NCBI RefSeq assembly: GCF_000003605.2
Contig: NW_003142304.1
Span: forward strand, 872,695 to 936,694
Length of the DNA: 64,000 nt
From: Saccoglossus kowalevskii
Taxonomy: Eukaryota > Hemichordata > Enteropneusta > Harrimaniidae
Reading direction: 5' to 3'
Shown here: positions 1-64,000 of the stretch, piece after piece
Numbering within the stretch: position 1 is the first letter of the stretch
How the letters are laid out: every line of letters starts with the position of its first letter
Program-made: the position numbers and the translations under genes
The notes under the pieces: generated by a model
Told to the model about the DNA's origin: nothing
Database searches by the model: none
Seen by the model: only the letters and a program-made list of their open reading frames with translations

Positions 1-1031
1 TCACATATAACAAGGTATTTTGATCTTCTTTGATATTGCTTTCTGGCTAGGGCTACCTCTCCTGCTGTTTCCCATGTCTGCTTAGTAAATGGAGTAACTT
101 CTTCACCATGGTCTTTCTCACCACTCACATGCAGCACACATTGTAAAGCAATCTCCATCTTATATAGAAAAATAAATTATTCATTACTAGCTGTAGATTA
201 ATTATGTTTATGACATTTATGACATTTCCCTTTAAAAGTATGTAAATAAGAAATCTAAATTTGTTCCAAATCTTTGTTCTGCCAAATATTTTGCCGATCT
301 CTATATAATATTTTATACATTACAAGAATCTCCATATGCGTTGAAATAGAATTTGGTCAATATTTGTCCAAAAAATGCGCTTTTGTTCAATTTTTGTAGG
401 AAAATATCCAAGTGATGACCAACATCTTCATTCTTAATAATCAATGCAACTTCTAAAATATGTTTCCTTACATTTTAAACATACATACACATCATCAGAC
501 CCCCCCCCCCCATATATAAAAAAAAAAATGACAATTGTTTTACCAAAATGTGGTCCAAATTGCAATTTTGTCTTACGTAGGGTCAATAAGAGTGCTTTTT
601 TTTGAAATCAGCACAATATTTTACATAAAATAGGCTTCTCAAACCATACTTACCTAAAATTCTGATTAAAGCCACCTATCTCTTGAAGTAAATTCAACGA
701 GATCTCCGATCTGAACTCAGTGCTGAACAACTCTCCTATATATACCCCCACTGTCTATAAATAGACCATTACATCAGCATACATAATGAGTCTGGAACTT
801 ACTACAAATTTCTTGAATGTTCCATTACCTTCTATTGCCTCCTACAGTGTTCTATTACCTATTCAACCAGTTTCTAAAAAAAATCTAGAATATTCCACCC
901 AGTCACAGTACGGTTCTAGAACATTCTCAGTGACACGGAAGTAGTAAATAAGTCGTATGCGACACTCTGGTCTTAACATTTTCAAACGATTCTAAAATAA
1001 TACATGACCAACGGATGGTAGGCAGAGGCCA
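1..1031. other. Gene-free stretch
   Basis: No coding region, RNA gene or clear mobile element was recognised. The stretch is AT-rich, with a short C run and A run near 500-527. A TATA-like string near 740 has no open frame to go with it. Confidence 0.5.
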
Positions 1032-1371
1032 AAATGTTTGTTCACCATGTTCACCAGATTGAGAATTCCGCCTCCCACCTTTGAGAGATAAGCACCAGAT
1101 GGTTTTCTTAAGTCATGATGCACTGCGGATCTCCTAGTATCCCACTCAAACAAATTGTGTGAATTCGTTGAATGTCACCATGTTCAACAGACGGTGAAAT
1201 GCCCGTTTTACACCCTTTGATGCTTAAGCATATGTCTGGCAATGCCCGGTCATTGATCACGTGATCAAAAACTCCATACACTACAAAAAGTCGGCAAACT
1301 ATTACATTAAGTCATGTTTTAAGTCATGTACTGCAGAAATTTCTCACAGTATCCCACCCCAAAATAATTGC
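1032..1371 (-). repeat. Dispersed repeat, inverted relative to the copy at 18155-18465
   Basis: The reverse complement of this stretch matches 18155-18465 over about 300 bp with scattered differences. Shared landmarks include the CTGCAG/TACATGACTTAA segment, the GGCATTGCCAGACATAT segment and the GTGTAAAACGGGCAT segment. No coding potential or terminal repeat was identified, so the element class is unknown. Confidence 0.75.
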
Positions 1372-2113
1372 TTGAATTTGTGTCTATACCCACATGTCTT
1401 GAATCAGGAGGTGTAAAACAGTGTACCAGGATCTCTCACAACTTGCTCATAAGGTCATCAACCAGTGACTTTGAATTTAGCATTAAATTATTAATTCCAA
1501 ATGAATTTACCAATTATTTTGTATTTCTTCAAAGTCCATGCATTTATTAGTGTGACAGTTTTTTTGTTTATTGGCATAGTTTGATGTCTTTTTCTTAATA
1601 GATTGCAAGGTGAACAATAACATTTCATAATTAATAAAACAGATACATAGTATATATCAGGTTTAAAGTGTTTATTTACACTAAAATATCCGAAAAGCTA
1701 AAATTCAAATTTCAATATATAAACAAAGTTCATCACTTCATCATGAACACTTAATGTTTTTCTGTAATAGACAAACACAAAATAGGGTTAAACAGAAATC
1801 CCACATGTATACAGTGAGCAATTTTGTTTCTAATTTTTAAATAATTCTAGTTTTAAAATGTTCAAATACTAAAGTATCTCGATTTCTCTCAACTTACCTT
1901 GGAAATAATCGAAGTTTCCCGCCACAAGTCATATACACGTTAACACAGCGACGTCATTCTGAACTCTGAAAACTCGTGCCTCGTTCGATGCCAGGAAAAT
2001 TAACACACTTCATATCAGTAGTATGTACGTGAATTTTTGTCTAGTTATTTTGGGGATTCAGTTGATGAATAATTGTAATACATGGTAATTGCAGAATGCA
2101 ATTTTAATACTTT

Positions 2114-4940
2114 TTGATTGATTGATTGATTGAATTTATTCACTTAATTTACAGGCAATATTAATATAAGAATACAATAAAAACATCATTGAATTACATA
2201 GTGAATAGGGGGCTGGAAAATAGTGTAAAACACAAGTCGAGTCCACCCCCTTTTCAGGTGAAAAACAAACTACAATAATAAGTGGACGCTAAAAGAATTA
2301 CATACAACTCAATTATGCATAGTGTAAAAATCTTTTCATTTCTTTTTTGAATGCATTCTTGAGCTCATGGAATGAATTTCTTCTTTTGGTTTATTCCAGA
2401 TTTATGATATTTTGGAATAATAAGATTACCTAATGCTTTTGATTTTGTGTGATAAGAGTGTTGGATGGAAGAGAAATATTGAGGAAATCCCAGTGGTAAC
2501 TTGTCATTGAGATTATCATGAACAAACAAAGACATTTGTAAATCATGTTGTTTATAGATATCTATCTAGCACATGGAGCTGATTAAAAAGTGAAGAAGTG
2601 TGTGAGAGGTGATCTGACCCTGTTATTATGTCTGCAACTGCTACTTTAGTACTGTATCTCTCTCAGAACCCATATTGATGATTGTACAATAGATCAAAAC
2701 TTTTGAGATATGAGATCATTTGTTTGTTAATAATTTTCTCAAATATTTTGCTAATTTGTGGTAATACTGACTCTGTAATTGACTGAATCACTAGGTACTC
2801 CTTTTTTGATAATTTTTAGTCACTTTAGTTATTTTTAAAGAATTTGGAAGTCCACCTGTTGAAAACGATAAATTAATTATATGATTGAGAGGTCTGGAAA
2901 TGTACTCTGCGGCATAAATTACTTTTATCGAGTGTTTTTAGTAGTTGAAATATTTTGTTCCGAAGTTGCATGAAAAAAAAAGATTGTGGTAAGGATATGA
3001 ATGATAGGATTTAGTGCAATGATTTAAGTTATTAGCAAGTGCCTCCCCAACTGAGACAAAAAATGGTTAAACCCATTAACAATGTCATGTTAACAAGAGT
3101 GGTCTCTAAACCATTGTGTGTAGAAGACATATGAAGTGTACTTGGCAAATTTACATTATTCCTGCCACCAAGAATATCCTTAATAACTTTCCAAGTCTTA
3201 TTATTATCTCCTTGACAACATGTGAAAAATTCTGCTTAGCTCGTTTCAAAATACTTGTGAGCATGTTCCGATAGTGTTTATATTTTGCCAGGATAACTAG
3301 ATGGCAGTTACTTTTTAATACTTTTGAATATAGTTTGTGTTTGCAATCAATTGACTTTCTAATTCCTGCAGTTTTCCTTTTTTGGGTTAAAGGTTTAGTA
3401 ACGCATGCTTTTTACAAATACTCGAAAACTTGTTGACGTCAAAACTCTCATAAACACAGTTCCAGTCATCATGAAATGAGCTTACATTTAAATTGGAGTA
3501 GTTCCTAAAGCTCGCATTTTTCGGTTCTTGAAAATATATACAGAGATCATCAAAGATGGCAAAAATAGGCAAATGATAAGAAAAATCAACCTCCACTGTA
3601 CCACAATTTACAAAATTAGTAAGTGTGTTCGTATAATTATGATCAATAACCGTACGCGAGTGATTTGATATACGTGTCGGCATGGTAATCATTTGAATTA
3701 AATTCAGGGAGCACATACTATTGGTAAGATTGAGTGTTTCATTTGCATGGACATAATAAGTAATTATAATGAAGTCACGGATTCAAGGCTTTCAATATAT
3801 TATACCAACTATCAGCCATAGTGATTCAGAATGACTGATATTTGCTTGATGTGAACTGTAAAGATGTCTGAATATACGCCCCCACTCCCCCACCCCACTG
3901 GTCATTTCGACATTTAGTTTCCAAATGATACCCATCTAAACAATACAACTCTTTGTTTTGTATCTGCCAAATTTCAGAAAGTACAATGTCTTTGATTTTT
4001 GATTTAATAAGTGATTCGTAGAATAACTTGAAATCTTGAAAATTTCGATTGAGGGACCTAATATTATAATGTGAAATTGAAAAGGTAGACTTAGGTGTGT
4101 AATCTATCAGATTTAAGAACTGGAAAGAAAAATAAGATTTACAATTACCATAACTAGTGTTTACATTTTTATCCAACATTTAAATGTGTGAAAAATATCT
4201 CTGAATATATCTACAAAGGATATGGAATACTACACAAGATACTGCAGGATCATGCTCATTCTTTATGTTGGGAGATTGTGAATTCTCAGCCTTGCGTACA
4301 AATATCTGTCCATTTCTAGTCCAGAAGAATTTATAATTTGCCTGTTTGCGCTTCGCGTTGGCCAGTTTCAGAAGCCTTCGTGATTTAAGTTGTAGGTTCT
4401 CATTTATGTAGATTAGATTGCGGCCTCGAAATCCTAGGCTGCTAACAGTAACATTTGCGAGCTTCTTTTTATTCCGGTATATACTTTCTCGTTACTTCAA
4501 CATCCATTCCACTAAGTTCAGGGTCAATCTTTCGAAACATTACATCTTTGGTTTATGGTTGTATCAGCTCTCTCAGGGATACCTTTGGATCTCGATATTC
4601 TCACGCCGACTATATTGATTCTGTTCCTCTACTGATCTTTCCGATTATACAACTCTTCCCTGAAGATCTTCATTGACACATCTGATTTCTTTATTTGTAT
4701 GCTCCAATGTAGTACACCTGGATCTCAACTCTTCAACAATTTCATTGAAGAATTCCAGTGAGGTGCTTTTAGTATCCTGGCTAGTTTTCATCTCGTTAAT
4801 ACTTTCTAATATGGATGGTATGCATTTCACTCGGGCACTGATTTCTGATATTTGTTTTTCGATTTCTTCAGAATTTCCTTGGTGGTATAGTTTTGGGTAT
4901 GTAGGCGAATGTGTGGGGAAATGCTTGCTTTTACAACTCT
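2114..4940 (-). mobile_element. Degraded LINE (APE-type non-LTR retrotransposon)
   Basis: The element reads right to left. ORF1 remains lie at about 4300-4900: a coiled-coil stretch (EFFNEIVEELRSRC, 4645-4830), then an ORF1p-like core that reads as ENIEIQGIPE and NENLQLKSRRLLKLAN across several frames. ORF2 follows. Its endonuclease start at 3826-4179 has FSISHYNIRSLNRNF and GGGVGAYI, and the endonuclease end at 3387-3716 has YHLPIFAIF. Reverse-transcriptase remnants near 2600-2800 read ISKIFEKIINKQM and NHQYGF. The 3' end at 2114-2134 is a TTGA/TCAA tetranucleotide tail, typical of CR1/L2-group elements. Many frameshifts and stops are present and no ORF is intact. It is clearly a LINE; the clade is uncertain. 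Confidence 0.85.
3387..4179 (-). pseudogene. LINE ORF2 endonuclease domain remnant
   Basis: Two open pieces (4179-3826 and 3716-3387) hold the beginning and end of an APE-type endonuclease. The N-terminal NIRSLNRNFQDFKLFYESL and DIVLSEIW strings match the usual NxRSL and ETW positions (here SEIW). The GGGVGAYI loop follows. The late piece contains VDFSYHLPIFAIF, matching the SDHxPI catalytic end with the histidine retained. The two pieces are out of frame with each other, so the domain is dead. It belongs to the LINE at 2114-4940. Confidence 0.75.
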
Positions 4941-5389
4941 AGCACAGATGTATAAAAAAATTACTCAATAGAGTATGAGGGAAATGGCATTTTCACTGGA
5001 ATTTATTTCAGGGGAAAAATGTTTTCAGTGAAAATGAAGTATACCACATTATTATATATGTACTGCAGTTTATTTTGATCTCTGAAATCAAAATCGGTAT
5101 TTCCACACAAGTAGTCCTTTCAAGAGTAGCGTTTTCGAAACATAGCAGGAATAAACAATATTTAGAATTACGATATTCTACCATTGGGTATATGAATATA
5201 CTTGCCAAGTGAAATGAAATTTGAACAACAGTAATGGTACTTCTAGGCAGTCACTTATTTTACATATCACCCATGCAATGTTTTCGGTATTTTCACGGTC
5301 AATATGCAAATTAACATGGTATTGGCGATCAGCTCCACTAGGATTGCCCTTAAAATCATTTGTGTGTGTGATTTCCAGTGTTTTCACGT
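4941..5389. other. Gene-free stretch upstream of the LINE
   Basis: Nothing convincing is visible. Short open frames on both strands are under 70 codons and match no family I recognise. A segment near 4985-5030 (tttcactggaatttatttc) weakly resembles the interior of the MITE family described at 50593-50784. Confidence 0.4.
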
Positions 5390-5469
5390 ATTAATTCTTC
5401 TGTGATTTTTTTGGCCCGGCCGATTTCGCTCAAACTTGGCAGGTAGGTCACACCTTCACCCTAAACATT

Positions 5470-5830
5470 TTTGGCCCATCCTTTCCATAGCAACAGTCAA
5501 AAAACTGATTTTTGGATACCTTTGCGCTAAATGTATCTTCTACAAATTTAGGATACAACACTTCAGACATAGCTCATTGTACCCGGCTTGAGTGTGGCAC
5601 AAAGTTACTATTTGAATTTTTGATATCTTTTTCATTAATGAGAAAGTTGACCCCAAAGTTAGAGTAATTGTTCGCCAGGAATGGCTTTTTAACTTTTTAA
5701 AACAATCCTGACCTACCGCTACCATGGTAACAGCCAAAATCTGTTTTTTGAATAGTTTTGCCCCAAATTTATCTTGTAATAGCAGTGTTCAAATGACCAT
5801 GCCTTTTATTCTGGCTATGTTTCACACTGG
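5470..5830 (+). repeat. Two diverged direct copies of a ~235 bp unit
   Basis: The segment at about 5470-5600 (ATCCTTTCC, then ATAGCAACAGTCAAAA, then a TTTTTGG / TTTGC / AAATGTATCTT series) recurs in diverged form at about 5705-5830 (ATGGTAACAGCCAAAA, TTTTTTGA, TTTTGCC, AAATTTATCTT). No coding capacity is evident, and the boundaries are approximate. Confidence 0.45.
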
Positions 5831-6295
5831 TAAAAGATCACCGGCGCCGACATTGTTACACTGTATCAATGTAATCCAAATTCAACTTTGAATGAAATGT
5901 AAATGCTGCCTCCAATCTAGAAAATAATATCGCAAAACGGTTGGAAATAATGCATTTAACGGCGGAATGCGTCTGACTGAATGTTATTTTGCGAACTTCA
6001 TATAATGTGCCCGGTTTTAGTTATAAACCGACGTTAGCTTCACGTTCATGACGGAAAGCCGGAAAAATATTGCTTGTTTTTTGGGCAGAGCGGATCGCCA
6101 ACCGGCTTGTTTTCATTGGCAATTGAAGTATTTTTTATTTTGTAAACAAATTTCGTCTGCTATTTTTATTCAGTTCAAATCGTTCAGCAACATTTTTGTC
6201 ATATTAGGTGTAAATCACATGTACTGCTTTGAATGTATATGTCACTCAAATATGAACGGAACGGGGACGTGTCATTGACAATGACTTGTTAGTTT

Positions 6296-6510
6296 TAAAT
6301 ACCCCCAGGAAAGTGTTCTAGGTTCTTCGCGTAATTAGGTGTTCATATGCAAGGGATTTTTCCACACAAACGACGAATTAGGCCGAATTTCGTTATCGGT
6401 TGGCTTAATATAACCCCAACGGATTGTAATTTTGTGAAAGATTAGTATTTTTGTCCTGATTTATAGGAATCTGAAAAACGCGTTTCACAACTTGTCTCTT
6501 ATTTAGTTGT
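6296..6510 (+). repeat. Partial copy of the fold-back element family
   Basis: This matches the right half of the element at 9666-10030. Shared strings include AAGTGTTCTAGGTTCTTCG (compare AAGTGTACTATGTTCTTCG), CATATGCAAGGGATTTT and the terminal AAAAACGCGTTTCACAACTTGTC. No matching left arm was seen upstream, so the copy appears truncated. Confidence 0.65.
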
Positions 6511-9500
6511 ATGCGTCATTCAAGATGGCGGCCCCCATATAGTAAATATCGTATTTATTTTATTATCACGTTTGCGCCAGCTGACTGTGGTTTTATCATA
6601 GACCATCAACATCAAAGTACAAGGAGGTTTCTGCTGGCGACGTTGCGGCGTTACCCAGTTCCGAATAAAGAGTACCAACGCCAAATGAGCAACATTTTAA
6701 CCGGTAATCAAGATTCATTCAATCCACAAGCAACGTCACAAGCGAAGTTGTAGCGTGCAGCTCAGCGACGACCGCTGTGGACAAAAGTCATCCTGTCAGT
6801 GGAGTACCACAGTTGGACGGCATGTTTCCCAATGCACAATTCTGTGGAGGAACTTTTAACTTAATTTAAACTACGTATGACTGATTCAAAACATTCTATC
6901 GAGATCGGACGGCTCCCTATCGTGCCAACCCTTCACCATTGTATTCAAACGAATCATGTGGTGTGCTGTTACACTCTCCTTCAAACCAGGGATTCAATCA
7001 ATAGGGGAGTTTCAGTAAAAAAAATCGCAAATCATGCAAATTCAACATTTTCAAACATGTATGCTAAAACAGAAATGCTTAGCGATACAAAAGGATAAAT
7101 ATTACATTTCAGTATACACATCTCTGTTGATACTATCCCTCACATATTCTACCCCCAATTATTCCTGTGTAAAATGGAATAGCCTCTTTCAATGTTGACA
7201 TTTTGAGTAAAATCATGTGATAGGCTGTTAAAATTGGTTGTTACATACTCTTTCGCCGGTTTGGAAATGTGTTTAATTAGCTCCCATTCAAGCAACAAGT
7301 CAGATTTCCCAGTGGGGGTGAAACTAGTTCGACTCTGCCATTAAAAAATAGGGGTGTTCTCAGCAAAATCGAATAACCCTGGAGTGCACACAATACACTG
7401 AATTTCGGGGAAAATCTTGCATTAGTTACAGCAGCAGAATATCACAGACATATCACTATATAAATATAAACACTATATATTGTATTTCGGCCTGAACCCT
7501 CTCTATTGCAATTCCAGGAATTACTCCCATATGTGCATCCATTTTTCACCTTGGTATCACCCACCCTGAAAACAAACTCTTAATACCACGCTGAAGCGTT
7601 TGGTAATAAATCATTCCAGATTATAATTGCTCATTCACATATAGCGACATATGGATATTTTAATAAACAGGCATACTTATGTTCTTGCGTTTCACCTGTA
7701 TGTAAGGTAAGTACACGAACAAACACACACAGTTAAGACGTACCACGTAAATACAACTTCATGCGTAATGTAAACTGAATAGTGGGCAATTTACTGCAAT
7801 TTATGTAGAGACAGTGCTGCTATACGTCTAGGAACTGTTTATGTGAGTACGTCTGCTCACGACAAGCGTTCTACTACGCCATTGTTGAACATTAGTTATA
7901 TTATATAGGTCAATTCTCTCTGGAAATCACGTTTCTAGTTGTAACCTAAATACGGGGTTGGATAAGTTGACAGTTTGATCATAAAATCGGATAACGGAAA
8001 CGGAGAGCAACATAAGCAACAAGCAAATAAAGACTAATCATTTGAAACCGAAAGGAAGTTTTTTCACGGCCACTTGTTCCCGGCACTTTGTATTTATATT
8101 GGTTTTCAAAACTCACTGACTTTTGTATATTGAATAACTCTCCGTATGTTTTTTGCACGCAGCGAATAAGAAACCCCTCGTTCACGAGCCAGAACGTGCA
8201 GCAACATGTAGGCTCACAATTCCAGTGCCATTAGATACTACCGAACACCGTGCAACATATTCCAAATACGTTCATATATTAAGGTAATATATTACTATCT
8301 ACTATTTCCGCCATATGGTTTCAGTTGCTGACTGAATGCAGATTAGAGCCATGAACATGTGGTCGGTAAAACAAAGTTCCCACATGTAAAATAGGTAAAC
8401 CTATTGAACAAATATTGACTATTATATTCCTGTCAGTTGTGTAATAACATGAAAATACTCCAAATATTTAATCGATGAAAAGTGTGTTTCGTTAAAAACA
8501 AATAACCGTTTAACAACGCCTTTTTTATCAGGATAAGGGTAATCCACGAACCACAAATGGATTAATCGCATTAATACATGTATTTAATAAATAGTGCGTA
8601 TAATAATAAATACAATGACTGTTGTTATGACGATTGAAGCAGTCTTAACAGATTAGCTAGTATAAAAAATATATATTTCGAATTGAGCACCTCTGTTCCC
8701 CACGAATGACAATAGTTTTAAAATTAGTCTTTGCCATATTGATGATCCAAACTTCATCAAGCACTAGATTAACCGTAATTAAATTCGTTAATTTCCCTAA
8801 GCTGTTAGTTGGACGCCTGAACTTGGCGGATTGTGTTTCTCGGAGTTGGCCAACCCTAGGTTCGTACACTTCTAAAACAAAGTGACATAAATGTTTTTTT
8901 TTAATTGCCACTCGCAACAGACTAGACATGGATCTACACACTATATATGTCTGTACACTTGTTCGTTTCTTGCACCAGTTTGATATTTTTTTCTTTTCGC
9001 ATTTAAGCATAACGTGAACAATTGTCATAGTGTTATTTAATAAACAGGTGTGCATTGAGTGTGATTCAATAGTCAAGAATCAATCAGCTTACTGGGGATG
9101 AATAAAACACACATGCCACAGTTAATCCTTCATATGTAAATTATTAGCTTTTAGTAAAATGCTTTAGTAAAAGTTGATTGTGATTGTTTTTTTACCGACA
9201 ATGTGCCAATAATATACATGTCTATATTGTCTCTTTTGGTGATCTGGAGAGTAAAATAGTGTTATTTTACCACCACAGCTCCTAAAACGTTTTTCCAAAT
9301 TGCGCGGTATTTCAAACACACATGAACATTTATCTGTTCTGAAGAATAAATAAAATATAAGGATAAAACTATTTTAGTGATTGTAACACAGTTGATTGTG
9401 AACGAGGCTGAACAAAATAGACGGATTCGATAATGTAGCAGAGAAATACACCACGTGATACGGAAACTCTTGAGCAGACTTTTCCAATTAATCTTGGAAG

Positions 9501-9665
9501 GTGTGTGTTGGTTTTTTGAGGACTGCATTTCATTTAAAAATGGTATGGCCGTTGTACACACGGTCAGCTGGTGTACACCTGATAATAAATGAAATTCGAC
9601 CAATTTACCAATACTTAATATATGGGATGGGACACCATCTTGAATACGGCATAAGACCTAAATGA
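6511..9665. other. Gene-free stretch
   Basis: Open frames here are all short; the longest is 139 codons at 8657-9076 on the minus strand, with no family signature. A 45 bp segment near 6545-6590 (TTTATTTTATTATCACG, then GCGCCAGCTGACTG) recurs at 15718-15757, so part of this stretch is an unclassified dispersed repeat. No host gene or RNA gene was seen. Confidence 0.45.
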
Positions 9666-10030
9666 AGAGACAAGTTGAGAAACGTGTTTTTCAGATTTCT
9701 ACAAATCAGGAAAAACATATAAAACTTTCACACCCAAACGGGTTTTTTTTTTGGACAACGTTATGCCAAACGCTAACCAAAATCGCCATCCCACTCAGGA
9801 GCCAATCGGCGACGGCCTTACATTTAGATGACGATTTCGGTTTCAAATACCCCTTGAAAGTGTACTATGTTCTTCGTGTAACTAGGTATTCGTATGCAAG
9901 GGATTTTGCCACACAAAAACTACGAATTTGGCTGAATTGTGTTAGCTCAATGTTGTCCCAATGGATGTGAAAGTTTGGTATTTCTCTCTGATTTGTAGGA
10001 AAGGGAAAAACGCGTTTCTCAACTTGTCAC
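9666..10030. mobile_element. Fold-back / MITE-like element with long terminal inverted repeats
   Basis: The left end (GACAAGTTGAGAAACG, from 9669) is the reverse complement of the right end (CGCGTTTCTCAACTTGTC, to 10028). Complementarity continues inward on both sides for roughly 100 bp with gaps: CTACAAATCAG, AACTTTCACA and GGACAACGTT each have a partner on the other arm. The interior is non-coding. A related partial copy lies at 6296-6510. It looks like a non-autonomous DNA transposon. I could not see a clear target duplication, so the superfamily is not assigned. Confidence 0.75.
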
Positions 10031-10275
10031 TTTTGCCATGTCATGACTCAAGCTCCTTAACTGTAAAATTTGTTTTCATTGGTCATGTCAATACAATATT
10101 TTTAAAAAAGATGCATGTTATTTTTTGATGCTGAATTCTTCGAGTCCAGAATTTAGAAATGACTTAAATTGTAACTTTATATTCAATTCAAATATTAAGT
10201 AATTTGTTGATTTTAAATAACATCGAACTTTATTTTACAACGCCTTTAATTTGCTTTGCAGGTAACACAACAATT

Positions 10276-11442
10276 ATGAATAGAAGTCTCCAGCGATCAG
10301 TCCTGTGCATGTGCATTTGTTTACCATTGTTCGTTGTTCTATATTATTTATATTGGCAAGGAAAATACCGAATATCAAATTTAAATTATGGCTATGTTAC
10401 ATCAAACCTGTCTAGCCAAATTACCCATCGTGAACAACCAGTATTTAACATGGTCAATAACAATGATACATTTGATTGGAAGGCATTAGTAGAAGTACTG
10501 GTCCTTGGCACTAATAATTGCAGTCTTTTGAATGAAGCACTACGTAAGAATTATAAAGTCTGCGATGCTGACAGGGAGTCTCTTCCAAACTTTTATTTGA
10601 ATAAAACCGGTAATAATGCTGTGAATGAGTACGTGTATCGTGAGGCTAATATTGTATTCGTCCATCTACCTAAAGCTGGTGGCACTTCTGTTGAAAAAAT
10701 TCTGTTCCAATTCAAACCGATTACTGGAGAGGTACGTACAGTTGCACTCGCTCATTGTATTGATTTTTTCAAAGAAGCAGTTAAGTCGAAAAGTAATGCT
10801 GTGCAGTCTATATATTACTCAAAACGCTCGTATGGGATTCATGACTATTTGTACCCAAAAAGGCCTGTAGGTTATGTCACGTGGTTTCGTGAGCCAGTAG
10901 CTAGGCTTATTTCAAGTTATTATTATCTGAAGAAGACGCACTGTGGATCAGCCCATGTTGTATGTAAGAAATATTTGATGAATTCCCCTTCACTGACGCA
11001 CTTTTTAAAACGCACGGAACATGTACATCTCCAAGATATGAGCAATTATATGGTACGACTGTTACAGTTTGGTGATTTCCCAGAAATTGATGACACTTTT
11101 GAAGATTGTTGTGGATCTGTGTCATTATCCGATGCCAGTAAAATACCTATCGTCGAAGAAAAACACTACCTCGTGGCTAAGAGAAATTTAGAAACCAAAA
11201 TGGCGTTCATTGGACTGACGGAAGACTTTGAAACATCTCAAGAAATGCTTGCAAATATGTTTGGTATATCACAGCTGACGGAAATGATTCATGTGAATTT
11301 TAATGCTCATAATCCAAATATTACTAACTATGAATTGAGTGAATTACGTAAACGAAATAAATGGGATTTGAAATTATATGAAGATGCAAGGAAGATATAC
11401 GAAGAACAAAAACAAAACTATATTAAGTACGTTCAATTATAA
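10276..11442 (+). CDS. Type II membrane carbohydrate sulfotransferase, copy 1
   Basis: The 388-residue product should transfer sulfate from PAPS to a glycan in the Golgi; the acceptor is unknown. Residues 1-9 are a short cytosolic tail and 10-27 a single membrane anchor. A lumenal domain follows with several N-glycosylation sequons (near 44, 63, 81, 109, 348). The 5'-phosphosulfate loop is HLPKAGGTS (130-138). The 3'-phosphate site is in WFREPVARLISSYYY, with Arg205 and Ser213/214. FIGLTEDFE (311-319) is a conserved late motif of this fold. I place the start at 10276 because a 3' splice site (TTTGCAG, ending 10261) lies 14 bp before it. The paralogue at 24055 shows the same arrangement, so a 5' non-coding exon must lie upstream. 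The coding region has no intron. The fold resembles the Sulfotransfer_2 group (heparan or chondroitin-type enzymes); substrate assignment would be guesswork. Confidence 0.87.
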   Translation: MNRSLQRSVLCMCICLPLFVVLYYLYWQGKYRISNLNYGYVTSNLSSQITHREQPVFNMVNNNDTFDWKALVEVLVLGTNNCSLLNEALRKNYKVCDADRESLPNFYLNKTGNNAVNEYVYREANIVFVHLPKAGGTSVEKILFQFKPITGEVRTVALAHCIDFFKEAVKSKSNAVQSIYYSKRSYGIHDYLYPKRPVGYVTWFREPVARLISSYYYLKKTHCGSAHVVCKKYLMNSPSLTHFLKRTEHVHLQDMSNYMVRLLQFGDFPEIDDTFEDCCGSVSLSDASKIPIVEEKHYLVAKRNLETKMAFIGLTEDFETSQEMLANMFGISQLTEMIHVNFNAHNPNITNYELSELRKRNKWDLKLYEDARKIYEEQKQNYIKYVQL

Positions 11443-11984
11443 TTCAAACTGTTTTAGGAGGAATCCTGATATGGGCATATTCTATCCTACTGGCTACAGA
11501 TTGTATTCATTGACCTCGTGGTCATAAAACTGAGAGAGCGGGCAGAGAATCAGCTGAAGGTTTAAGATTTGCTGAACTGTCAGCAGATGGATTATTGTAA
11601 ACACGTGAAAGACTGCATGTTGTAGGTAGGGAGAATATAGTTGACTGCAGAGGTATTTGTGGTAAGCGATGTCATATTCTTGTTCAATGTTGTATTATTA
11701 GTGTTCTTCAAAAGGGAAAAGCTACCAATAATAGATGTAGCAGTACTCGTACATAAGCATTCGAAACTTTCTATGAGAGATATGGATAATGAGATTATCT
11801 ATATCTCAAAGTCTTTGAACAAGTGTTTTCGTGTTCATAGCAGTAATTTAAATTCTCAAAAACAGCAATTTGTTTTTCAATCTAGGAACTTGGGCAGGTG
11901 GAGGATATTATTAATATAAGTGATCAAATTATAATATTGTCTCTAATTAAGATTTCGGTAAATTTGTTCCAAGATGAAACTCTC

Positions 11985-12020
<36 letters not shown>

Positions 12021-12399
12021 TATGTGCTATTTTTCAATGTATATTATTTTCCAAAATAATAGATATTCAATAGATGATGATTTAGCTCATGTGATATTAT
12101 GGGCTGTTGGTGTATATTTAAATTATGCTTTTGTAATCTAATTGGAGTGTACAGGTAATTGCGTTGCATAGGTTTTTCTCCATTTGAGAACTAGATCTGT
12201 CTTCTATGGACAGATGGACTCTTGAACAAACCTCAGACATTGAAAGACCTTGGTGCACGTCATTTGACCATTTGGTTTAAATAAATAGTTATTTGATTTG
12301 TAATGTATCAAAATTTGGTTAGAATGTGTTAACTTTTCTTTAGTGTTTTGGAAAATACACAAACACATTGTCTGACAAATTTACTATTTTATAATGTTG
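11443..12399. other. 3' flank of sulfotransferase copy 1
   Basis: No further coding region is visible. Short frames at 11641-11919 show no family signature. It probably holds the 3' UTR; no close AATAAA was pinned down. It contains the microsatellite at 11985-12019. Confidence 0.4.
11985..12019 (+). repeat. (ATA)n microsatellite
   Basis: About 11-12 uninterrupted ATA/TAA triplets, in the flank downstream of the first sulfotransferase gene. Confidence 0.95.
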
Positions 12400-12621
12400 C
12401 CAGTTCTCTCTGAACATGTACAATTCGATTGTATCACTTCCATTTCAGATCAGTACTTTCTTTATTACGCATATGACAATCAATTCAGCGATTAGAAAAT
12501 GAAATAAAAATATGGGTTCATCATGAACACGTAATTATTATAGATAACAATCAATTGCAATATAAAGACCCTGGAGCGAAGTAGTTTTCAAAATGTCGTG
12601 TTGTATTGGTAGTCGTGAAAG

Positions 12622-12840
12622 ATGGACGTGGTGAACTTGGTGGTGGTGACAGTGATGACAGTGATTTTAGCTTTTTGTTTTGTAGTTTTATACTTCTTCA
12701 ATGAGAGTTATGAGCATAAAAACCGATGGGCTCAACAAGGACAGTCATATTTTGATTTCCAGAAACCAATGAAAAGATCATGCTTTGACATTGTCAGCTT
12801 TATCAATGGTTCACAGACTTCACTCAGTCTCGATAAATGA
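12622..12840 (+). CDS. Possible small membrane-anchored ORF in block A
   Basis: A 72-codon open frame starts with a strongly hydrophobic segment (VVNLVVVTVMTVILAFCFVV, residues 3-22). A polar tail rich in charged residues follows, giving the topology of a type II anchor like those of the neighbouring sulfotransferases. It lies in a part of block A with no counterpart in block B. No family was recognised. It could be a decayed first exon, a small membrane protein, or chance. A possible donor (CAGGTATG, near 12877) lies beyond the stop codon, which weakens the exon reading. Confidence 0.2.
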   Translation: MDVVNLVVVTVMTVILAFCFVVLYFFNESYEHKNRWAQQGQSYFDFQKPMKRSCFDIVSFINGSQTSLSLDK

Positions 12841-14547
12841 AACTTCCAGCTGATTCCAGTTGAATCTCCCTTAGTTCAGGTATGTCCAATAATTCTATCT
12901 AGTAATGAGGTGTTCATCAAATGACACTTGACTTAATCTCATGTTCATTATTCCCTTTTACAAATTCGGTTTGTACTGCAGATAAGTCGAATAACATGTA
13001 TAACCTACGATATATGCCAAACGGTGTTTTAAATTAAAGGTATGAGCTCTTCTTGTCTAGTTCAATATGTCAGAATCCGTTCTTTGCATTCAATACGCTG
13101 AACCCCTAGCTTTGCTTAATTAATGTTGTATATTATCAATGATTTGTGATTCCCATTTTGCCTATCCCGAGTAAAATTACTAAACTACATACTAATTCTT
13201 GATTGTTCATACACGTATACGCCTGGATGGGGTGCTCTACTCTAATTGACTTTATGTCATCTTTGCTGTCTGAAAGGGGATATGATAACTTTGACTTTCA
13301 ATAAATTACCAAGTTTGTATCCGGCTGGACTAGTCGGATCTGTTGACCAGCAATGAAGCTCCATCTGTTTTTTCATTTGTTAATTTTAGCTTTGGTGCTT
13401 CCCTGAGACATCGTTGTTGTCATATTGTACTTAATACTTGCCTGTATCTGTGGACTCGTATTTCATCAGGTCTCCGAAATCTTTCACTGAGATAACATTA
13501 CATGTTTCTCTCAGTTCTAATTGAATTTCACTGGCTTGTCGTAAATAATCTAAAGCTAATGTAGTACCGCATAGTTACCGTGGCGTTTTGTGGTATAGTA
13601 TATGCATAAAGTCTATAGTATGCGTGTATTTATGACTGAGCATATTATAGGCCACAATGTACAGTATCTATCCAGCTTTCAGTGATTGAGACTTGATGTG
13701 GTCATACTAACATTTCAATTACAATAGTGGCATGCGCGAGTATGTATAGTTTTGCACACATACAGTACGACGGCAATTTCTCCGTGGCATTGACCGATCA
13801 ACTACTGATTGAGCTAATTCATAAACCTTATTTTTTCGTTTGAGGGCGCACTCCAGATTCGGAGTTCTGAGGTTCTGGGTTCTGAGGTTCTGAGTTCAAT
13901 TCTACCGTCACGTGATATATTTTCTGAGCATGCCTGATAGTTTCAAATCATGGCAGACATTTTTCTGGAGAGTTTCTTGCCACTTAACTCGAAACGCAAG
14001 CATACCATGATATATGTTCTCTGAATATCACACAGACAAATATCTTGACCATTTTTCCATCTCTGCAGATATTTTCCAACAAGAATCGCCACTCCATTTA
14101 ACGCGTATTATCCCGATACAATCGCCTGTCCCTTTAGTTAGACACGATATAATGTACGACCACATTCTGGCGTTCGTTGGCCTGCAATTGCAAGCCCGTG
14201 AAAACCTCCACACAATACACCTAGCTCTGCCCTGTAATACAGATACATAATACCAGCTTATGGTCTATTATCTATCCAAAACATAAAACGTGGGTGTGAT
14301 TAACCAGGCGTGTGTCAGCTGTAAGTGAAATAATGAATTCATTACAATCACAATTATTTTACAAAGTGTAAGTGTCGAATTATTAACTGCGATTTGTATA
14401 TTTGTTTCTCTTATGATTTATGCAGAATTTGTTATTCGTGTATACATGGGATGAGATTTGTGCCAAAAGTATAATTTTTATATACATTTTTATTCAATCT
14501 TTGCACAATTTTGTCATTAAAGTAGTGTTCATGCTACACGACCTTAT

Positions 14548-14895
14548 TTGACCTTTACACTTTTTTATCGTTATGTTACTATTTTTATTTAATTTTTACA
14601 CTATTTTATCGTTATGTTACTATTTTTATTTAATTTTTACACCATTTTGTCATGTTATAATTTTTATTTTTACACTATTTTATCTTTTATGCTATCATTT
14701 TAACTTAACACCATGTTATCATTATATTATCATTTTTTCAATGTTTACACAATTTATCATTATATTAGCATTTTCATTTACATGTTACACCATTTTCTGA
14801 TTATGCTATCATTTTATTATTATATTAACATTTTTTCAATGTTTACCCCATTTATTATTATATTAGCATTTTAATTTATCTTTACACCATTTTTT
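14548..14895 (+). repeat. AT-rich minisatellite, expanded in block A
   Basis: Degenerate tandem units of about 45-50 bp built on TTTACACTATTTTATCGTTA and TGTTACTATTTTTATTTAA. The first two units are nearly identical, later ones diverged. Two to three further units lie at 15180-15290 after a non-repetitive 280 bp interruption. The equivalent place in block B (about 21020-21165) has only two or three poor units, so the array grew after, or shrank following, the block duplication. Confidence 0.75.
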
Positions 14896-15710
14896 GTAAA
14901 ACACAGTTTATTGCAAACTATAAAAAAGACTGTAAGAGGCGGCCCCTTCGTTCGGTGGATACCAAGGTCACGCAGGGTCGTGTCATACAAGAACAAATAT
15001 TTCCTACAAGAGCCGAAATGTAGGTGTGGCCATGAAAATGAAAATGCCAAATAAATGATTGGCTAAACAATGTTGACCAAAGGAAAAACTCCCTTGTTGA
15101 CAAAGGTCAAATGTGACTGAAATCGAGGGTCATGTAGCTCAGTCATTTACAAAAATAGAATTGACGATCCACAAATCTCCGCATAATTATATTAGCATTT
15201 TTATTTAATCTTCACAGCATTTATCGTTATTGTAGCATTTTATTTAATCTTCACAGCATTTATCGTTATAGTAGCATTTTTATTTATTTTTTAACAGTTC
15301 GCCACAAAAATGATGAAAAACGAAACCTGTTTTACTAATGACGGAGGGATGGAAATAGTGTACATTTGTGAGAATAAAGTGCATTCTAGCTGTAAAATAG
15401 CATATTTGTGTCGGGATATTATTGAATTTTTCGTATAGTTTCATCTATTTGTGAATACAAAACTTCTAACATAATGAATTAGAATGTTTTAGCACTGATC
15501 TCACCTCATACGTGTATGCCCCATTTAGTGTTTACTGTTATGTCATGTATTCTCAGAGAATGGTGTTTTACACATAATTTTTTTTTTTAATTCTTAGATA
15601 ATATAGGAAATATTTTGAGTTATTAGCGTATATTTTACCACTCAGCTAGTTTGGAGATTTGAGAATTACATGTGTTGTAGTTGCATTTCCACTGGCGGTA
15701 AGTGTTTCGG

Positions 15711-15756
15711 GTCAGCTGGGCATTTATTTTATTATTACGTGTGCGCCAGCTGACTG
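15711..15756. repeat. Short inverted repeat GTCAGCTGG ... CCAGCTGAC
   Basis: Nine-base arms flank a segment reading TTTATTTTATTATTACG. The interior and right arm also occur at 6545-6590. The block B counterpart (about 22381) keeps only a GGCAGCTGA, so this is a small insertion or hairpin specific to block A. Confidence 0.5.
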
Positions 15757-16690
15757 GAAATACGTAGCCAATACTCGGCAAATCCGGCTACCGAAAAACT
15801 TCAATTATTGCATGTTTCATAGTAGTTCATTTTTACTAGACAAGTACATTGTTCTTGATGATTATTAACATATATTTTCTTTTACAAATGATTGCAGCTT
15901 GTATCTATGTAAAACTACATTTTATATAATTTGTTACATTCATGTCACAAATAGCAAACAACTTTGTTGTAATCTCCCAGAAAATAGATTTCATACTAAT
16001 TAATACAGCCTTGGTATGCTTATAAATTAATAGATATTTTATTTGAGAACAAACATTGGATAGTCTTCAAGATATTTTATAAAGTGCCAATAGAATAAAT
16101 GTTGGATTGAGGTTGTGCACCATCTACTCAAACTCCTTTGCTTGAGGGCGTTCAGTCAACGAGTCAATTACCCTCATATATCATGTAAGTCAGGTTGAAA
16201 AATGTTGGTAAGGTGGGTTGAGGTTGTGTTATTAAGTTTATTGAATGTTTTTATGATTTTTAAAAAGTTGAGTTATACAAACTGGATAAACCAAGAGAAC
16301 TAGAACAGAGTTTACTCATGCCATACCAGAAAACAAACTCAAATTATTTTAAGAAGACAAGGATGATTTTAAAAAGGGTGAAATTCGATCCTGGAATTAC
16401 AAATATTGGTAATTCTTTCGCATTAATCTAAAAATAAACACCAACTTTCAGATCAATGTTTTAAAGGCAGAACCAGCCTAGAACCATAATCTTTATTTCT
16501 CTCCCTCTTTAGCCGAGGTGGTCTAGAAAGTCTGGCGGAACCTCGCTTAGAAGAAACATCATATTGGTTTTTCCAGAAATGTCATGTACCCGTAAAACCC
16601 CCTGAGCTTGTGTCTTCTCATACCAAGGGTGAACTAATTGCCTCTAGCATAATCTAAACTGGTCAAACGTTTTCCTTTAGCATATTATTC

Positions 16691-18154
16691 GTTCACATAT
16701 ATTCCTTGAGCTACTAGTAGCTTCACGATAATTGGCTTTCGTGATAAGTGGCTTTAGCAGTGAATAGAATAGCTTCTGCTGTCACTGGTTCTTTCATAGG
16801 AGTTGAGAATTAATATTTTACGTGTCATGAAAAACTGTTGTTAAAATAGGAATACCATTCTCAGGAGCTGTTAATTTGTCTTTATATGTGCAGTTGTTCT
16901 GGCAGGAGTTCCTAAATACAACCCATGCTCTGATATTGCCCCCCCCCCCTATTTTCTTACTTCGACCAATAAACATTTGACTATTTATAGAATGTGTTTT
17001 GCATCATGTGATTGTGTTATACTGCTTAGTGACTTGCTATAAACAATGCTCTCATTGGTGTTGGAGAAGGAGAGTTGAATATTGTTTATTGAAAATAATA
17101 ATATAGATAAGAAATTATAGTATGAAACAAATGTATTCCTCATTCTCAGCTATGAGATAAATAAGCATAAGCATGAATTGCAATACAACAAATTAAAATT
17201 TAAAGAAATTGCAATATAAAATATTCCATCAGTGACACTTCAGTGCTCTGAATGTTCCGATGACATTTGCTTGAATCTGTAAACAATGAAAGATGTAGAT
17301 TAGATACGAAAATGTGATGATTTTTTTTGATAAATTGAAAAGGTAAGCCGTCCCAGTTTGATTGGAACATTCACAGCTATGACAGTGCGCCTATAGCGAT
17401 AATTAATAGATATACATAAGTATTGTCATGAGCAGAATTTCGAGTCGTATGCCAAATGAATCAGTTAAATAGCAATATTGCATGATTATTTGGATACAGT
17501 GTAGAGTTATTGCAAAGAATTTGTTATTAGAAAATCACCTCCCAACTCTTCACGATTCGGTAAACTGAGTTGGATAGTTATATACACGTTTAGTTTTATA
17601 TCAAGTTTCTGATGAGGAAAATTGCTTCTATCCCTGGTGAATGACCGGTCTGACACACATAGGCTTGTGTCTAGTTCACAAAACTGTCATGTAATTTGAA
17701 ATGCTTAAAACAGATTCTGTAATTTTCTAAACCTGCTAGATGAATCAAGCGAAATGCAATTACAGGCAAAACAAAATGAAAATCTATATTGCATCTAAAT
17801 AAATGTGACAGATACTATAAATCCGTTAATGTTGAGCATGCAAATAAATTGTTTATTAATTAATTATAGATTATTAATGAGATGCATTTAAATATTAATA
17901 CGTTAACATGCATGATATAGATTCAATGAGATATGCAATGAGATGCATAAATGATACACACTAAATGAGAAATGAAAAGTCGAGAAATATGTATAAGCTG
18001 CTTTATAGGTAGCTATAATGAATGAATGTCGTTTTAATGCCAACAACCTGTGAAGATAAACACTGGCAGGAAAAACGTATGAAGGAAAATAATCGTTTTA
18101 TTGCTGTTGCACAGTGAATCATATAAATTACCACACGAACGCAATATAAATTAA
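16691..18154. other. Gene-free stretch after block A
   Basis: By analogy with block B, a sulfotransferase exon would be expected within about 400 bp of the block end. I looked for its motifs (HLPK loop, WFREP, KKTHCG, FIGLTED) in all frames and saw none. The stretch is AT-rich, with an ATGCAT-rich patch near 17830-17960. Confidence 0.5.
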
Positions 18155-18465
18155 ATTAAAGCAATTATTTTGGGGTGGAATACTGTGAGAAATCCCTGCA
18201 GTACATGACTTAAAGTAATAGTTTGCCGCCTTTTTGAAATGTATGGAGTTTTTAATCACGTGAACAGTGGCCGGGCATTGCCAGACATATCCGTCTGGTG
18301 ATTAAGCTTCAGAGGGTGTAAAACGGGCATTCCACCGTCTGTTGAACATGGCAAGATTGGAAGACATTTCCGCAGTTCATCATGACTTAAAGTAACTATC
18401 TGGTGCTTAAGCCTCAAAGGGGAAAACGGACTTCTCCATTTGGTTGAAATGTTTTGACCTTTATT
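18155..18465 (+). repeat. Dispersed repeat, inverted partner of 1032-1371
   Basis: About 300 bp reverse-complement similarity to 1032-1371. It lies just upstream of block B and contains two related sub-segments with the string CATGACTTAAAGTAA. Non-coding; class unknown. Confidence 0.75.
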
Positions 18466-20242
18466 TTTGGTGACCAGTGTTTTTAGTGAAATATACACAT
18501 TGTCTAAAACATTCACTATTATATGTGTTTATAGGTAACTTCTCTCTGAACATGTACATTTTGATTGTATCACTATCTCAGATCAGTACTTAATAGTAAA
18601 TTAATGGCATTTTATTTATTACACATACGACAATCAATTCAATAATTGAGAAAATGAAATAAAAGTATGGGTTCATCAAATACTCTTTAACTTGACTTTC
18701 AATAAACTACCATAATTGACGTCTCAGGTCATCTGTATGGCTCTGTTGTCTTGCTTTGATATGCTCCATTTACTACCTCAGCTATTCTCATTTGTTATGC
18801 TTGTCATTTTAACTTTGGTAAATCCCTAAGACATCGTTGTTGACATATTGTACTTAATAAGTGTTCTGCCTGTACCTGTGAACTCGTATTTCATCAGGTC
18901 TCCAAGATCTTTCACTGAGATAATATTACATATTTGTCTCACTGGCTTGCATTAAAGAGCATTGTGGCTTGAAAGGGGGCTTTCAGTCATTCTGTTGACT
19001 TGTTCATCTCCAATGACACTGAATATATTTGTACAAAGTAATCCTCCTAGCTAATAATCCTGTCTTCAGCTATACTGTTTCTTATGTTTTATTTTTCTTT
19101 GCATATACTTCGATGCAAAATGGTTCATTTTCTTGCAGTTGAGACATTTATCCTTAAGATTATATTATGCCGATTGCTGCACTCCAGTTGGCTTCTTACG
19201 TGACCTAGTAATTTCACTTTACTTAATTTCACGTACAACTGTTGAACTTTCTATTTCTCAAATACTTTTGGTAATTCAGATAACTGATGACCGATATATC
19301 TGAATGCTTTTCTCTACGTCTAGATCCGCTGCTTCTAACAGTCTCTGTCACTCACTCTGTCAGTCATGATTCCCTGATACCACAAATTAATCTATCCCAA
19401 ATGAGGGATTACTCTAATTTAGCGAAATTATAGGTTGCAGCAATGCTCTTCAAATCAGTAATGTATTTGTAAAGCGATCAGTTGTGTACTCGCAGCCCCT
19501 ACTCCCACCATAGTGACTTCGCGTTGTGTATTGACAAACCCCCACCAAATTATTGTAGCAGCTGCATTTAGCTTGACACCTACCACAAATATCATGCCAT
19601 TAGAATAATATACTTTCTCACGCGCCATATTATTTTCCCGCTCCACTCAAAACATACTGTAGCGAGATACATCAACAATAGTTATATTTGGAAGCTATAA
19701 TTTGAATATTCATCAACCGCCAGAAGGCAATGGCCAATCAATGTTTTTATTTAGAACGAGAGTACTGATCGTCTGCTTCTGCTGGTAGATAGGCTTTCTT
19801 CCTCTAATGCTTTTTTTGTGGTAACCACAGCACGAGGTTTTACGACGATGATACTATATGGGTAAAGTGGAAATGTCTATAGCATGAGCGTATGTATAAC
19901 GATAGATTATTTTTCGGAAACATCGGTTCAAAAAGCTAACTGACATAAGCAATAATTGGTAGCTTCTGTTTTAACTATACCAAAATTTATTCCAGCATTC
20001 ATGGGCAGATTTTTGGCTGCAATGTACAGTATTTATCTAGCTTTCTGTGATTGAGACTCTAATTGTCATTATAATAGGTATGTATGTGGTACTATAATAG
20101 TTCGCAAAGTTGCATAGCGAGTATTCAAGCATTTTTATTTGAGTCAGGCATTACCAGGACAGACATTCAGAGTGACTACAGTACAGTAGGTATCGACCAG
20201 TAGATGTTCATTTGTGGAAAATCACCCTGCATTGTCTCATAG

Positions 20243-20300
20243 TTACTGGGTTGTGGTTTTGTGTTATCACTGGGTTGTGGTTTTGTGTTGTCACTGTTGT
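20243..20300 (+). repeat. 24 bp tandem repeat, about 2.3 copies
   Basis: The unit CACTGGGTTGTGGTTTTGTG is repeated directly with a T/G change. It is absent from the matching place in block A. Confidence 0.75.
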
Positions 20301-21219
20301 GTACACTTAGATGCCAATTACAGCCATTTCCCCTATGGCATCGACTGATCAACTGCTCGCGCTCATCGGGAAATAAAAAAAAGACAGTATCGAGAAAGTT
20401 GCAAATCATAACATACGTTTTCTAAGGGTGTTTTGAAGAGGAGACGTTACTAGACATGCGTGTATTCTATGACATATGTGCTCTGAATATCACACAATAA
20501 GTATTGAATTCTGGTTTACTCAAACTCAGATATTTCCTCGTCCCTGCAGTTTAAGCGAACATCTCCCTCCCATTGGCGTGTATTATCCGGATAGAATCGC
20601 CTGTTCCCTTGGTCACACACTATAATGTACGACCGCTTTCAGGCGTCCGTACATTATATATCCACAAACGATGTTTTGGAATTCTGGGAAGTTTTAATTA
20701 TAAAACAATAAGTGTGAGTTGTAAGTGTTGAAAGTGACATGATAATCGTTGGCCTGTAATTGCTAGCCCGCGCAAACCTCCGCAAAATATACCCAGCTCT
20801 GCTGTACAATGTGAACACGTCATACCAGCTTATGATCTATTTTCGACACATAACATAAAACGTAGCAACATAGGGATGATTTATTAACCAGATGTGCTTC
20901 AGCTGTATGTACAGTTAGTGAAATATTGAACTCAGTACAATCACAATTATTGATACATAGTGTAAGTGTAGACTATTAACTGCGATGTGTTTATTTGTTT
21001 CTCTTATGATTTATTTGTTATTCATTTTTATTTAATCATTGCATAATTTTGTCAATATGTTATTATTTTTATTTAATATTCACACCATGTTATTATTTAC
21101 TATTGTTATACAAGATTTAAACCATTCTGTCATGTTATCATTTTTTACAACATTTTATTAGAGGACGCTGTGCTACTGCGACCAGAGCTTTTTACAGCTG
21201 TTGTTTTTTATGACTTTGC

Positions 21220-21640
21220 TTGTTCCAGCTTTTCCATGCGAGAGGGGCCAACGAGAAAACCAATATGGCGGAAATTGTGTATAACCGTGGGGAACTCCTG
21301 TCGCTGTCGGGTGTTTACAAGGATTCAGGTACAATGCGTGACATGCCAGCAGACATTCGAGGATCTTTAAGGAAACGTAATAGACGGGTAGGGATCCGTG
21401 CAAGGTATCGGAGGAGGGGATCGCGTGTCGTTGTTCCGACAATTGAGTGTGATAACGTTCGTAGTCTTCGAAAAAAGATCGACGAATTATATGCTCTGGT
21501 TCGCTGGAATGAGGTTTATCGGAACTCTTCTATTATAAGCCAATCTGGGCAGGACTCCGGAAGACGTACCTATACTTTATGCTCACTTAACTGCTGACTT
21601 CGAAACCTCAGTCAACAATTCCACAGACACAGTATAAATT
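21220..21640 (+). mobile_element. 5' fragment of a LINE (endonuclease start)
   Basis: An open frame beginning around 21265 (MAEIVYNRGELLSLSG) runs through an Arg-rich stretch. It reaches NVRSLRKKIDELYALVRWNE and YRNSSII, the opening strand of APE-type LINE endonucleases. The reading then shifts frame: LGRTPEDVPILYAHL continues the family pattern in another frame. Similarity stops by about 21640. The fragment is absent from block A, so it arrived after the duplication, or block A lost it. It is non-functional. Confidence 0.65.
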
Positions 21641-22695
21641 CCACAACATCACAGAAGATATTCGTCTGTTGGCTGAATTGTTTTCGTAAAATAGGGAACG
21701 CCATCGACACTTTTTGATTTGATTGTTTTGTATAGCTTATCTATTTGTGAATACAAAACTCGTTTGCAAACCCGCAACGAATTTATGTAATGAATGACAG
21801 TGACGAGATTCTCCTGCAAACATTTTAAAAATTTACTAGGAGCTCGAAAAATTATGTTTATTCCACTACATTTTCAGGACTGTTGGATGATAATAACCTT
21901 CGATAGATGAGCCTGATTTGCGTTCCCTGGTTTCACACAAGTCCAAGTCGGTCGTAAAAAGGCGTTTATTTACTTCTTCTGCTGTTACTAGAGAAACAGA
22001 AACATCAACTCAGTTCTTTTCTAACTTTTCAAACTTTGCGTGGTGGATCTACGGCGCGAGGTTGTTCTCGAGGAAGATGAAAGACACTATTGAACACGAA
22101 TAATCAGTTTCAGTACGGTTCCTAGAATCGTGCTGTCAAGAAACATAATGAATTTAGATGAATTTAGATATGTTGGCACTGAATTCACCCCATACGTGTA
22201 TGGCCCTTAGTGTTTACTGTTATGTTATTCTCAGAGAGGATTTACACATTTGGGACTTTTTGAATTATCATTTTATTGTATACATTTATAAAATGTAGTG
22301 TATATTTGACTACTCAGCAAGTTTGGGGATTTGAGGATTACATATGTGGAGGTTGCATCACCACTCACGGTTAGTGTTTCGGGGCAGCTGAACCATTACA
22401 GTTTTTCATGTACTAAAAATCGTGCCTGAGGGCGCTCAGTCAATCACCCACAATTTATCGCTATAAGTCAGGTTGAAAAAATGTGTGGCAAGTGCAGTGA
22501 GTTGTAAGTGGGTTGTTTAGATTATAGTATTAAATTTAACAATTGTGTTTATGAATTTTATAAAATTAAGTAATACAAACTGGATACACCAAGTTAAGAT
22601 TATGATATTTCGAAAACATTGAATCCGACGAGAACTAGAACAGAGTTTGCTCATGACATACCAGAAAACACATTCAAATTATTTAAGCAGACAAT

Positions 22696-23369
22696 TGTGA
22701 TGAAATTGTTTTTGCATATCTGTTGATCGACTTAATTAGTTGATTACGAGTGAATGGCTGTGTTATGTCTGGCATCGTTTAGGCCATGTGAGGTTCCGGA
22801 CGGAACTCGACTCGAGTGATTTGGAACTAATTACGAGATAACTGTCGCTATTCAGACTACTATTTCTGACAGTTGGTATTCGTAGTTATTAATGTAGTGA
22901 ACGATTAATCAAAAGATATGACGTGTTCAGTACTTAGTGTGATTGGCTTTATGATTTAAGGTTACGCCCGAAAGTCTTTTTACTGCTTTGTAATTGGTTA
23001 AGGTTTTGAAAATGAATAAAGTTGTTTTAGTTGGTCTTGGCGAGTACACCAGGAGAGACGCAGTCCTGGAGAGTCTTGGGGCGAGTCTTGAGGCAGTCCT
23101 AGAGAGAGTCTTGATACAGTCTTGGGCTAGTCTTAGGTCAGCCTTGTGATAGTCTTGGGGACTTTTCCCCAGGGCGCTGTGTCTTATAGAGTGCTCGACT
23201 GACCGACTAAGACGAGAGTTGAAACGTATTTTGTTGTGTGCGTTTATTGGACTGTAAAGTTAGAGTGACCTTCCCGATCCCGCACCTCAAGGGGACGTGA
23301 CATAGAGACGAGACGAGATTCCCCCTGGCACATGTGGAGAACCCCAGAGGAGAAGATATTCCCCCTGAT
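22696..23369. mobile_element. LTR-like insertion (possible solo LTR) in block B
   Basis: A 674 bp insertion is flanked by the direct 5 bp repeat ACAAT (22691-22695 and 23370-23374). Block A keeps the unoccupied form of the site (GACAAGGATGATTTT near 16358). A 5 bp duplication, a non-coding body and an AATAAA at about 23011 suit a solo LTR. The ends read TG...AT rather than TG...CA, so the family is not assigned. It is younger than the block duplication. It is a fossil with no coding parts. Confidence 0.6.
23035..23165 (+). repeat. AGTCTTG-type minisatellite inside the LTR-like insertion
   Basis: Roughly eight degenerate units of 12-18 bp centred on AGTCTTGGG or AGTCCTGG, all in the same orientation. 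Confidence 0.75.
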
Positions 23370-24054
23370 ACAATGATGACTTTCAATAGGGTGAAAATCC
23401 AGGAACTATTGGTAATTCTCTCGAATTAATCCAAATATAAACACCAACTGTCAAATTAATGCTTTAAAGGAAACCCCAGCCAAGCACCATAATCTTTTTT
23501 CCCTACCTCTCTTAGACTAGCCGAGATGGTTTAGAAAATGAAACAAGGTGCTGACTTACTGGCGGAACTTCATCGACAACTTAAAAACAACATATTGGTT
23601 TTATCAGGAATGTCATGTACCTCTGAAACCACTTGAGCGTGGGTCTTCTCATACCAAGGGTAAACTGATTGTCTCTACCATCATCTCAACTGGTCAAATG
23701 TGTTCCTTGGAGGTTCCTTGTTCTAAATCAATTCCCATGTTGTTTGACTGAAGTAGTAGCATTTACATACTATGCCCCCAAACGCTTTTATAATGAAACA
23801 TGAAATGATGTTCATGATTTGAGGTTTCACAAATCGCCTTTGTTTACGATATTTACAATATCTCCAATGATATAAATAGAGGGTTTTTGTTTTCGTATTG
23901 TATTTCAGAAAATTGAACATACTGGGTGGATTATTTCTGTCGCCAATCAATGTCACATTGTCATTATCATAGAAGCCATACATATACGCTTGAACAAACA
24001 AGATGTTCAAATGTTCATTAGGTATTTTATTTTCTTTGCAGAAATCGCTGAACC

Positions 24055-25269
24055 ATGAATACAAGTGGCTTGCTGCGGTGGTTCTTGTGCATTTGTATCT
24101 GTTCAACAGTGGCAATTGTTTTATACTGGCAACGAATAAACCAATCCATTAATCCACGAACAGCGAGCTCTTATAAAATAGACGCCATAACTGATGTGAC
24201 TGATCATCCATGGATTAGCATAAACAGTCGAGGCTATAAACTAGACTGGAAAACTTTGGCAGAGGCCTTAGCTACTGACACAAACGGCACATGCAGTATT
24301 ATAAACACCGCATTGCGTAACTATTACAATACATCTGATGCTGGGAGAGAACCACTTCAAAATGCCTATCTAAATATGTTTGGTAATAATTCTGTGGACG
24401 CCAGTGAGTTTCACAATGCTAATATTATATTCGTACATCTACCTAAATCTGGTGGCACTTCTGTCGAGCAAGTTCTCTTCAAACTCAAACCGGATGTTGG
24501 AAAGATACGCAAAGTTGAACTGGCTCATTGCGGCCACATGTTGAAAGAAGCGATTATGTCCAAGAATAACCCAGCTCAGACAGTACATTATTCAAAGCGC
24601 TCTTATGGGTTCCATGATTATGTCTACTCTAATAGGTCCGTTGCTTATGTCACATGGTTTCGTGAACCAATATCTCGGCTTCTTTCATCGTATTATTATC
24701 TGAAGAAGACACACTGTGGATCTAATCACGTTGTTTGTAAGAAATACTTGATGAATTCTCCCTCACTCACACACTTTTTAAAACGCACGGAACATGTGCA
24801 TCTCCAAGATATGAGCAATTATATGGTACGACTATTACAGTTTGGTGATTTCCCAGAAATTGATGACACTTTTGAAGATTGTTGTGGATCAGTGACATTA
24901 TCTGATGCCAGTAAAATACCTATCATCGAAGAAAAGCACTACCTCGTTGCTAAGAGAAATTTAGAAACCAAAATGGCGTTCATTGGTCTGACGGAAGACT
25001 TTGAAACATCTCAGAAAATGTTAACCCATATGTTTGGTATTCCACAGCAAAGGAGAGCCGTTCATGTAAATGCCAATAGGCACAGATCACACATCGCCGG
25101 ATATGAACTAGCTCAACTGAGTGAACGGAATAAATGGGATTTGAAGTTATATGAAGATGCTAAGAAAATATATGAAGAACAAAAAAAAAACTACGTTAAG
25201 GCGTCACAACTGTGTAAAAAGCACCGTAAATGCGTATTTGGCATGAATTATAGTAATATAGTAATATAG
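24055..25269 (+). CDS. Type II membrane carbohydrate sulfotransferase, copy 2
   Basis: A 404-residue paralogue of the enzyme at 10276. It has a short cytosolic tail, a membrane anchor at residues 8-24, and a lumenal catalytic domain. The PAPS 5'-phosphosulfate loop is HLPKSGGTS (128-136). The 3'-phosphate site WFREPISRLLSSYYY has Arg203 and Ser211/212. FIGLTEDFE occurs at 309-317. The start lies 14 bp after a 3' splice site (TTTGCAG, ending 24041), the same gene structure as copy 1. The C-terminus is about 16 residues longer, ending in a basic, cysteine-containing tail. Residues 212-319 differ from copy 1 at about 3 positions, whereas the N-terminal third and the region after 320 differ heavily. 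The acceptor is unknown; the product should act in the Golgi using PAPS. Confidence 0.87.
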   Translation: MNTSGLLRWFLCICICSTVAIVLYWQRINQSINPRTASSYKIDAITDVTDHPWISINSRGYKLDWKTLAEALATDTNGTCSIINTALRNYYNTSDAGREPLQNAYLNMFGNNSVDASEFHNANIIFVHLPKSGGTSVEQVLFKLKPDVGKIRKVELAHCGHMLKEAIMSKNNPAQTVHYSKRSYGFHDYVYSNRSVAYVTWFREPISRLLSSYYYLKKTHCGSNHVVCKKYLMNSPSLTHFLKRTEHVHLQDMSNYMVRLLQFGDFPEIDDTFEDCCGSVTLSDASKIPIIEEKHYLVAKRNLETKMAFIGLTEDFETSQKMLTHMFGIPQQRRAVHVNANRHRSHIAGYELAQLSERNKWDLKLYEDAKKIYEEQKKNYVKASQLCKKHRKCVFGMNYSNIVI

Positions 25270-25533
25270 ACGTAAATTGAGCATTCAGACTTTGTTCATA
25301 CGCGTGTTACATATGGCGTTATAAGGTGGACCGTTATATTACTGTTGTTAGACTCAAAATGTGGGCAATTGTGAAATATTGAAGTATGCTATATTAACAA
25401 TTAGAAGAACTAAATTTCACCAAAAACAACGTTGAAAAAACGTTGGTTAAAAGCTGACCAAAGCTACCGGTGTGTGCACTTACAAAAACATTGCGACCCG
25501 AGAAGTGTAAGAGGTCGCAGAGGTCCGTTTGTT

Positions 25534-25660
25534 CGACAACTCAATGTTCCGATGACCGGATGTTACAACGACTCGGTGTTCCAACACCTTGATGTTCCGA
25601 AGACCCGATGTTCTGACAACCCTTTGTTCGACAACACGAAGTTCCGACAACTTCATGTTT
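25534..25660 (+). repeat. 16 bp minisatellite, 8 degenerate units
   Basis: Units follow CGACAACTCGATGTTC with changes in nearly every copy; spacing is 16 bp except for one 15 bp unit. It lies about 265 bp downstream of the sulfotransferase copy 2 stop, probably in its 3' UTR or flank. An open frame running through it is incidental. Confidence 0.85.
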
Positions 25661-26520
25661 AAAGCACTTAGAAACTTTTTATAACGACCCCCCTTCCACA
25701 TCTCTGTATCTCCACTGACACATGCCGAGTGCGAAACACACATATCCGTGTTTCTTGCGTTATTGGTGCTACAAATAAGACATCAAATATGAATTTTAGT
25801 AAAAGAAAACAATAAATACTTTTCATGTTTTAACTTATAACATGAACACATGCGCAACATCGCAAACACGCTGCAATATAAGTTTTAACAGATGATTCAT
25901 TTGTAAAATGTTGCAAATATTTTGTTCACAACCAATCAAGTTGTGTGATAAGTCAGATCCCAGTTGGTCAGATGATGATTGTGTTTGGTTGGTTGGTTAT
26001 GTGTCAATTCGGGGGGTTCGCCCTCTCGTTTTATGACGCATAATCTCCCAAACTCGTTCATTATTTATTACATAGCAAAGAACATTCGAGTCATATACCT
26101 ATGGTGTGAAGTTACAATAAAAGAATAACAGATCCATGCATGTGCTGATAATAAACAATAATTTAACCAATTTTTTTTTTACTGGAAAAACCATGTTGTT
26201 CAGGACAGTTTAGATTGTGTAGTGACCGGGTCCACTGCGACTCTAACTAAGACCATGCAGGCAACTGATGTGATGAGACATGGATCGGTAATTACAAGCT
26301 TGTTTGCGGGTTCCCTTTTGGATGCCGTGTGCAAAGCACAGCAAGAGCATTGTAGTTACCTTCCCAGTGTAGTTGTACGCATGTGGTATATTAATTTTTT
26401 TCGGTTACATCATAAAAATACTTTGACCAATGTTTAACTATTGGAGTTATAACTGAATTTCCCCCACAGTCTTGGGAGCTCAACATTGTACAAGCTAGGC
26501 TTGAAGATTATATAGGGTGG
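25661..26520. other. Flank between sulfotransferase copy 2 and the LINE
   Basis: No gene was recognised. AATAAA strings near 25810 and 26117 could serve as polyadenylation signals for the upstream gene. An open frame at 26222-26437 has no family signature. Confidence 0.4.
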
Positions 26521-26597
26521 TATTTATTGCAATCAAATGTCTGTGGCCCAAAATACATAAACTATAAATAAAATATAAAGTAACAAAAACAGTAATG

Positions 26598-27354
26598 TCA
26601 CACACTGTGTTTATAAATTTCATAACGTAATTTAAGGGAATGAAAAAGAAAGGCTGCAAGAGATTTCAATTCATTTCTGTCTTTAGTCAACAACAAGTTT
26701 AAAAACTTCTCATATGAGAGCGGGGTAAAATAAGATCTAGGGATGTACGTTTTCCTACATTCATCAAAGAAGGGACAAATCAACAAAAAGTGTAATTCAT
26801 TTTCAATTTCTACGTTTTGTTTTCAAAGTGCACAAAGGCGTTGGGATATCATTTCTCCTGTCGGTTTCTATCCTAAGACAATGAGAAGAACAACTAAAAC
26901 GGGATAACATAAACCTATGATAGGGAATAGAAATAGCAAACAAATAACGCTCGTGCTCAACCCGCGTTTTAAAATTACAATAATTATTAAGTTTGTTCAA
27001 AGTTGTGACATCTCCTTGCCAATCTAAGTATAAACTATATTTTAGTCTAGAAACAAAAATGTTAACAAAATTACTGGTGTTCGATATCTCTTGCGACTCC
27101 CACACCTCATGCATATTACAGGAAAATAATAAATGTTTAACATTGGTCACCCAATTTGGTTGGTATCTCCTCTGGGACGTATCTAGATGAAGTAACATAA
27201 CATAACATTTCCGAGGATATCTATGTGCTGGCATACTCAGTAACTTGGCCCGATATTTAACGCATCTTTTTGCCGTGCTAAGGAACATTTTGTAACGCCC
27301 ACATTCCCCTAATACTACACAATTTGGTGCATTTTGGGAAACACCCAAGAACAT
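26598..27354 (-). pseudogene. LINE ORF2 C-terminal domain
   Basis: Two open pieces carry the conserved tail of this LINE type. The first (27354-26803) has FLGVSQNAPNCVVLGECGRY, the KYRAKLLSMP and RYPRKCYVMLL strings and a late FKTRVEHERYL. The second (26786-26598) has LLICPFFDECRKTYIP and a final LAAFLFHSLKLR, the usual end of ORF2. A frameshift separates them. They lie directly downstream of the reverse transcriptase. Confidence 0.8.
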
Positions 27355-27539
27355 TCTACATGCAAGGTGCTGGACGCGTTCAAGCGTTTAATAACCCTGG
27401 TGACCCCAAATTTCAGACCCGTAAGTTAAAAAAGGGGAAATCATAGTATCAAAAAAAATATTCATAAGGCAAGGGGCCAAATTTTCTGACGAGCTTGCGT
27501 AAACACATTAACGATTTTTTAGCCTGTTGGGCGAGTATT

Positions 27540-28802
27540 TTAGTAGCACTGAATCAATTTAACCGACAGGAAAACAAACACTCCCAAATACTTATAATAC
27601 GAAACAACATCTAGTCTTTTGTTATCATAAAACCACTTTTCAGTACTGGAAATCCTACCTCCCCCTTTAAAAACAACAACTTTAATCTTGGAAAGACTGA
27701 CAGACATTTTCCAAAGATTACAGTATTCACTTAAGTTATTCAACAGCCTCTGTAGCCCAATAATCAAATCAGAAAATAAAACAACGTCGTCTGCAAATAA
27801 TAAACACAGAATTTCTTCGAGATCGGGAGATAACTAAACCTCCTCTGTCCTGATGTCTGCAAATGAGAAGCCAACTCATTTATAAAAAACGAAAAAAGAA
27901 AAGGGCTCAGCATGCACACCTGTCTAACACCAACGGGACAGTCAAAGAATTCTGTGAAACCATTTATAGATTTCACACATGCTTTGACATTAATATATAT
28001 ATTAAATAACATTTTGAACATCCCCCCCCCCCTGATACCACCCTTTAATAGAATATACCAAAGCCTTTGACGCTCTACAGTGTTAGAGGCTTTGGAAAAA
28101 TCAATAAAGGCACAATAGAATTTCCCTTTTCTTCTGGTAATATACTTTTGAATGATTGCCTGCAAAATAAATATATTATCTATTGTTGAATAGCCTTTAC
28201 GAAACCCGGCTTGGTCCTCTGTAATGTTATAAAGAGCAGCTGACCAATTAACTCTATTTAAAAAACCTGTGAAAATTTTACTGAAAATGCTGAGCAGTGA
28301 AATACCCCTATAATTCTCCGGACTGTTTGGAGACCCATGCTTATACAAAGGAATAATGATAGCTCCCGCCCACTGCTCAGGGAAGACACTTGTTTCCCAA
28401 ATTTTATTAAAAAGTACATGGAGATAGGGGATGATAAAATCACTTGTTGTCTTACAAAATTCACCAAGAAGGCCATCTGCCCCCCCCCCGAGACTTGTCC
28501 CCTTTATGACTGGCTATGCCTAGCCTAATTTCCTCCGTGCTAATTGGGTAATTAATCAATTCAAGCTCAAAATCTGGCAAAATATCATCCACCTCGGTCA
28601 ACATAGTTTCTAACTCGGCAGCTAAATGAAAATCGTAAACAGCGCCACTACAGTCAAATAAACCACTAAAGTAATTAAACCACTGGTCAGAATGTATATT
28701 GGAATATAAAGGGGTATATGATGAATTTACTTTTCTAAGTTTTGACCAAAAAGAATTGGGATCTGCAAGACTCCTCAACAAACTGGCTCTTTCGACGTTC
28801 AA
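27540..28802 (-). pseudogene. LINE ORF2 reverse transcriptase
   Basis: Open pieces at 28802-28461, 28348-27764 and 27767-27540 read in order. They give the pre-RT region (ERASLLRSLADPNSFWSKLRK), NYRGISLLSIFSKIF, DQAGFRKGYSTIDNIF, FIDFSKASNTV (motif A; the usual AFDTV reads SNTV), GVRQVCMLSPFLFS (motif B; usually GVRQGC) and LLFADDVVLFSD (motif C, the FADD active site, about 27770-27805). SYYKYLGVFV closes the domain. At least two frameshifts and the motif A change make it inactive, yet preservation is good. Confidence 0.87.
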
Positions 28803-28855
28803 AAACTGTTTTTCTTACTCCTGCATAAAGACATAAACCGATTTCTCAAATCTTT

Positions 28856-29990
28856 TTACTCCCACAGAATATTTAAATTTCCCTCCCGACAAAAGAGCCT
28901 TAACAAATCATATTTTTGCTTTTTCATAACTCTGCAATCCTGATCAAACCACGCAGGTTGCCGACGACCAGCTTGCCCCCGAGTACCAACCCTTTCAACC
29001 ATGCTACATTTCGTTGCCGTGGCAACACAAACTCCATTAAATAAATTAATAAAGTGGTTAATATCTGTGGCTGGGTCATCAATGATAACATTTAGGCCAG
29101 CCTTGTTACCTTCTTCCTTAAAAATATCCCTAAATACATCGGCACGGTCCGCAGACCACACAAATTTACTTATACCATTTGGGGATTCACAGTTGGGCTC
29201 AGTATTTTTATTTAAACCAGACAGTATAATGTCAAAAGTAAGTGGTAAGTGATCTGATTCAATGCGTAACGGAGTATTGAAATTTAACAAATTGTTATAC
29301 AATGATGTGGATACTAAAATATAATCAATATCGCTGGGACCAGAATGTGAAAGACAAGTAAAATCCCCGTTATATTTATCCGACTCACCCTGCCGTTTAA
29401 CATGTGTAAATTGAAAGAGATGCAAAGGAACAACAACGCCCGTCCAAAAGTGTTAATGACCTTGTCTATTAGAAACACGTGGTAATGCGAAAGTATCTTC
29501 TTCATATTCCGTTACATCACTTATCACAAAAGAAGGACTGTCATCAAAAATGTAATCAGGTTCCCCACCTGTTCTTGCATTTAAATCACCAGAAACAATG
29601 ACATGTACATCGGGCAAATTTCCTAAAACATCGAGTAAACCAGATTCAAACAATTCAATACCATTTTCTACACCCATACCATCGAGAAAAGTTTAATATT
29701 GGGGAGGCATGTACGTACTGGCAATAAGTAAATCTTTTGTAAAATCAAAAATAAACCCATCGTATTTAACCAGATAACTTTTAATTAATACACGTTCAAA
29801 TCTACCACGGCGAGCTCTTTTTGACGCCATGTACTAAATGCTCTGAAACCGGGAAAGTTATCATCAAAATGGTTTTCAGCCCAAGTTTTCTATAATGGTA
29901 ATAACATCAAAAGATAACAAAGAATTAACTAAATCTGGATTCAAAAATTTTTGTTTCAGACTCCGTACATTCCACAAAATAAATCTCACT
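28856..29990 (-). pseudogene. LINE ORF2 APE-type endonuclease
   Basis: The domain start (ILWNVRSL, about 29970) is broken by stops. Later pieces read VIVSGDLNARTGGEPDYI (29677-29453), with the GDLNARTG metal-site motif, then NTFGRALLFLCISFNLHMLNGR. The last piece (29425-28856) has PSDIDYILVS and IESDHLPLTFDI, the catalytic SDHxP motif. RRQPAWFDQDC opens the linker to the reverse transcriptase. Several frameshifts are present. Confidence 0.83.
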
Positions 29991-30099
29991 TTCTGAGAGC
30001 CATGGCCTAACCGTTATTCGTGAGTAATCGGTGTGCTATGTTTAACCTGAGAACGAGTTCTCGGACGTGCTCCGGTAGCCTGGTTACGATCCATCTGAT

Positions 30100-30746
30100 T
30101 AATTTCTGGTGATTGTGCTGGAATTGGTGGGGGTAATGACGATGTCAGATGCGTAGCGACAGTGCCAGTGGTAGATGACGGAGAAGTGCGATCCTCAATA
30201 AAAAACGTCCTCTTTGGTTCTGTTGCACTATACGATGGGCCCTAACGATATCTTTGACGTTGCATGGCGATTTAATATTTCAACCACTTTGTCTTTGCAG
30301 ACATCATTTGTTTCCTTTTCTGTTTCCGAAATATCATACAGACTGATGTTATCCCTTCTCGAAAATGTTTCCAAAGAATCAGCATCGCGTTCAACTTCTT
30401 CCATATGACATAAAATATTATCTATTTTTTATCTAACGCATCATAATTGAGTTGGTTAACGTGGCCAGTTTCCTTCTGGCTGGATATGATTTACTGTAGA
30501 TCGCAGTGAATTAAATTGCTTATCAAGGTTTTCGCATGTCGAAAAAAGTTCACACTGCTTCGCTTTTAGCTCAGAAAGTTCATTACTAAGTTTCCTACCC
30601 GTGCCTCTGACTTCTTCCAGTAATTCACATTTCATGGTTTGAAGTGCTTTAATAATGTCGGAATCGGGTCCTGGATTACTCTCAACATCGCCAGCAAGCT
30701 GTAACATATTTCCAACAAACGGATAACGTTCACCAACTCTTGGCAT
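30100..30746 (-). pseudogene. LINE ORF1 with N-terminal 2A ribosome-skipping motif
   Basis: The frame starts MPRVGERYPFVGNMLQLAG and reaches GDVESNPGP (30692-30666). This matches the 2A consensus D(V/I)ExNPGP, at which ribosomes fail to join the last Gly-Pro bond and release the upstream peptide. After it comes a coiled coil (KALQTMKCELLEEV to FNSLRSTVNHIQ). After a break, an ORF1p-like segment (EREVDSLETFSRRDNISLYD, KVVEILNRHA) is followed by a Pro/Ser/Thr-rich end. The motif itself is intact. As read here the peptide before the motif is about 26 residues, like those proposed to act as targeting signals in related LINEs and proteins. Confidence 0.82.
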
Positions 30747-30769
30747 GCGAGAAATGGAAGATTATACTA

Positions 30770-30980
30770 GTAAATGGTTTACAAAGTAAGGGTGCTATAT
30801 TTTTCAGGATACGCAGGTGAATGTCCGGGAGATCTATAATAGTGTCAGGCTATTTAACATCTTGAGTACCTTTGATTCTGAGATCACAAATCTACTTAGA
30901 GGCTCACTGTCAGTGTGTTTCTGAAGGATGTCCAGTATATTGTCCTTATTTTCGGAATGTATAGTAGTAGTAGTCATTGG
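30770..30980 (-). mobile_element. Fragment of a second LINE reverse transcriptase
   Basis: Reading leftward from 30977, the strings SENKDNILDILQKH and FVISESKVLKMLNSL are followed, in another frame, by LPDIHLRILKNIAPLLCKPF. This is the pre-RT pattern of CR1-like ORF2 (VLKLLNSL ... HPRILKELAPxLxKPL) with the middle missing. It abuts the 5' side of the 2A LINE and is a separate, short relic. Confidence 0.5.
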
Positions 30981-31615
30981 TCGTTTTTACTTAGCAATGA
31001 ATTGTCAACATTCGTATGCATTACTTTCAATTGCTACGTTTACGTTACGGGATCTTGGCATGTGCCGTAATTTGTAATCCTTTGTGTTTGCAGAGAGAAC
31101 ACAAAAGGTGTGTTCACGTTAGTCGGGACCATTTGGGACCCACTCGGCTCGTGCCGAAATCACGCCCTCATTCGTCGATCTGTTTTTGACCCAAATACGG
31201 AAAATGATACGCATATGACGACGAGAATAATTTCTATATTGACTTCATATCCATCTGTTATGGTATTTATTACGAGTGATCCTGCACATGAACGACAAAG
31301 AAGATTCGAAAAACAATTATGTTTTCACGCCGATGTATATTGCAAGAAAATAGCGGTTGCAGCAGCACATAAGTATGCGTCGCTGACGACGGTCTGCATT
31401 CATTTCATTCATTACTACAGCATCCGGCCATATTTATCTGCACTTCCCTCCATCGTTATTTCATACTAGTATGAATCAGTATATGTTCTTTTGAATTCAG
31501 CACCGAGGGCGTGAGTTCGATTCGTGTCGAGCATTCAGGCAGCAAATCGAGAATCAGTCCCCAGCATCTATCTGGATTGAGTTTTTTTTTCGACACGTGC
31601 CGACATGGTCCTGAG

Positions 31616-31633
31616 TCTCGGCACGTGCCGAGA
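31616..31633. repeat. Perfect 18 bp palindrome centred on CACGTG
   Basis: TCTCGGCACGTGCCGAGA is fully self-complementary. The related half-site ACACGTGCCGA lies 25 bp to the left (about 31592). It could be a protein site or the debris of transposon ends. Confidence 0.7.
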
Positions 31634-33540
31634 TCTTTAACATGAACGCCACTAATGAGCATAGTCCGAATCGTACGTTTTTTTTGGTGCCGACCCGTGC
31701 AGGATCAGCCTGGGTAAACGCGTATTTTATGTTAAATAAGTTTGGCCAAGTTTGATTGGATGCGCCGGTTGGAAAGGCGTCCAATCAGACACCGTGTAAC
31801 ATTGCGCGGTAAGCTAAAGAATAAAATGTCGGAAATGGCGACGCGTACATGTAGCACGTTTACTTTAAAATTCATCTAGTAACCGTGCGTGTTATTTGCC
31901 AAACCCCAAAAAACTGCGATGCATTTTTTCAGCCAGTTTTCCACAATTCGGTTATGCCAAAGTTGCAGACTGTTTGAGGCATACTTCGTCAGCAAAGTGA
32001 CAAATATATATGTCGATCATGTTTTACCAAAGTAATGAAACTGTCAACTCTGATAGAAAATCTTAGAAACTCGACTGATCATTCAAGAGTTGAACTGTTT
32101 CACAATTTTCGTGATTTGCCACTTCCTGTTCTCGTTGCAACAAACTCATCTTTTTTCAGCTAGTAATGCCTCAATTGCATTGCTTTAGTAAACGTGGTTA
32201 GGTTTTTTATCTTGAAAAACTGCGTGATCTGTTCTGCTTGGGTCGCCATTTAAAAAAACGCTCTACTGTGTTTTGATACAAGATAGATGATTCGGATGAC
32301 TGGCTATTTATTTTTGTCGCATCTCCCCCTCCTTGTCGTTAAGGGAGCCTATTAAATACACACTGTAGTGGTTCAATCTGCCACAAGGGATAGTTTGGAG
32401 AGGTGGCTCGAAACAAACGTTCCTGTGGACGTTAAGGGTTGATAATCGTCATGGTAAACGATGGTTATATGTGTATTATGTATAATCCATGAACCATAAT
32501 ATAGTCTACGGTATATACACTGATCGGCTTATGATACCGGGTTGTAGGAACTTCGGGTCGTTCACGCGCTAGCCACCCCCTCCCTTCAGCCCGCAAAAAA
32601 TGACAAATCAATTTACAAACCCAGCCCACCGGAGATCTAATTCGGCCACGTCAATAGGAGCGCGCCTCCTTACCGAATTTCTGGATCCGCCAGTGTCGTT
32701 AGTTTTCTTGGTCATTCCCGGGCTATCATTAGCGTACCATCGATGGTGCCACTACAGCGCATCTACAAAGAATGAAAGTTTCTTGTTTGTTTCGCGGTAA
32801 ATCAGCTTTCGCAATTTACACACCCAAGTATGTTATTTTATTGTAAAAGCAAAAAGGAGATTTTATTCAAGTGTACTTGCATGCGACCTGGTTATATAAC
32901 GATGGTCGCGCGGTTTTCTTTATTTATGAGTGTACATTTCTACCGCTTTTTTTCTCAAATGAAATTCCAGTTCTCCTCACAGGAGTTGTCGCTTTGGGAA
33001 TCCACAATTGTAATCCAGTGGCGCAATGAAGCAAGAGGTAGGAGTGAGTGAATGACGTGATATTACAATTACTTTTGATGCAATTGAACTTGAATCTGAT
33101 TAACTATTCAAAGTACGCCCCAGCACATAATTCTATATTAGGCGTGACGAATCAGAAAATTTGTGGATAGCCACGCCTCCACAATATTAATTTGAACTGC
33201 ACAGTTTTCACCTTTCACAGAGACTAAGCAGATGATTTGCGAAAATATAGTATAATCGAGGCTCAAAGTATTCTGTTCTTTGCCAAGCCCCTTTCCCTTC
33301 TCCAATATATAGTTGATATTTAGATAGTCTTAATATCCAGGTACATAGTTGTGCTTATTAAAGTTAGCTAGCCTAATCGGCATAGTCGATATACAAAGTT
33401 TAGCGAACATAGGAATAATATGTAATATGTTTATAATATTGCTGCTCTTTGGGTCACGTCCCCTTGTGGCGAATTAACATGGTTGTGTATATCGTTTAGT
33501 TTAGAATATAGTAAATCCCTCTATTTTATTGACGAATTAC

Positions 33541-33606
33541 TACACTCTCCACACAGAGGGCGTTTGATCGCAAGCTGGGAGCAAACGCCCTCTATGTGTA
33601 GTGTGA
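33541..33606. repeat. Hairpin-forming inverted repeat
   Basis: The left arm (33541-33566, ending ACAGAGGGCGTTTG) pairs with the right arm (33582-33606, starting CAAACGCCCTCTATG) around a loop of about 15 bp. The inner 12 bp pair perfectly. Confidence 0.8.
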
Positions 33607-34644
33607 TCGATGCTGCCAACGATACTAACACACATTTTCTGCCGTACCCCCTCGACGCAAATGAGTGAAAACTCAGATCAGATAAAAGTCTGAAGATAGT
33701 TTGACGATTTAGATTATATTCTATAAGGTTGAAATAGTTATTTCTGGCATTGAGATATTCAAAACACGATGACGCGATGACAGCAGTTACAGATTTTTGG
33801 CAGAGACCAGAAAAAAGTCGTGATCGACCTTATCCAATTGTCGTATGCGCTGATCAGAAACAAGTTATTTCTGGTTGATATTATAGTGATCGTTTTATGT
33901 AGTCGTAAATTACTTGATTGACACAATTTTATTTAGGTATTGTCTGAAAACTATCAAACTGATATCATTTTCATAAATTGCGCCAGCTGGTGTCAAGAAA
34001 GCAACAACGTTTCACTTGTATCTCGATGCTGTTATCAACATTAAGGGAATGACCATTTATTATTCTGGGGGAGGGAAACAGAGGGGGGATCAGCATATTT
34101 TCCGAAGCCATAGTGGGGGGGCAGTGACATTTTATCAAGGCTGAAGGAAGGGTCGAATATTTTTTTCTTAAAGATTGATGTTATGGCCAAATTCTGCTTT
34201 ATTGATCCATGGTACATCATGGCTATTTCACAATGTAATCTCATCCTTACAATTAATTAAATACATATTTAGTATATTAGTCTTATTGTTGACTCGTTGT
34301 TAACATAACTCTGTACTATGGTATTGGTGATATATGAATTGGGTGCCATAGGATGGTACTTGATGGCCAACCAACCTAATCAAATATGTATTTTGCATTG
34401 TACGAGTGCAAAATAAGTTATTAAGAAATTAGGATATTAGTACCAGCTGTTTTATACGCATACGCATTGGCCGATCCTGTCAAATCTCGTCATCTGTTTT
34501 GGGGCGTGTCTGGTCGTTGTGAAATTGCTTCAGCCATTGGGTAACGGAATTAACTGATGTCTGTGTGAAAACCGCTGTAAAGTGGCGGTGAAATGAATTT
34601 GCGCGGTTTTTGCGCTGCCATTTTCCGAATGATTTGGAGCAGCA

Positions 34645-34718
34645 ATGGAAGCAGACCATTTAATTGATAAAAATCTTGTCCAGAATATGATTTCAAATGG
34701 CCGAACTTATAAAAAAAA
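34645..34718 (+). CDS. N-terminus of a possible transposase, cut by the gap
   Basis: Twenty-four residues (MEADHLIDKNLVQNMISNGR, then TYKK) are readable before the Ns. The LVQNMISNGRTYKK pattern resembles the first helix-turn-helix of many transposases (a long helix, then GxTYKxI). It lies about 600 bp inside the candidate transposon. Too little is visible to name a family. Frames that run through the Ns are meaningless. Confidence 0.3.
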
Positions 34719-35564
34719 NNNNNNNNNNNNNNNNNNNNNNNNNNNNNNNNNNNNNNNNNNNNNNNNNNNNNNNNNNNNNNNNNNNNNNNNNNNNNNNNNN
34801 NNNNNNNNNNNNNNNNNNNNNNNNNNNNNNNNNNNNNNNNNNNNNNNNNNNNNNNNNNNNNNNNNNNNNNNNNNNNNNNNNNNNNNNNNNNNNNNNNNNN
34901 NNNNNNNNNNNNNNNNNNNNNNNNNNNNNNNNNNNNNNNNNNNNNNNNNNNNNNNNNNNNNNNNNNNNNNNNNNNNNNNNNNNNNNNNNNNNNNNNNNNN
35001 NNNNNNNNNNNNNNNNNNNNNNNNNNNNNNNNNNNNNNNNNNNNNNNNNNNNNNNNNNNNNNNNNNNNNNNNNNNNNNNNNNNNNNNNNNNNNNNNNNNN
35101 NNNNNNNNNNNNNNNNNNNNNNNNNNNNNNNNNNNNNNNNNNNNNNNNNNNNNNNNNNNNNNNNNNNNNNNNNNNNNNNNNNNNNNNNNNNNNNNNNNNN
35201 NNNNNNNNNNNNNNNNNNNNNNNNNNNNNNNNNNNNNNNNNNNNNNNNNNNNNNNNNNNNNNNNNNNNNNNNNNNNNNNNNNNNNNNNNNNNNNNNNNNN
35301 NNNNNNNNNNNNNNNNNNNNNNNNNNNNNNNNNNNNNNNNNNNNNNNNNNNNNNNNNNNNNNNNNNNNNNNNNNNNNNNNNNNNNNNNNNNNNNNNNNNN
35401 NNNNNNNNNNNNNNNNNNNNNNNNNNNNNNNNNNNNNNNNNNNNNNNNNNNNNNNNNNNNNNNNNNNNNNNNNNNNNNNNNNNNNNNNNNNNNNNNNNNN
35501 NNNNNNNNNNNNNNNNNNNNNNNNNNNNNNNNNNNNNNNNNNNNNNNNNNNNNNNNNNNNNNNN
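34719..35564. other. Assembly gap 1 (846 N)
   Basis: Unknown sequence inside the candidate DNA transposon. It follows an A run, consistent with a repeat that failed to assemble. Confidence 0.99.
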
Positions 35565-36379
35565 ACGCCAAGTCCTTATTAATTAATGATTCCACGTATT
35601 TATTTGGCCGTTATTTGACAGACGTAAAATGCCATAATGTTAATTCGTGGAAATTTAAACACACTGATACTGATAATGAATTAAAAATTTGCCAAAAAAA
35701 TACTAAATTTGCTATCTCATGGAAATAATTAATTGGCAATATATTAAGTTTTGCGTCGCATGCACACGATTGAAATATCATATAAAATGGGCCTAATATA
35801 CTAATGTTGTATATATTTATTTGAAAGAACGAGTTTACATCCTGGAATGGCCACAATGTACCACGGATCTTTATTATTTTACTTAGTCATTGTCACCGAA
35901 ATGTTATTTTAGGCTCTATAGCCCTATCTTATATTTCACATAAATGTGCCCTTTGTTAGCTGACGGTGTAGCGCCACCTACAGTTCGAGTTACATTTATT
36001 ACTTTGTTTTGGAGGCAGTAGATAACGAAGACACAGACGCTGTCTGCTGCCTGAGAGCTGGTAGTTATTGACCTTCAAATACTTTTACGTCAAAATCGTA
36101 TTCAATGAACATAGAAACTTCCGAAATACGACTATACTGAGGTCGATTGTGCCTGGGAAGATCTACAAATACGGTATGAAACATTTGATTGCGTTTTTGA
36201 GTGATAATTCATGTATTTGCGTGAGGGCATGAAATGTTTATTTACCGATGATGCAATAACATGTGCTTTTAAACCCCGTTCACTTAGTACTTTACTGATT
36301 TCACATCATTTTTGCTCATGATATTTTCACAGATTACGCATGCCTAGTGATTTCTAAGTGATTATTTGATATGTTAGTG

Positions 36380-36949
36380 CATGGAAGGTACTAACGGAAG
36401 GAGCCACGACGCCTATCAAGTGGCCACTTAAACCTCTTAACTGGTTTATTTCCTTTTGTTTCAACCCAAATTAATCCTGATAGGGACATTGTCTAGCTCA
36501 TCTTTGATGTCGATGATAGTTTGCGATTGTTTACACAAGTAACGAGTTAGCGGAGTATGATATAACCTCGCCGATTTTTAATGTGACCATAAAATGTATG
36601 CGCATTATGAAACTACGGTTATCACACGTGCGCACTGAGTTTGTTTAGGTGTGAAAAGTCAAAATACGTATTTCACAACCGGAAATTCAACAGATGAACG
36701 TTTGACTTCACAAACCGGAAACAACAGCATTCAAACTAAAATTTGTTTTTCAATATTGTACATGCGAGGTTCGACTATCGCTTCCGAACATGCTCCGAAT
36801 ATTACCCGAATGCTCGAGATTAGCGTAACCCATTGTACGAAGGTGCTAAAAGCTAACAAGAACAATGTTTGTGAATAAACATTGACAAACGATCATGGGG
36901 CAAAGCTAAAACAATAGCGTCGTGGCTCCTTCCGTTAGTACCTTCCATG
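36380..36949. mobile_element. MITE family 2, 570 bp copy
   Basis: Terminal inverted repeats of about 32 bp begin CATGGAAGGTACTAACGG and end with the exact complement. The flanks are the 7 bp direct repeat GTTAGTG (36373-36379 and 36950-36956). The interior is non-coding. It sits inside the candidate transposon at 34045-38283. The 215 bp copy at 55648 shares both ends and an internal TTAGCTTTTAGCACCTTCG segment. Confidence 0.88.
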
Positions 36950-38392
36950 GTTAGTGATAGATTTCTGGCATATATTTTTGCTGCATTACGTCAGTTGTTT
37001 CGCCACTAGATGGCGCTGTCAGTCAACCACTTATTGCATTGTCAATTTATAATGCCAAAATGTGTTAGTGTAGAGATGAGACATGATATTTATTGTTTCT
37101 TTTATTTATTTGCTATTTCAGTCAATCGTCAATCGGCATATGTATCTATGGATATTTTTATGAGCTACTATTAAAACACACAGGGCTCTGGAATACGGGT
37201 TTATAGACGCTACAATTGAGACACAATTTTTTTTACTTTACGCCTTTTTTAATTGATCACAAAATAAATAAACTGAATATATTTAAATATAATAAAATAA
37301 AAATATACATATAGAAAGTATTTTGTTAACAGATGTGAAATAATATATATCACAAAAATAAACATGAAATGTCAGTACATGCAAATCTCTTGTGTTTGAA
37401 ATATGTGTAAATATAATTAAAATAAGTATCCATTATTGCAAAACAGGTCTTATTAAAGCTGACAATTCATCTACACTGCCATTTAAACCATGGCAACAGA
37501 CCATCACAAGAACTAACATCATTGCCACCAACACAAGTGGTTTTAGACCCACTACGATTACTGGTGACATTATCATCACTACCACGTACACCACAGCCCC
37601 ACTGCTATCACCAGTAACAACATCCTTATTACACCCAAGAAAAGTGGCATTGGACCCACTACCATCGTTACCACTGTCACCTAGTCCTACACCTATTAAA
37701 ATGACTCACCTTGAAAAAAAATGGTGGCCATGTAGCAAAAGATCAATAAAATACATGAAGATAGATTTGTTGGCATTGAGTGCATAACCTTGTTTAGTGA
37801 AGAGACTGTTCTAATTTATAACATGGATTTTCTTCAGACAGGTGAATAGAACTGTTAATATAAATTTCAAAATATTATATGTCAATTTGTGTATTTTTAC
37901 TTCACAGAAATGAAATCTGCCGAAAAAGTAGTGCTTGTAGTAGTGTTTATTTATCAAAATGCTTTATCGAGGCGTCAGTTTTATCTCTACTGTTTATAGT
38001 AAAACATTTTATCTGATAAACATATATCCACAAATTAGACAGACTGAAGTTCTCTCACTAAATAATGTTCACAAGTAGTTTTGTCATATATCGGTGTGTG
38101 TGATATATACATAAAAATACATGAAAATATGTTTAGATGGGGGTTACAAATATTTTCATTTTTTCTAAAGGGGGCATCCTCTTTTACTAAATGAATAATG
38201 AGGGGGTCCATTGATTTTTTTGAAAAAGCACCAAGAATTGCCCGACCCCCCCCCCCCCCTAGGAATAATAAATGGTCATTCCCTAACTAAACATTTTCCG
38301 TTCACTGCGAGATCCCGCGTTATGCGTGAAATCGAATGTAAAAATAGGTCATAGCGTCGTGATGACGATATACCGGTACATATTTGCTGAAG

Positions 38393-38596
38393 TACTGTGG
38401 AATACTTTATTTTAAAGCTATTTTTTGCTGAAGGAATGATTCAGTGAATTTCATATAATATTCAGCGAATGTACCTTTTTCCTATATTTTACATTCGAAT
38501 CGTCGAAAATCAGTGAAAATAAATTTCATACAAAACACCCAAAATAGTCTTTTCAGCGAAAATATTAATCCAGCTAAAATAAAGTATTTTACAGTA
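38393..38596. mobile_element. MITE family 1 copy
   Basis: Flanked by TA, with ends ACTGTGGAATACTTTATT and AAAGTATTTTACAGT. The interior carries the family strings GCTGAAGGAATGATTCAGTG, AAATCAGTGAAAATAAATT and ACAAAACACCCAAAA. The TA duplication and AT-rich inverted ends suggest a Tc1/mariner-type non-autonomous element. Confidence 0.8.
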
Positions 38597-40339
38597 AGTG
38601 TATGTCAGTGCAGTGTTGACATTGAAAATCAATGTTTATCAACACAAATGTTGCACATGCACAGCATGACGACTACCGCCCTTTATTTAGTGTTCGTTAC
38701 ACGTCGTCGCTAGAGGGCACCTATCAAGCAAATAAATTAATTACAATACTGAGGTGTGGTGTATGGTAATCTTTTCATGAGAAATAATTAATCTCTTCTC
38801 TTCATAAAAACAGTAAAATCCATCAAGTTTTGAATGGTACATGACTGACATGTGTCTGCTTCTTTCTTATTTGGTGGTCACTACGACATGGCCAAACAAA
38901 GTCAGTCATTTATTTAGGACAAGTACTTACCACACAACGTGTCTTTACAGGTTGTTTCTATCTCGACTAGGTACATCATTTGTATGGGGACATTGATAGC
39001 GGTTACTTATTGATAACCTATTGAAAGCTATAAACATGTTCAAAATATGAATATACTATGCCGTGAAAGACAAGTCTTGATGGAGATTCAAGTTTTTGGA
39101 AAACAGTTATTTTACCAAAAATAACAAAAACATTGACTAAAATTAACAATTCTGAGACAGAATTATCCAAATGACATTTGCTGTATGTGAGAAACATACA
39201 GCTAACGGTTTTTAAAAAGAAGTCGAAAATGTTCACAATGACGGACAAAACAAAAAAATATAGTAATTTTGATAAATCATTGTCCTAAGTGACATTTCAA
39301 GCAATAGCTCTTTTGTCGCTAACATAGAAGAAAATAGTACAGGTAGAATCGAAAAACATACAGCTTTCCTGGACTTTGTTGATAGCGTAGCCTAAAGGGA
39401 AAATAAATATAAATAAAGGAAAAAATGGCGAATGCTATTTTTATGAAGACGAGATGTAAAGTAGTCACTAAGCAACCAAACGACAGTCACAACTGTGAGC
39501 CCCACTATATAAATTTACAACCTGATCTGTACATCGATGTTGAAACGCGCACAAAAAAATTTTTAGCTCAATTTTCAACGAACAAATCATTCATGTCTCG
39601 TCTTCGTGAGTTTTCAATGAAATCAGTCAAATCACATCTTGGATATAAAGGTTAACTTCAGTCTTATTTATCTACGAAGTTTCAATACAATCGTACTACT
39701 CGTATGTAAACAAAATGGCCTTGAGTGGGATGTCTTTATCAGAATGCAGAACAAGATGACATGCATACCTGTCCAATTGATGTATTTGTGCAAAGTCTGC
39801 ATTAAATTGGTTCATATATGTTGGAGATAAGAGATGACACAGACAGTGCTGGACTAATTTCGGAATGAGGTCTTATGTTTTGGATCCTGTCCGTCTGTGT
39901 GCTTGTCTATCACCATTTCTCGAACATGCCCGTACCAAAGTTGGTACAAAGACAATTCAGATAGAAAACAAATTGATGTACCCCATTTACATAAGCACAT
40001 CAATTTGTTTTCAATTTTCTTAACCTTCAAACAACTGCCATCTAAATGTGTTTTCCCAAAACAACAAAAATCGTCACCTGAACATGTCAATTTCATTCAA
40101 ACTTGACATTGACATCACCTATGGTGGGTCACTGACACATGTCATTTTTTTTCGTGATTTGATTTAAAATGACAACTGGCGATCATTTTTGTCCAAAAAA
40201 ACTCCAAAATAAATATTTAATGTTATCAATTATTTCTCAGGCATGCGAAGGCTGAATTCTATCAAATTTGGCATCAACATCACTCATGGTGGGTCAGCGA
40301 CGCACACGTTTGTTTTTTTCACAGCTGCAAGTAAATAAT
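38597..40339. other. Gene-free stretch
   Basis: No recognised gene. A 76-codon frame at 39425-39655 starts after a purine-rich leader but matches nothing I know. Confidence 0.4.
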
Positions 40340-40528
40340 GACATGAATGATGTCTTTAATTCAAACATGGTGGTTGGTAGCTACTCCTCCACTTACTGTT
40401 GACTTGAATGATGTCTTTAATTCAAACATGGTGGTTGGTAGCTACTCCTCCAGTTACTGTTGACTTGAATGATGTCTTTAATTCAAACATGGTGGTTGGT
40501 AGCTACTCCTCCACTTACTGTTGACTTG
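40340..40528 (+). repeat. 61 bp tandem repeat, three copies
   Basis: The unit contains GACTTGAATGATGTCTTTAA and GGTAGCTACTCCTCCACTTA. The three copies differ at only two or three positions (for example CCACTT versus CCAGTT), so the array is young. It lies about 1.2 kb past the 3' end of the PAPS synthase coding region. Confidence 0.95.
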
Positions 40529-41747
40529 TTTCAAAATTATCTCAAAATTGTTGAAAATGTGGCACCAATCTTTTGACGGGGAAAAAACATGGCCGTCAAA
40601 GGATTAATAAAACGATTTTGTAACATAAATTCTGATTGGCTGCTGTACACTGGTGGTCATAATAAAAGTGATTGCAGCCTTTATATCAGAAATAACCAAA
40701 AAGTGAATAATCACTGATTGAAATAACTTTTTTTACAAACAAGAACAGTACAATATGGTAGTAATAACAGTCAAGACAGTTTTTTGCATTGACGATTTTA
40801 TTTTCCTATTTGATCCTGGCACGATATTAACACAACAACTGGTTCTTGTTAAATCCAGCATTCTTGTACAATTATGTCAATATTATTAAGTGTTCAGTAT
40901 CCCCCAAAACACCAAATATGCTTACCAAAAAATTGAGTATGCATTAAAATTTTCAAAACTAGCTTTTTACACATGATTAAAAGTGAACAGTTGAAATCTA
41001 GCACAACCCATGTACCAAGCGAAAGGATTGCGAGTTACTATTATTCACAAATAGCCCAGTATATAAAATATCTAGTTTTAAATGGTTGATATTCGATCAA
41101 GAATTCCACTACACACTGGTGGGTCTTACTTGTACAGAAATTGTTACTGGGATGCGAATACAATTATTGATTCCAATATAGTGGGGGTAAAAATGGGAAC
41201 TTTTCATAATAATAATCAGCAAGTGTTTGGGTATGTTTGAGTAAATCGAATTAATTGCTACTGTTGCAAGGATCAAAGAACATTTTTTTCCACCAGCTCC
41301 TGAAGCCTGAATTGTCATGTTTTGAGGCACAGCCTGCATTACAAGTTTGAAAAAAATTGCGCTTTCGCTAAAGTCAAATGGTTAGGAAACAAAAAAAAAG
41401 TTTTAAAACTCTGATTTTCTCTCTTTTTTACACCCGTTTACATCCGTATACCACTGATGAAAGCGGCAACATGATTACATTTTGTTTAAGTAAAGCATGA
41501 GAAAAATATATACGATGAAAGAAATTAATAATTAACAAAAGATAAAAATTAAATTGAAATAAAATATTGATGGTAATGCGTTATTATGCAGTGAGGAAAG
41601 CACAGTAGATAACCATGGCAACAATGTCAGTGTAAATCTAGAAACCGAATGTCTTTTTCAAGGGTGATGAGTTCCTATCATGGCAAATCTGGTTTTTACT
41701 CCATTCTTAACAACACCCTTTCAACTTTGAATGATTGAACGACGATA

Positions 41748-51549
<9,802 letters not shown>

Positions 51550-51642
51550 GGTGAAAAAAATGAAAAATTTGGGACAGATTCACAGATGTCAGACACTAGG
51601 CTTCAGGACCTGGTCGAATGAATGGTGTGACGAGGACTGTGG

Positions 51643-51653
51643 ATATTATATAG
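51643..51653 (-). promoter_or_regulatory. TATA box for the proximal PAPS synthase first exon
   Basis: On the minus strand this reads CTATATAATAT, about 95 bp upstream of the ATG at 51549, leaving room for a short 5' UTR of about 65 bp. No splice acceptor was seen between it and the ATG, which supports a promoter-proximal first exon. Confidence 0.6.
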
Positions 51654-51699
51654 CTGGCTACGTGGACTAATCATTAACATAACAATATGCATACACATG

Positions 51700-54600
51700 G
51701 TGGCAATATGCAAATGAGAAGATTTGTATTTGACATCACAAAGGGTCAAAAGGTAGAGTCTATTTTTTATTAGGGGTGGAACCTATCACTGCGAGGGTCA
51801 TTTTCTGATTTCTTGCCTTGTACATAGACAATATGAAATTGTTATAAAACAGATATGTACAGGAATGAGTCAACATTCCTAGTTAATACATCTACATCTA
51901 TGAATTAACCAACTATTTGAGGCTTTTGAAATGTGTTAATGGTGATCATCATTTGAGAAATTGATTAAAAACAAAACAATATATTATCAATAATTTTTAT
52001 ATATTTGTTATAACTTTTTTTTATTGAAAACAATCTGCGTCATTCAGACGAGCTAACACAACAAAACAGTTGAATCAAACGCTTTCATCCATGTCAATGA
52101 AATCAAACGTGCATGAAGTTCGCTATCAGTAACACGTAACAAATTATAAAAAAATTATTGACAACAATAAATTAGTAATACGCATATAATTGCATTTATT
52201 GATAAGAAGGAAATGACGAAGGCATTTAATCTGTCCAACCTGTTGCCTTTGGTGACGTCACAACTGCTGTTACAGCATAAACAGTTTACACTTTTTTCGT
52301 GTTTCCATATTGGGTATATTGAATCAATTGAAATAAAACAATGAAGTTATGCGTGAATGAAAAAAGACTGACATGCGTACAAGGAGTGAAATTGAGTAAC
52401 GAGAAATGTAGTGGCTTTTATGTCTACTTCGATTCTGTTAAAGCGGTGAACAACTTGGAAAATCAGTGAAATTATGTAATTCAGTAGAATCAGTGATGTT
52501 TGAATTAAATGAAAACAAAATATTTGTTCAGATTTATTTGGCTTAGAACAATTCACATTAGCGGGAAAAATAATTAGACAAAACATCAAAAAAAAATCAC
52601 AGCTATAAAAAGTTGGATAGAAGGAGTACATGAAATAGAAAACATCCCTACGATGAAATAGTTCCAACCCAGAGTAATCTGTAAGTATAGTACTTTGTAA
52701 CCAATAAAATCATATCAGTCCTGGTAGGAAGATGAGCACTCATAAATCAAAGAAAGAAAGCTTGTACAGGTACCCTAACCTAAGGTCAGTACACTAGGCC
52801 ATAGTACAGGCCAAAATGACCAGTCACTTGTACCCTAGATGAAGTACAGTACTGTCAAAAGTATGGTCAAGCGGACAGATGGACTATGAACAGGCTTGAT
52901 TGGTACACGGTAAGTTATGTACATTAATTTCATTTTCACACATCAGCCATAATTTGCAATAATAATTTTTTTTTTGCTTTAGTACATTATTTAATATAAT
53001 CTAGGATGCAACTAAAATTTTACTAAAAAGCATATGAGAATTATAACACCATAGCTAAATTGAGATACATCTAAACTAAAGATGAAGCCATACTTGTGCC
53101 ACAACTACCTTGTGGTGCTTTATCGGTCATTTACTTAGGAGAGTATTAACTTTGTCAGGAATACAGCACCTATGCAACAACTGGTTAGTATAGGTTTAAA
53201 TATGGAATACAAGCAGGTGTCGGTTCTACAAGACTGATCACAGTGAAACATGTGACAGAGTTTAGTAGATATACAATAATTTATGGTACAATAACTGATG
53301 CGAAAGAACATCCTAAGATAAAAGACTATGAAAGTATGCTATGTTTAATTTAATTTCTGGAATTCTGGTACTCTTTTTTTTTTTTTTGGTACTGCTGAGT
53401 GTGCAGTCGACCACGAGCGTTGAACCTACAGCCTCTATGATCTGGTTCATCAATCAAAAGTTATGGAGTAGATGCAAAAGAATACTGTGCGTTTATTTGC
53501 ATGAAACAACAAACTTAAAATTCGTAGTAAACAACTTTTACTTTATGGCAAGTTAACCAAGGGTCATAAGATCAATACACCCATAACAAAAAACTCCTGG
53601 GTCCTTGAAATTTATAACCAACTACATTTGTTGTACATTACTCAACTGATTTCTTATTTTGACAGAAGAGCTTTGCAGATATGCAAATTCTTATAGGCCA
53701 ATTAAAACAAATGAAGCAAACTTGAACAATAAATTAATCTAAGTTACCTTCGCTCTGGCATGAATTTTAGTGGCTGATGGTTAGTGCCATGCGCCACAAT
53801 CTTTTTTTAAATCTTGTTGTTGATTATTCTTATCACATGTCTTTACTTAGTATACATTGCCAGATATGGTGTAAATTTCCATTGAAGCACCTTTTTCAAA
53901 CTTAATTGTGAGTAATTACCAGAAAGTCAATCGTTACAAAAACTATGTTGTCTACTGGTTTGATACTAGTCACTGAAAATCTTGATTTAACTGGTGATAA
54001 ATAATGACCTTTGTAATGAAATCTACTTCAGGACTAGGACAATATGGGTGATCCATCAGAGTTTTGCTGTGACCTTAGACTTAGTGTACTTGTTTCGAGT
54101 ATGTCTCATTATTATTGGATGTGGTCCAAAATGAGTCCTTATGTCAATAAAAACATGTTAATGGTGTCAAATTGATCCAGGGAACTACTCTTTACACTCC
54201 TTGTCATAATTACAGGACAGTGGTTACAGTGTTGCATCTTGAGTCCTATTGCGATCCACACAAAATTTTGTTCCTCATTTACCAATGATGCTCACCCCAC
54301 AGCCATTTAATAATTTATCATAATTATGGATGTCTATTTGTCGTCGTGGATAATCAAACAAACTAAGCCAATTTGTCATAATTATCATAATTAGTTCACT
54401 AAACTAAGCAATTATTTTTGTGAATTCCGTAATTAGTTAAAATGCAACAATTGTCAAATTTATAACAGCAATGCATTTTTTTTTTTTGAGGTTGATGTAA
54501 AATGATACTACCAATATTTACTTACAACTGTACATGAATGAGCAGTTGTCATTGTTTACAAAATGGTTTACAAATAGCTTGCAGGGTTTTTTCCCAGATC

Positions 54601-55617
54601 ATTACAAAATAGGAGTAGCGATGTTAACAATGACTACTGAAAGTTAGCAAGCAGTTATCAAAGCAACAGTGAGTTAGTTGTCCATGTTTCTATCATTAAA
54701 TTTATCGTCACCACTAGAACTATTGTAGTTTTAATGACAAGGGTTGGAAGGAAAAATAAAAAAAGATACATACATATATATACAAAAATTTAAACAAAAT
54801 AATTTTAGAAAACATTTAAAATTTTAACTGTATTATCAACATTTGGTAGATTCCATTGAATCGTCAACAGCATAGAAAAAGCAAACTGATAATTACTTGA
54901 CCAAGTTCATACAGACGTTGGCGGCCACGTGCCGCTGTTGGTGCTGTGACTTAAGTAGCATTCAAGTAGGGTGGGGCATTGTCCATTCTGGGGGTTTAGG
55001 TGTTGAATGCAGTAAGCCAGTTAAAACAAAGTGACTGCTTGAGTTTGTAAAAAATACATTCAATTTTTGCTTTTTACATTCTTTTCAATTTATCGTTTCT
55101 TTACCATTTGCTTAGTATTCGTTCTTGCATTTGACAACTCTGTAGCCAGCTGTGTGTAGCTGTACAAAACACACTGTTTAGTACCATGGCAAAAATAAAA
55201 CATTTTTAAATTTTTTTTATTTAATTTTGACTTTTTTCGTTTTGTGGACAACCCTAACCCGTCTAGTTTATTTTCTAAAATACAACGCAATTATTTTTTC
55301 TGTTTTTTTTTTGTGAATAAACACATTGCATTTTATGGCTGCGAATATTATATGCAAATGTAGGCAAATTGATATGCAGAGTTATGCAAATTAAGCTGTC
55401 CGCTAATCATTTTGGGTTGTACACGCATGAAAATGCAAGGGTATTTTAAACTGTGGGTTTATTGAAGCCCATGTTGCTTTTTAACAGAATTGTCACATTT
55501 GCTCTATTACGCATTTGTTGTATACTGATCTATTGAAAATATTGCCGATTTTCACCATGACCTTTCACCTTTGTCATTTACGTAAACCCATAAACTACCT
55601 ATCTAGTAAATCTGTAT
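51700..55617. other. Gene-free stretch, intronic if the distal exon is used
   Basis: No coding exon, RNA gene or intact mobile element was recognised. It contains homopolymer runs (near 52968, 53377 and 54478). Confidence 0.45.
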
Positions 55618-56039
55618 TACTGTAAAATACTTTATTCTTGCTTGGACCATGGAAGGTACTAACGGAAGGAGCCACGACGCTATTGTTTTAGCTTTGCCCC
55701 ACGATCATTTGTCAATGTTTGTTCACAAACATTGTTCTTGTTAGCTTTTAGCACCTTCGTACAATGGGTTATGCCAATCTCGAACATTCAGCAATATTCA
55801 GAGCATGTTCGGAAGCGATAGTCGCGATGGTGTCGTGGCTCCTTCGGTTAGTACCTTCCATGCTTGGACTTAATTTTTGCTATTTTCGCTGAAGGAATGA
55901 TTCTGTGAAAATAAAATCCTGTGAATACACCTTTTAATTAACCTATGTTTTACATTCAACTTGTCAAAAATCAGTGAAAATAAATTCCATATAAAACACC
56001 CAAAAAGTCTTTTCAGCTAAAATAAAGTATTTTACAGTA
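55618..56039. mobile_element. MITE family 1 copy carrying a nested MITE family 2
   Basis: The ends are TA-flanked (CTGTAAAATACTTTATTCTT, and AAAGTATTTTACAG at the other end), with family 1 interior strings after the insertion. A 215 bp family 2 element interrupts it at 55648-55862. Removing the insert leaves about 200 bp, matching the other family 1 copies. Confidence 0.88.
55648..55862. mobile_element. MITE family 2, 215 bp copy nested in family 1
   Basis: Inverted ends begin CATGGAAGGTACTAACGG and finish with the complement. Flanked by the 7 bp direct repeat CTTGGAC (55641-55647 and 55863-55869), whose single-copy form is seen in the uninterrupted family 1 element at 50593-50784. It is shorter than the copy at 36380, with the middle missing. 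Confidence 0.9.
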
Positions 56040-56781
56040 CCTACAGGGGTTTTGTTAAGAGCCGGTCGCCGGCCATATGGCCTGCTATAAGCCCAAATTG
56101 GCAGTCTACTCTCTGCATTCTTGACTGCCTACGCTGGTCTCGCTGCAGCGCTTCACACTGCCTTTTTATTAATTTTAGGGTATGTTGTTACAGGATGATG
56201 GTCTACTGTTAAATGCATTTGTGAAGCCCCTGACCTATATACACATGTTTATCCTCAAAAACTGTCATAATATTATGCATTATAAATCTGACAGCAAGAA
56301 TATAAACTAAAATGATGCATACCGTAAAATATCTAATTGTGGCCGCATGTCTATTTGAAGCCGCAGCCCTACTTTGATACAATGTATCATTTCAAAATTA
56401 GAAACATTTGGTTCCTTGAAAATACTCTAATTGAAGCCGCCCTGCTTTTCTGAGACATTGAGTGTGTGTTGTTTTCCTGTGCCAGTATTCCAAAATAAAC
56501 AAAGGTGATTGACATAGATTTATTGTTAGTTTATTTCTGTATGTTGTGTTTCCTGTTGGTGTTCCTTATCCTGTCTAATAAACAAAGACCGCACATGAAT
56601 GAGTGATAGACCTGGTATTATTTGTATCGTACGTTTAATAAACTTGAGTGTGAGACGTTTGGGTACCGTGTGAAACGACCACGCGACAGACATTGTAAAA
56701 TACAGGAAACTTGCAACAAGTGCACGAAATCTTCGTTCGTAATTGGCGGAAACAAATACAATGCAAGAAATGCATGGTAAT

Positions 56782-57545
56782 NNNNNNNNNNNNNNNNNNN
56801 NNNNNNNNNNNNNNNNNNNNNNNNNNNNNNNNNNNNNNNNNNNNNNNNNNNNNNNNNNNNNNNNNNNNNNNNNNNNNNNNNNNNNNNNNNNNNNNNNNNN
56901 NNNNNNNNNNNNNNNNNNNNNNNNNNNNNNNNNNNNNNNNNNNNNNNNNNNNNNNNNNNNNNNNNNNNNNNNNNNNNNNNNNNNNNNNNNNNNNNNNNNN
57001 NNNNNNNNNNNNNNNNNNNNNNNNNNNNNNNNNNNNNNNNNNNNNNNNNNNNNNNNNNNNNNNNNNNNNNNNNNNNNNNNNNNNNNNNNNNNNNNNNNNN
57101 NNNNNNNNNNNNNNNNNNNNNNNNNNNNNNNNNNNNNNNNNNNNNNNNNNNNNNNNNNNNNNNNNNNNNNNNNNNNNNNNNNNNNNNNNNNNNNNNNNNN
57201 NNNNNNNNNNNNNNNNNNNNNNNNNNNNNNNNNNNNNNNNNNNNNNNNNNNNNNNNNNNNNNNNNNNNNNNNNNNNNNNNNNNNNNNNNNNNNNNNNNNN
57301 NNNNNNNNNNNNNNNNNNNNNNNNNNNNNNNNNNNNNNNNNNNNNNNNNNNNNNNNNNNNNNNNNNNNNNNNNNNNNNNNNNNNNNNNNNNNNNNNNNNN
57401 NNNNNNNNNNNNNNNNNNNNNNNNNNNNNNNNNNNNNNNNNNNNNNNNNNNNNNNNNNNNNNNNNNNNNNNNNNNNNNNNNNNNNNNNNNNNNNNNNNNN
57501 NNNNNNNNNNNNNNNNNNNNNNNNNNNNNNNNNNNNNNNNNNNNN
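56782..57545. other. Assembly gap 2 (764 N)
   Basis: Unknown sequence inside the pogo/Tigger-like transposon, where the N-terminal and first catalytic parts of the transposase should lie. Confidence 0.99.
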
Positions 57546-57729
57546 TCTTTCGAAGCTGGGCTGCATTGTATGATGTAACAAACTCAAACAAAGATGCGAA
57601 TCAAAATGTGAACAACTGCGAGGTCAAACCTTTTATAATCACTGAGCGTTTCGTTGGTTTCGTTACTTTATTCACACTATGTTCAGTTGATGTTCTTTCG
57701 GGTTCTTTATGTGTTATTTATTTCTATGA

Positions 57730-58251
57730 ATTTTAGTTTGTCTGTCGTGGGTGAGGGATACTTTCCCAGAACGCAACGATAACTCTCGGCGGCTCCTAGT
57801 CTGGGATTCGTGCAGCGTCCATCTCACATCGAAAGTTAAAGAAGAGCTTTATTCCCGAAACGTCGACATCGCTGTAATTCCTGGTGGTTTAACGTCTCTT
57901 CTCCAGCCGTTAGATGTCGGCGTAAATAAACCACTGAAGGATTACATGCACGCGGAGTGGGACGAGTGGATGAAGACTGGGGAAACACTGTTTACTCCGG
58001 CTGGTAAACGCAAAGCCCCCGTCAAGAAGACAGTACTCGAGTGGGTCGTTTCGTCATGGAACAGAGTTCCCGCATCTACTGTGATAAATTCTTTTAAGAA
58101 GCCAGGGATATCAAATTCACTTGATGGATCTGAAGACAACTTAATTTATGAAGATCTAGAAACAGACGATGAGGCAGTTGGCGAAGAAATCGCTGAAATA
58201 TTTTACAGTGACGACGATGATGACAGCAGCGACGACTTTCTAGGATTTTAA
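57730..58251 (+). CDS. Pogo/Tigger (DDE_1) transposase, C-terminal part
   Basis: The open frame reads LLVWDSCSVHLT, which carries the second catalytic Asp of the DDE/D domain. It continues with VDIAVIPGGLTSLLQPLDVGVNKPLKDYM, the signature of CENP-B/jerky/Tigger transposases, and a late ASTVINSFKKPGISN. The last 40 residues are very acidic (EDLETDDEAVGEEIAEIF, then a DDDDDSSDD run), as in several Tigger elements. No ATG starts this piece. The frame opens after a stop near 57729, and a TTTTAG at 57731-57736 could be a 3' splice site. The N-terminal DNA-binding part and first Asp would be in or before the gap. This part has no internal stop. Confidence 0.85.
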   Translation: MLVCLSWVRDTFPERNDNSRRLLVWDSCSVHLTSKVKEELYSRNVDIAVIPGGLTSLLQPLDVGVNKPLKDYMHAEWDEWMKTGETLFTPAGKRKAPVKKTVLEWVVSSWNRVPASTVINSFKKPGISNSLDGSEDNLIYEDLETDDEAVGEEIAEIFYSDDDDDSSDDFLGF

Positions 58252-58609
58252 CAATCGTGTAGTTTTCACACACAAACCAAACGGCCCTTTTCAGGGCCAC
58301 CACATATTTCAAAAAGAGAACTACCGTACAAAAATACCATGTGTGCTTGTGTGTGTGTTTGTATGTATTTCAAATGATTATTCCTGACCTCTTTCACTTT
58401 ACCAATCTTGACGCCAGAAATCAAAACAATGTCTCAATTTAGTGCGTGCATATCATTAACCCCTCATTTGCATATCTATAGAAAATGTCTTTCAAATTCA
58501 ACCAAACTTATCTAATAGAAGCCGACCCCCGACTTTTTGTTTTTCAAGTGAGAAGGCGGAGATTTCCTTTTTAAATTAAGCCGCGGCCTCAATTAGATAT
58601 TTTACGGTA

Positions 58610-61600
58610 ATGAAATGCAATTTACCTTGTCATATCAATATGGGGCACAAGTATTTTTTTTGAAGGGGGTACAGACTGTAAACCAAGTTTTATAAAATCA
58701 AAAAAATTGGTAGTAGTAAATATTATATTGTTGTATTAAATAATGGGATTGAATAACATTGACTAGTACTCCACAAAATTCACTTATCACAAATTAAAGT
58801 TTTGAATAATTAAACTATCACATGGTTAAAATTTCTCATTTATTTTTAAAGTTCCATGGATGACCTTTTTGTTTGGATCTGGGTCACTGAAGCAAACAAA
58901 AAACACCCTCAACAAACAAAAATCAGTTCTTAAGGCTGCCTAAACCTAAAAATTAAAAAAAATTAAATTACATACAATGAAAATTTGAAAACTTTTCAAC
59001 ATGCACATTAGATCTACAATTCACAAATCTATCAGATACTGGGATAGTCCCTCAGGAAGACAACTTGCCCTACCTGGGGTATCAAGAATGCAAGATTCCT
59101 TAAGATAAAGCTCCTTAAGTCACCGGTTTCTTTTATATTCCATTGATCAGCTCCTACTCCATCGAGAAAAAAATTCCACAATGAACTTTGACCTTCTGCA
59201 CGTGAAATCATGAATATTAAGCAGTGTGGGGAATTTCCTCACGTCTGATGGAATCTCCCACTATGATATGCACATGCTGACCAGCGAGAGTGAATATGAC
59301 TTTATGACAACATTAAAACAAATCAGACAAAAACTGGGATTGTAAAATACATATTAATTAGCGAATTGCTGAACTCATGTGTAGTTGTATCATTTATGAT
59401 TACTGATTTATAAAACTAACAAACAAGACAATTGTTTGCATTGTACAATTAACCATTTTATTGAGCATGTTAAATCACAATTGCAAATAATATGCAAATG
59501 TATGCAAATTATTATGTTAATTTTTATTGCTGCAGTAGTTTTTGGACCAACAGTTAATTTTGCCAATTTATTCAAAATACACAGGCAATTAATTAAGTAA
59601 AACTAATTAGCCGTTCTTTTTGTCATTAATATTATTTATACTAAAAAAAATATTGTACAAAATGAATGTCACAAGATAAAGAAGTTAGGAAAGCACAGAA
59701 AGTACAATGCATAGAATGAAATACAATACAAGTTCTTTTGAAATTAGTCTAATGTTTATTTCTATCCTAGCATGGAAAACATTTATAGTATCATTGTAAT
59801 AATAAATATTATTTGATTTACGATATTAACAAGTATGAAGATACACCGATTGAACAAGGGCATGTTGAACGTTTTTCTGGCAGAAAAAAAAAATATAGTA
59901 TAATGGGTTGGCAGTGTTTTATTTGTATAACAATGCATAAAATGACCCAATTCAGCCAAGACTCTTGACACCCTGTATACTAGTATATTCCACATAAACA
60001 CTTGGGGGCAGCTTATGTAAATAAGGCAGTGAACATGCAGATAAGTGCAGACACAGTGCCAGGTAAAGTCCTACAAGAAGCATCGCGGGGGAAAAATCAC
60101 GGTGGTATGGCTATTGAAATTCCAGGTGCTAACTAGCTGTCTATTTAGGTGTATAAGGAAACACAGAAAGCCTGCTTATAAACAAATAAAAAAGGGTAGT
60201 TTTTTTTCCCATCACTGTTGCATAACTGATTGACGAGAGTTTACTAATTAAGGATTTTTACTTTATTTCTGTCCTCAAATCCAAATAGGTTTTTAAGAAA
60301 ATCTTGACTAACGTTTAAGTCATTATAAATTCGTTATAAATTTGACATACAACTATTACTATTATAGTAATAGTTATAAATTGCCGAAAAATGGACAGGT
60401 TTTTGATTTTAAAGCAGTGAAATAAATATGCAGGGTGAACACTATGTTGTTGCAATGTGTTGTGTTTGATATGGGTATTTTAGGTTCAAAGTCCGAAGCA
60501 GAGCAGAGCTTAATAAACTGTCAAAACTACCAAATATTTCAGTTTTCATCTGATGTTGAATATATTCATGTAATTGTTCATACAGACGCATTTTAAAGGC
60601 AATGTCTAGCATTAGTATACCATCATCTTAGCTATATTAAAAAAAAAATCGCTCGTTTTAAAATTTTGCACACTGTCCTCTATTGGCAAAAGTGGGAAAG
60701 TTATTCAAATGAGGGCGCTATGTCATGTAGGAATCACCCAACAGAGAGGGGAAAAAATTAATATAAAATTTATTAAGATTACAAATTATATAAATATTTT
60801 AATAATCGTGAACAGGTTTGACTCACTCTAATTCTTATAAACACCACATAGCAAATATTTTAGAATGGTACTCAAATCATTTGAAATTCAAAATTTTATT
60901 GTCAGTACTCAGTGTCAGTAGCAACAGCTTGTGATGACTAAATTATTGTTTGATTGAAAGGTACAATGTAAACTAAGAGAATGTCAGTATTATGTACAAC
61001 AAAAATAATCATGGATATATCAATACAGTAATAACAGTTCAACTCTTTCATATCCAATGATTACGTCACAAGTGCATTTCAAGGACAATTGTTGTTTGCC
61101 ACTGTCAGCATTGTTGAAACAGAAGCCTTCTCTCCAGTCTGATGTGATGTCACCATGGTTTATTTTTCTGGGGGGGGGGGGGTAATATAAAAGATAATTA
61201 TGTAGACAAGACAGGAATTTTAATAATCCAGAGTGACAGCGAGTTGACCTTCTCAGTGGAAGTGTCATATGGCAGTGGCTATAGGTAATGAATAGCACCA
61301 TTTTGTAATCATAAAATGCTGGGACAGATTCTGTTATTTTATATATAAAGTGCTCATTACATACGACAATTGTTTGTAAAATGCATTTTTCATAGAAAAG
61401 GGGCATAAACAACCGAGTATTAGGGTTAGGGTACATTGAATAACCATTCTCATGTAGCTTCTTCTATTAACAAAATAATATATTACTTTTATTTTGATTG
61501 ACAACATTCACTAGTGAAGTAACCTTTGATATCAAGCTAAATTTACATTACAAAAGATTGGACTAAAACACGCATTACCTTGCACACCCCAAACATATGT

Positions 61601-63595
61601 ATACATGTCTATGTATATTAGCATTTCAGTATAAAATGGCATTCTCAAAAAAATTAGCATAACAGGAGGTAAAATAAAGACATTCAGGTTTTTTTGTGTG
61701 CATGGATGAAAAAAATAATGTGTTAATCCAAAAAAAAAGCATTGTCTTGTTTTTGACTGGTCCTGGCAATGTTTGGGGTATCCCGACATAGCTAGGATCA
61801 CGGTTTTTTAGTAACCGGTGCTAGGATGTACAGGGGTGTGATGCAACATACTAGTATTATAGTAAAAAGGCAGTGTGGGGTACAGAAAGGTGTAAAGGGT
61901 GTGTCAGCGGTCTTAAATTACAAAGACAAAGCAGCCAATTAAATGAGGGAATCATGTTGTGCAATATCTTAATCCTCCAATTGTTTTTGTAATCTAGACC
62001 ACCCACAAACTTAGAGCAAATAAACTAACAATCATGATCAGAAAGGATTAGAATTGTCTTTCTATCATTTTGAAAATGGATTAATTGTTTCAAATTTATT
62101 TATTTTCTAGGGGTGTATTATCTAACCACAGCACTTTGATGGCATTCTAGAGGTGTCAATAGAAGACCTGAGAACAATTCATGATCATGTAAACAAAAGA
62201 TGAATCCCAACTTCCATTGGGTGTACCTGCAATGCTAATTCACACCTTATACTTGCATGCAAATTACAAATCAATCAAGACAAGTCACATTCTGAAAGAT
62301 CAAACTATGTAACATGTGGTGGCAACTATTACAACTATTGATTGGTGTTCAGCTTTTGTCAGTTGTAGCAGCTTGGGAAATTTGAACACATCATTGTTCA
62401 GAATATCACCTTATATTTGTATGCAGAAACGGATAAATTTAGTTAGACAACAACTGATCTGAATGACGCACGAAGCTCAATGAGAAGGAAAGCTGTTGCT
62501 GCTGTTCAGCCATAATGTGTACTTATAGGATTAATTTTTGGTGCTTTACAAAAAAATGCTTTACATGCAATTTTTCAAACGTAGCAATTATTTTATGAAA
62601 AACATCTTTACAACAGATCTGAGACTGGAAATTAATTGCCCAAAAAGTGAGATTTTTCAGCTTTTTCAAGTCAACAAGCTAAAAAATATTGTGTTGTACT
62701 GTAGTCTAGCTGTGGATCTATAATTCTACTTATGTCCATTCTTGTCATTTACAGCTCTTAATTTTGCAAAATTTGCATGTCGGCACTTTATACGATTTTT
62801 TGCACCGCAAAATTATGAACAAATTATGAATTGAAAAGACCTAAATCTAGCAGAATAAAACCCACAAATGATGAGAATATGCACAATTATGTACGATAAA
62901 TCCACATGTAACGGTAGTCTAGTATGTGTGATTTCTGATTTTAAATCCACATGAACCTATTTTTTTGTTTCGTTTTAAACATTTCGCAAGTTTTATTGTC
63001 ATTCCCTTGAAAGTACAACTGCCAAGTGCATAACTGAACATTCAGAGATGTTGCTAAAAAGCAGAATGTAGGGGGGGGGGGAAACATTTTCTCGAACAGC
63101 AATCAAACCTTGGATGGAATTACTAGACATTTAATTACAAAAAATGTATATACCTAACCAGATTATTGTCAGTCCACTAGACTGGCGTAAAACTAAAGCT
63201 ACACTCCAGACATAGACACTGTCTGAATTTAAATGTACAAAGAATACACGTTGATCGATCGTAACGTTATAGTGAAAATACTGTTCAGGGTAAATGCTAC
63301 ATCATGGTGCGAGTGGGACGGTCGGCATGGCTACTGTCTACCACGTCGCGTGGATTGTCTTTTGAAATTGTACTCTGGTAAGCAAAGATTTTCGTGATCA
63401 AACTTACGTGCACTGTTTCGATTTTAATGAAAATCAAACGTGAGCGGAAAAGTACCAAGTCTAAAATCTGACATGTAGGCACAGCGTGACAATTCAATAT
63501 CAGTTTCAACAAAATTTTCCACACAAAACACACGTTGTCGGCTATGAATGTGGTATGGCATATAATTATTTAAAACATAAATTATTGAAACTTAC
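58610..63595. other. Gene-free stretch, possible long PAPS synthase intron
   Basis: No coding exon or RNA gene was recognised. Frames up to 138 codons (61020-61436, minus) have no family signature. It contains a G run at 61173, a single TTAGGGTTAGGG at 61425 and a further G run near 63071. Confidence 0.45.
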
Positions 63596-63640
63596 GTCCA
63601 ATCCATCGTTGATGTCTATTGTGGATTTGTCTCCAGACAT
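63596..63640 (-). CDS. Candidate distal first exon of PAPS synthase
   Basis: The ATG at 63640 opens MSGDKSTIDINDGLD and is followed at once by a strong 5' splice site (GTAAGT, from 63595). It ends in phase 0, exactly what the shared second exon at 48246 requires. Joining gives [24 protein letters not shown] and a 617-residue protein. The MSG start recalls vertebrate PAPSS2. If real, the gene has two promoters and two N-termini. It could instead belong to another transcript. Confidence 0.5.
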
Positions 63641-64000
63641 GTTGATTTTCGGGATATAACAGAATTCTGGCGGACTGTAGCGTTGGAAAACCTCTTCTTG
63701 CTACGACTGAGCAATAAGTGAGCGAGTGCTTGGATGTGCAATCTATTCTCACTTAGGGAAACCAATTCACTCACCCACAGTTCTTTGCGCTTTGAAGTGT
63801 ATTCATAGAGCAGGCTAGGGAGCCTTTTCGAGAGGAATAAAGCTCAAACGTTATTTGCAGGTCTGGTTACGTATTATTATGCAAATTGTCTTTTGTTAAT
63901 GAAGCTTCCTGGCTTCATCAAGCAGAGAGTTAGTTACAAAACAAAATTAGAAGTTCTAGAACACAATTATAAGAGACCAGTATTATTATTTGTCTATCAA
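63641..64000 (-). promoter_or_regulatory. Upstream region of the distal first exon
   Basis: No TATA box was seen in the first 150 bp upstream of 63640, unlike the proximal start. The region has no coding frame and presumably includes the 5' UTR and promoter if the exon is real. Confidence 0.25.

Follow-up and report, generated by a model that had tools for sequence, protein, structure and literature searches.

A decayed LINE of the hemichordate Saccoglossus kowalevskii encodes the core of a 2A/StopGo sequence at the start of its first open reading frame (ORF1), directly ahead of a coiled coil. The element lies in a stretch of 64,000 nucleotides of contig NW_003142304.1 that was analyzed as a whole and is referred to here as the window. 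Comparison with related elements makes it probable that the core is a true 2A/StopGo site and belongs to the L-rich class; in the live ancestor it would have separated a short leader peptide from a separate coiled-coil ORF1p.

The 2A core and its reading frame

On the minus strand, positions 30692-30666 encode the nonapeptide GDVESNPGP as part of the reading MPRVGERYPFVGNMLQLAG-DVESNPGP-DSDIIKALQTMKCELLEEV, which continues beyond this segment. The initial annotation had claimed agreement with the 2A consensus at all key positions, and the window letters confirm it. The core octapeptide DVESNPGP itself (30666..30689, minus strand) fits the expanded StopGo consensus (D/G/C/N)(V/I)ExNPGP, and a skip would be expected between the G and the last P. 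Judged by eye, the upstream hexapeptide MLQLAG, together with D at p12 and S at p15, agrees with the L-rich class that section 10 of PMC12846837 describes as ending in (A/S/C)G.

The candidate 2A leader, MPRVGERYPFVGNMLQLAG-DVESNPG/P with the stroke marking the expected skip, occupies 30666..30746 of the minus strand. It opens with an ATG at 30746-30744 that stands 19 codons ahead of the D codon, and not about 25 codons as first annotated; from this Met to the skipped Gly there are 26 residues. The leader is mildly hydrophobic, with a best 11-residue Kyte-Doolittle mean of 0.81. Since the corresponding codon is ATA in the sister copy of the element (see below), the ATG stays a candidate start. 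If it is used, the 5' untranslated stretch measures about 10-13 bases, which is odd for a scanned start. An in-frame stop at 30764-30762 bounds the open reading frame on the upstream side, and this stop is flanking DNA because the element starts at about 30756-30759.

A functionless chance likeness in a coiled-coil reading frame is highly improbable. One apparent instance of such a likeness is DIESNPGP in a phage tail protein (L001, 3593-3618), presumably accidental and the single match of the pattern in viral_contigs. For the window, however, base composition predicts 2.4e-5 chance occurrences of D(V/I)ExNPGP, and 1.2e-4 of the wider core. The pattern [DGCN][VI]ExNPGP has a single occurrence in the six frames of the 64 kb, 1610 bases of which are N, and this occurrence is also the sole NPGP. 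The host genome as a whole (572 Mb in 4830 contigs) likewise speaks against chance: the DNA pattern for GD(V/I/M)ExNPGP was found at 38 exact places, all with V or I as the second core residue, versus 0 places genome-wide for the reversed control pattern. The finding that had been named as refuting chance, a core kept above its surroundings in ORF1 relatives, was obtained as well and is described below.

When the 38 places were set against 150 scored reverse transcriptase (RT) matches, four of them (the window, C4443, C3223 and C2597) were found to lie 1.8-3.0 kb 5' of an RT match on the same strand. Besides the window this makes 3 of 37, compared with about 0.015 such places near an RT expected by arithmetic. 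In total 24 sites were examined as 2A sequences, namely those of the window, L005, L047 and L054 and 20 pattern places that were read with their flanks, L054 being also among the 38. The residue ahead of the Gly is A, S or C in 20 of the 24, and 18 of the 24 pass a home-made test for L-richness. The next 45 codons are free of stops in 13 of these sites, two of the 13 running into unread N.

2A carriers of a second type were seen at L056, L059, L060, L063 and L064 (contigs C2, C93, C126, C942 and C1007). Here an MR-(I/L)LLLSG-like leader is followed by D(V/I)ExNPGP and then by an HQGS-like stretch; the carrier is not evidently a LINE, and the L064 peptide matched no family in Pfam. One identical core DNA word, encoding DVETNPGP, is common to 12 of the 38 pattern places. 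C2538 is among these 12, as is L056, which has stops downstream of the core.

The element and its sister copy

The whole 2A-bearing copy extends over 26513..30756 of the minus strand, 4244 bp between candidate target-site duplications, and its homology to the sister copy runs from 30759 to 26518. All features of the element given here are on this strand. The coiled coil that had been annotated right after the motif is borne out by heptad periodicity in the 69-residue ORF1 segment following the 2A (30459..30665), with only 1 of 1000 shuffles scoring as well; past a frame break, the segment runs into a stop. The remaining ORF1 (30017..30428) is distributed over several frames and consists of what we take to be an RRM-like region and a tail. 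The corresponding stretch of the sister copy, L005:3610-4386, is an open frame, and searches of Pfam and the PDB with this RRM/CTD part gave no relevant match. A type II (L1-like) ORF1 is built as a coiled coil followed by an RRM and a CTD, and of these the coiled coil is the one supported here. ORF1 ends at a TAA (30014..30016), beyond which an endonuclease-like frame goes on in the same frame in both copies. After this TAA neither copy has an ATG before the endonuclease-like frame (window 30016-30014; L005 4384-4386 region), and a nearby ATG at 30003 opens just MALRK, then a stop. ORF2p may have been made by readthrough or reinitiation past the ORF1 TAA.

The endonuclease-like region of ORF2 (28856..30013) contains GDLNARTG, SDIDYI and SDHLP, which we presume to be endonuclease motifs, and by eye the enzyme appears to be APE-like. 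Its Pfam match to Exo_endo_phos_2 (E 0.14) is below the cut-off, and the endonuclease pieces gave no match in the PDB. The reverse transcriptase (27540..28513) is encoded in two frames and is of the LINE type, as judged by RVT_1 (E 1.4e-12 for the first piece) and human LINE-1 ORF2p (8.1e-17). The C-terminal region of ORF2 (26601..27387) has a Cys/His-type motif at its end; in the sister copy it matches zf-RVT with an E of 0.035, below the cut-off. The annotation as a LINE ORF1 bearing an N-terminal 2A-type core is supported.

Counted by eye over about 4.1 kb, the reading frame changes about 16 times and is interrupted by at least 4 stops. The window copy is dead and no full ORF1p can be produced from it. 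The candidate target-site duplication TATAATCTTC is a 10-base direct repeat with its 5' copy at 30757..30766 and its 3' copy at 26503..26512. Because a shared word of at least 10 bases arises in 74 of 2000 shuffles of the same composition, this repeat alone is only suggestive. The flanks (30977-30733 and 26502-26160) are RT-like by eye and form one frame across the joined insertion site. We considered that the element had inserted into another LINE's RT gene, but the flanks gave no relevant match in Pfam or the PDB and the idea is therefore a lead only.

Elsewhere in the window, two long ORFs on the plus strand (10204-11442 and 24052-25269) are alike by eye and match Sulfotransfer_2 with E values of 1.3e-5 and 8.1e-8; they are probably duplicated sulfotransferase-type genes. 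A DDE_1 transposase fragment (1.6e-16) is located at 57751-58251 of the plus strand. The endonuclease-like start of another LINE, ISHYNIRSLNRN..., was recognized by eye on the minus strand at 3826-4179, and it has no Pfam match.

A DNA search of the genome with ORF1 returned three places, the window and two pieces of one further copy on contig C3226 (L005). Homology between this sister copy and the window reaches from 30759 to 26518 and is interrupted by insertions and one deletion. Since both ends are common to the two, both copies appear to be nearly complete, with hardly any 5' leader. The sister ORF1 is open after its insertion up to the TAA. No target-site duplication of at least 7 bases was found around L005. 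The identity between the copies is 87-92% across the aligned pieces, from which each is perhaps 4-6% from the source. The core of the sister reads DVESNP*S. Over 186 aligned bases the two copies differ at 3 of 24 positions in the core and at 11 of 162 in the rest, so the core is not specially conserved inside this two-copy family.

The initial annotation had also stressed that the motif is intact in an element otherwise full of frameshifts. The core is indeed intact amid the frame changes counted above, and this tells little. In a neutral-decay simulation that used the by-eye density of frame changes, a legal core survived with P 0.67 at 2% divergence, 0.58 at 3%, 0.42 at 5%, 0.26 at 8% and 0.19 at 10%. 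As each copy may have diverged by 4-6% from the source, the intact core is not telling, and the idea that intactness shows selection was rejected on the basis of this simulation.

Conservation of the core in related elements

To an intact motif in a single dead copy, which proves little, the comparison between families adds the deciding evidence. Searching the genome with the RT protein gave 1139 candidates, of which 150 were scored, and 20 loci were read over 5.5-8.5 kb each. The scan for cores covered 54 of 55 loci, about 282 kb including overlaps, the phage contig L001 being left out. Besides the window, intact cores were present in 2 of the 20 RT loci, as NVESNPGP in L047 and as DVELNPGP in L054; that of the sister copy is altered. 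Both loci had been chosen by RT similarity (44% identity to the window for L047 and 39% for L054) and not by motif. In both the core lies on the RT strand, 5' of an endonuclease-like region and with ORF1-like sequence next to it, and in L054 it precedes a coiled coil as judged by eye. At the seven key codons L047 differs from the window by five synonymous changes and one non-synonymous change (D to N); a variant with N at p12 is reported as active (PMC12846837). No core was found in the other 18 RT loci read, most of which are without a recognized ORF1. The ORF1 queries recognized an ORF1 in three of these 18 (L042, L049 and L052), each without a recognizable 2A or N-terminus, and these homologues are uninformative either way.

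A protein search with ORF1, using a query that included the motif, yielded 19 rows from 21 scored candidates, and 16 rows span the core. The expanded consensus is fitted by 10 of the 16, while 6 are altered. Strict D(V/I)ExNPGP is found in 8 of the 16 spanning rows and in 3 of the 9 strong rows, defined by an E of at most 1e-3 with the window left out. In C1993 and C4228 the core begins with N, and C3325 has S for the Gly before the core. Apart from the NP*S of the sister, the alterations are N to Y in C1572, E to D in C3944, N to K in both C4610 and C1914:161456, and a deletion in C173, a weak relative. The same Asn codon is changed in three of these, to Tyr at C1572:139166-139189 and to Lys at C4610:523288-523311 and C1914:161489-161512. 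The initial annotation had held that the motif would be refuted if other family copies lacked it, and on this point the answer is divided: four of the nine strong rows fit the expanded consensus, and five are altered, including the sole sister copy. A 2A is recognizable by eye in all nine. The weak rows cannot be counted as independent because they were found partly through the 2A itself.

For a comparison cell by cell we used seven strong relatives outside the family, with C1000 left out and two rows trimmed. In these relatives, which are not independent and represent about three subfamilies, the window residue recurs at the seven key positions of the core in 44 of 49 cells if V and I are equated and in 38 of 49 if they are not. 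With V and I equated, the corresponding figures are 40 of 78 cells for the leader and 82 of 181 for the 31 downstream residues, and 122 of 259 cells match outside the core in total. The core is therefore the best-kept part of the start of ORF1. Because related LINEs keep the motif better than the surrounding protein, it was probably used in a living LINE, a use already known from certain other LINEs.

A 2A that functioned in an older ancestor and that the window's family and some others could already do without is quite unlikely. The altered cores of the sister, C4610, C1914:161456, C1572, C3944 and C173 fit this possibility. Three of these copies (C3944, C4610 and C1914:161456) are not plainly dead within their matches, since no stop was scored there. 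On the other hand, no altered copy except C173 has more than two changed core residues, and the core is intact in C170 and C1000, close kin of C4610 and C1572, as decay after insertion predicts.

The variation around the core bears on what the leader does. The leader sequence and the length of the open frame vary between families and the core is kept, which would suit a motif whose main effect is a pause in translation or an N-terminal Pro on ORF1p, with a leader that has no role. We consider this somewhat unlikely, because P14, L20 and A23 of the leader are kept in all relatives compared, and all 6 relatives that reach position 19 have L there, where the window has M. The kept leader positions could be exit-tunnel contacts or reflect a function of the leader.

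Proposed translation and relation to known systems

According to the reading that we favor, a genuine skipping site between leader and ORF1p, the ribosome in the live ancestor would make a short hydrophobic leader ending in ...LQLAGDVESNPG. The nascent chain would then disturb the peptidyl transferase center at ...NPG, and the Gly-Pro bond would not be formed. The leader would be freed and synthesis would resume, giving an ORF1p that starts with Pro ahead of the coiled coil. Disturbance of the peptidyl transferase center, release of the chain and restart with Pro correspond to the published 2A mechanism (PMC12846837). We infer skipping activity and release of the leader from the sequence comparison. 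The L-rich motifs 2 and 6 among the StopGo/2A sequences described in PMC12846837 share with the window the (A/S/C)G end of the hexapeptide, D at p12 and S at p15. Those sequences are viral, whereas the site in the window is N-terminal and belongs to a retrotransposon.

A similar layout occurs in host genes. Fourteen NLR proteins of Strongylocentrotus purpuratus carry a 26-residue N-terminal 2A, 12 of the 14 being predicted signal sequences, and one such 2A was shown to be both a signal sequence and a recoding site; when skipping fails, the product enters the secretory pathway (PMC4981915). By analogy, the leader in the window might be a weak signal or membrane sequence with partial skipping by design, so that ORF1p would be made with and without it. 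Counted to the Gly, the window leader is likewise 26 residues long, and L-rich leaders occur at several other sites in the genome. In contrast to the sea-urchin proteins, which are host immune genes, the window site lies in a LINE ORF1, and its N-terminus is a candidate only. Because the leader is just mildly hydrophobic, such dual targeting is possible but not favored, and we regard it as unlikely.

That 2A-like sequences occur in APE-type LINEs is already known. Odon et al. reportedly described them in 2013 in APE-type non-LTR retrotransposons of the Rex1, Crack, L2, L2A, CR1 and Ingi clades, and are said to have linked 2A to single-ORF elements. These LINEs have the same core as the window and are the same kind of element. 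The window element is unlike such single-ORF elements, since its coiled-coil ORF1 ends in a TAA before the endonuclease-like region. Heras et al. are said to have described in 2006 a 2A in frame with the proteins of L1Tc of Trypanosoma cruzi, which is like the window in having a 2A in a non-LTR retrotransposon and reportedly is a single-ORF trypanosome element. Among the matches listed in a search of titles and abstract openings, a scope outside which the text of Odon et al. 2013 lies, none described a 2A-bearing LINE with a coiled-coil ORF1.

Searches of other collections confirmed no relatives in viral_contigs (RT and ORF1) or in genome_contigs (RT). The plasmids gave one RT match, in Alicyclobacillus, with 30% identity and an E of 4e-22.

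An N-terminal 2A long kept in coiled-coil LINE ORF1s across families whose RTs are at 39-44%, joined with the same-frame TAA of the window's family, might allow the leader, ORF1p and ORF2p to come from one frame through two recoding events, with readthrough or reinitiation supplying ORF2p. As a complete scheme this is speculative and, in our estimate, improbable. What the present analysis adds to the known LINEs is a single genome in which 2A sites are numerous, several preceding a coiled-coil LINE ORF1, and a family, that of the window, in which ORF1 ends before ORF2. Recoding by 2A would be shared by several LINE lineages of one genome, some of them distant from one another. The intact and altered 2A sites form a natural series that is useful for testing key residues in animal retroelements.
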